Of a stretch of DNA of 39,305 bases, positions 1-39,305 are shown piece by piece (within the stretch, counting starts at the first letter, position 1; each line of letters starts with the position of its first letter). Location: positions 1 to 39,305 of the forward strand of contig QHRU01000109.1 of assembly GCA_003220225.1 (NCBI GenBank), written 5' to 3'. The notes beneath the pieces are model-generated. The model made no database searches. It had not been told where the DNA came from and saw nothing but the letters and a program-made list of their open reading frames with translations. The stretch comes from Candidatus Rokuibacteriota bacterium (GTDB taxonomy: Bacteria > Methylomirabilota > Methylomirabilia > Rokubacteriales > CSP1-6). The position numbers and the translations under genes are program-made.

Positions 1-1884
1 GGCGTCATGCAGGGCCTGACGACCCTGGTCGGGAGCGCGCCGCTGGCATCCGTCGCCCACGGCACCACCATCGTGACGAACGCCATCATCGAGGGCCGCG
101 GCGCCGTCGTCGGCCTGATCAGCACGCGCGGCTTCCGCGACGTGCTGGAGATCGCGCGCGTGAGCCGCCTGCACCTCTACGATCTGAAGGCCGCGCCGAA
201 GCCGCCGGCGCTCGTCCCGCGGCGACTGCGCCTGGAAGTCAGCGAGCGCGTCGGCCCCGATGGTGCGATCGAGCGGGCGCTCACGCTCGATGAGATCCCG
301 GAGCTCGTGGCGACGCTGACCCGCGAGGGCGTGGAGAGCGTGGCCGTCTGCCTGCTGCACAGCTACGCCAACCCCGAGCACGAGCGCACGCTGCGGGCGT
401 ACCTCGAGCGCCACTTCCGCCACGTGTGCGTGTCGAGCGACATCAACGCCGAGTTCCGCGAGTACGAGCGCTCCTGCACGACCGTCCTCAACGCCGCCGT
501 GATGCCGCTGGCCTCGCGCTACATCGAGCAGCTGGACCAGCGCCTCGGCCTGCAGGCGGCGGGCGCCACGCTGCACCTGCTGCACTCGGCCGGCGGCATG
601 ATGTCGGTCGAGACTGCGCGGGCGCGGCCGCTGGCGCTGGCGTCCTCGGGGCCCGCGGCCGGCGTCGCCGCCGCCGCACACGTCGCGAAGACCCTCGGCA
701 TCCCGCGCGCGCTCGCCTTCGACATGGGCGGCACCACCACCGACGTCTGCCTCATCGCCGACGGCATCGCCGAGACCTCGGCGCAGCGCCGCCTCGGAGG
801 CTATCCTGTGCGGCTGCCGATGGCGGCGGTGGAGTCGATCGGCGCCGGCGGCGGCTCCATCGCCTATGTCGACCCGGCGGGAGCGCTGCGCGTCGGGCCG
901 CGCAGCGCCGGCGCCGCGCCCGGGCCCGCGTGCTACGGGCTCGGCGGCGCCGAGCCCACGGTCACCGACGCCAACCTCCTGCTCGGCTATCTCGATCCCG
1001 AGCGCGTGTACGGCCGCGCCATCCGTCTCGACCGCGAGCGCGCGCGCGTCGCGCTGGACGCGCTCGCGCGCCGGCTCGGGCTCTCGCTGCTCGAGACCGC
1101 GGCGGGCGTGATCGAGGTGGCCAACGCCGCCATGCTGCGCGCGCTGCGCCTGGTCTCCGTGCAGCGCGGCTACGACCTGCGCGACTTCACGCTGATCGCC
1201 TACGGCGGCGCCGGCCCCGTCCACGCCGGCGCGCTCGCCGGCGCCGCCGGCATCGCGCGCGTGCTGGTGCCCGCGCACTCGGGCGCGTTCTCGGCGCTCG
1301 GCTGCCTGGTCTCGCCGCTGCGCTACGACGCCGTGCGGACGTATCGCGGGCGGCTGGAGGCATGGGACGCCAAGCCGGCGGAGACTCGGCTGCGCGAGCT
1401 ACAGGAGCAGTGCGTGGCGCCGCTGACCGACGAGGGCATCGCGCTCGATCGCATCGCCGTGCACTGGAGCACCGACCTGCGTTACAGCGGCCAGAACTAC
1501 GAGATCGAGATCCCGTGGCGCGACACGCCGGAGGCGCTGCGCGCCGAGTTCGAGGCGCGCCACCGCCGGCTCTACGGCTACGCCACCGGCGAGAGCGTGG
1601 AGTGCGTCAACCTGCGCGTCGTCGCGCGGGTGCCCGACGTCGCCGCCGAGCTGTGGGATTTCGAGCCGGCCGGCACGCCGGTGTTGAGCGGCGATCAGCG
1701 CGCGCACTTCCCCGGCCTCGGCGAGGTCGCGCTGCCGCGCTACGACCGCGCGGCGCTGGCACCCGGCCGCGTCGTGCTCGGCCCCGCGCTCATCGAGGAC
1801 GAATGGTCCACCACGCTCGTCTACCCCGGCCAGCGCTGCGCCGCCGACCGGCTCGGCAACCTGCTCATCGAGACCGGCGCGTGA
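1..1884 (+). CDS. hyuA: Hydantoinase/oxoprolinase subunit A (HyuA family), 5' end outside window
   Basis: This is the ATP-dependent A subunit of the hydantoinase/5-oxoprolinase family, which with subunit B opens cyclic amides such as hydantoins or 5-oxoproline. The frame is open from base 1. The ATG at 7 is probably internal, because family members usually begin about 50-60 residues earlier with a GxDxGGTFTD phosphate loop that is absent here. Visible signatures are HGTTIVTNAI at about 60-90, the actin-like phosphate motif FDMGGTTTDV at about 718-747, SIGAGGGSIA at about 835-865 and YGGAGPVHA at about 1201-1227. About 627 residues are present, close to the usual 680-700 minus the missing N-terminus. 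The stop overlaps the GTG start of subunit B by 4 bases, so the two are translationally coupled. The substrate cannot be read from sequence; N-methylhydantoin, 5-oxoproline and acetophenone-carboxylase-like roles are all possible. Confidence 0.93.
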   Translation, partial: GVMQGLTTLVGSAPLASVAHGTTIVTNAIIEGRGAVVGLISTRGFRDVLEIARVSRLHLYDLKAAPKPPALVPRRLRLEVSERVGPDGAIERALTLDEIPELVATLTREGVESVAVCLLHSYANPEHERTLRAYLERHFRHVCVSSDINAEFREYERSCTTVLNAAVMPLASRYIEQLDQRLGLQAAGATLHLLHSAGGMMSVETARARPLALASSGPAAGVAAAAHVAKTLGIPRALAFDMGGTTTDVCLIADGIAETSAQRRLGGYPVRLPMAAVESIGAGGGSIAYVDPAGALRVGPRSAGAAPGPACYGLGGAEPTVTDANLLLGYLDPERVYGRAIRLDRERARVALDALARRLGLSLLETAAGVIEVANAAMLRALRLVSVQRGYDLRDFTLIAYGGAGPVHAGALAGAAGIARVLVPAHSGAFSALGCLVSPLRYDAVRTYRGRLEAWDAKPAETRLRELQEQCVAPLTDEGIALDRIAVHWSTDLRYSGQNYEIEIPWRDTPEALRAEFEARHRRLYGYATGESVECVNLRVVARVPDVAAELWDFEPAGTPVLSGDQRAHFPGLGEVALPRYDRAALAPGRVVLGPALIEDEWSTTLVYPGQRCAADRLGNLLIETGA

Positions 1885-3512
1885 GCCCCGCGGTCCACCC
1901 CGTCACGCTCGAGGTCGTGCGCAACGCGCTCTATGCGATCGCCGAGGAGATGAGCGTCGTGCTCATGCGCTCGGCGCGCTCGCCGCTGCTCAAGGAGGCG
2001 GGCGACCTGTCCTCCGCGCTGACCGATGCCGAGGGGCGGCTGGTCGCCCAGGGGCGCGACATCCCGATCCACATGGGCGTGATGGCGTTCACCGTGAAGG
2101 AATTCCTCAAGCGCGTGCCTGCCGAGCGCCTGCGCGAGGGCGACGTCTGGTTCCTGAACCTGCCGGAGGTGGGCGGCAACCATCTGCCCGACGTCAAGGC
2201 CATCCGGCCGGTGTTCGCCGGCGGGCGGCTCGTCGCCTTCGCCATCAACCTGGCGCACTGGGCCGACATCGGCGGCGCCGTGCCCGGCTCCTACGTGCCG
2301 TGGGCCACCGAGTCCTATCAAGAGGGCGTGCGCATCTCGCCGATCCGTCTCTTCTCGGCCGCCGGGCCAGATGAGGAAAACATCGGCCTGATCCTGGCCA
2401 ATATACGAGCCCCCGACGAGCGGCGCGGCGACATCTTCGCGCAGTTCGCGGCCGACGACGTGGCGGCGCGCCGGCTCGGCGAGCTGGTCGAGCGCTACGG
2501 CGCCGACACGCTCCGCGCGTGCTTCGACGCGCTGCACGCGGCGTCCGAGGCGGCGATGCGCGCGGCGATCAGCGCGCTGCCCGACGGCGTGTGGACGGGC
2601 GAGGACTGGCTCGACGACGACGGCGTGGACGACAAGCCGTTGCCCATCCGCGTGCGCGTGGAGATCCGCGGCGACGAGGCGACGTTCGACTTCACGGGGA
2701 CGGCGCCGCAGGCGCGGGGGCCCGTCAACACCACGTACTACATCGCGTGCTCGTCGGTGTACTACGCGATGAAGACACTGGCCGCGCCAGAGGTGCCGCC
2801 CAACGACGGCTGCTACCGGCCGCTGCGCGTGATCGTGCCGCCGCGTAATCTCATGAACGCCGACGCCGACCGGCCGGTCGTCGGCGGCAACCACGAGACC
2901 TCGCAGCGCGCGGTCGATGCCATCTTCAACGCGCTCGCCCCCGCCCTGCCCGACCGCGTGACAGCCAGCGGCCCGACGACCTCGGGCGTGCTCATCTTCG
3001 GCGCGCGCACCCCCGACGGCCGCTGGACGATCTTCTACGAGACCCACGGCGGCGGCGAGGGCGCCGGCGCGACTCGCGACGGCGGCTCGGCGCTGCGCGT
3101 GTACATGTCGAACGTGATGAACACGCCGACGGAAGTCGTGGAGGCGGAGTATCCGCTACGCGTGGAGGAGCACGCGCTGCGGCCCGGCTCGGCCGGCGAC
3201 GGCCGGCAGCGTGGCGGCCTCGGCTTCCGCCGCGCCTATCGCGTCGTCGCGCCCGAGGTCACGCTGACCAGCATGCTCGACCGCCGCGTGGTGCCGCCGT
3301 GGGGCGTGCTCGGCGGAGGCGACGGGCTGCCGTTCCGCATCACGCTGAATCCGGGCACGCCCGGCGCGCGTGACGTCGGCGGCAAGGTCAGCCTGCGCCT
3401 CACGCGTGGCGACCTCGTGCTGATCGAGACCTGCGGCGGCGGGGGCTTCGGCCCGCCGGCCGAGCGGCCGGCCGAGGCGCGCGAGGCCGACCGACGTGAG
3501 GGGTACGTGTGA
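1881..3512 (+). CDS. hyuB: Hydantoinase/oxoprolinase subunit B (HyuB family)
   Basis: This is the B subunit (PF02538-type), the hydrolytic partner of the upstream A subunit in ATP-dependent ring opening of hydantoin or oxoproline-like substrates; it is probably cytoplasmic. The GTG start at 1881 overlaps the upstream stop (GTGA) and gives 543 residues, the normal family length of about 520-580. The N-terminus VTLEVVRNALYAIAEEM and the following MRSARSPLLKEAGDLSSAL match the family opening. The middle GDVWFLNLPEVGGNHLPDVK and the C-terminal GGGDGLPFR and CGGGGFGPP glycine-rich segments are also typical. The same frame stays open far upstream, but that part is a shadow of hyuA. The C-terminus overlaps the next gene by 4 bases, so at least three genes form one transcript. 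Confidence 0.93.
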   Translation: MSPAVHPVTLEVVRNALYAIAEEMSVVLMRSARSPLLKEAGDLSSALTDAEGRLVAQGRDIPIHMGVMAFTVKEFLKRVPAERLREGDVWFLNLPEVGGNHLPDVKAIRPVFAGGRLVAFAINLAHWADIGGAVPGSYVPWATESYQEGVRISPIRLFSAAGPDEENIGLILANIRAPDERRGDIFAQFAADDVAARRLGELVERYGADTLRACFDALHAASEAAMRAAISALPDGVWTGEDWLDDDGVDDKPLPIRVRVEIRGDEATFDFTGTAPQARGPVNTTYYIACSSVYYAMKTLAAPEVPPNDGCYRPLRVIVPPRNLMNADADRPVVGGNHETSQRAVDAIFNALAPALPDRVTASGPTTSGVLIFGARTPDGRWTIFYETHGGGEGAGATRDGGSALRVYMSNVMNTPTEVVEAEYPLRVEEHALRPGSAGDGRQRGGLGFRRAYRVVAPEVTLTSMLDRRVVPPWGVLGGGDGLPFRITLNPGTPGARDVGGKVSLRLTRGDLVLIETCGGGGFGPPAERPAEAREADRREGYV

Positions 3513-5254
3513 GGGCCGCGCAAGGCTCCATCTGTGCCGCGGTGATTGTCACGATCGCCGTGGCGGCGCAGGCGTGCGCGTCGAGGTCCACGCCTCCGGT
3601 TTCAAGGCTCGGTGCCCTCGTCACCGCGTTTGACCGGGCAAGCACACCGTACTTCCCGTTCACAGCGAGCGAAGCCGGGCTGCGCCAGTACGACCGCGTG
3701 CTGGCCAACACCATCGGCGAGGAGTATCGGACGGGGCTCGCCGCACTGTGCTCGCGCTATCACAGCGAGCTGCGTCGGATCGAGCCGGCCACGCTCGACG
3801 AGCACGACCGCCTGACGCGTGACATCTTCCAGTTCAATCTCGAGACGTGCGTGGAGCGGTTGCGTCTGCCGTGGCACCTGCTGCCTGTCGATCAGGTCGG
3901 GCGCAGCCTGCCGAGCGAGTTTGCGGTCATCGGCGCGGGTCGGGGTGTGCATCCGTTCAAGACGCCACGGAACTACGAGGACTTCCTGGGCCGCATCGAC
4001 GGCTTCGTGACGTGGATGGATACCGCGATCGCGAACATGCGCACCGGCATGGAGCGCGGCATCACGCAGCCGCGCGACATCATGGTGAAGATGCTGCCCC
4101 AGCTCGAAGTCCACATCGTCGCCGACCCGCGCGCGAGCGTGTTCTATGAGCCCATCAAGAACTTGCCGCCGGACTTCGACGAAGCCACCCGCAACACCCT
4201 GACCGACAAATATGTGCGGGCCATCGAGGGCCAGATCGTGCCGGCCTACCGGCGGCTCCGCGCCTTCGTGCACGACGAATATCTGCCGCGGTGTCGAGCG
4301 ACATTTGGCCTCGCCGACCTCCCGGGCGGCAGCGCCATGTATGCGTTCTCGGTCCGAGTCGGAACCACGACGAACCTCACGCCTGAGCAGATCTTCGCGC
4401 TCGGCGAGCAAGAAGTGACGCGGATCTCCAGAGAGATCGACCAGCTGAACGCCGAGATCACCGCCGGCGGCGACATACCGCCCGCGCGATACGCGAATGT
4501 GGAAGAGCTGCTGCAAGCGTATGCCGAATTCCGGGCCTCGGTGGAAGCGAAGCTACCGACGCTGTTCGGGCGGTTTCCGAAGGCGGGCTTCGAGATCCGT
4601 CCGATCGAAGCGTTCCGCGAGCGGTCGATGCCCTCGAGCTACGTGCCGGCGTCGCCCGACGGGGCACGCCCGGGGGTCTTCTACCTGAATGCCGCCGCGC
4701 TGCGTGAGGGTCGCGCGGCCTCCGTCTCCCGCGCCCTGTTCCTGCACGAGGCCGTGCCCGGCCATCACTTGCAGATGGCGCTGCAACGCGAGAAGCGCGG
4801 TCTTCCCGGCTTTCGCCGCTTCGCCTGGTACAACGCGTTCGGCGAGGGCTGGGCGCTCTACGCGGAAAGCCTCGGCATCGAGCTGGGAGCCTACGGCAAT
4901 CGCCACGACCGCCTGAACATGCTGGGGGCCGAGCGGTTCCGCGCCAAGCGCCTCGTCGTCGACGTCGGCCTCCACGCCAAAGGCTGGACGCGGGAACGGG
5001 CCATCGCCTACCTCGGCGGCTCGCGTGAGGACTCCGAGCGTGAGGTGGAGCGCTACATGGCGTGGCCCGGCCAGGCGCTCGGCTACAAGATCGGCCAGCT
5101 CAAGATCGTGGGCCTGCGACGGAAGGCCGAGGCGGCGCTGGGCGCGTCGTTCGACCTCCGTCAGTTCCACGACGCGGTGCTCGAAGACGGCGGGATGCCG
5201 CTGAGCGTCCTGGAGGCGAAGATGGAGCGCTGGATTGCCGGCCGGCGTCGGTAA
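3509..5254 (+). CDS. DUF885 family protein, putative exported zinc peptidase-like
   Basis: A 581-residue protein of the DUF885 family (PF05960). The GTG start at 3509 overlaps the hyuB stop by 4 bases. The first 25 residues form a hydrophobic signal-like segment ending VAAQAC, so it may be exported; Cys24 could be a lipidation site, but the lipobox (A-Q-A-C) is weak. The diagnostic HEAVPGHH motif lies at residues 413-420, followed by GEGWALYAE with Glu446. This is the spacing expected for a gluzincin-like zinc site (His413, Glu414, the His at 419/420, downstream Glu). Family members are poorly characterised and are often annotated as peptidases. Coupling to the hydantoinase pair suggests action on a related amide or peptide substrate, which is inference only. 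Confidence 0.88.
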   Translation: MRAAQGSICAAVIVTIAVAAQACASRSTPPVSRLGALVTAFDRASTPYFPFTASEAGLRQYDRVLANTIGEEYRTGLAALCSRYHSELRRIEPATLDEHDRLTRDIFQFNLETCVERLRLPWHLLPVDQVGRSLPSEFAVIGAGRGVHPFKTPRNYEDFLGRIDGFVTWMDTAIANMRTGMERGITQPRDIMVKMLPQLEVHIVADPRASVFYEPIKNLPPDFDEATRNTLTDKYVRAIEGQIVPAYRRLRAFVHDEYLPRCRATFGLADLPGGSAMYAFSVRVGTTTNLTPEQIFALGEQEVTRISREIDQLNAEITAGGDIPPARYANVEELLQAYAEFRASVEAKLPTLFGRFPKAGFEIRPIEAFRERSMPSSYVPASPDGARPGVFYLNAAALREGRAASVSRALFLHEAVPGHHLQMALQREKRGLPGFRRFAWYNAFGEGWALYAESLGIELGAYGNRHDRLNMLGAERFRAKRLVVDVGLHAKGWTRERAIAYLGGSREDSEREVERYMAWPGQALGYKIGQLKIVGLRRKAEAALGASFDLRQFHDAVLEDGGMPLSVLEAKMERWIAGRRR

Positions 5255-6032
5255 CCTCGACGGCCGCGTCGCCATCGTCAGCGGCGCCGCCAAGGGCATG
5301 GGTGCCGAGATCTGCCTGGCTCTGGCGCGCGAGGGCGCGCACCTGGCGCTGGCCGCTCGCGAGGCCGCGCCGCTCGAGAAGCTTGCGGGCGAGATCGAGA
5401 AGCTCGGACGCCGCGCCCTCGTCGAGTCCACCGACGTCACCGACGAGGCCGCCGTGCAGCGGCTCGTCGAGCGGACGAAGGCCGCGCTCGGCGGGCGCAT
5501 CGACATCCTTGTCAACGCCGCCGGCGTCACCGGCCCCGTCGAGACGCCGGTGTGGGAGATCAAGACCGAGGACTGGGATCACGTGCTGGCGGTGAACGTC
5601 AAGGGCACGTTCCTGCCCATCAAGCACGTGCTGCCGACGATGATCGCCCAGCGCTACGGCAAGATCGTCAACATCAGCGGCACCTCGGGGCTGCGCGGCT
5701 ACAAGCTGCGCGCGTCGTACTCGTCGTCGAAGTGGGCGCTGCGCGGGCTCACGCGCACGGTGGCGCTCGAGGCCGGGCCCTACAACGTCAACGTCAACGC
5801 ACTGCACCCGGGGATCGTGGACGGCCCGCGGATGGAGAAGCTCTGCCGCGAGAAGGCGCGCAAGCGCGGCTGGACGCCCGAGCAGGTGCGCGAGGAGTAC
5901 GTGCAGGAGATGGCGCTGCGCCGCGTGACGAGCGCGCGCAACGTCGCCGACGCCGTCGTGTTCCTCGCCTCGGACGCGTCGCAGAACATGACCGGCCAGT
6001 CGATCACCGTCGATGGCGGCTGGGACGTCTAA
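5235..6032 (+). CDS. SDR family NAD(P)-dependent oxidoreductase
   Basis: A 265-residue classical short-chain dehydrogenase/reductase, probably a cytoplasmic alcohol/ketone or 3-oxoacyl reductase. The proposed start is TTG at 5235, inside the end of the preceding gene (20-base overlap), with a GGAG about 7 bases before it. The next in-frame Met lies within the nucleotide-binding loop, so a downstream start is unlikely. The Rossmann motif is SGAAKGMG (Gly17, Gly21, Gly23), then NAAG, and the catalytic pair Tyr162 and Lys166 in YSSSK. The C-terminus TGQSITVDGGWDV is typical. The catalytic Ser position looks displaced: aligned without gaps to FabG-type enzymes it is Gly149, with Ser148 next to it (see findings). 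The substrate is unknown. Confidence 0.92.
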   Translation: MPAGVGNLDGRVAIVSGAAKGMGAEICLALAREGAHLALAAREAAPLEKLAGEIEKLGRRALVESTDVTDEAAVQRLVERTKAALGGRIDILVNAAGVTGPVETPVWEIKTEDWDHVLAVNVKGTFLPIKHVLPTMIAQRYGKIVNISGTSGLRGYKLRASYSSSKWALRGLTRTVALEAGPYNVNVNALHPGIVDGPRMEKLCREKARKRGWTPEQVREEYVQEMALRRVTSARNVADAVVFLASDASQNMTGQSITVDGGWDV

Positions 6033-6055
6033 CCCGAACGCTCGAGGAGGAGCCC

Positions 6056-7246
6056 ATGACCTCTCCCGGCCGTCGCATCATCGTGCTGGCCCGACTGCTC
6101 CTGGTTCTGGTGGCGTGCCTGGCGGCGTTCGCGCCCTCGGCCCACGCCGATCTGATGATCATCGGCAATGACGAGAAGGTCGTCTTCGACGCGGAGGGCA
6201 ATCGGCAGTTCGTCGCGCCGGGGAAGGACACGATCTCCGTCGTGGACATCACCGACCGCGAGGCGCCGAAGATCCTCGTGAGCTTCCCGCTGATGAACTC
6301 AATCTTCGGTCCTCCGACGAATCTCGCTATCACCCCCGACGAGCGCCTGGCCATCGTGGCGAACTCCGTGACCTGGGTCCAGGACGGGACCGCCTGGAAG
6401 CCCGCGCCCGACACCAAGCTCTACGTCTTCAATCTGAAGACGAGCCCGCCGAGTCACATCGCCACCGTCGAGATCGGAAAGCAGCCCTCAGGCCTGGCGA
6501 TCAACCGGGCGGGGGACCTGGCCCTGGTCGCGAACCGCAACGACAAGTCGATCAGCGTCCTCTCCATCCAGGGCAACGAGGTCAAGCTGATCGACACGGT
6601 GGCGATGGGAGACGAGGTCGCCTCCGTCGCCATCACGCCGGACGGGAAGCGCGCGCTCGCCACCAAGTTCCCGGCGCACAAGATCGCGCTCCTCGAGATC
6701 AACGGCCAGAAGGTGACCTACACCAAGCACGACATGCCGGTGGGCCTCTGGCCCTACAACATCGACGTCACGCCCAACGGCCGGATCGCCATCAGCGCGG
6801 ACAACGGTAATTCCGGCGCGCCCGACGGTCACGTCGACACCGTCAGCATCATCGATCTCGGGCACAACCCGCCGAAGGTCATCGATCGCGTGGTGGTGGG
6901 GGACGCGCCCGAGGGCTTTGCGATCAGCCCAAGGGGCGACGTCGCTGTGGCCGTGCTCCTGGGTGGGGCGAGCGTGCCGAAGAGCATGTGGTTCAACATC
7001 AAGCGAAACGGCAGCCTGGCCATACTCAAGATCGACGACAAAAAAGTGACGAAGGTGGGCGAGGTCGAGGTGGGCGGCCTCCCGGAGGGTGTGGTTTTCA
7101 GCCCCGACGGCAAGTACCTCTATGTCGGCAACTACACGGACCGCGACGTGTCCATCCTCAAGGTGGACGGCACCAAGATCACCGACACCGGCAAGAAGCT
7201 CAAGCTGCCGGGCCAGCCAGCCTCCATGCGCGGGCGGGCGCGGTAG
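6056..7246 (+). CDS. Secreted YncE-like beta-propeller protein
   Basis: A 396-residue protein with a clear signal peptide: basic start, hydrophobic core at residues 8-25, predicted signal peptidase I cleavage after AHA near residue 31. The mature part consists of repeated blades with motifs such as ITPDERLAIVAN, INRAGDLALVANRN, ITPDGKRALATK, ISPRGDVAVAV and FSPDGKYLYVGN. This is the seven-bladed YncE/YVTN/lactonase-like propeller pattern. The start is the ATG at 6056, preceded by a strong AGGAGG at good spacing. It lies 23 bases after the SDR gene and 26 bases before the molybdenum hydroxylase genes. A periplasmic binding or scaffold role is likely; no catalytic residues can be assigned, so the function is unknown. 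Confidence 0.85.
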   Translation: MTSPGRRIIVLARLLLVLVACLAAFAPSAHADLMIIGNDEKVVFDAEGNRQFVAPGKDTISVVDITDREAPKILVSFPLMNSIFGPPTNLAITPDERLAIVANSVTWVQDGTAWKPAPDTKLYVFNLKTSPPSHIATVEIGKQPSGLAINRAGDLALVANRNDKSISVLSIQGNEVKLIDTVAMGDEVASVAITPDGKRALATKFPAHKIALLEINGQKVTYTKHDMPVGLWPYNIDVTPNGRIAISADNGNSGAPDGHVDTVSIIDLGHNPPKVIDRVVVGDAPEGFAISPRGDVAVAVLLGGASVPKSMWFNIKRNGSLAILKIDDKKVTKVGEVEVGGLPEGVVFSPDGKYLYVGNYTDRDVSILKVDGTKITDTGKKLKLPGQPASMRGRAR

Positions 7247-7272
7247 GGAGAAGACCCGGAGCAGCGCCGCTG

Positions 7273-8136
7273 ATGCATCCGTTCGAGTACGCGGCGCCGG
7301 AGACACTCGATCAGGCGCTCGGGCTGCTCGGCGAGCACGGCGACGAGGCCAAGGTGCTCGCGGGCGGCCAGAGCCTGATCCCGATCCTTCACTATCGACT
7401 CGCGCGGCCCCGGGTCGTGATCGACATCAACGGACTGCTGCTGGGCGACATCGTCGTCGAGAACGGACGGCTCGGCGTCGGCGCGCTCGTCCGCTATCAC
7501 CAGCTCGAGGAGTCCGACGTGATCGCGCGGCGCTGCCCGGTGCTCGGCGAGGCGGCGCGGCTGATCGGCAACGTGCGCGTCCGCACGCTGGGGACGGTGG
7601 GCGGCAGCCTCGTGCACGCGGACCCCGCCGCCGAGCTGCCCGCGGTGATGACGGCGCTCGACGCGCGGCTGGCGGTGGCGTCGCCGTCGGGCCGGCGCAC
7701 GGTCGCCGCGCGCGAGTTCTTCACGGGCCCGTTGACGACCATGCTCACCGCCGACGAGATCGTGACCGGTGTGGAGATGGATGCCGTGTCGTCATACGGC
7801 TGGGCGGTCGAGGAGCTCTCGCGACGCGCCGGTGACTTCGCGGTCGTGGCCGTGGTCGCGCTGGTGAGCCTGGACCGCCGCGGGCGCGTCGACGACGCGC
7901 GCGTGGCCTTCGGCGGCGTCGCGGATCGGCCGGTATGGGCGCGCGCCGTCGAGGACGCGCTGCGGGGCCGCGAGCCGACTGCCGACGTTCTCGCGCACGC
8001 AGCGCAAACGGCGCGCGATGCGCTCGAACCGCCGTCGGACGCCTTCGTCTCGGGCGCGTACCGGCGCCACGTCGCCGGCGTGCTGTGCCGCCGAGCGCTC
8101 GCCCGCGCCGTCGCGCGGGCGCTGGGGCGGACGTGA
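7273..8136 (+). CDS. Molybdenum hydroxylase FAD-binding subunit (CoxM/XdhB family)
   Basis: The medium, FAD-binding subunit of a xanthine-dehydrogenase/CO-dehydrogenase family enzyme, 287 residues, the usual length. It passes electrons from the iron-sulfur subunit to FAD and then to an acceptor. The two FAD signatures are present: AGGQS at residues 30-34 and TVGGS at residues 108-112, the latter followed by HADPAAE. The C-terminal CO_deh_flav domain is recognisable (ARVAFGGVADRP). The ATG at 7273 is the first start after a GGAG. The stop overlaps the GTG of the next subunit by 4 bases. Order is M-S-L. Confidence 0.92.
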   Translation: MHPFEYAAPETLDQALGLLGEHGDEAKVLAGGQSLIPILHYRLARPRVVIDINGLLLGDIVVENGRLGVGALVRYHQLEESDVIARRCPVLGEAARLIGNVRVRTLGTVGGSLVHADPAAELPAVMTALDARLAVASPSGRRTVAAREFFTGPLTTMLTADEIVTGVEMDAVSSYGWAVEELSRRAGDFAVVAVVALVSLDRRGRVDDARVAFGGVADRPVWARAVEDALRGREPTADVLAHAAQTARDALEPPSDAFVSGAYRRHVAGVLCRRALARAVARALGRT

Positions 8137-8603
8137 TCGCGCGCCTCGTCCTCAACGGGCGCCCGCGAGAGGTCGAGGTGCGCCCGAACCAGACGCTGCT
8201 CGAGCTGCTGCGCGACACGCTGGGCATCTTCGACGTCAAGGAGGGCTGCGACGAGGGCGTGTGCGGCGTCTGCACGGTGCTGCTCGACGGGCGGCCGGTG
8301 TCCTCGTGCCTCGTTCTGGCCGCCGGGCTGCGAGGCCGCGCCGTCGTCACGCTGCGCGGGCTGGAGCGCAACGGTGGCCTGCACCCGCTGCAGGAGGCGT
8401 TCGTGCGCCACGGCGCCGTGCAGTGCGGCTTCTGCACGCCCGGCATGCTGCTGACGACGCTGGCCTTCCTCGAGCGCGAGCCGCGGCCCGATCGCGAGGC
8501 GATCCGCGCCGCGCTCGAGGGCAACCTCTGTCGCTGCACGGGCTACACGAAGATCGTGGACGCGGTCGAAGCCTATGTCCGCGGCGAGCTCGGCCATGAC
8601 TGA
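8133..8603 (+). CDS. Molybdenum hydroxylase 2Fe-2S subunit (CoxS/XdhC-type)
   Basis: The small iron-sulfur subunit, 156 residues, of the same heterotrimer. It carries two 2Fe-2S clusters: a plant-ferredoxin-type cluster bound by Cys39, Cys44, Cys47 and Cys59, and an alpha-helical cluster bound by Cys98, Cys101, Cys133 and Cys135 (QCGFC and CRCTG). All eight ligands are intact. The GTG start at 8133 sits in the 4-base overlap with the FAD subunit, and the stop overlaps the next gene by 8 bases, so expression is tightly coupled. It transfers electrons from the molybdenum centre to the FAD subunit. Confidence 0.95.
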   Translation: MIARLVLNGRPREVEVRPNQTLLELLRDTLGIFDVKEGCDEGVCGVCTVLLDGRPVSSCLVLAAGLRGRAVVTLRGLERNGGLHPLQEAFVRHGAVQCGFCTPGMLLTTLAFLEREPRPDREAIRAALEGNLCRCTGYTKIVDAVEAYVRGELGHD

Positions 8604-10896
8604 CGCGGTCGCCACACGCGACGCGCTGCGGATCGTCGGCCAGCCCGTCGTCCGCCACGACGCGCGCGACAAGGTCGTGGCGGCGACGGCCTACGCGGCG
8701 GACTGGGCGCTGCCCGGCATGCTCCACGCCGCCGTGCTCCGCTCGCCCTACCCGTCAGCGCGGATCGTCCGGCTCGAAACGAAACGGGCTACGGCGATGG
8801 CCGGCGTCGCTGTCGTCCTGACCGCGAAGGACGTCCCGCGCAACACGCTCGCCACCGACGTCCCGGGCCAGACCACGGCCGTCGGGCCGCTGCGCGCGAC
8901 GCTGCACGTGCTGGCCGAGGACCGCGTCCGTCACCAGGGCGAGCCCGTCGCGCTGGTGGCCGCCGAGACGCTCGAGCTGGCCCGCGACGCCGTCGAGGCG
9001 ATCGAGGTCGAGTACGAAGTCACGCCCGGCGTGTTCACGCCCGAGGCCGCGCTGGCTCCGGGCGCGCCGCCTGTGCACGGGACGGGCAACCTGCTCGCCC
9101 AGTGGCGCATCGCACGGGGTGATGTGGCGAAGGCACTGGCCGGCGCAAACGTCGTCGTCGAGGGTGAGTACACGACGCAGCTCGTCGACGCCGCGTACCT
9201 CGAGCCCGAGTCGGGCGTGGCGTGGATCGACTCCGACGGCGTCATCACGATTCGCCTCTCCACGCAGGTGATCGAGCACTTCCGCGACGTGGCGGAGGTG
9301 CTGCAGGTCCCGCAGAACCGCGTGCGCGTCATCGGCACGTATCTCGGCGGCGGCTTCGGCGGCAAGGAGGACGTCACCGTCGAGGCATACCTGGGACTGC
9401 TCACGCTCAAGACGGGGCGGCCGGTGAAGATGGTGTGGACGCGGCAGGAGTCGCTGCTCTCGCGCGCCAAGCGTCACCCGTATCGCCTGCGCTATCGCAC
9501 GGGCGCGAACGCGCACGGCGAGATCGTCGCCCAGCAGATCGAGCTGCTCGCCGACGCCGGCGCCTACGCGTACCTCTCGGCGCTCGTGCTGCTCTATTCC
9601 ACGGTGACGGCGGCGGGCCCGTACCGCGTCCCCGCCGTCGAGGTCGACGCGCGGGTCGCGTACACCAACAACCCGCCCACCAGCGCCATGCGCGGATTCG
9701 GCGCCATGCAGACCGTGTTCGCGTACGAGTCCCAGCTGGACCGCGTCGCGCGGGCGCTCGGAATGGATCCGGTCGCGGTCCGTCGCGTGAACGCGTTGCG
9801 GCGAGGCGACACGCTGCCCGTCGGCCAGGTGATCGAGACTCACGTCGCGATCCCGGAATTGTGCGAGCGGGCGTGGGCCGCGCTGGGGCCACCGACAGCG
9901 GCGCGTGCGCCCCATATAAAGGTCGGCCGCGGGCTCGCCTGCAACTTCCAGCCGTACGGGCGCATCGTGTGGCTGCACGACTGGGCCAGCGCGTGGGTCG
10001 GCTTCGAGATGGACGGCAGCCTCGTCATCCGCTGCGGCTGTCCCGACGTGGGCGGCGGCCAGGCCTCCTCGCTCTGCCAGATCGCGGCCGAAGTCCTCGG
10101 CGTGACGCTGACGCGCATCTCGGTCCACGTGTCCGACAGCGCGCTGACCCCGCTGGCCGGCACCACGACGGCCAGCCGCCAGCTCTACATGTCCGGCAAC
10201 GCGGTGCTCAAGACGGCGCGCGAGCTGCGGGCCGGGCTGCTGGGCGTCGCGGCGGCGATGCTCGGCGGCGACGCCGACGATCTCGACATGGACGAGGACC
10301 GCGTGGTGACGCGCGACGGCCGCACGCTGGCGATCGCTGGTTTGTTGGCCGAGTGCGCGCGCGTCGGCGTCCCGCGCAGCCATCTCGGCGTCTATCACGC
10401 GCCTGCTGGCGAGCCCGTCGATCTGGCCACGGGCTCGGGCAAGGTGTTCCCCGACTACACGTTTGGCGCCCACGCCGCCGAGGTGGAGGTCGACACCGAG
10501 ACGGGCCTCGTGCGCGTGCTCGGCTACGCCGCCGCCCACGACGTGGGACGCGCGATCAATCCGCAGTCGGTGGAGGGCCAGATCCAGGGCGGCGCCGTGC
10601 AGGGCCTGGGCTACGGGCTCATGGAGGAGGTCGTGGTCGAGAACGGCATCAACCTCACGACGTCGTTCGCGACGTACCTGATCCCGACGGCCGCCGACGT
10701 GCCCGACGTGCGCGCCGTCGTCGTCGAATCCGGCGAGGGGCTCGGCCCCTTCAACGCCCGCGGCATCGGCGAGCCGCCCATCGGCCCGCCCGCCGCCGCC
10801 ATCGCCAACGCCATCGAGGCCGCGACCGGCGCGCGCATCACGCGCCTGCCGATCACCGCCGAGCGCGTGGCGAGAGCGCTGGGGCTGCTCGACTGA
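8596..10896 (+). CDS. Molybdenum hydroxylase large subunit (xanthine dehydrogenase-like)
   Basis: The catalytic molybdopterin-cytosine-dinucleotide subunit, 766 residues. The start is the ATG at 8596, overlapping the preceding stop by 8 bases. Landmarks are the N-terminal a/b hammerhead (LRSPYPSARI), the GGGFGGKED Mo-site loop at about 9350-9376, SAMRGFGAMQ with Arg366, a CPDVGGGQASS loop, and the C-terminal GIGEPP with Glu726 in the position of the universally conserved catalytic Glu. The AYRCSFR loop that defines aerobic CO dehydrogenase is absent; RGFG at 366-369 resembles the substrate-arginine loop of xanthine dehydrogenases. It is therefore likely a hydroxylase of an N-heteroaromatic or purine-like compound. 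Coupling to the ring-opening hydantoinase genes upstream fits this, but the substrate is inferred. Confidence 0.92.
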   Translation: MTDAVATRDALRIVGQPVVRHDARDKVVAATAYAADWALPGMLHAAVLRSPYPSARIVRLETKRATAMAGVAVVLTAKDVPRNTLATDVPGQTTAVGPLRATLHVLAEDRVRHQGEPVALVAAETLELARDAVEAIEVEYEVTPGVFTPEAALAPGAPPVHGTGNLLAQWRIARGDVAKALAGANVVVEGEYTTQLVDAAYLEPESGVAWIDSDGVITIRLSTQVIEHFRDVAEVLQVPQNRVRVIGTYLGGGFGGKEDVTVEAYLGLLTLKTGRPVKMVWTRQESLLSRAKRHPYRLRYRTGANAHGEIVAQQIELLADAGAYAYLSALVLLYSTVTAAGPYRVPAVEVDARVAYTNNPPTSAMRGFGAMQTVFAYESQLDRVARALGMDPVAVRRVNALRRGDTLPVGQVIETHVAIPELCERAWAALGPPTAARAPHIKVGRGLACNFQPYGRIVWLHDWASAWVGFEMDGSLVIRCGCPDVGGGQASSLCQIAAEVLGVTLTRISVHVSDSALTPLAGTTTASRQLYMSGNAVLKTARELRAGLLGVAAAMLGGDADDLDMDEDRVVTRDGRTLAIAGLLAECARVGVPRSHLGVYHAPAGEPVDLATGSGKVFPDYTFGAHAAEVEVDTETGLVRVLGYAAAHDVGRAINPQSVEGQIQGGAVQGLGYGLMEEVVVENGINLTTSFATYLIPTAADVPDVRAVVVESGEGLGPFNARGIGEPPIGPPAAAIANAIEAATGARITRLPITAERVARALGLLD

Positions 10897-10939
10897 GCAT
10901 GGGCGAGATCCTCGCGGGCGGCTGCCGCCAGCCGGCCGC

Positions 10940-10968
10940 TTGCAACATGGCCACGTGATGACTAGAAT
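10940..10968 (+). promoter_or_regulatory. Sigma70-type promoter of the toxin-antitoxin pair
   Basis: The -35 TTGCAA (10940-10945) and -10 TAGAAT (10963-10968) are separated by exactly 17 bases. The predicted start of transcription, about 10975, is only some 4 bases before the antitoxin ATG at 10979, giving a nearly leaderless message. A TAGA...TCTA inverted pair overlaps the -10 and start codon and could be part of an autoregulatory operator; this is speculative. Confidence 0.6.
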
Positions 10969-10978
10969 TGATAGGTCT

Positions 10979-11296
10979 ATGAGGACACGTCAAAGCGCCT
11001 CGGTCACCGTAAAGATTGCTGAGCTCAAGAATCGTCTGAGCCACTACCTGCGGCGAGTGCAGCGCGGCGAGTCCATCCTCGTGTGTGATCGCGATCGCGT
11101 CATTGCGCGGATCGAGCGCGCCGGCACCCATTCCCCCGTCCCTGGAGACGACGCCGAGTGGTTGGATCGCCTGGAGCGTCGCGGCGTCGTCCGTCGCGGC
11201 AGTGGCACCCTCTCGCGCAAATGGATCCACGGCAAGCCTCGGGTGAGAGCAGACGTCGTCGCGGCCCTCCTTCGAGAGCGCGACGAAGGTCGGTGA
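10979..11296 (+). CDS. Phd/YefM (VapB-type) antitoxin
   Basis: A 105-residue antitoxin that would bind and neutralise the VapC-like protein encoded next and repress its own promoter. The DNA-binding Phd fold is recognised by the segment VKIAELKNRLSHYLRRVQRG followed by ESILVCDRDRVIARI, which matches the family pattern of aelKarLSeyLrrV...G...v.dR..viArI. The C-terminal half (WLDRLERRGVVRRGSG) is the usual toxin-binding tail. The ATG at 10979 is chosen because it follows the promoter closely; ATG 10958 or TTG 10940 are possible longer starts but overlap the promoter. The stop overlaps the toxin GTG by 4 bases. Confidence 0.85.
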   Translation: MRTRQSASVTVKIAELKNRLSHYLRRVQRGESILVCDRDRVIARIERAGTHSPVPGDDAEWLDRLERRGVVRRGSGTLSRKWIHGKPRVRADVVAALLRERDEGR

Positions 11297-11715
11297 GGTT
11301 CTGGGACAGCTCGGCGGTTGTTCCGCTCCTGATCCATCAGGAACGTTCTTCGCGTGTCGCATCGTGGGTAAGTGGCGACAACGTAATGGTGGTGTGGACG
11401 CTGACTCCGGTAGAAGTCGTCTCCGCGCTTCGCCGGCTCGTGCGCGAGAGGGCCGTATCCGAGGATGCCGCGCGCGTCGCCGAGATCCGACTGGGCGAGA
11501 TGATGGAGAGGTGCCACGTCGTGATCGATGTCGAGGTGGTCAAGTCCCTGGCGGCGCGGTTGCTGCGACTGCATTCACTTCGCGCCTTCGCTGCCCTCCA
11601 GCTCGGTGCGGCGCTGCACTGGACCGAAGGACACCCTCAAGGTCGAATGCTGCACACACTCGACAGCCGGCTTGCACAGGCGGCAGAGCGCGAGGGATTT
11701 CTCGTCCCGATGTGA
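11293..11715 (+). CDS. vapC: VapC-like PIN domain toxin with altered active site
   Basis: A 140-residue PIN-domain ribonuclease-like toxin, starting at GTG 11293 inside the antitoxin stop. The opening WDSSAVVPLL supplies Asp5, TPVEVV supplies Glu41, and TLDSRLAQAAEREGF supplies Asp124, which are three of the four acidic metal ligands. The fourth is normally the Asp in a LRAxDALHLA motif. Here the segment reads LRAFAALQLG, with Ala100 (codon GCT at 11590) in that place, a single base from GAT. The protein is otherwise full length and in frame with its antitoxin. It may be an inactivated or weakened toxin. It converges on lon with a 5-base gap. Confidence 0.85.
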   Translation: MRFWDSSAVVPLLIHQERSSRVASWVSGDNVMVVWTLTPVEVVSALRRLVRERAVSEDAARVAEIRLGEMMERCHVVIDVEVVKSLAARLLRLHSLRAFAALQLGAALHWTEGHPQGRMLHTLDSRLAQAAEREGFLVPM

Positions 11716-11720
11716 CCGCC

Positions 11721-14141
11721 TCAGCGGGCGGCCGCGCGCGCGTCCGCGGCGACGGGCGTCAGCGCCTGGCGCAGCACCTCCGCGGCGTCGTCCGCGAACA
11801 CGAAGCGCAGCGCGGAGCGGACCTCCGCCGGCACGTCCTCGAGGTCGCGCTCGTTGTGGCGCGGCAGGATGACAGTGCGGATGCCGACACGGTGAGCGGC
11901 GAGGACCTTCTCCTTGATGCCGCCGACCGGCAGCACCTTGCCACGCAGGGTGATCTCGCCGGTCATGGCGACGTCGCTGCGCACGGGGCGCCGCGTGGCG
12001 TAGGACGCGAGCGCCGTGACCATCGTCACGCCGGCCGACGGCCCGTCCTTGGGGATGGCGCCGGCCGGCACGTGGACGTGGATGGTCTTGCCCTCGAAGA
12101 GCTTGGGATCGATGTCGAACGCCTCGGCGTTGGACCACACGTACGAGACGGCGGCCTGGGCGCTCTCGCGCATGACGTCCCCGAGCATTCCGGTGAGCAC
12201 CAGGCGCTCCTCGCTGCTCGGCATCATCGTCACTTCGACGAACAGGACGTCGCCGCCCGTCGGCGTCCAGGCCAGGCCCGTGGCGACGCCCGGGCGCGCC
12301 GTGCGCTCGACGACCTCGTCGAAGAACCGGGGACGGCCCAGATAATCGGCGAGGTTGTCGGCGGTGACGCGGAACGGCCCGGACTGGCCCTCCGCGAGGC
12401 GGCGGGCGACCTTGCGGGCCACGGCGGCGATCTCGCGTTCGAGGTTCCGCACGCCCGCCTCGCGGGTATAGCGGCGCACGATCAATCGAATGGCGTCCGG
12501 CTCGAAGACCAGCTCGTCCGTCTTGAGGCCGTGCGCGCCGAGCTGCTTGGGCACCAGGTACTGCGTCGCGATGCCGACCTTCTCCTCGTCCGTGTAGCCG
12601 GAGAGCGTCAGGATTTCCATCCGGTCGCGCAGCGGGCTCGGGATGGTGTCGAGCGCGTTGCCGGTGGCGATGAAGAGGACCTGCGAGAGGTCGAACGGCA
12701 CGCCGAGATAGGTGTCGACGAAGGTGTTGTTCTGCGCCGGGTCCAGCACCTCCAGCAGCGCCGAGGACGGATCGCCCCGCCAGTCCGCGCCGATCTTGTC
12801 GATCTCGTCGAGCATGAAGACGGGATCCTTCGTCTCGGCGCGGCGCAGCCCCTGGATGATGCGCCCGGGGAGCGCGCCGATGTACGTGCGGCGATGGCCC
12901 CGGATCTCCGCCTCGTCGCGCACGCCGCCGAGCGACATGCGCACGAACTTTCGCCCGAGCGCCCGCGCGATGCTCTGGCCCAGGCTGGTCTTGCCGACGC
13001 CCGGCGGCCCCACGAAGCACAGGATCGGCTCGCGCGCCGGGCTGTCGCCCGTCACCCGGGGCGGCTCGGCGCCGGCGCCGCGCTCCTGGCGGAGCTTCCG
13101 GACGGCCAGGTACTCGAGGATGCGGTCCTTGATCTTGTCGAGGTCGAAGTGATCCTCGTCGAGCACCTCGCGCGCGCGGCGGATGTCGATGGTGCCGCCG
13201 TCGACCTTGCTCCACGGCAGGCTCGCCATCCACTCGAGATAGGTGACGATCATGCCGCGCTCGGGCGAGCCGGGCTGCATGCCCGCGAGCCGCTTCAGCT
13301 CGCGCTCGGCCTCGCGCCGCGCCTCGTCGGGGAGGCCGGCCTCCTGGATGCGGCGGCGCAGCTCGGCCGCCTCGGTGTCGTCGCTATCCTCCTCGCCCAG
13401 CTCCTTCTGGATGGTCTTCACCTGCTCGCGCAGGATGTAGTCGCGCTGCTTCCTGGAGAGCCGCTGCTCCGTGTCGCTCGTGATCTTCCGTCCGATCTCG
13501 CGCACGGTCAGCTCGCTCTGCAGCACATCGACGAGCCGGCGCAGCTTCTCGGCGATCGAGTCCACTTCCAGCAAAGCCTGCCGCGCGGCCGTGTCCATGC
13601 GAACGAGCGAGGCGACGAAGTACACGACTTGACGCGGCTCGACGAGGCTCTCCGCCGTGACCGCCAGCTCGTCGGGCAGGTCCGACGAAACCTCCGCGAG
13701 CCGGCGGAACAGGTCGAGGACGGCGCGGCGCAGCCCGTCCACCTCCGGGCCCGCGACGGTCGGCTCGCGGGCGGGCTCGATCCGCGCGACGAGGTACGGA
13801 TCCTTGGCGACGAAGTCGAGCAGGCGGACGCGCTCGATCCCCTGCACCATCGCACGCACGCCGCCGTCGGGCATGCGCGCCATCTGGTGGATCGCCCCCA
13901 CGGTTCCGACGCGATGGATGCTCTCGGGCGTGACGGGCTCCGCCGTATCGTTGCGCTGCGCCACGAACACCAGCAGGCGGTTGCCGCGCATGACGTCGTC
14001 GATGACCCGGATCGCGCTCGGAGTCTGCACGAGGAGCGGAACGGCCGTGAGCGGGAACACCACGGCATCCCGGAGCGGCAGAACGGGCAGCGCGTCGGGA
14101 ATCGTGAAGTCGCCCGGGCCGCCGCTGGACTGGGCCGCCAT
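11721..14141 (-). CDS. lon: ATP-dependent Lon protease
   Basis: The cytoplasmic serine-lysine AAA+ protease Lon, 806 residues, full length. The N-terminal LAN substrate-binding domain runs from about residue 15 to 210 ([13 protein letters not shown]). The AAA module has Walker [10 protein letters not shown] at 378-386 (Lys384) and Walker [11 protein letters not shown]. The protease domain has the catalytic Ser702 in [10 protein letters not shown] and Lys745 in [12 protein letters not shown]; their spacing of 43 equals that of E. coli Ser679/Lys722. The ATG at 14141 lies 8 bases after the stop of the hsp20 gene, so both are transcribed together from the promoter at 14574-14601. Lon degrades misfolded and regulatory proteins, classically including antitoxins such as the one encoded next door. 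Confidence 0.98.
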
Positions 14142-14149
14142 CGCGCCCG

Positions 14150-14551
14150 CTACGCGCGCTTCGGCAGCGTGACGTGCAGGAGGCCGCGCTCGTAGCGCGC
14201 CTCGACGCGGTCGGGGTCGATACGCGCCGGCAACGGCAGCTCGACACGGAAGAGGCCCTGCGGGATGCCGGCCGCGTGGTACACCGCGTCTTCACCGCAC
14301 GACGGCAGCTGCCGGCGCCCCTCGACAACCAGCCCGTTCTCGAAGAGCTGGACCTCGAAGTCGTCTTCGTCGACGCCCGCGAGGTCGACGGTGACCTCGA
14401 TGGCGGTCGCCGTCTCGGACATGTCCGCCGCGGGGCGCCAGCGAGCCTGCAGCAGGAGGCGCAGGCTCTCGTGCTCCCAGGCGCCAGCGAAGGGCCAGGG
14501 CTGGCCGGTCCGCAGCCGCGTCGAGCGAAACGTCACGCGTCGATAGCGCAT
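14150..14551 (-). CDS. Small heat-shock protein, Hsp20/alpha-crystallin family
   Basis: A 133-residue ATP-independent holdase chaperone. The alpha-crystallin domain spans about residues 40-130: TAIEVTVDLAGVDEDDFEVQ, ENGLVVEGRR, then GLFRVELPLPARID and the closing RYERGLLHVTLPKRA. The C-terminal I-x-I extension seen in many homologues is missing because the protein stops right after the last strand. The ATG at 14551 is preferred because GGGAG lies 6 bases before it; a GTG at 14569 would begin at the predicted transcript end. It is the first gene of an hsp20-lon operon, a sensible proteostasis pairing. Confidence 0.93.
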   Translation of the reverse strand: MRYRRVTFRSTRLRTGQPWPFAGAWEHESLRLLLQARWRPAADMSETATAIEVTVDLAGVDEDDFEVQLFENGLVVEGRRQLPSCGEDAVYHAAGIPQGLFRVELPLPARIDPDRVEARYERGLLHVTLPKRA

Positions 14552-14573
14552 TCTGGCTCCCGGGTGCACTCGA

Positions 14574-14601
14574 ATTGTGCCCGCCGGTTTCGAATTGTCA
14601 A
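14574..14601 (-). promoter_or_regulatory. Promoter of hsp20-lon
   Basis: On the minus strand a perfect -35 TTGACA (14601-14596) is followed after 16 bases by CACAAT (14579-14574), a 4/6 -10 box. The predicted transcript begins near 14567, about 15 bases before the hsp20 ATG. The octamer CGAATTGT (plus strand) occurs twice, at 14571-14578 and 14591-14598, exactly 20 bases apart, overlapping both boxes. It could be a regulator site on one DNA face. No CIRCE inverted repeat was seen. Confidence 0.6.
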
Positions 14602-14612
14602 TCCGACGGATG

Positions 14613-15959
14613 TCAGAGCATGAACCGGATGTCCGAGCCGTAGGTCGGGTACGCGTAGAGCGCCTCTTTCAGATTGTCGGCCCGGAGCCCCAGTCGGACC
14701 GCAACGGCAAACAGGTTGATCACCTCGTCGGCGTGAGGGCCGAGCAGGTGGGCGCCGAGGACCCGGCCCGTCTCCTTCTCGACCAGCACCTTGAAGCCGG
14801 AGACCGTCTCCCCGACGCGGCGGGTGTTGAACCAGCCCGACGTCTCCTGCGAATTCACGCGAACCTTCGAGCCTCGGGCGCGCGCGGCCGCCTCGCTCAG
14901 GCCCGTCGACGCGAGCGGGGGAACGGTGAAGACGGACGACGCGAAGCCCTCGTAGTTCGGCGTCCGATGGTTGCCCTGCAAGAGGTTCTCCGTGAGCACC
15001 AGCGCGTCGTGATCGGCCTTGGGGGTGAGTTGCGGGCCGTTGGCGGCGGCATCGCCGCCGGCATAGACGGCGGGATTGGACACGGACTGCAGGAATTGAT
15101 TCACGATGACACCGCGCTTGTCGCGCTTGACGCCCGCGACGTCGAGATCGAGATCGTCGATGTCCGGGACCCGGCCGGCGCCATGCACGGCCATGTCGGC
15201 GTCGAAGCGCCGCTCGCTGCCGTTCTGGAGGCCGTGCACGACCACGCCGCCACCGGCGGCGTCGAGGCCGCGGACCTCGGTGTTCAGCTCCACACGCATG
15301 CCGAGCTCGCGGGTGCGCTTGACGAGCAGGTCCACCAGGTCCGGGTCGAAGGCGTCGAGCGGCCGGGCGCCGCGGTCGAGAATGGTGACCTCCGCGCCGG
15401 CGCGGGCAGCGACGTGGGCGAACTCGAACGAGATGTAGCCGCCGCCGACGAAGATCAGGCGTGAGGGCAGCCGATCGAGGTTCAGGAACTCCTCGCTCGT
15501 CGTCAGTCGCGCCGCACCGGCGAACGGGAGCGGCGCCGGCTTCGCGCCGGCCGCGATGAGAATGCGGCGGCCGACGAGCCGGTCGTCACCGAGCGCCAGC
15601 GTGGTCGATCCGACGAAGCGGGCTCGACCGTGGAACTGCTCGACCCCGATCTTCGCCCAGGACTCCTCGGTACGCCGCGGCGTCGGATCGACCATCGAGC
15701 GCTTGAATCGCATCAGGTCGGGCCAGGCGAGGGTCACTCCGTCGGCACGCACGCCGTGGCCGGCCAGGTCGCGCGCAGCCTGAACGGCCTCGGTGGCGCC
15801 GACCAGGATTTTCTTCGGGACGCATCCGCGGAGCGCGCACGTGCCTCCGAAGGGCTTGGAGTCGATGACGGCGACCGTCCAGCCGGCCTCGCGACAGCGT
15901 GTCGCGACCGCCGACGTCACCCCGGTCCCGACGACGACAAGATCGAACTGTCGCTCCAT
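14613..15959 (-). CDS. NAD(P)/FAD-dependent disulfide reductase-like protein
   Basis: A 448-residue class I pyridine-nucleotide disulfide oxidoreductase, related to glutathione reductase, mercuric reductase and dihydrolipoamide dehydrogenase. The FAD-binding start is VVVGTGVTS at residues 8-16. The redox-active disulfide is GGTCALRGCVPKK with Cys41 and Cys46. The second nucleotide-binding loop is VGGGYISFEFA, and its second strand ends in an Asp, suggesting NADH. YAGGDAAA is the second FAD contact. The C-terminal interface motif normally HPTxxE reads YAYPTYGSD, so the catalytic His/Glu are replaced (see findings). The ATG at 15959 has GGAGGC upstream. The reductant and substrate are unknown. 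Confidence 0.9.
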   Translation of the reverse strand: MERQFDLVVVGTGVTSAVATRCREAGWTVAVIDSKPFGGTCALRGCVPKKILVGATEAVQAARDLAGHGVRADGVTLAWPDLMRFKRSMVDPTPRRTEESWAKIGVEQFHGRARFVGSTTLALGDDRLVGRRILIAAGAKPAPLPFAGAARLTTSEEFLNLDRLPSRLIFVGGGYISFEFAHVAARAGAEVTILDRGARPLDAFDPDLVDLLVKRTRELGMRVELNTEVRGLDAAGGGVVVHGLQNGSERRFDADMAVHGAGRVPDIDDLDLDVAGVKRDKRGVIVNQFLQSVSNPAVYAGGDAAANGPQLTPKADHDALVLTENLLQGNHRTPNYEGFASSVFTVPPLASTGLSEAAARARGSKVRVNSQETSGWFNTRRVGETVSGFKVLVEKETGRVLGAHLLGPHADEVINLFAVAVRLGLRADNLKEALYAYPTYGSDIRFML

Positions 15960-15987
15960 GGCGGCGCCTCCGTGGGATCAACGCGGG

Positions 15988-16581
15988 CTATTCGATGCTG
16001 AAGTGCGCTTCGGTCGTGCGCCCGGTGAGCCCGTTGATCGGCAGGATGTCCTGGGGGCACGCGGAGAACGCGACGACCAGATCCATCTCGGCGCGGAACA
16101 GCGCGTAGCTCCCGGGCGTCGACACGGGCTCGCCCCACGCCAGCCGCCCGTCGGGCGTCCACGGGATGTTCATGAACAGGTTGAGCGACGGCGGCGTGGC
16201 GGGGATCTTCATCCCCAGCTCGGCCAGCGCGGCGTGCAGGTTGTCGCGGCAGTTGTCGTGATAGCCCTTCACGCCGAGCAGGCCATAGCGATCCGGGTCG
16301 CACGGCGCCATCAATGTGTCGTGCGCGCAGGCCGACGTGTCCTCGACCAGCGTGAGGATCGGGCGCCGGCGGTTGGTCACGAACGAATCGCCCACGGCCG
16401 CCGCGAGCTTCATGAACCACGCGCGGCTCGCCTCCATGGCCATCCACTCGGCCGGGTCCTGCGCGTTGAAGGCCCACGCGTCGACGACCTGGGTCCCGTG
16501 GGTGTTGACGACGCGGATGCGCTGACCCGTGCGCACGCGCGCCGCCTTGCCACGCCGCGCGGGAATCGTGACGACGCTCAT
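15988..16581 (-). CDS. DUF1989 (urea carboxylase-associated) family protein, second of pair
   Basis: A 197-residue DUF1989 protein (PF09347), similar to urea carboxylase-associated protein 1. Conserved landmarks are PILTLVEDTSA, AHDTLMAPC, HDNCRDNL, the SLNLFMNIP strand, and FSACPQDILPINGL near the end. The conserved His and Cys residues (HDT, CRDN, CPQD) look like a metal site. Family members CgdA/CgdB form carboxyguanidine deiminase in guanidine degradation (established for other bacteria). The ATG at 16581 overlaps the stop of the other DUF1989 gene (ATGA), indicating a heteromeric partner. No urea or guanidine carboxylase or allophanate hydrolase gene is present in this window, so the substrate remains open. 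Confidence 0.88.
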   Translation of the reverse strand: MSVVTIPARRGKAARVRTGQRIRVVNTHGTQVVDAWAFNAQDPAEWMAMEASRAWFMKLAAAVGDSFVTNRRRPILTLVEDTSACAHDTLMAPCDPDRYGLLGVKGYHDNCRDNLHAALAELGMKIPATPPSLNLFMNIPWTPDGRLAWGEPVSTPGSYALFRAEMDLVVAFSACPQDILPINGLTGRTTEAHFSIE

Positions 16582-17405
16582 GGGCCCTGCAGCCCGTGGC
16601 CGCCGCGATAGTCCGACGGCGTCGGCGACTTCCAGCCCGCGAGCAGCTCGGCAGCCGGCTGCCAGATCTCGATCGCGAGCGGGCGGCAGATGTCGAGCCG
16701 ATCGCCTCCGCCCGATCCCCACACCGGCGCCGACATATCGCCGTGCGGGCACACCGACAGCGCGGCCAGCACGTCGAGCTCGGCGAAGAACTCGATGTAA
16801 TCGCCGGCCTTGGCGGGGCTCGGCTTCGTGAAGTACCGGCCCTCGGCGGTGAGGCCGGTCACCTGGAAGACGTTGAGCACGTCGTGCACGTCGAGCTCGG
16901 TCAGGCGATACGGCGCCACCGCCCTGACCAGATTCGAATGGCAGCAGAGGTCGAGCTCCTCGCCGTTGAGCAGCTTGTGGACGTAGGGATCGCAGCGGGT
17001 GCCGAGCAGATCGTGACAGCCGGCGCCGTCGGCGTCGCGGCCGTACCGGATGGTGTCGGCCGTGATCGTCAGCATCGGGCGCAGGTAGGGCAGGCACGAC
17101 CACAGCCGATCGAACGTCGTCACGTGCGCCTGGTGCAGCTGGCGCGTGCGCGAGGCCCAGAAACGCTCGCGCGGGTTGGCGAGATTCCAGACGTTGAGGT
17201 CGGCCACCTGCGGCCCCTCGACCGCCACGATCCGAAAGATCTGTCCGGCCCGCACCGGCCACGCCCGCCCCGAGCGTCGCGGGATGACGAACCGCTCCAC
17301 CAGGGTCCGCTTGCCGGCATCCGGCGCCAGGCGCGTATAGAAGGCGCGGTTCACCTCGAGCGCCGAGCCCGGTTTCGCCTGGTAGATCACGTGGGGTTGC
17401 GCCAT
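16578..17405 (-). CDS. DUF1989 (urea carboxylase-associated) family protein, first of pair
   Basis: A 275-residue, longer DUF1989 paralogue. Landmarks are VRAGQIFRIVAVEGPQVADL, MLTITADTIRYG, AGCHDLLGTRCDPY, DLCCHSNL, DVLNVFQVTGL and LSVCPHGDMSAP. These parallel the motifs of the downstream partner, including candidate Cys/His metal ligands. The start ATG 17405 has GAGGTGAGG upstream; an upstream ATG at 17441 would add 12 residues of poor quality. The pair is transcribed divergently from the Liv-type importer at 17503, with only 97 bases between them. This suggests that the transported compound and the DUF1989 substrate are linked. Ring or amidine deimination is possible but not demonstrated. 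Confidence 0.87.
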   Translation of the reverse strand: MAQPHVIYQAKPGSALEVNRAFYTRLAPDAGKRTLVERFVIPRRSGRAWPVRAGQIFRIVAVEGPQVADLNVWNLANPRERFWASRTRQLHQAHVTTFDRLWSCLPYLRPMLTITADTIRYGRDADGAGCHDLLGTRCDPYVHKLLNGEELDLCCHSNLVRAVAPYRLTELDVHDVLNVFQVTGLTAEGRYFTKPSPAKAGDYIEFFAELDVLAALSVCPHGDMSAPVWGSGGGDRLDICRPLAIEIWQPAAELLAGWKSPTPSDYRGGHGLQGP

Positions 17406-17434
17406 CGCCTCACCTCGCCATGGCCCCAGCTGAG

Positions 17435-17463
17435 TTGACAACGAGCGAGCGGAATAGTCTCAT
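17435..17463 (+). promoter_or_regulatory. Predicted promoter of the Liv-type importer operon
   Basis: A perfect -35 TTGACA (17435-17440), a 17-base spacer and a weak -10 TCTCAT (17458-17463, 3/6). Transcription would start near 17470, leaving a 33-base leader with GGAGGA before the ATG at 17503. The same TTGACA-17-TYTCAT arrangement occurs upstream of the proline racemase-family gene, which strengthens both calls. Confidence 0.5.
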
Positions 17464-17502
17464 ACCCGCCATCTCGGTCGAGCGCCCGATCGGAGGACAG
17501 CC

Positions 17503-18768
17503 ATGAGAGTCTCACGGATCATCACGGTCGCCATCGTGCTCTTCGCCTTCGCCGCCGCCGGCGGCAACGCCGCCGCTCAGCAGTGTCCGAAGGGCAAGCT
17601 TCGCCTCTACACATCGTGGCCGATGCAAGGCGCGATGCTGCCGGAAGGCACCGGCATGAAGAACGGCGTGGACCTCGCCGTCTCGGAGGTCAACGGCACC
17701 GTCGCCGGGTATTGCCTCGAGGTGGTGAACCTGGACGACGCCTCGCCGCAGACCGGCAAGTGGGACGGCGCCGTCGAGGCGGAGAACGCGAACAAGGCCA
17801 TCGGCGATCCGCTCGCCATCGTGTACATCGGCACCTACAACTCCGGGGCCGCCAAGGTCTCGATCCCCATCACCAATCGCGCGCACATGGCCCAGATGAC
17901 GCCGGCCAACACCTATCCCGGCCTCACCAAGAAGCGCGGGGCCGCCCCCGGCGAGCCCGAGATCTACCGCCCGGGCGGCTACGTGAATTACTTCCGCCCG
18001 ATCCCGGCCGACGACATCCAGGGCGCCGTGGGCGCCAAGTGGGCCAAGCGGATGGGCGCCAAGAAGGTCTACGTCCTCAACGACCAGGAGCTGTACGGCA
18101 AGGGCATCGCCGACGTCTTCGAGGCCACCGCGAAGAAGATCGGTCTCCCCGTCGTCGCCAACGAGGGCATCGACTGGAAGCAGCCCGACCAGAAGCCCGT
18201 GCTCACCAAGATCCGCGCCTCCGGCGCCGACCTCGTCTACCTCGGCGGCGTGATCGAGACGGGCGCTCAGGTGATCATCCGGCAGATGAAGGAAGTCGGG
18301 CTGACGGCGCCGCGCACCCGCTTCATGGGACCCGACGGCCTGCTGGAGGAAGAGCTGCTCAAGGGCGCCACCTGCGACGCCGCGCTGGCGACCGACATGC
18401 GCGTGACCTTCGCCGGCCTGCCCTTCGAGAAGATGCGGGGCGTCGGCGCCAAGACGTACGAGAACTACAAGGCGAAGTTCGGCAAGGAGCCGACCTCGTA
18501 CGCGCTCTACGCAGCCGAGGGCACCCGCGTGATCATCGACGCCATCAAGCGCTCGGCGCCGGTCATCGAGAAGGCGAAGGACGTCACCGACAAGCGCGAG
18601 GCCCTGCGCAAGGCCATCGCGGCGACGAAGAACTTCGAGGGCATCAACGGCAAGTGGAGCTTCGACGAGAACGGTGACGTCGACTACGACACCATGTCGG
18701 GCTTCAAGGCCGTGAAAGCCGACACCCCCATCGGCTGCAAGTTCCAGTTCGAGACGATTCTCGAGTAG
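17503..18768 (+). CDS. Liv-type ABC transporter substrate-binding protein
   Basis: A 421-residue periplasmic binding protein of the branched-chain amino acid/amide/urea type (peripla_BP_6). It starts at ATG 17503 after GGAGGA. The signal peptide covers residues 1-25 (hydrophobic core VAIVLFAFAAA, cleavage near AAA-QQ). The mature part has the expected LYTSWPMQGA opening, GMKNGVDLAVSEVNG, a hinge and IGTYNSGAAKVSIPITNRA. Three Cys residues are present (near the mature N-terminus, about residue 70, and the end). It delivers the ligand to the permeases encoded downstream. The ligand is uncertain; the divergent DUF1989 genes make a urea/guanidine-like or amide compound as plausible as leucine. 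Confidence 0.9.
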   Translation: MRVSRIITVAIVLFAFAAAGGNAAAQQCPKGKLRLYTSWPMQGAMLPEGTGMKNGVDLAVSEVNGTVAGYCLEVVNLDDASPQTGKWDGAVEAENANKAIGDPLAIVYIGTYNSGAAKVSIPITNRAHMAQMTPANTYPGLTKKRGAAPGEPEIYRPGGYVNYFRPIPADDIQGAVGAKWAKRMGAKKVYVLNDQELYGKGIADVFEATAKKIGLPVVANEGIDWKQPDQKPVLTKIRASGADLVYLGGVIETGAQVIIRQMKEVGLTAPRTRFMGPDGLLEEELLKGATCDAALATDMRVTFAGLPFEKMRGVGAKTYENYKAKFGKEPTSYALYAAEGTRVIIDAIKRSAPVIEKAKDVTDKREALRKAIAATKNFEGINGKWSFDENGDVDYDTMSGFKAVKADTPIGCKFQFETILE

Positions 18769-18788
18769 CGTCGCGGTGTCGCGGCGAT

Positions 18789-18863
18789 CGAGGGGCGCCT
18801 CGGCTCCGCCGGGGCGTCCCGAGCCACCCCGGGGGGCTTGGGGGGCCATTTCGGGGCCCCCCA
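18789..18863 (+). repeat. Composite dispersed repeat, copy 1 (A module plus GC hairpin)
   Basis: Lies in the 102-base gap between the binding-protein gene and its permease. A 36-base GC module (18789-18824) is closely matched at 26100-26135 and, on the other strand, at 30527-30563. It is followed by a perfect hairpin at 18840-18862 with stem GGGGGGCC/GGCCCCCC and a 7-base loop ATTTCGG. The repeat ends 8 bases before the permease ATG at 18871 and leaves no room for a normal ribosome-binding site. There is no T-run, so it is not a classical terminator. Confidence 0.8.
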
Positions 18864-18870
18864 TCTATAT

Positions 18871-19809
18871 ATGACTGGCTGGGAAGTCCTCATTCAGCAA
18901 TCCATCAACGGCCTCACCCGAGGCGCCGTCTTCGCGCTGATCGCCCTGGGCTACACGATGGTGTACGGCATCATCGAGCTCATCAACTTCGCCCACGGCG
19001 ACGTCTTCATGCTGGGCCTGTTCATCTCGCTCGCCTGGTTCACGCTGCTCGGCGTCACCGGGACGCTCACCGGCTGGCAGCTGCTGACGGTGCTCCCCCT
19101 CGTGTTCGTCCTCACCATGCTCACGACGGCCACGCTCAACGTCGCCATCGACCGCGTGGCCTACCGCCCGCTGCGACGCTCGACGCGGCTGGCGCCGCTG
19201 ATCACGGCGATCGGCGTCTCCTTCATGCTGGAGAACGTAGCGCTGCTCTGGAAGGGACCGGCGCCCATCGCCTACCCCGACGTGTTCCCGTCCTTCGACA
19301 TCCTGCGCGAGTGGTTCGGCGTGGACTCGGCCATCTTCCTCACGAGCAAGGACCTGCTCGTCGTGGCCGCCACCCTCCCGCTCATGGTGGCGCTGCACTA
19401 CTTCGTCACGCGGACGCGGTGGGGCAAGGCCATGCGCGCGACGGCGCAGGACCGGGAGACCGCCCAGGCGATGGGCATCAACGTGGAGCGCACGATCCTG
19501 ATCACGTTCTTCGTCGGCGGCGCCCTGGCGGGGGCGGCGGGGCTGATCCAGGGCATGTACTACAACATCGGCCAGTGGTGGATGGGCTATCAGGCGGGGT
19601 TGCGCGCCTTCACCGCGGCCGTGCTGGGCGGCATCGGCAGCATGAGCGGCGCCGCCCTCGGCGGGCTCGTCATCGGCTTCCTGTCCGCGTGGAGCGACCA
19701 GTACATCTCCGCCCGCTGGACCAACGCGATCGTCTTCTCGATCCTCATCGTCGTCCTCGTGTTCCGTCCGCACGGCTTGCTCGGCGAACGGACGGCGGAC
19801 AAGGCGTGA
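18871..19809 (+). CDS. livH: Branched-chain amino acid-type ABC permease (LivH family)
   Basis: A 312-residue inner-membrane permease with about eight hydrophobic segments. Typical features are the N-terminal QQSINGLTRGAVFALIALGY, INFAHGDVFMLG, and the cytoplasmic loop RATAQDRETAQAMGINVERT that contacts the ATPase. The ATG at 18871 is preferred; a TTG at 18838 would place the GC hairpin inside the coding region. The start has no visible Shine-Dalgarno, as the hairpin repeat ends 8 bases away. It pairs with the LivM half of the next gene to form the membrane channel. Confidence 0.93.
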   Translation: MTGWEVLIQQSINGLTRGAVFALIALGYTMVYGIIELINFAHGDVFMLGLFISLAWFTLLGVTGTLTGWQLLTVLPLVFVLTMLTTATLNVAIDRVAYRPLRRSTRLAPLITAIGVSFMLENVALLWKGPAPIAYPDVFPSFDILREWFGVDSAIFLTSKDLLVVAATLPLMVALHYFVTRTRWGKAMRATAQDRETAQAMGINVERTILITFFVGGALAGAAGLIQGMYYNIGQWWMGYQAGLRAFTAAVLGGIGSMSGAALGGLVIGFLSAWSDQYISARWTNAIVFSILIVVLVFRPHGLLGERTADKA

Positions 19810-19830
19810 GCGCGTGATGGGCCTCGGCCT

Positions 19831-21795
19831 GTGAGGGAGAGCCTCGGGCCCCCGGCGCTGGTCGTCGCCCTGCTCGTGTACCCGTTCGTCGATCGCGCGC
19901 TGGGACTGCAGACCGTCCACGCCGTGTCCGACGGCATGATCTACGTGCTGCTCGCGCTGGGACTCAACATCGTCGTCGGCTACGCGGGGCTGCTCGACCT
20001 CGGCTACGCGGCCTTCTTCGCCATCGGCGCCTACGCGATGGGGCTGCTCAACTCGCCCGTGCTCGGCTCCCCGCTGTACGGGCACGCCTGGAGCTTCTGG
20101 CTGTGCATCTGGCTGGCGGCGGCGGTATCGGCGCTGCTCGGCCTCGTGATCGGCGCGCCGACGCTCCGCGTGCGCGGCGACTACCTGGCCATCATCACCC
20201 TCGGGTTCGGCGAGATCATCCCGGTGGCGATCCGCAACCTCGGCGACGTCACGATCGAGATCGGCACGTGGCGACCGATCGAGCGGCTCAACCTCACCGG
20301 TGGCGAGAACGGCGTCAACCCGGTGGGCCGCCCGGTTCTGCCGGGCGTGCCCTTCGAAACGGATCCCGTGCCGTGGTACTTCCTCATCCTCGTGGTCGGC
20401 GCCCTCTCGCTGTGGGCCATGAGCCGGCTGCGCGACTCGCGGCTGGGCCGCGCGTGGATGGCCATCCGCGAGGACGAGACGGCCGCCGACTGCACCGGCG
20501 TCAATCCCGTCTCGACGAAGCTGCTGGCGTTCGCCCTCGGCGCCTCGTTCTCGGGCTTCGCGGGCTCGATCTACGCCGCCAAGCTGCAGGCCATCACGCC
20601 GGGCGCCTTCGAGTTCCAGGTGTCGATCATGTTGCTCTGCATGGTCGTCCTCGGCGGCGCCGGCAGCCTCAAGGGCGTGATCCTGGGCGGCATGCTCATC
20701 ACGGTCTTCGACCGGATCGTGCTGTCGCAGAGCACGTTCCTCGTGCGCTCGATCGGGCGGACGGTCGGTGTCCCGGCGCTGGCGGCGATCGATCTCACCC
20801 TCTGGCGCTGGTTCTTCTTCGGCCTCGGCCTCGTCCTCGTCATGCTGCTCCGGCCCCAGGGGTTGGCCGGCCGCCGCGTGCAGCCGGTCGCCGCCGACGC
20901 CGAGGGCGACCAGCCGCTCGCGCCGGAGCCCTCGTCGCTGCCACGCGTCGAGGCCATTCCGATGTGGCTGCGGGAGCGCATGACGCGCGCTGCCGCGCAA
21001 GAGGAGGCGATTCTCGACGTGCGGGGCGTCAGCAAGGCCTTCGGCGGCGTGGTCGCCCTCAACGCGGTCGATCTCGTCGTGCCCCGCGGCGCCATCATCG
21101 GGCTCATCGGGCCGAACGGCGCCGGGAAGACCACGTTCTTCAACGTGGTGACCGGGCTCGCCCGGACCGACGGCGGCCGCATCACGTTCGCGGGCGGTAG
21201 CCTGATCGGGCTGCGGCCCAACGCGATCGTCGCCCGCGGCATCGCCCGCACCTTCCAGTCGATCCGGCTCTTCCCGTACATGAGCGTGCTCGACAACGTG
21301 CTCGTCGGCGAGCACTGCCGGCTGGCGGCCACGGTGGCGGGAGCGGTGCTGCGCCCGCCCGCGGTGATCGCGGAGGAGCGCCGAGCGCGCGAGCGGGCGC
21401 GCGGCCTCCTCGCGTTCGTCGGTCTGAGCGGCAAGGACGACGATCTCGCCCGCAACCTGCCGTACGGCGATCAGCGACGGCTGGAGATCGCGCGCGCGCT
21501 GGCGACCGAGCCCCGGCTCCTCCTGCTCGACGAGCCGACGGCGGGAATGAACCCGCGGGAGACCGAGACGCTGACCGATCTGATCGGGCTGCTGCGCCGC
21601 GAGCTGACGCTGTCGATCTTGTTGATCGAGCACGACATGGAGGTCGTCATGGGGATCTCCGACCGCATCACCGTGCTCGACTACGGCACGCGCATCGCCG
21701 AGGGCACGCCGGCGGAGATCCAGCGGCACCCCCGTGTGATCGAGGCGTACCTGGGCACCGGCTACGAGCGAGAGCCGGCGGTGCCGAGCCCCTGA
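19831..21795 (+). CDS. Fused LivM permease-LivG ATPase
   Basis: A 654-residue single-chain fusion. Residues 1-350 are a LivM-type permease (YVLLALGLNIVVGYAGLLDL, RGDYLAIITLGFGEI, LGASFSGFAGSIYAA). A linker of about 45 charged/Pro-Ala residues follows. Residues 393-654 are a LivG-type ATPase with Walker A GPNGAGKT at 427-434 (Lys433), the LivG-specific signature LPYGDQRR at 543-550, Walker B LLLLDEPTAGMNP and the switch His in LLIEHDMEVV. The GTG start at 19831 is the first possible start after the in-frame LivH stop. Fusion fixes permease:ATPase stoichiometry; similar fusions are known but are less common than separate genes. Confidence 0.93.
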   Translation: MRESLGPPALVVALLVYPFVDRALGLQTVHAVSDGMIYVLLALGLNIVVGYAGLLDLGYAAFFAIGAYAMGLLNSPVLGSPLYGHAWSFWLCIWLAAAVSALLGLVIGAPTLRVRGDYLAIITLGFGEIIPVAIRNLGDVTIEIGTWRPIERLNLTGGENGVNPVGRPVLPGVPFETDPVPWYFLILVVGALSLWAMSRLRDSRLGRAWMAIREDETAADCTGVNPVSTKLLAFALGASFSGFAGSIYAAKLQAITPGAFEFQVSIMLLCMVVLGGAGSLKGVILGGMLITVFDRIVLSQSTFLVRSIGRTVGVPALAAIDLTLWRWFFFGLGLVLVMLLRPQGLAGRRVQPVAADAEGDQPLAPEPSSLPRVEAIPMWLRERMTRAAAQEEAILDVRGVSKAFGGVVALNAVDLVVPRGAIIGLIGPNGAGKTTFFNVVTGLARTDGGRITFAGGSLIGLRPNAIVARGIARTFQSIRLFPYMSVLDNVLVGEHCRLAATVAGAVLRPPAVIAEERRARERARGLLAFVGLSGKDDDLARNLPYGDQRRLEIARALATEPRLLLLDEPTAGMNPRETETLTDLIGLLRRELTLSILLIEHDMEVVMGISDRITVLDYGTRIAEGTPAEIQRHPRVIEAYLGTGYEREPAVPSP

Positions 21796-21800
21796 CCGCC

Positions 21801-22508
21801 GTGCTCGAGCTCGCCGACGTCCACACCTACTACGGCAGCATCCGGGCCCTGCGCGGGTTGTCGCTGTCCGTCGAGCGCGGCGAGATCGTCACGCTGATCG
21901 GCGCCAACGGCGCCGGCAAGACCACCACCCTGCGCACGATCCTCGGCCTCGTGCGGCCGCGGCACGGCACCGTGAGCTTCAACGGCGCGCGCCTCGACGC
22001 CCTGAGCACCGACCGCATCGTCCGCCTCGGCATCGCGCAATCGCCGGAGGGCCGCCACATCTTCCCGCGCATGAGCGTGCTGGAAAACCTCGAGCTCGGG
22101 GCGTTCGTGCGCTCGGACCGCGACGGCATCGCGCCCGATCTCGAGCGCGTGTTCGCGCTGTTCCCGCGCCTGCGCGAGCGCGTCAGCCAGAAGGGCGGCA
22201 CGCTCTCCGGCGGCGAGCAGCAGATGCTGGCCATCTCGCGCGCGCTCATGGCCCGCCCCGGCCTGCTCCTGCTCGACGAGCCGTCCATGGGCCTGTCGCC
22301 GATCCTCGTCGAGACCATCTTCCGCATCATCCAGGACATCAACCGCCAGGGGACGACGATCCTGCTCGTCGAGCAGAACGCGCGGATGGCACTGCGCGTG
22401 GCGCATCGGGGCTACGTGATCCAGACCGGGCGTATCGTCCTGCACGACGCGGCGGCCACGCTGTTGCGCTCCGACCTCGTGCGCAAGACCTACCTCGGCG
22501 AGAAGTAG
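21801..22508 (+). CDS. livF: Branched-chain amino acid-type ABC ATPase (LivF family)
   Basis: A 235-residue cytoplasmic ATPase, the second nucleotide-binding subunit of the importer. Walker A GANGAGKT lies at residues 34-41 (Lys40), signature LSGGEQQ at 135-141, Walker B LLLLDEPSMGLSP, and the switch histidine is replaced by Gln in LLVEQNA, which is normal for LivF. The GTG at 21801 follows the upstream stop after 5 bases. It completes a four-gene importer SBP-LivH-LivM/G-LivF. It converges with the GNAT remnant, leaving a 6-base gap. Confidence 0.96.
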   Translation: MLELADVHTYYGSIRALRGLSLSVERGEIVTLIGANGAGKTTTLRTILGLVRPRHGTVSFNGARLDALSTDRIVRLGIAQSPEGRHIFPRMSVLENLELGAFVRSDRDGIAPDLERVFALFPRLRERVSQKGGTLSGGEQQMLAISRALMARPGLLLLDEPSMGLSPILVETIFRIIQDINRQGTTILLVEQNARMALRVAHRGYVIQTGRIVLHDAAATLLRSDLVRKTYLGEK

Positions 22509-22514
22509 TCGGGG

Positions 22515-22814
22515 TCACTGCAGCCGGCGCTCCATCGTCACCCAGGTCGGCTCGCTGAACCCTTCGTGACGGTGCAGCGTCGTTTCCTCGAAGCCGCACG
22601 AGGCGAACAGCCGGCGATTGTCTTCGAGCTCCAATCGCACGCCCAGCGTCATCCGGGCGAGGCCGCGTCGGCGAGCCTCGCGCTCGGCTTCGTCGGCCAC
22701 GGTTTCCTTCAGCGCGCCCGACGGCGGATTTGTCGGCCGCGACTGCGTCGAGAACGCGCGCCGCACGAGGTCCGCGACGCCGGGCGCGTCGTCGATCCCC
22801 GCCCTGCGCACCAT
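22515..22814 (-). pseudogene. GNAT acetyltransferase remnant with internal deletion
   Basis: A 99-residue frame that joins the first part of a GNAT protein (VRRAGIDDAPGVADLVRRAF) directly to its last helix and strands (EREARRRGLARMTLGVRLEL, DNRRLFASCGF, HEGFSEPTWVTMERRL). GNAT proteins are usually 150-170 residues, so about 60 central residues are missing. These include the acetyl-CoA pyrophosphate loop (Q/RxxGxG/A). The frame is still open, so a short protein could be made but should not bind acetyl-CoA. It is the last member of the racemase operon, 15 bases after the monooxygenase gene. Confidence 0.6.
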
Positions 22815-22829
22815 GCCGAGCGTCCAGAG

Positions 22830-23720
22830 CTACGCCGCGGCCGGCTTCACCTCGCCGGCGAGGCGCTCCATCGCGCGCACCATCGCGGGCACGCCGGCTC
22901 GCGGCAGGTCGAACGTCATCCACTCGGCGCCGAGCGTCCGCACCCGGCGTACGTCGGACGCCACTTCCGCCACGGAGCCCTGAAACGCCGCGCGGCTGCT
23001 GCCCTTCGGGGACTCCGTGAGGTCCAGAAGATTGCGCGGGGCGAGACCGAGCGCGTCGCGCCGGCCGCGCCGAGCGGCGAGGTCGCGCACGGTCGCGAAG
23101 CCTTTCTCGATATCGTCGAGGCTCAGCCCCAGCGGATGCCAGGCGTCGCCCAGCTCGGCGCAGCGGCGCACCGCCGGCGCGGACACAGCGCCCGGCGCAC
23201 CGCCGACCCAGATCGGTGGGTGCGGCCGTTGCCGAGGACGGGGTGAGAACGTGGCTCCGCCAAAGCTCACGTAGTCACCCTTGTACTCCGGGACGTCGTT
23301 GGCCCAGGCGGCCTTGATCGCCCGGATATAGTCGTCGCTCAGACGTCCGCGCTCGCGGAAGGGTAGGCGCAGATCCATGAACTCCGCCTCGTCCCAGCCC
23401 ACGCCGACGCCGAAGATGAAGCGCCCGCCCGACGCCTGGTCGACCGTGGCCGCGGCTTTGGCCGCCACCAACGCACTCCGGTAGGGCAGCACGATGACGC
23501 TGGCGCCGAGGCGAATGCGCTGCGTCCGCCCTGCGAGATATGCGAGAAGCGAGAACGGGTCGGGCCAGTGACCGCCATAGTGCTGCGTCGTGGCGGGCTT
23601 GGCGAGGATGTGGTCGGGAACGAAGACGCCGTCGAGACCCAGCTGTTCCGCTCGGGTCGTCAGCGACTCCGCGTCGGCAATCGTCAGCTGCCAGATCGGG
23701 AGCACGACACCGTAGTTCAT
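22830..23720 (-). CDS. LLM-class flavin-dependent oxidoreductase (F420/FMN)
   Basis: A 296-residue luciferase-like monooxygenase-family enzyme. Recognisable pieces are the N-terminal YGVVLPIWQLTIADAESLTT, LGLDGVFVPDHIL, RIRLGASVIVLPYRSALVAA with the following KAAATVDQASGGRFIFGVG, GWDEAEF, and PPIWVGGAPGAVSAPAVRR. Such enzymes use reduced FMN or coenzyme F420; the sequence alone does not decide which. The ATG at 23720 has a strong GGAGG. It is 12 bases downstream of the DadA-like gene. Its substrate is unknown; context suggests an amino-acid-derived compound. Confidence 0.9.
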   Translation of the reverse strand: MNYGVVLPIWQLTIADAESLTTRAEQLGLDGVFVPDHILAKPATTQHYGGHWPDPFSLLAYLAGRTQRIRLGASVIVLPYRSALVAAKAAATVDQASGGRFIFGVGVGWDEAEFMDLRLPFRERGRLSDDYIRAIKAAWANDVPEYKGDYVSFGGATFSPRPRQRPHPPIWVGGAPGAVSAPAVRRCAELGDAWHPLGLSLDDIEKGFATVRDLAARRGRRDALGLAPRNLLDLTESPKGSSRAAFQGSVAEVASDVRRVRTLGAEWMTFDLPRAGVPAMVRAMERLAGEVKPAAA

Positions 23721-23732
23721 GGAAGCCTCCTG

Positions 23733-24983
23733 TCAGCGTCGGACGGTCAGCCCCTCCAGGTCCAGCTCGGGCATCCGGCCGGTCATGAGATCGGCCACGA
23801 TGCGCGCGGTGCCGCACGCCATCGTCCAGCCCATGTGACCGTGGCCGCAGTTGAGGAACAGGTTGCGGTGGCGACCGAGACCGAGGATGGGCGGCCCGTC
23901 GGGAGTCATCGGACGCAGACACGCGCGGTACTCGCCCCGCTCGTAGTCGGCGGCGTCGGGGAAGAGGTCGCGGGCCAATTTGTGAATGTTGTTGAAGTCG
24001 CGCGGCGTCCAACCCCAATCGTAGCCGGCGAACTCCGCGGTGGACGTGAGCCGCAGCCGGTTGCCCAGCCGTGACCAGCCGACCAGCCACTGCTCGTCGA
24101 CGCCGGAGATCGTCGGGGCCAGGCCGCCCGGCTTGAGGGGAAACGTCGACGAATAGCCCTTGGCCGGATAGATCGGCAGGCTCACGCCCGCGGTCCGAGC
24201 GACGACCGGCGCCCCCACCCCGAGGGCCAGCACGTAATTGTCGGCGGTGAGCACGCCGCCGCTGGTCACCACGCCGTCGATGCGGTCGCCGTCCGCGCGC
24301 AGCGCCGTGACGCGCGTCCCGAGCCGAACGGTGACGCCGTGCTTGTCACGCGCGACACGCGCCAGCTCCTCGCTGAACACGCGGGAGTCGCCGCTCGAGT
24401 CCCCGAGGTCGCGGATGGCGCCGGCGATCTTGCTCTTGACCGGCTCGAAGGCGGGCTCGAGCCGCGCCAGCGCGTTCGCGTCCAGGATCTCCTGCTTCTG
24501 CCCGTGCTCGGCGAGCAGCGCCATCTTCTTGATCCCGGCCTCGAACTCGACCGGGTCGCGATGCATGTAGAGCGCGCCCCTGTGGATCGCCTGGTACTCG
24601 ATGCCTTCGGCCCGCACCAGGTCGTTCATCACCGCCTGGCTGTACTGGCAGAGCCGGAGCTTGATCAGCGTGTTGCGGCGCGCGCGCCCGGACGTGCACT
24701 CGCGCAGAAAGCGCAGGCCCCACGCGTAGAGCCTCGGATCGCTCGTGAGCCGCACGCGGATCGCCGTCTCGGCGCCCCGCAGCGACTGCCAGAGCATGCG
24801 CGGGGCGCGCGGCGACGCCCACGCGAAGGAGTGGCCGGGCGCGATGATGCCCGCGTTGCCGCCGGTCGCCTCGAGCCCGAGCGCGTCCTTTTCCTCCACG
24901 AGCGTGACCTCGTGGCCGGCCTTGCCGAGGAAATAGGCGGTGGTGACGCCGACGACGCCGCCGCCGAGGACCAGCGTCTTCAT
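23733..24983 (-). CDS. DadA-like FAD-dependent D-amino acid dehydrogenase
   Basis: A 416-residue DAO-family flavoenzyme resembling D-amino acid dehydrogenase small subunit. It starts with the dinucleotide loop LVLGGGVVGVTTAYFLGKAG (GGGVVG at 7-12) and continues LVEEKDALGLEATGGNAGII. The C-terminal CLRPMTPDGPPILGLGRHRNL and CGHGHMGWTMACGTARIVAD are DadA-type. It would oxidise a D-amino acid or D-hydroxyproline to an imino acid with electrons passed to the respiratory chain. The gene starts 10 bases after the proline racemase-family gene, so a pathway in which the racemase makes the D-form and this enzyme oxidises it is well supported by context. Confidence 0.9.
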   Translation of the reverse strand: MKTLVLGGGVVGVTTAYFLGKAGHEVTLVEEKDALGLEATGGNAGIIAPGHSFAWASPRAPRMLWQSLRGAETAIRVRLTSDPRLYAWGLRFLRECTSGRARRNTLIKLRLCQYSQAVMNDLVRAEGIEYQAIHRGALYMHRDPVEFEAGIKKMALLAEHGQKQEILDANALARLEPAFEPVKSKIAGAIRDLGDSSGDSRVFSEELARVARDKHGVTVRLGTRVTALRADGDRIDGVVTSGGVLTADNYVLALGVGAPVVARTAGVSLPIYPAKGYSSTFPLKPGGLAPTISGVDEQWLVGWSRLGNRLRLTSTAEFAGYDWGWTPRDFNNIHKLARDLFPDAADYERGEYRACLRPMTPDGPPILGLGRHRNLFLNCGHGHMGWTMACGTARIVADLMTGRMPELDLEGLTVRR

Positions 24984-24993
24984 CGGGCGCGTC

Positions 24994-26001
24994 TCAAGCG
25001 TCGAGGAGGAACCCGTCGCGCACGGGATCGGCCGGATCGAAGAGGAGCTGGCTGAAGCCGGTGAGGTATGACGTCCCGGTGATCTCCGGAAGGATCGCGG
25101 GACGCCCCTCCACCGCGGTCTCCCCGGCGATGCGCCCCGTGAAGTCCAGCCCGAGCAGGCCGCGGCTCACGAAGGTCGAGCCGACGGCCATCACGCCGCG
25201 GTGGTGGAAGAGCGCCATGCGCGCGCACGTGCCGGAGCCGCACGGCGCCGCGTCGACCTGGCCCGGACCCCAGACGAGCGCGTTCGGCGACACGCCGTGC
25301 GCGTCCGGCAGCTCGTGGACGAGGACGTTGTCCACGCTGGTCTTGCCCACGCCCGGGACGTCGACCTGGAGCTGGGCGTTCACGGCCTCGCGAACCGCCA
25401 TCCCGCGCTGAGCGATCTTCTTGACCTGCTCTCGGCGGACCGCGACGCCGAGGCGCTCCGCGTCCACGACGGCGAAGACATTGCCGACGCCGACCGCGAC
25501 GTCGAGCGGGACCTCGCCGACACCCTCGACCTCGACGACCTGATCGGCGAGGACCACGAACGAGGGCGTCCATTTCAGCGTGACCTCGCGCACGCGATCG
25601 CCCTCCGAGCGCGCGACCGTTTCCACGGCGCCGGCTTCCGTGTCGATGACGACGCGCGTCTCCGCGCCCTGGCGCGCGACCATGCCGGTCTCGATCGCCA
25701 CCGTCGCCGCGCCGATCGTCCCCTCACCGCACGAAACGTAGTAGCCACCGGGGTAGATGAAGAACAGCCCGAACTGCGCGCCGGGCGTGACGGGCTCGGT
25801 CATGATCGCGATGAGCAATCCCCGATGACCGCGAGGCTCCAGGCAGAGCCCGGTCCGGAGGTGATCGAGGTGCTCCTGGAACCACCGGCGCTTCTCCGCG
25901 ATGGTGGCGCCCGGCAGGCGCCCGAGGCCGGTCGTGAGCAGCCGCATCCCGATGCCGGCCGTGTGGAAGTCGATGGTCGAGAGCACGCGATCCGAGCGCA
26001 T
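24994..26001 (-). CDS. Proline racemase/hydroxyproline epimerase family protein
   Basis: A 335-residue cofactor-independent racemase-family protein. Both catalytic cysteines are present: Cys91 in SCGEGTIG and Cys254 in DAAPCGSGT. This argues for racemase/epimerase rather than the dehydratase subgroup, which replaces the first Cys by Thr or Ser. The histidine of the usual MCGHGT motif is replaced by Glu93. The N-terminal IDFHTAG matches the family. The ATG at 26001 is chosen because GGGAGG precedes it and the promoter at 26023-26051 fits; the reading frame upstream to 26112 includes that promoter and is not counted. It heads a four-gene operon with DadA-like oxidase, LLM oxidoreductase and the GNAT remnant. 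Confidence 0.9.
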   Translation of the reverse strand: MRSDRVLSTIDFHTAGIGMRLLTTGLGRLPGATIAEKRRWFQEHLDHLRTGLCLEPRGHRGLLIAIMTEPVTPGAQFGLFFIYPGGYYVSCGEGTIGAATVAIETGMVARQGAETRVVIDTEAGAVETVARSEGDRVREVTLKWTPSFVVLADQVVEVEGVGEVPLDVAVGVGNVFAVVDAERLGVAVRREQVKKIAQRGMAVREAVNAQLQVDVPGVGKTSVDNVLVHELPDAHGVSPNALVWGPGQVDAAPCGSGTCARMALFHHRGVMAVGSTFVSRGLLGLDFTGRIAGETAVEGRPAILPEITGTSYLTGFSQLLFDPADPVRDGFLLDA

Positions 26002-26022
26002 CGGAACCTCCCGGTCGGCGCC

Positions 26023-26051
26023 ATGAAACTGCGTTGCCGCGGCCGTGTCAA
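26023..26051 (-). promoter_or_regulatory. Sigma70-type promoter of the racemase operon
   Basis: Minus strand: perfect -35 TTGACA (26051-26046), a 17-base spacer, -10 TTTCAT (26028-26023, 4/6). Predicted transcript start near 26016 gives a 15-base leader containing GGGAGG before the ATG at 26001. Confidence 0.65.
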
Positions 26052-26099
26052 GTCCGCTCGGCCGCCGGCCCGGCGCGGGCAAGGAGCCTGTCGGAGTAT

Positions 26100-26280
26100 C
26101 GAGGGGTGCCACGGCTTCGCCGGGGCGCCCCGAGCGTGTGGGGGCTGGGGGATAGAGGAGCGCCCGGGTTCATCCCGGGCGCCCCGAACGTGTGGGGGCT
26201 GGGGGATAGAGGAGCGCCCGGGTTCATCCCGGGCGCTCCGAACGTGTGGGGGGTTTGGGGGGCCATTTCGGGGCCCCCCA
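26100..26280 (+). repeat. Composite dispersed repeat, copy 2, expanded by tandem units
   Basis: Occupies most of the 284-base gap between the racemase-family gene and mreB. It has the same 36-base A module as copy 1 (26100-26135) and the same final hairpin (26257-26279, stem GGGGGGCC/GGCCCCCC, loop ATTTCGG). Between them, two 54-base direct repeats are inserted. The rest of the gap (26002-26099) holds the racemase promoter. The minus-strand frame through it (26048-26281) is repeat-derived and not a gene. Confidence 0.85.
26136..26243 (+). repeat. Tandem 54-base repeat, two full copies
   Basis: Units at 26136-26189 and 26190-26243 are identical except one base (C at 26183 versus T at 26237, in the sequence after the hairpin); a third unit begins at 26244 but diverges after about 10 bases. 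Each unit contains a perfect 9-base inverted repeat GCGCCCGGG/CCCGGGCGC with loop TTCAT, at 26160-26182 and 26214-26236. Because 54 is a multiple of three, the repeat reads as open frame on several strands. Such near-identity implies recent slippage or duplication. Confidence 0.9.
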
Positions 26281-26285
26281 TCTCC

Positions 26286-27311
26286 CTAGTCCCGGAGGCT
26301 GACGCGCTCCAGCAGGCTGATGTCTTCGAGCAGGACGCCGACGCCGCGCACGACGCAGGACAGGGGCTCGTCCGCGATCGTCACGGGCAGGTACGTCTCC
26401 TTGCGGATGATCTCGTCCAGCCCGTCCAGCAGCGCGCCGCCGCCCGTGAGGACGATGCCGCTGTCGACCATGTCGGCGGCGATCTCCGGCGGCGTGCACT
26501 CCAGCGACGAGCGAATCGTCGCCACAATGCTGCCGATGCAGTCGTGGACCGCCTCGCGCACCTCGTCCTCGCCGATCCTGATCGCCTTGGGCACGCGAGC
26601 GACCGCATCGCTGCCCTTCACCACGATCGACTGCTCGCCGCCCGAGCGCCGCGCGGCCCCGAGCGCCAGCTTGATCTCCTCGGCGCGGCGCTCGCCGATC
26701 AGCACGTTGTAGTGCTTCCGGATGTACTGAACGATCGCCTCGTTCATCTCGTCGCCCGCCGTCCGCACCGACTGGCAGTGGACGACGCCGGAGAGCGAGA
26801 TGACGGCGACCTCGGTCGTGCCGCCTCCGATGTCGACCACGACGTGCCCGCCGGGCTCGTGGATCGGCAGGCCGGCGCCGATCGCGGCCGCCATCGGCTC
26901 CTCGACCAGGTAGACGGCGTGCGCGCCCGCCTGCACGGCCGCCTCCCGCACCGCGCGCTTCTCGACCGGGGTGATGCAGGACGGCACGCCGATGACCATG
27001 CGCGGGCGGCGCCACGGGCTGCGGCCCTGGACCCGGGCGACGAGGTGCCGCAGCAGCGTCTGGGCCGCATCGAAGTGGGCGATGACGCCGTCCTTCAGCG
27101 GCCGGATGACGTCGATGGTGCCGGGCGTCCGGCCGAGCATGGCCTTCGCCGGGGTCCCGACGGCCACCACGGCATGGGTCGCCCGATCGAAGGCGATGAT
27201 GGACGGCTCGGAGAGGACGATGCCACGCCCCCGCACGTGGACGAGCGTGTTCGCCGTGCCGAGGTCGATCCCGATGTCGCTGACGAAGCGCTGAGGGAGA
27301 CGAAATTTCAT
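26286..27311 (-). CDS. mreB: Rod shape-determining protein MreB family (actin-like)
   Basis: A 341-residue bacterial actin. The phosphate-1 loop GIDLGTANTLVHVRGRGIVL begins at residue 14, followed by SEPSIIAFD. The second phosphate loop is VVVDIGGGTTEVAVISLSG, and the adenosine motif is GIVLTGGGALLDGLDEII. Length and order match MreB, which organises lateral cell-wall synthesis under the inner membrane. The ATG at 27311 is used; an in-frame TTG at 27329 is possible. No ribosome-binding site is clear. No mreC, mreD, pbp2 or rodA follows: downstream is the repeat island. It may be a solitary or second mreB copy. Confidence 0.93.
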   Translation of the reverse strand: MKFRLPQRFVSDIGIDLGTANTLVHVRGRGIVLSEPSIIAFDRATHAVVAVGTPAKAMLGRTPGTIDVIRPLKDGVIAHFDAAQTLLRHLVARVQGRSPWRRPRMVIGVPSCITPVEKRAVREAAVQAGAHAVYLVEEPMAAAIGAGLPIHEPGGHVVVDIGGGTTEVAVISLSGVVHCQSVRTAGDEMNEAIVQYIRKHYNVLIGERRAEEIKLALGAARRSGGEQSIVVKGSDAVARVPKAIRIGEDEVREAVHDCIGSIVATIRSSLECTPPEIAADMVDSGIVLTGGGALLDGLDEIIRKETYLPVTIADEPLSCVVRGVGVLLEDISLLERVSLRD

Positions 27312-27432
27312 GGCCAGCGTGCCAAGCAAAACGCGAGCCGAATCCCGCGTGCCGCAGAGTCAGGCTTTTTGGCGACACCGGGTCGCGATGGCGTCGAAAG
27401 ACCGACGCTGGGCGTCGAAGAGTGTCGAGAAC

Positions 27433-27450
27433 CGCTATAGGCGCTATAGG
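27433..27450 (+). repeat. Tandem 9-base box CGCTATAGG x2 before the hydrolase gene
   Basis: Two perfect copies (27433-27441, 27442-27450), each with the palindromic core CTATAG, lie in the 151-base divergent gap between mreB and the hydrolase. Each could act as a -10 box for the plus strand, but no good -35 was found; they could equally be a regulator site. Nothing else was recognised in 27312-27462. Confidence 0.45.
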
Positions 27451-27462
27451 ATGAGGCTGCTC

Positions 27463-28344
27463 ATGGCCGACTCGAGTCCCGGCCCGACCTCGCACACCTA
27501 CTTCTCCCAGCGGCTGCGGCTGCACTACGTGGACTGGGGTAACCCGGCGAAGCGGCCACTACTGCTCGTGCACGGCGGGCGCGACCACTGTCGCAACTGG
27601 GACTGGACGGCGGCGGCCCTGCGGGACGACTGGCACGTCATCGCGCCCGACCTGCGCGGCCACGGCGACAGCCAGTGGTCCACCGACGGCAGCTACACGA
27701 TGGCCGGCTACATCTACGACCTCGCCCAGCTCGTCCACCAGCAGCGGCTGGCGCCCGTGACGATCATCGCCCACTCGCTGGGGGGCAACGTCGCGCTCCG
27801 CTACGCCGGGATCTACCCGGACAGCGTCGCCCGGCTCGTCGCCATCGAGGGCCTCGGACCCTCGGCCGAGCGGCTGGCCGAGCGCAAGGCCAGGCCGATC
27901 GAGGCGCGGGTGGACGAGTGGGTCCGCGAGCAGCGCACGCTCGCGGGGCGGCTGCCCCGGCGCTATCCGAGCATCGAGGACGCCTTCCGGCGCATGCAGG
28001 AGGAAAACCCGCATCTCAGCGCCGAGCAGGCGCGCCACCTCACCGTGCACGGCGCGAACCAGAACGAGGACGGCACGTATTCCTGGAAGTTCGACAACTA
28101 CGTGCGCGCGTTTCCGCCGTACGACATGTCCCGACGCGACATCGAGACCCTGTGGGGTCGGATCGGGTGCCCGACCCTGCTCCTCTACGGCAAGGAGAGC
28201 CGGGCGGGTGATCCGGCGGCCGACGGCCGCGCCGCGCACTTCCGCCACGCGCGCGTCGTCGGCGTCGAGCGCGCCGGCCACTGGCTGCACCACGACCGGC
28301 TGGACGACTTCCTGAGCATCGTGCGCGGGTTCCTCGGCCGCTGA
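27463..28344 (+). CDS. Alpha/beta hydrolase fold protein
   Basis: A 293-residue alpha/beta hydrolase. After LLLVHGGRDHCRNWDW (oxyanion-hole HG) comes VIAPDLRGHGDS, then the nucleophile elbow AHSLGG with Ser105, and the catalytic His273 in VERAGHWLHHD. The acidic member is likely in the loop after LLLYGKES, where an Asp/Glu cluster occurs. The start ATG 27463 has GAGG about 6 bases before it; ATG 27451 is possible but its AGG is too close. It is divergent from mreB and convergent with the CHRD gene. The substrate, ester or epoxide-like, cannot be inferred. Confidence 0.88.
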   Translation: MADSSPGPTSHTYFSQRLRLHYVDWGNPAKRPLLLVHGGRDHCRNWDWTAAALRDDWHVIAPDLRGHGDSQWSTDGSYTMAGYIYDLAQLVHQQRLAPVTIIAHSLGGNVALRYAGIYPDSVARLVAIEGLGPSAERLAERKARPIEARVDEWVREQRTLAGRLPRRYPSIEDAFRRMQEENPHLSAEQARHLTVHGANQNEDGTYSWKFDNYVRAFPPYDMSRRDIETLWGRIGCPTLLLYGKESRAGDPAADGRAAHFRHARVVGVERAGHWLHHDRLDDFLSIVRGFLGR

Positions 28345-28372
28345 GGCGCCGCGGTCTCCTTCTCAAAGGAAA

Positions 28373-28391
28373 AGCCCCGCGGGAGCGGGGC
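28373..28391 (-). terminator. Rho-independent terminator for the minus-strand CHRD gene
   Basis: A perfect stem GCCCCGC/GCGGGGC (28374-28380 and 28385-28391) with tetraloop GGGA. On the minus strand it is followed by TTTTCCTTT, a good U-rich tail 40 bases after the CHRD gene. On the plus strand the tail is only CTTTC, so it may also weakly stop transcription from the hydrolase gene, whose stop is 29 bases upstream. Confidence 0.75.
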
Positions 28392-28431
28392 CTTTCGGGG
28401 AGGCCGGGGCGAGGGACGCGCGGTCGCCTGT

Positions 28432-28935
28432 TCAGTCGCCGGCCGGCGCGATTTGCCCGCGAATGACACCGCCCGGGTGCGCCACAGAGTGCACGTTGGC
28501 GTAGGTATTGCCGTTTCGCATCTGCTGGGCGATCGCGGCGAGGGTGGCGCCGCAGGCCGTATTGATGATGCTGGTGTTGGTGATCGTCGCGTTGCTGACC
28601 CACTTGCCGTCGATGTCCAGCCCGGCCGCGTGGAGGCCGCCGAGGAAGATGATGATCGGCCCATTGACGCCCGCGGGCGCGCAGTGGATGTGCGACTGCG
28701 TGATCCTTACCCCATCGCTGACGTGGAGCTGGAAATCGATCGCCGTTTCGTCCTTGTTGAGGCTGAAGAACGCCTTCCCGGAGGTGTCGGTGACCACCGG
28801 GGGTACCTCCTGGTCACCGGTCAGGGTGGCCTTGAACAACTCGTCCGCGCCTGCCACCCCTGCCATGCCCAGCCCGGCGGCGAGGACGCACACCGTCAGA
28901 AGAACCTTCGACTTAAGGACAGCCCCGAGTCTCAT
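28432..28935 (-). CDS. Secreted CHRD domain protein
   Basis: A 167-residue exported protein. The signal peptide (residues 1-29, core VLLTVCVLAAGLGMAGVAGA) ends at AGA before DELFKATL. The remainder is a single CHRD (chordin-type, PF07452) domain: TLTGDQEVPPVVTDTSGKA, IDFQLHVSDG, ITQSHIHCAPAGVNGPIII and the closing HPGGVIRGQIA. CHRD domains are beta-sandwich modules of unknown biochemical role in bacteria, often on surface or secreted proteins. The ATG at 28935 has a strong GGAGG; longer in-frame starts upstream lie in the amidase gene and are rejected. Two Cys residues in the domain may form a disulfide. Confidence 0.88.
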   Translation of the reverse strand: MRLGAVLKSKVLLTVCVLAAGLGMAGVAGADELFKATLTGDQEVPPVVTDTSGKAFFSLNKDETAIDFQLHVSDGVRITQSHIHCAPAGVNGPIIIFLGGLHAAGLDIDGKWVSNATITNTSIINTACGATLAAIAQQMRNGNTYANVHSVAHPGGVIRGQIAPAGD

Positions 28936-28975
28936 TGGTAGGACCTCCACGTAGGCGTGACGGGAGTGAGTTGCG

Positions 28976-28995
28976 GTGCGCGAGGAGCCGCGCAC
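28976..28995. other. Hairpin between amidase and CHRD genes
   Basis: A perfect 7-base stem GTGCGCG/CGCGCAC with a 6-base loop, in the 100-base gap 28936-29035. There is no U-run on either side, so it is not a good intrinsic terminator; it may separate the two messages or be part of the CHRD leader. No convincing promoter was seen in this gap. Confidence 0.35.
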
Positions 28996-29035
28996 GCCCA
29001 AACCCCCGAGCCGGGAGGTCGGTTCCGTGAAGGTT

Positions 29036-30442
29036 CTATGACGCGCGCGCCGGCTCCGGCGGCCGCCGCGTCTTCCAGTCGCTCGCCTGCTCATAGGCCC
29101 AGCCGATGCGCAGCGCCACGTCCTCGCGGCCGGCGTGGCAGAGGATCTGGAGCGAGGTCGGCAGCCCGTCGGCGGTGAAGCCATTGGGGACGGCGAGGCC
29201 ACACAGCCCCAGATAGTTTCCGGCGCGCGTGAAGAACGCCGCGGTGCCCGACTGATCGACCTTCGCGATCGGTATCGCCGCGGTTTGCGTCGTGGGCGTC
29301 AGCAGCGCGTCCATATCGGCCAGCGCGGCCACGAACGCCCGGCGGTGCGCCTCGCGGTCGGCCAACGCCATCAGATAGTCGCGGGCGGACATGCCGCGGC
29401 CCACCTGGATGCGCGGGCGGATGTGCGGATCGACGGGCAGGCTCATGTCGTCCACGAGGTGACCGACGAAGCGATAGCCCTCGGCGCCGATGATGCGCCC
29501 GGTGCCGGCCGCGTAGTCGCTGAAGCGGTTGGGGAGCGCGACGCGGACGATCTCGGCCCCCAGCCCGGCGAGCTTCTTCACCGACGCGTCGTAGGCGGCG
29601 AGCACCTCGGCGTCGACGCCGACGCGTTCGTCGTCCGGCAGGACGGCCAGGCGCAGCCCGGCGACGCCACGGCGCAGCGTGGGCAGCGGATCGGACGGCG
29701 TCCAGGCCAGGGTCTGCGGATCGCGCGGGTCGGGGCCGTTGAGGGCTTTGAAGACGAGCGCGGCGTCCTCGACCGAGCGCGCCATCGGGCCCGGCGTGTC
29801 GAGCGTGAACGACAGCGGCAGCACGCCGTAGGTGCTGATGCGGCCCGCCGTCACCTTGAGGCCGACGATGCCGCACCACGCGGCGGGCAGCCGCACCGAG
29901 CCGCCGGTGTCGGTGCCGATGGCGACGGGCGCCAGGCCGGCGGCGACGGCGACGCCCGAGCCGCTGGACGAGCCGCCGGGGGTCCGGTGCACCGACAGAT
30001 CCCATGGGTTCCACGGCGTGCCGAGGTGCGTGTTGGTGCCGAACGAGCCCATCGCGAACTCCACGGTGTGGGTCTTGCCCAGCACGATCATCCCGGCGCC
30101 GATCAGCCGCTCGGCCAGGGTGGCCGTCACCGGCGACACGCGATCGATCCACACTTTCGAGCCGCCCGCCGTCCGGCGGCCCTGGAGGTCGACGAGGTCT
30201 TTCAGCGCGATGGGCACGCCGTGCAGCGGCCCGATGCGGTGGCCGCTCCTGATGGCGCTGTCGGCGGCCTCGGCGGCCAGCCGCGCCTCGGACTCGTAGA
30301 GCGCGATGTACGCGTGGAGCGCGTCGCGCTGCTTGATGCGCACGAGCAGCGCGTCCACCACGTCCACGGGCGACAGCGCGCGCGCCTCGAACGCGCGCGA
30401 GAGCTCGGCGACGCCGGCCCAGACCGGATCGACGGTGCTCAT
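29036..30442 (-). CDS. Amidase signature family protein
   Basis: A 468-residue amidase (GatA/AmiE-superfamily). The Ser-cisSer-Lys triad is complete: Lys81 in IALKDLVD, Ser158 in PGGSSSGSG and Ser182 in TDTGGSVRLPA; the spacing matches GatA (77 then 24). It cleaves a C-N amide bond; there is no GatB or GatC beside it, and family enzymes include indoleacetamide, nicotinamide and peptide amidases, so the substrate is unknown. The ATG at 30442 lies only 10 bases after a GC hairpin repeat and lacks a strong ribosome-binding site. It lies downstream of the FAH and M20 genes, in the same direction. Confidence 0.92.
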   Translation of the reverse strand: MSTVDPVWAGVAELSRAFEARALSPVDVVDALLVRIKQRDALHAYIALYESEARLAAEAADSAIRSGHRIGPLHGVPIALKDLVDLQGRRTAGGSKVWIDRVSPVTATLAERLIGAGMIVLGKTHTVEFAMGSFGTNTHLGTPWNPWDLSVHRTPGGSSSGSGVAVAAGLAPVAIGTDTGGSVRLPAAWCGIVGLKVTAGRISTYGVLPLSFTLDTPGPMARSVEDAALVFKALNGPDPRDPQTLAWTPSDPLPTLRRGVAGLRLAVLPDDERVGVDAEVLAAYDASVKKLAGLGAEIVRVALPNRFSDYAAGTGRIIGAEGYRFVGHLVDDMSLPVDPHIRPRIQVGRGMSARDYLMALADREAHRRAFVAALADMDALLTPTTQTAAIPIAKVDQSGTAAFFTRAGNYLGLCGLAVPNGFTADGLPTSLQILCHAGREDVALRIGWAYEQASDWKTRRPPEPARAS

Positions 30443-30452
30443 CGATCGTCGT

Positions 30453-30563
30453 GGGGGGCCTCGATATGGCCCCCCAGATCCTTCAAGCGAAAGGGGCTAC
30501 GCCCCCCTCGGACTCCCCCGGCCATCGCTCGGACGCGCCCCGGCGCAGCCGTGGCGCGCCTCG
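30453..30563 (-). repeat. Composite dispersed repeat, copy 3 (opposite strand)
   Basis: Fills most of the 139-base gap between the FAH-family gene and the amidase gene. Read on the minus strand it has the same order as copies 1 and 2: A module (30563-30527), a middle B module (30523-30486) and a terminal hairpin (30475-30453, stem GGGGGGCC/GGCCCCCC, loop ATATCGA). The loop differs from copies 1 and 2 at two positions while the stem is unchanged. It ends 10 bases before the amidase start. Confidence 0.75.
30486..30523 (+). repeat. B module repeat, copy 1
   Basis: A 38-base GC sequence nearly identical to 35480-35514 apart from three single-base length differences in homopolymer runs. It contains the stem GGGGC/GCCCC with loop TAC. 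Both copies have the same orientation and lie outside genes. Confidence 0.85.
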
Positions 30564-30581
30564 GGCTTAGCACAGGATGTC

Positions 30582-31475
30582 TCATCCCTGCACCACGTGG
30601 TTCGACAGCGTGCCGATGCGCGGCACGGTGATGGACACGCGATCCTCGGGCGCCAGCGTGAAGCCCGCTTCGGGCACGAGCCCGGTGCCCGTCAACAGAT
30701 AGGCGCCGGACGGAAACAGGTTGTCGCGGACGAGCCAGGCGGCGAGGTCGTCGAACGAGCGGCGCATGGCGGAGGTCGAGATCTTGCCCTCGTACGCGAC
30801 GGCGCCGCGGCGCTGGATCATGATGGCGATGTCGAAGACGGGCGCCTTCTCGTCGTCGGTCAGCCACACCACGGGGCCCAGCGCGCACGACTCGCGGTAG
30901 ATCTTGGCCTGCGGCAGGTACAACGGATTTTCGCCCTCGATGTCGCGCGACGAGACGTCGTTGCCCACCGTGTAGCCGGCGATCTCGCCGTGGGCGGAGA
31001 CGAGCACGGCGATCTCCGGCTCGGGAACGTTCCAGGACGCGTCGCGCCGGATGCGGATGGGCCCGTGGTGACCGCTCACGCGCGAGGCGGCGCCCTTGAA
31101 GAACAGCTCGGGGCGCTCGGCGGTGTAGACCTTGTCGTAGAACGTCTCGGCGCCCGCGGTCTCCTCCATGCGCGCGACGCGGCTGCGCTCGTACGTCACG
31201 CCGGCGGCCCAGACCTCCTGCAGGTCCAGCGGCGGCAGCAGGTGCGGAACGGCCGCGCTCGACGGCGCGGCCATGACCTCGGCGGCCTTCAGGGTGAGGG
31301 CGCCGCGCCGGCGCTCGAGCAGCGCGCGGACCGGGCGCTGCAGCTGAAGCAGCGAGGCGAGGAAGCCGCCGTTGGTGCCGGCGTCGGTCGCCACGATCTC
31401 GATGCGGTCGTCAGCGAGCACGCCCCACGCGGGGCCGGTCGGCAGCGCGCAGCGGGCGAGAAGCACGTTGGCCAT
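30582..31475 (-). CDS. Fumarylacetoacetate hydrolase (FAH) family enzyme, 2-keto-3-deoxy-sugar-acid dehydratase-like
   Basis: A 297-residue FAH-fold enzyme. The segment FYDKVYTAERPELFFKGAA followed by NVPEPEIAVL gives Glu152 and Glu154, then Asp173 in GNDVSSRDIEGENPL and Lys191 in QAKIYRESC. The Glu-x-Glu...Asp...Lys spacing matches what I recall for archaeal 2-keto-3-deoxy-D-arabinonate dehydratase, with the acids binding Mg2+ and the Lys catalytic. Other FAH roles (acylpyruvate hydrolysis, decarboxylation) cannot be excluded. The ATG at 31475 is chosen for GGAGG spacing of 5; ATG 31478 directly precedes it and overlaps the previous stop. It is coupled to the NMT1/THI5-like gene. Confidence 0.85.
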   Translation of the reverse strand: MANVLLARCALPTGPAWGVLADDRIEIVATDAGTNGGFLASLLQLQRPVRALLERRRGALTLKAAEVMAAPSSAAVPHLLPPLDLQEVWAAGVTYERSRVARMEETAGAETFYDKVYTAERPELFFKGAASRVSGHHGPIRIRRDASWNVPEPEIAVLVSAHGEIAGYTVGNDVSSRDIEGENPLYLPQAKIYRESCALGPVVWLTDDEKAPVFDIAIMIQRRGAVAYEGKISTSAMRRSFDDLAAWLVRDNLFPSGAYLLTGTGLVPEAGFTLAPEDRVSITVPRIGTLSNHVVQG

Positions 31476-32407
31476 CATGACCTCCGGGCCGCATCGCCGA
31501 CGACGTCGCGGGCGATGGCGGTGTCGATCAGGTCGTCATAGCGATGCCGGCGCGTGATGAAGCCGCCGTCGAGCAGGATCTGCTGCAGATACTCGTAACC
31601 CGGGCGCTCCAGAATCGGATCGCGCGCCCACGTGTCCTGGCCGAGGTAGCGCGTCACCGCGCGCAGCCGAATCGCCTGGTCGATGTCGGGGAACGCCGGC
31701 GCGACGACCTCGGCGATGGGCTTGGCGTCCACGCCCGTCATCCAGCGCTGGGCGCGATAGAGCGCGCGCGTGAAGCGGAGCAGCACGTCGCGCCCGTCGC
31801 GCAGAAATCGCTCGGTGGTCATGTAGGACGAGAACGGCACGGGCCCCGTCGCGTCGCCCATCGAGGCGACCAGGTGCGCCGCGCCGGCCGCGATCAGCCG
31901 CTCGGTGAACGGCTGCCCCGTCTCGAAGAAGTCGCCGTGACCGTTCTTGAACGCCGCGAGGGCCTCGGGCAGCGGCAGGGTGCGCTCGATCCGCACCGTG
32001 GCCGGATCCACGCCGTGCTTGCGCAGCACGGTCAGCATGCATTGCCACGGGGTCGGCGCCTCGGCGAACGAGACGATGGTCTTGCCGACGACGTCGGCCC
32101 ACGCGAAGCCCGGGCGCGGTTCACGGGACAGCAGGAAGAACCCGTTCCGCTGGTTCACCGCGGCGAAGTGGGGGAGCGACGGCCCCCCGCGGTCGGCGAC
32201 GTCGAGGCTCCGCATGATTCCGCCCAGCGCGATCTCCGCGTGTCCGTCGATCAGCGCGCCGGTCGTCGTGACCCCGCGGCCGGCCGTCTCCACCTGCACG
32301 TCGAGGCCCTCGCCGGCGAAGTGTCCGCCGTAGAGCGCCACGAACTGCGGCGCGTAGAAGATCGACCGGAAGGGCTCGTAGATCGTGAGCCGTCGCGCGC
32401 CGCTCAT
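31475..32407 (-). CDS. NMT1/THI5-like (SsuA-type) solute-binding fold protein
   Basis: A 310-residue periplasmic-binding-like protein. LTIYEPFRSIFYAPQFVALY, GHFAGEGLDVQVETAG, the GxxA-type IDGHAEIALGGIMRS and FALNG-like stretches match PF09084. No signal peptide is visible from ATG 32407, and no earlier start is possible, so the protein should stay in the cytoplasm or be exported by another route. No permease or ATPase lies beside it. The start codon is 9 bases from a TATACT box and there is no Shine-Dalgarno, suggesting a leaderless message. The stop overlaps the FAH start. The ligand may be an acid related to the FAH or M20 substrates; this is inference. Confidence 0.8.
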   Translation of the reverse strand: MSGARRLTIYEPFRSIFYAPQFVALYGGHFAGEGLDVQVETAGRGVTTTGALIDGHAEIALGGIMRSLDVADRGGPSLPHFAAVNQRNGFFLLSREPRPGFAWADVVGKTIVSFAEAPTPWQCMLTVLRKHGVDPATVRIERTLPLPEALAAFKNGHGDFFETGQPFTERLIAAGAAHLVASMGDATGPVPFSSYMTTERFLRDGRDVLLRFTRALYRAQRWMTGVDAKPIAEVVAPAFPDIDQAIRLRAVTRYLGQDTWARDPILERPGYEYLQQILLDGGFITRRHRYDDLIDTAIARDVVGDAARRS

Positions 32408-32416
32408 GGCGGCGGG

Positions 32417-32422
32417 AGTATA
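32417..32422 (-). promoter_or_regulatory. Predicted -10 box of the NMT1/THI5-like gene
   Basis: TATACT (5/6 of TATAAT) on the minus strand, 9 bases before the ATG at 32407. No good -35 box is seen at 16-18 bases, so the call rests on the -10 and on the absence of a ribosome-binding site. Confidence 0.4.
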
Positions 32423-32427
32423 GCAGG

Positions 32428-32493
32428 CTAAAGGTTCGCGAGTGACCGGAGCCGCGGGTCGAGCTCGTCGCGCAGCGCCGCGAGCGTTCTCAT
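32428..32493 (-). CDS. Possible 21-residue small protein
   Basis: An ATG at 32493 preceded by GAGGAG at the ideal 6-base spacing opens a 21-residue frame, MRTLAALRDELDPRLRSLAN plus Leu, ending at TAG. It starts 10 bases after the M20 gene stop, so it could be translated from the same message. It is amphipathic-helix-like in composition. Chance is not excluded; the strong ribosome-binding site is the main support. Nothing else was seen in the gap 32408-32503 apart from the -10 box. Confidence 0.35.
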   Translation of the reverse strand: MRTLAALRDELDPRLRSLANL

Positions 32494-32503
32494 GGTCGTC
32501 TCC

Positions 32504-33781
32504 TCACGCGCAGAGCTGGTGGGTCGCGTACGCGATCGCCCTGGCGGCCGCGACCAGATCTTTCAGGGGAACGCGCTCGTCCGGCGTCGGCCACTCCTTG
32601 TAGATGCGGATGTCGCCCGCGCCGTACTGCACGGTGGGGATCCCGTGAGACATCAGGATGTTGCCGTCGCCGACGTTGCCGAGGCGTCCCCAGCCGCCGA
32701 CGACGGCCGGCGCGCCGGTGGCGAGCCGCTGTCCTTCGGCGAGCGAGGTGACGAGGGGATGGTCCGGCCTCACCTCCATCGGATCCTGGAACCAGCCATC
32801 CTCCGTGCCGTTCGCGGGGATCGTCATCTCGGCGTCGAAGGCGGGATGGTCCTTCTTGATGTCGGCGAGGAGCCGCTGCACGTCGGCGCGCACCGTCTCG
32901 AGCGTCTGACCCGGCACCGTCCGGAGCTGGAAGATCATCTCGCACTCGCGGCTCGACATGCCCGTATAGCTCTTCTGGTAGTAGTGCTCCTTGTGCATCG
33001 TGTCGAACGTGTGCGTCGGGAAGCCGGGCAGCTCGGGGTGCGGGGTGAACCGCAGCCACCCGCCGGGCTCGATCGGATCGAGGCTCGGCCCGATGCGCCG
33101 CATGATCTCGGCCTGCTGCTCGATCGGGTTCATGTACTGCGCCTTGGCTGCCCGGCTGTAGCGGAAGAAGAGCTCGGGACTCTTCGTCTTGATGCGCACC
33201 ATGACGATCCCGACGCAGACGTTGGCGATGGTGTTGGCGGAGTGCTCCATGTTGATGGCGAGGTCCGTGCGCAGGCCCTTGGCCATGAGCGCGCGCGTCC
33301 CCGCGCCGCCGAGCTTGTGCGCCACGACCGGGCAGACGACGACGTCGCCGCGCAGGCGGACGCCGGCGCGGACGATGGCTTCCACCGCGCAGATGGCGGC
33401 CACGACGCCGCCCTTGTCGTCGTGCGCGCCCATGCCCCACACCCACCCGTCCTCGAACTTGGCGCCGTACGGATCCACGCTCCAGCCGCTCATCTCCACG
33501 CCGGGATCCATGTGACCGTTGAGCATGAGGCTCCGCCCGCCGCCCGTGCCCCGCAGGCGCGCGATCGGCTGACGCGTCTTCTTGCCGGGCTTCGCCCAGT
33601 GGGTGACGTCCAGCATCTCCACGTCGAGGCCGAGGTCGGACATGTGGTTGGCGAGATAGTCCGCGAGGGTGCCTTCCTCGAACGTGGTGCTCGGGATGCG
33701 GATGGCGGCCTGCTCGAGCTTCAGCACCTGCGCGTCGCTGATCCCCGCGACGATCTTCTTCCAGTCGCCGCCGTCGACCAT
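32504..33781 (-). CDS. M20 family peptidase/deacylase-like protein with altered catalytic Glu pair
   Basis: A 425-residue M20 (ArgE/DapE/CPG2) fold protein. The metal-1 motif NGHMDPGVEMSGWSVDPY gives His90 and Asp92, GAHDDKGG gives Asp121/122, NMEHS gives Glu179 and the C-terminal SHGIPTV gives the last His. The conserved DEExGxxG that carries the general-base Glu and a metal Glu reads VVAHKLGGAGT here, so His155 and Lys156 stand in place of Glu-Glu. It is otherwise intact and full length. It may act on an N-acyl or peptide substrate by a modified mechanism, or be a non-catalytic member. The ATG at 33781 has AGGAG that overlaps the stop codon of a short upstream frame. Confidence 0.86.
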   Translation of the reverse strand: MVDGGDWKKIVAGISDAQVLKLEQAAIRIPSTTFEEGTLADYLANHMSDLGLDVEMLDVTHWAKPGKKTRQPIARLRGTGGGRSLMLNGHMDPGVEMSGWSVDPYGAKFEDGWVWGMGAHDDKGGVVAAICAVEAIVRAGVRLRGDVVVCPVVAHKLGGAGTRALMAKGLRTDLAINMEHSANTIANVCVGIVMVRIKTKSPELFFRYSRAAKAQYMNPIEQQAEIMRRIGPSLDPIEPGGWLRFTPHPELPGFPTHTFDTMHKEHYYQKSYTGMSSRECEMIFQLRTVPGQTLETVRADVQRLLADIKKDHPAFDAEMTIPANGTEDGWFQDPMEVRPDHPLVTSLAEGQRLATGAPAVVGGWGRLGNVGDGNILMSHGIPTVQYGAGDIRIYKEWPTPDERVPLKDLVAAARAIAYATHQLCA

Positions 33782-33791
33782 GCGGGCGCTC

Positions 33792-33881
33792 CTACTCGAT
33801 CACTGCGGCCAGGCGGTGGCGATCCATGAACGCGTGCAGACGGGCGACGTTGGCGATGGTCTCGCGCTTCGGCGGCGGCAC
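33792..33881 (-). CDS. Short 29-residue frame before the M20 gene: leader peptide or peptidase remnant
   Basis: From GTG 33881 the frame reads VPPPKRETIANVARLHAFMD and continues RHRLAAVIE before TAG. The TAG is part of the AGGAG ribosome-binding site of the M20 gene. A perfect TATAAT lies 6 bases before the GTG, so translation could begin at the very 5' end. The sequence ARLHAFMDRHRLAAVI also resembles the N-terminal helix of creatinase_N/M24 Xaa-Pro peptidases, so it may be the stump of a deleted peptidase gene. Both explanations stay open. Confidence 0.4.
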   Translation of the reverse strand: MPPPKRETIANVARLHAFMDRHRLAAVIE

Positions 33882-33887
33882 GGCGAC

Positions 33888-33893
33888 ATTATA
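33888..33893 (-). promoter_or_regulatory. Predicted -10 box upstream of the M20 gene
   Basis: A perfect consensus TATAAT on the minus strand, 107 bases before the M20 ATG and 6 before the short frame at 33881. No convincing -35 at 16-18 bases. Its presence in roughly 70% GC DNA is unlikely by chance. Confidence 0.5.
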
Positions 33894-33954
33894 GACCGCG
33901 GCGATGTGGTAGGATCGGCGCCTCTCGCGCAGACCACTCGGTCAAGGAGGGCCT

Positions 33955-35451
33955 ATGCCCCGCATGATTCGGTCGCTGGCCATCGTCCTGGTCCTCCTTG
34001 CGGCGGCTCAGGCGTGGGCCGCCGGCGAGCGCGACGTCACGATCGCCCAGGGCATCGACGCCGAGTTCCTCGACGTGCAGATGACCAACAACATCGTCAC
34101 GCTGATCATCAACGGCTCGATCTACGACACCCTCCTGACGCGTGACAAGTCGCTCGCGATCCAGCCGCGGCTGGCCACCTCCTACAAGCTCGTGGGCGAC
34201 CGGATGTGGGAAGTGAAGCTCCGCCGGGGCGTGCAGTTCCACAACGGCGAGCCCTTCGACGCCGAGGCCGTGAAGTTCTCGGTCGAGCGCATCCAGCGCC
34301 CGGACTTCAAGTCGCCGCAGAAGGGCTGGTTCAGCACCATCGAGCGCGTGGAGATCGTCGATGCCGCCACGGTGCGCTTCCACACCAAGGTGCCGGATCC
34401 CGCGATGCCCGCGCGCATGACGCTCATGTACCAGATGGCGCCGAAATACGTGGCCCAGGTCGGCGACGCTCAGGCGAACCTGAAACCCGTCGGGACCGGC
34501 CCCTTCAAGTTCGTGGAGTGGCAGAAGAACGAGCGGATCGTGGTCGAGGCCAACGACGCGCACTGGACCGGCAAGCCCGCGATACGCCGGGCGACGTGGC
34601 GGCCCATCCCCGAGCTGGGCGCACGCATCGCCGCGCTGCAGACGGGCCAGGCCGACCTGATCGTCAACGTGCCGCCGGACCAGCTCCCGATGCTCGCGGC
34701 GACCAAGAGCGTGCGCGTCGAGAAGATTCCGAGCTGCCGGATCATCTCGTTCCAGATCGCGCAGATCAAGGGCGGGCCGCTCGCCGACAAGCGGGTGCGC
34801 CAGGCGCTCAACTACGCCGTCGACATGCAGGGGATCCTCGATGCCGTGCTGCTCGGCAACGGCAAGCGCATCAACTCCTGGATGCCGCCCAACGTCTGGG
34901 GCCACGATCCGAGCATCCCGTTCTACGAGTACGACCCCAAGAAGGCCAAGGAGCTGCTGGCCGCGGCCGGGCAGACGAACCTCACGCTGACCCTGCAGGC
35001 GCCCAACGGACGCTGGGCGATGGACAAGGACATCGCGCAGGCGGTGGCGGGCCAGCTGACCGAGAACGGGATCAAGACCAACGTGAAGATCATCGGCGAG
35101 TGGGGCGCGTACGTGCGCAGCATCCTCGACCACAAGACCGAGGACATCGCCATGGCCGGCTGGTGCCTGCCGAGCCTCGAGCCCGACCACTGGGTGACGC
35201 CGAATCTGAAGACGGGGGAGGCCGTGTCGCAGTACAGCAACCCCGAGGTCGACAAGCTCATGGACCAGGCCCGCGCGGAGATGAACCCGGACAAGCGCAA
35301 GCAGCTCTACAGCCAGCTCCTGCGCGTGATCCGCGACGAGGCGCCGTACATCTTCGGCTACCAGCAGATGGACATCTACGGCGTCAACAAGCGCCTCAAG
35401 TGGACGCCGCGCGGCGACGAGTCGATACGGCTGACCGAGATCGGATTTTAG
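33955..35451 (+). CDS. ABC transporter substrate-binding protein, family 5 (peptide/nickel type)
   Basis: A 498-residue DppA/OppA-type binding protein. The signal peptide covers residues 1-22 (core LAIVLVLLAAAQ, cleavage after AWA). The mature part has NIVTLIINGSIYDTLLTRD, WEVKLRRGVQFHNGEPFDAE, the conserved GTGPFKFVEW, RVRQALNYAVD and a C-terminal DEAPYIFGYQQMDIYGV, all typical of SBP_bac_5. The ATG at 33955 has AAGGAGG. It captures an oligopeptide, or another ligand of this broad family, and passes it to the permeases at 35616 and 36542. It is separated from them by a 164-base hairpin-rich gap. Confidence 0.94.
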   Translation: MPRMIRSLAIVLVLLAAAQAWAAGERDVTIAQGIDAEFLDVQMTNNIVTLIINGSIYDTLLTRDKSLAIQPRLATSYKLVGDRMWEVKLRRGVQFHNGEPFDAEAVKFSVERIQRPDFKSPQKGWFSTIERVEIVDAATVRFHTKVPDPAMPARMTLMYQMAPKYVAQVGDAQANLKPVGTGPFKFVEWQKNERIVVEANDAHWTGKPAIRRATWRPIPELGARIAALQTGQADLIVNVPPDQLPMLAATKSVRVEKIPSCRIISFQIAQIKGGPLADKRVRQALNYAVDMQGILDAVLLGNGKRINSWMPPNVWGHDPSIPFYEYDPKKAKELLAAAGQTNLTLTLQAPNGRWAMDKDIAQAVAGQLTENGIKTNVKIIGEWGAYVRSILDHKTEDIAMAGWCLPSLEPDHWVTPNLKTGEAVSQYSNPEVDKLMDQARAEMNPDKRKQLYSQLLRVIRDEAPYIFGYQQMDIYGVNKRLKWTPRGDESIRLTEIGF

Positions 35452-35454
35452 CTC

Positions 35455-35591
35455 GGAGGGGGGCTTCGCCTCTCTGCCGAGCGAAGGGGCTACGCCCCCT
35501 CGGACTCCCCGGCCGACGGGCGGAGCGAGCCTCGCGGCTCGCTCTCGCCCTGCCTCCCCCCAGAGCAGGATTGCGCGGGCGAAGCCCGCGC
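35455..35591 (+). repeat. Hairpin-rich intergenic repeat, copy 4 (B module plus two hairpins)
   Basis: In the 164-base gap between binding-protein and permease genes (35452-35615). It contains the B module (35480-35514), a 9-base stem GAGCGAGCC/GGCTCGCTC with loop TCGC (35523-35544), and an 8-base stem GCGCGGGC/GCCCGCGC with loop GAA (35573-35591). No U-tract follows any of them. In structure and place it resembles REP elements that protect the upstream message. Confidence 0.75.
35480..35514 (+). repeat. B module repeat, copy 2
   Basis: A 35-base match to 30486-30523, same orientation, with stem GGGGC/GCCCC and loop TAC. Confidence 0.85.
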
Positions 35592-35615
35592 TCGAATCCG
35601 CGATTGCCCTGACCG

Positions 35616-36545
35616 ATGGTCGGCTATGTCGGACGGCGGCTGTTGCAGAGCCTGGGCGTCCTGCTCGGCGTGTCGGTGATCGTCTTCGGGCTGCTGCACC
35701 TCACCGGCGATCCCACGCGGCTGCTCCTGCCGCTCGAGGCGCGCGAGGAAGACGTGCGGCAGCTGCGCGCGCTGCTCGGTCTCGACGACCCGCTGTGGGT
35801 GCAGTACGGCCGGTTCCTGGCCCGGGCCGTCCGCGGTGACTTCGGGCTCTCGTTCAAGCACCAGGTGCCGGCGCTCGCGCTGATCTTCCAGACGCTGCCC
35901 GCCACGCTGCAGCTCACGGCGGCGGGTCTCGGCCTGGCGCTCGTGGTCGCCGTCCCGGCCGGCATCCTGTCCGCGCTGAAGCGCAACTCCCTCCTCGACG
36001 CCCTCTGCTCGGTGGGCGTGCTGCTCGGACAGGCGATGCCCGTCTACTGGCTCGGGCTGCTGCTGATCATGGTGTTCGCGGTGGGCCTCGGCTGGTTTCC
36101 GGCCGCCGGCCGCGACGGCTGGACCTCCATCGTGCTGCCGGCCACCGCGCTCGGCGCGTTCTCCATGGCGCGCATCGCCCGCATGGCGCGCTCGGGAATG
36201 CTGGAGGTGCTGGCGCAGGACTACGTGCGCACCGCGCGGGCCGCCGGCATCCGCACGTTCGTGGTGACCTACAAATACGCGCTCAAGAACGCGGCGATCC
36301 CACTGGTCACCATCATCGGGCTCGAGTTCGGGATTCTCCTCGGCGGCGCCGTCATCACCGAGACGATCTTCGCCTGGCCCGGCGTCGGCCGCCTCGCCGT
36401 CGACGCCATCTTCAGCCGCGACTACCCGCTCGTGCAGGCCATCGTGGCCGTGCTGGCCACGCTCTTCGTCGTCATCAACCTCGTCATCGACCTCGTCTAC
36501 ACGTACCTCGACCCGCGGATCGTCTACGTGCGGAGCGCGCGGTGA
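35616..36545 (+). CDS. dppB: Dipeptide/oligopeptide-type ABC permease (DppB family)
   Basis: A 309-residue inner-membrane permease with about six transmembrane segments. MVGYVGRRLLQSLGVLLGVS is the family opening. The large loop has LGLDDPLWVQYGRFL and GDFGLSF. The ATPase-contact loop is DYVRTARAAGIRTFVVTYKY, and the C-terminus has TETIFAWPGVGRLAVDAIF and RDYPLVQA. The ATG at 35616 is the first start after the repeat gap. The stop overlaps the GTG of the partner permease by 4 bases. The gene symbol reflects family, not proven ligand. Confidence 0.94.
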   Translation: MVGYVGRRLLQSLGVLLGVSVIVFGLLHLTGDPTRLLLPLEAREEDVRQLRALLGLDDPLWVQYGRFLARAVRGDFGLSFKHQVPALALIFQTLPATLQLTAAGLGLALVVAVPAGILSALKRNSLLDALCSVGVLLGQAMPVYWLGLLLIMVFAVGLGWFPAAGRDGWTSIVLPATALGAFSMARIARMARSGMLEVLAQDYVRTARAAGIRTFVVTYKYALKNAAIPLVTIIGLEFGILLGGAVITETIFAWPGVGRLAVDAIFSRDYPLVQAIVAVLATLFVVINLVIDLVYTYLDPRIVYVRSAR

Positions 36546-37414
36546 GCGTCACCGCCACCATGCTTCCGGTCGTCGCGCGCCCGCGCCGGCGCGTCAGCTT
36601 CCGCGCCGCGTTCGGCCTCGGCGCTCTGCTGTTGATCGGCGGATCCGCGGTGCTCGCGCCGCAGCTCGCTCCGTGGGATCCGGCCCGGCAGATGCTCACC
36701 AAGCGCCTGCGGCCGCCGATGTGGCAGGCGCATGGCCTGCGTGAGCACCCGCTGGGCACCGATCACCTCGGCCGCGACATCCTCAGCCGCATCCTGCACG
36801 GCGGCCGCATCTCGCTCGGCGTCGGCCTCACCGCGGTGACGCTGTCGGCGCTGATCGGCGTGACGCTCGGTCTGCTCGCCGGCTTCTTCGGGGGGCGCGC
36901 CGATGCGCTCATCATGCGGATCGTGGACGTGTTCCTCGCTATCCCCTACATCCTGCTCGCCATGGGTGTCGTGTTCGCGCTGGGGCCGAGTCTGCTCAAC
37001 GTGATCCTCGTGATGGGCGCGACCCGCTGGGTTCAGTTCGCGCGCATCGTTCGTGCGGACGTCCTCTCGATCCGGGAGCGCGAGTTCGTCGCCGGCGCCC
37101 GCGCCCGCGGCAACCGCCCGCTGCGGTTGCTGCTCCGTCACGTGCTGCCGAACGCGCTCACGCCGATCATCGTGGTGGCCACCCTCGAGCTGGCCTTCAT
37201 GATCATCTACGAATCGGCGCTGTCGTTCCTCGGGCTCGGCGTCCAGCCGCCCACGCCCACCTGGGGCTGGATGCTCGCGGACGGACGCAACTACGTGGCG
37301 ACCGCGTGGTGGCTGGCCACGTTTCCCGGCCTGGCCATCATGCTCACCGTGCTGGCCGTGAACCTGCTCGGCGACTGGCTGCGCGACACCCTGGACCCGC
37401 GGCTGAAGGTCTGA
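36542..37414 (+). CDS. dppC: Dipeptide/oligopeptide-type ABC permease (DppC family)
   Basis: A 290-residue permease partner of the DppB-like protein. It has an N-terminal cytoplasmic Arg-rich segment and first membrane helix ([20 protein letters not shown]), then [20 protein letters not shown], which is diagnostic for DppC/OppC. The ATPase loop is [20 protein letters not shown], and the C-terminus contains [20 protein letters not shown]. The GTG start at 36542 lies in the 4-base overlap with dppB. The next gene begins on the base after the stop. Confidence 0.94.
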
Positions 37415-38377
37415 GTGGCGCTGCTGTCCGTCGAGGGTCTCCGCACGCAATTCGCCACCGGCGCGGGAACGGTACGCGCGGTCGACGGCGTGAGCTTCGC
37501 CATCGAGCGCGGCGAGGTGCTGGGGCTCGTCGGCGAGTCCGGCTGCGGCAAGAGCGTCACGTCGCTGTCGATCATGCGGCTCGTGCCCCCGCCCGGGCAG
37601 ATCGTCGCCGGGCGCATCCGCCTCGAGGGCGAAGACCTGCTCGACAAGGACGCCGAGGCGATGCGCCGCGTGCGCGGCGCGCGCATCGCCATGGTCTTCC
37701 AGGAGCCGATGACGTCGCTCAACCCGGTGTTCACCATCGGCGACCAGATCGCCGCCGCCGTGCTCGCGCACGAGGGCGGCCGCCGCCGCGCGGCGTGGGA
37801 CCGCGCGGTCGAGATGCTGGATCAGGTGCAGGTGCCCTCGCCGGGCGAGCGCGCGCGCGACTATCCGCACCAGCTCTCGGGAGGTCTGCGCCAGCGCGCC
37901 ATGATCGCCCTGGCGCTCGCGCCGGGGCCGCAGCTGCTGATCGCCGACGAGCCCACCACCGCGCTCGACGTGACGATCCAGGCGCAGATCCTCGACCTCC
38001 TGCGCCGGCTGCAGGCCGAGCGGGGCATGGCGGTGCTGCTGATCACGCACGACCTCGGCGTGGTGGCCGAGCTCTGCCACCGCGTCGCCATCATCTACGC
38101 CGGCCGGATCGTCGAGATGGCGCCGGTCGCCAGGATCTTCGAGGAGCCGCTGCACCCCTACACGCGCGGCCTGCTCCGCTGCCTGCCGCACCCCAGCCGA
38201 TTCGGCCAGCCGCTCTCCTCCATCGAGGGAGCGCCGCCCGATCTCCGTGGCGCCGACGCCGGCTGCCCGTTCGCGCCGCGTTGCCCGCTCGCGATCGAGA
38301 GCTGTCGCCGCCACGAGCCCGCGCTCGCGGAGCGGCGGCCCGGACACTTCGTGGCGTGTCCGGTGGCTGTCGTGTGA
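37415..38377 (+). CDS. dppD: Dipeptide/oligopeptide-type ABC ATPase (DppD family)
   Basis: A 320-residue ATPase. Walker A GESGCGKS lies at residues 40-47 (Lys46), the Q-loop in [10 protein letters not shown], signature LSGGLRQR starting at residue 154, Walker [16 protein letters not shown] and switch His in ITHDLGVV. The C-terminal oligo_HPY region has HPYTRGLL and a four-Cys-type segment [14 protein letters not shown], which in homologues can bind an iron-sulfur cluster. The GTG at 37415 directly follows the dppC stop. It is paired with the next ATPase. Confidence 0.95.
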
Positions 38378-39305
38378 TGGCGCCGCTCGTCGAGGTGCAG
38401 GGACTCGAGAAGCGCTTCAGCGTCGGTGGCGCGTGGCTGCGCGGCCGCCGGCGCGTCATCCACGCCGTCGACGGCGTGAGCTTCGCCATCGAGCCCGGCG
38501 AGGTGCTCGGGCTCGTCGGCGAGTCCGGCTGCGGCAAGACCACCACGGGGCGCCTGATCCTGCGCCTCATCGAGCCGTCGGCCGGGCGCATCCGCTTCGA
38601 GGGCCACGACCTGATGGCGCTGTCGCCGCCACGGCTGTGGGCCACGCGGCAGCGGATGCAGATCGTCTTTCAGGACCCGTTCGCCTCGCTGAATCCGCGC
38701 ATGCGCGTGGGTAGCATCATCGCGGAGCCGCTCGCCATCTACGAGCGCGCCGGTGCCACGGAGCGGCGGCGCCAGGTAAGCGAGCTGCTGGACGTGGTGG
38801 GGCTCGATCCCGCCTTCGCCGAGCGTTATCCCCACGAGCTGTCTGGAGGCCAGCGCCAGCGGATCGGCATCGCCGCCGCGCTGGCGTTACGGCCGAGCCT
38901 GATCGTGGCCGACGAGCCGGTCTCCGCGCTCGACGTCTCCGTGCAGGCCCAGGTGCTGAACCTCCTGATGGACCTGCGCCGTCGCTTCGGCCTGACCTAC
39001 CTGTTCATCTCCCACGACCTGCACGTCGTCCTGCACATGTCCGATCGCGTGGCCGTGATGTACCTCGGCGAGATCGTCGAGATCGGTCCGCGCGACGCCC
39101 TGTACCGCGCGCCGAGGCATCCGTACACGCAGGTGCTCCTGTCGGCGGCGCCGGTGGCGGATCCCAAGCTGCGCCGTGAGCGCATCGTGCCGAAGGGCGA
39201 GGTGGCGAGCCCGCTCGCGGTGCCCAGCGGCTGCCGGTTCCACCCGCGCTGCCCGCTGGTGTTCGATCGCTGCCGGGTCGAGCGCCCGCTGCTGCGCACG
39301 GTCGG
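38377..39305 (+). CDS. dppF: Dipeptide/oligopeptide-type ABC ATPase (DppF family), 3' end outside window
   Basis: An ATPase open from ATG 38377 (overlapping the dppD stop by one base) to the window end without a stop, 309 codons present. Walker A GESGCGKT lies at residues 48-55, Q-loop [11 protein letters not shown], signature LSGGQRQR, Walker [17 protein letters not shown] and switch ISHDLHVV. The C-terminal region has [13 protein letters not shown] and the Cys-rich [14 protein letters not shown]. Family members are usually 320-340 residues, so only a short tail is missing. It completes the five-gene importer SBP-B-C-D-F. Confidence 0.95.

Follow-up and report, generated by a model that had tools for sequence, protein, structure and literature searches.

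Our data indicate that a protein encoded within the window (here, the whole 39,305-nucleotide stretch of DNA that was analysed, which is contig C62 among the 167 contigs of a 6.03-Mb draft genome) represents a distinct M20-fold subfamily whose active site has been rewired. We refer to the protein as M20HK and to the subfamily as the HK family, after the His-Lys pair found at the site of the M20 Glu-Glu motif. The HK family retains the M20 fold together with one metal triad and is without both motif glutamates, without the histidine of the lid domain, and without both ligands that we take to be private to one metal, namely the second motif glutamate and the C-terminal histidine. M20 enzymes are described, in PMC11511702, as two-metal hydrolases with a catalytic glutamate. 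We judged the chances to be about even that M20HK is catalytically active without being a peptidase, probably works with a single metal, and cleaves a C-N bond of an imported small molecule. If it is active, the HK family would offer a direct test of the natural conversion of a binuclear to a mononuclear centre, and it would mark catabolic enzymes that are probably misnamed.

The M20HK gene occupies positions 32504..33781 on the reverse strand, and an ORF check returned the same reading frame, strand, and coordinates that the initial annotation had given. The 425-amino-acid product comprises a complete M20 fold with catalytic and lid domains. Pfam PF01546 (Peptidase_M20) matched it with an E value of 2.3e-15 and a score of 57.5 bits, where the cut-off is 24.6, and the best NCBIfam match, TIGR01910 (ArgE/DapE; E 1.3e-39), scored 136.4 bits, which is under the curated cut-off of 217.6. 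The profile libraries used file the protein solely under general M20 or ArgE/DapE models. In a scan that represented each species by a single genome, the closest named relatives were Rokubacteria, and dN/dS between M20HK and five Rokubacterial HK members ranged from 0.08 to 0.30, on which grounds a pseudogene was rejected. That the fold is conserved, as had been stated, was borne out by an AlphaFold2 model built from 70 sequences (mean pLDDT 94.4, pTM 0.92), in which the catalytic domain and the inserted lid/dimerisation domain are both present and residues 12-425 align to DapE. Foldseek ranked 3pfo first and 5-nitroanthranilate aminohydrolase second. A second structure aligner returned DapE 7uoi (Z 39.3, rmsd 3.4, 372 aligned residues), 3pfo (Z 38.7, rmsd 4.1, 398 aligned), and the aminohydrolase 5k8m (Z 38.4, rmsd 3.0, 370 aligned), where matches within 1 Z unit are regarded as tied.

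The motif at the Glu-Glu site of M20HK reads AHKLGGAGT. His155 (33317..33319; all residue coordinates are on the reverse strand) occupies the position of the general-base glutamate and Lys156 (33314..33316) that of the metal-ligand glutamate; the codons are CAC AAG. Profile alignments to DapE 7uoi and 3pfo run through the motif without a gap, and in the predicted model both residues lie in the loop between the strand at 147-152 and the helix at 160-168. We found His155-Lys156 in 26/26 family members (M20HK and 25 others), and none of the 26 has a glutamate or aspartate at residues 147-165. Together with the gap-free motif alignment, this ruled out a misaligned Glu-Glu motif, and the substitution stands as initially annotated. 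A sequencing, assembly, or alignment error behind the His-Lys pair has a negligible probability, given the same residues in 25 more sequences from other genomes and the gap-free alignment of the motif.

The comparison comprised 91 sequences, which at residues 155-156 divide into 26 with His-Lys, 47 with Glu-Glu (referred to here as EE), 17 with Glu followed by Ile, Leu, Gln, or Thr (N-Ex), and one with His-His (L057); these counts keep near-copies and partial sequences, such as L005 with its start cut and six EE pairs of at least 90% identity. Thus, among the other 65 sequences, residue 155 is Glu in 64 and His only in L057, while residue 156 is Glu in 47, Ile/Leu/Gln/Thr in 17, and His in 1. 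From the one-genome-per-species scan the best 80 of 144 relatives were taken, and 23 of these (L015-L037) belong to the HK family. Two further members, L106 and L109, came from a sample of genomes around L030, where L026, L030, and L033 were found again. Over the alignment, identity to M20HK is 55-94% among the 25 members, which come from Rokubacteria and Alpha-, Beta-, and Gammaproteobacteria. The closest non-member compared, L014, is 35% identical over the alignment; in short segments, 38-44% is seen for some other non-members. This spread of the His-Lys pair, and the distance to L014, mark the swap as old.

The initial annotation had held that the remaining ligands of the M20 site are kept. 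This was correct for His90 (33512..33514), Asp92 (33506..33508), Asp121 (33419..33421), and Glu179 (33245..33247), each present in 26/26 HK sequences. By homology, His90 and Glu179 are ligands of the retained metal site, Asp121 holds the bridging-aspartate position, and Asp92 is presumably a second-shell residue. It was not correct for the C-terminal histidine. Where typical relatives have AHxxxE, the M20HK segment is EWPTPDERV, which places Pro398 (32588..32590) in the histidine column; this column holds proline in 25/25 HK sequences that reach it (L036 is frameshifted) and histidine in 46/47 EE sequences. The lid domain is altered as well. Within the lid stretch 197-212, a histidine is present in 0/26 HK sequences compared to 47/47 EE and 17/17 N-Ex sequences, and Arg207 (33161..33163), part of an LFFR motif and present in 26/26 HK sequences, falls in the stretch where other M20 proteins have this histidine. 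Compared with the canonical two-metal site, the HK family thus lacks the EE motif, the C-terminal histidine, and the lid histidine and retains the His90/Asp121/Glu179 triad. Since the C-terminal histidine is also lost, the change is not a swap of the base on an otherwise intact two-metal site, as had been proposed; read from the alignments, the base and the lid histidine have been lost along with both ligands private to one metal.

We found a set of polar residues that are invariant or nearly so in the HK family and absent or nearly absent elsewhere, among them H120, D122, H155, K156, N177, H180, R207, D260, K264, H266, Y267, Q285, R366, N369, N374, Q385, Y394, E396, and W397. At four of these (R207, N369, Y394, and E396), most non-HK sequences have a gap. 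Among these, His180 (33242..33244; Pro in 42/47 EE sequences) and His266 (32984..32986), within a KxHY motif of the lid domain, are family-specific and present in 26/26 HK sequences. Glu396 (32594..32596) lies in a short family-specific insertion; it is present in 25/25 HK sequences, and the column is a gap in 46/47 EE sequences. Lying two residues before the lost histidine, Glu396 is a candidate replacement base or partner of Lys156. A histidine elsewhere in the lid, such as His266, could stand in for the histidine that a partner subunit provides.

We asked how the loss of these ligands is distributed among relatives. The second motif glutamate and the C-terminal histidine are both present in 46/47 EE sequences, the exception being L006, a paralogue in the same genome. 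Both the second glutamate and a histidine at the C-terminal ligand column are absent from 25/25 HK sequences, 17/17 N-Ex sequences, and L057, while four N-Ex sequences have a histidine elsewhere in the C-terminal segment. A wider group beside the HK family is therefore without the same two ligands. N-Ex sequences keep the first glutamate and have Asn (15 of 17) or His (2 of 17) in place of the bridging aspartate; the HK family shares with them the absence of the second glutamate and C-terminal histidine but has neither the first glutamate nor Asn or His at the bridging position. The N-Ex sequences with Asn are L002, L003, L014, L038, L039, L046, L058, L059, L070, L073, L076, L079, L085, L090, and L092, and L002 and L003 are paralogues in the genome of the window itself. 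L107 and L108 contain a GFVHMK motif, with histidine at the bridging-aspartate position, and a GELRGG motif.

Phylogenetic analysis supported this grouping. A quick tree was built after 11 near-copies or partial sequences were dropped, and a careful tree was built from 63 sequences with the diagnostic columns removed and 25 sequences dropped (near-copies, partial or long-branch sequences, and L057). In the careful tree the 18 HK sequences form one clade with support of 100/100, and HK, N-Ex, and 5-nitroanthranilate aminohydrolase are split from the EE sequences with support of 99/97. N-Ex as a single group received 56/3, and the 5-nitroanthranilate aminohydrolase sequence, which is partial and long-branched, joins N-Ex at 89/68. 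The initial annotation had reasoned that conservation of His-Lys among homologues would mark a distinct subfamily, and the 26/26 conservation, the HK clade, and the kept fold agree with this. Our data suggest that the metal site was likely lost once, in a common ancestor, the tree being unrooted. L057 was left out of the careful tree because its long branch meets the HK family in the quick tree. This sequence (L057:2340-3575, from a Nocardiopsis metagenome-assembled genome, 28% identity) has a GHHQGG motif and Asn at the bridging-aspartate position. It looked like an intermediate to the HK family and was rejected as one given its long branch and the lack of a second copy: among 296 genomes of its class, its own included, no second sequence of this type was found at E 1e-50.

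Of the characterised proteins, 5-nitroanthranilate aminohydrolase (PDB 5k8m-5k8p) resembles M20HK in its M20 fold (Z of approximately 38 against the M20HK model), in the absence of the second metal-ligand glutamate (Ile in the aminohydrolase) with the first histidine and late glutamate kept, in the lack of a histidine in the aligned C-terminal piece, and in its place on the HK side of the tree split. It differs in that the first glutamate is kept where M20HK has His155, in having Asn where M20HK has Asp121 and Ile where M20HK has Lys156, and in an identity of only 19-23% in structural alignments. Its structure is, we assume, that of a single-metal protein, and the PDB titles name bound Mn2+ or Zn2+. 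A citing paper (PMC11903332) also refers to this enzyme. The ArgE/DapE deacylases (DapE 7uoi; 3pfo, a putative acetylornithine deacetylase) share the complete two-domain fold, and the positions of His90/Asp92/Asp121 and Glu179 align, whereas in M20HK both motif glutamates, the C-terminal histidine, and the lid histidine are replaced and the TIGR01910 score stays under the cut-off (136.4 compared to 217.6 bits). M20 hydantoinases and carbamoylases (L-N-carbamoylase 8apz and N-carbamoyl-beta-alanine amidohydrolase 8c46) have the same fold with a Z of approximately 29, and some HK loci have similar neighbours, of the Asp/Glu/hydantoin-racemase, hydantoinase B, and cytosine deaminase families; however, they are farther than DapE, at 12% identity, and were compared by fold and neighbours rather than by motif.

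We next considered the genes around M20HK. In the window, an NMT1-like solute-binding-type protein (31475..32407, reverse strand; Pfam NMT1_2 5.6e-11) is encoded by the next gene in the same direction. It is followed, with a 4-base overlap, by a FAH-family protein (30582..31478, reverse strand; Pfam FAA_hydrolase 9.8e-18) and, also in the same direction, by an amidase-signature hydrolase (29036..30442, reverse strand; Pfam Amidase 1.2e-96). Divergent from M20HK are genes of a peptide-type ABC importer (33955..38377, forward strand), comprising an SBP5 protein, two permeases, and an ATPase by Pfam and NCBIfam. Solute-binding or TRAP components occur in 16/23 HK loci, distributed as peptide ABC in 7, TRAP in 8, and polar-amino-acid ABC in 4, with L022, L031, and L032 counted twice. 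No importer binding protein or TRAP part of the kinds sought was found in the other 7 of the 23 loci, several loci ending at contig ends, although two of these 7 (L019 and L028) have ABC ATPase matches. A branched-chain ABC system is encoded in L110, and a DctP in L111. In 4/23 loci there is a gene whose product matches the L027 protein of the Asp/Glu/hydantoin-racemase family, and L022 has a hydantoinase B gene. Several neighbouring ORFs are without a family match and may be shadow frames. Overall, the context fits a role in importing and degrading small amides or ureides, without pointing to one compound.

Of the 23 loci, 7 contain an M24 gene, which Pfam assigns to the creatinase/prolidase type, and in 6 of them it is directly adjacent. 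It lies directly upstream in L015, L016, L017, L026, and L028, with at most 14 bases between script-called frames; directly downstream in L018, where it is divided between two frames; and, in L024, on the far side of an ABC gene. Examples of these proteins are L015:8943-9980, L016:7873-8973, and L024:13089-14123. M24 was considered as a constant partner of M20HK and rejected, as the gene is absent from 16 of the 23 loci. The genome of the window itself has no close M24 copy, its best match having 28% identity, with a 235-residue piece. When aligned to prolidase 5giu through the L024 protein, all six aligned M24 proteins (6/6) have His and Gln at two positions, which we take to be canonical M24 metal-ligand positions. 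Given these His/Gln substitutions, M20HK and its M24 neighbour may both have altered metal sites. An M24 gene beside a gene of amide-hydrolase fold near an importer is reminiscent of EutD/DoeA and EutE/DoeB, and the M24 neighbour matches the ectoine hydrolase DoeA in PDB and NCBIfam searches. The match reaches 56.6 bits against a cut-off of 613, however, and prolidases match better in the PDB. DoeB belongs to another family. The resemblance is an analogy in gene arrangement; the DoeA-DoeB pathway is one of ectoine catabolism according to PMC5924519.

The canonical M20 mechanism, as given in PMC11511702, uses two metals held by two histidines and two glutamates with a bridging aspartate, and a glutamate as the base; in DapE a histidine is supplied by the partner subunit (PMC5919655). 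Since the glutamate base and the partner-subunit histidine are needed in canonical catalysis and both are absent from the HK family, hydrolysis by M20HK is not assured. The C-terminal histidine of ArgE, H355, is a metal ligand, and for the E. coli ArgE H355A variant PMC4320195 reports that Co(II) bound in one event when titrated spectrally, with kcat reduced approximately 380-fold rather than abolished, while Zn(II) gave no detectable activity and calorimetry that fits two weak Zn sites. These results suggest that a one-metal M20 enzyme is possible, although by analogy they are a partial and weak precedent.

We infer the metal count, the placement of Lys156, which residue is the base, and the type of reaction as follows. 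One metal would be held by His90, Asp121, and Glu179, while the second metal site would have been dismantled by replacement of its glutamate with Lys156 and of its histidine with Pro398. The ammonium group of Lys156 would probably replace the charge of the vacated metal, perhaps paired with the invariant Glu396, and His155 (or Glu396) would serve as base or proton shuttle instead of the catalytic glutamate. Lid residues such as Arg207 or His266 would replace the histidine that the partner subunit supplies in M20 dimers. The bond cleaved would be a C-N bond of the N-acyl, ureido, imide, or amidine type, in a substrate imported through the neighbouring importer. A bolder proposal, which we hold tentatively and at rather less than even chances, is that a two-metal hydrolase was converted in nature into a one-metal enzyme in which a lysine substitutes for a zinc ion and the catalytic glutamate has given way to a histidine or a displaced glutamate, and that this enzyme catalyses a reaction other than ordinary peptide or N-acyl hydrolysis. 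If true, exchange of a metal for lysine would be an active-site design that the M20 fold has stably inherited.

We reasoned that M20HK might instead be a binding or regulatory protein, that is, an M20 fold that binds its ligand, perhaps with one structural metal, and does so without turnover. The catalytic glutamate and the lid histidine are missing, and so are both ligands private to one metal, as would be expected of such a protein. Yet His90, Asp92, Asp121, and Glu179 and the new polar set are invariant in 26/26 sequences, and genes of catabolic-enzyme type surround M20HK in many loci, so that we regard a non-catalytic role as unlikely. The initial annotation had offered new chemistry or a binding role; because the other metal triad and the new polar residues are strictly conserved, the sequences favour an active enzyme.

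Among catalytic alternatives, a two-metal hydrolase whose ligands have been rearranged, with the second site rebuilt by His155, His180, or Glu396, draws on the bridging Asp121. This residue is kept in 26/26 HK sequences, unlike in N-Ex relatives, so that weak binding of a second metal through these new ligands is conceivable; the three residues are likewise invariant, and calorimetry of ArgE H355A was still fitted with two weak Zn sites (PMC4320195). A second cation is hard to reconcile with an invariant lysine at the old ligand position, and both private ligands are missing together. We consider such a rebuilt site distinctly unlikely. Another alternative is that M20HK is not a hydrolase but a lyase, decarboxylase, or isomerase, with Lys156 as base or Schiff base and the single metal as Lewis acid. 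The invariant lysine at the motif ligand position and the loss of the usual water-activating glutamate are consistent with this chemistry, as is the wider group's M20-fold 5-nitroanthranilate aminohydrolase, which acts on an aryl amine according to PDB titles. However, the role of the lysine may be purely electrostatic and the closest characterised relatives are hydrolases, which makes a non-hydrolytic enzyme improbable in our estimate. The mononuclear C-N-cleaving enzyme outlined above is the reading we prefer. A search of open papers on mononuclear M20 enzymes, M20 pseudoenzymes, and M20 proteins with His-Lys returned nothing on the HK family among the matches listed.

The HK family is rare. 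It was found in 7/95 genomes of the class of the window (an eighth match, L014, is N-Ex), in 2/397 genomes around Bradyrhizobium, in 1/369 around L027, and in 4/385 around L030 (two more matches there, L107 and L108, are N-Ex-like), where each sample counts a centre genome that was picked for having an HK gene. The scan patterns, MLNGHMD and DGWVWGM, may miss divergent HK members. A single-sequence search of viral contigs gave no match to its patterns, and a search of plasmids returned 32 records, all below 60% identity, with 27-30% among the matches listed (20 of 32). Genome G1211 contains two HK-family copies (L033/L104 and L109). In L036:3937-5179 the M20HK gene is broken by a frameshift, and upstream of it lies a DUF1989 gene of the urea-amidolyase-associated type, under NCBIfam cut-offs. 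The M20HK protein of L018, in a record titled Actinobacteria, is 79% identical to that of the window and is encoded on a 7.2-kb contig with a Rokubacterial-like gene set; this contig is possibly mis-binned.
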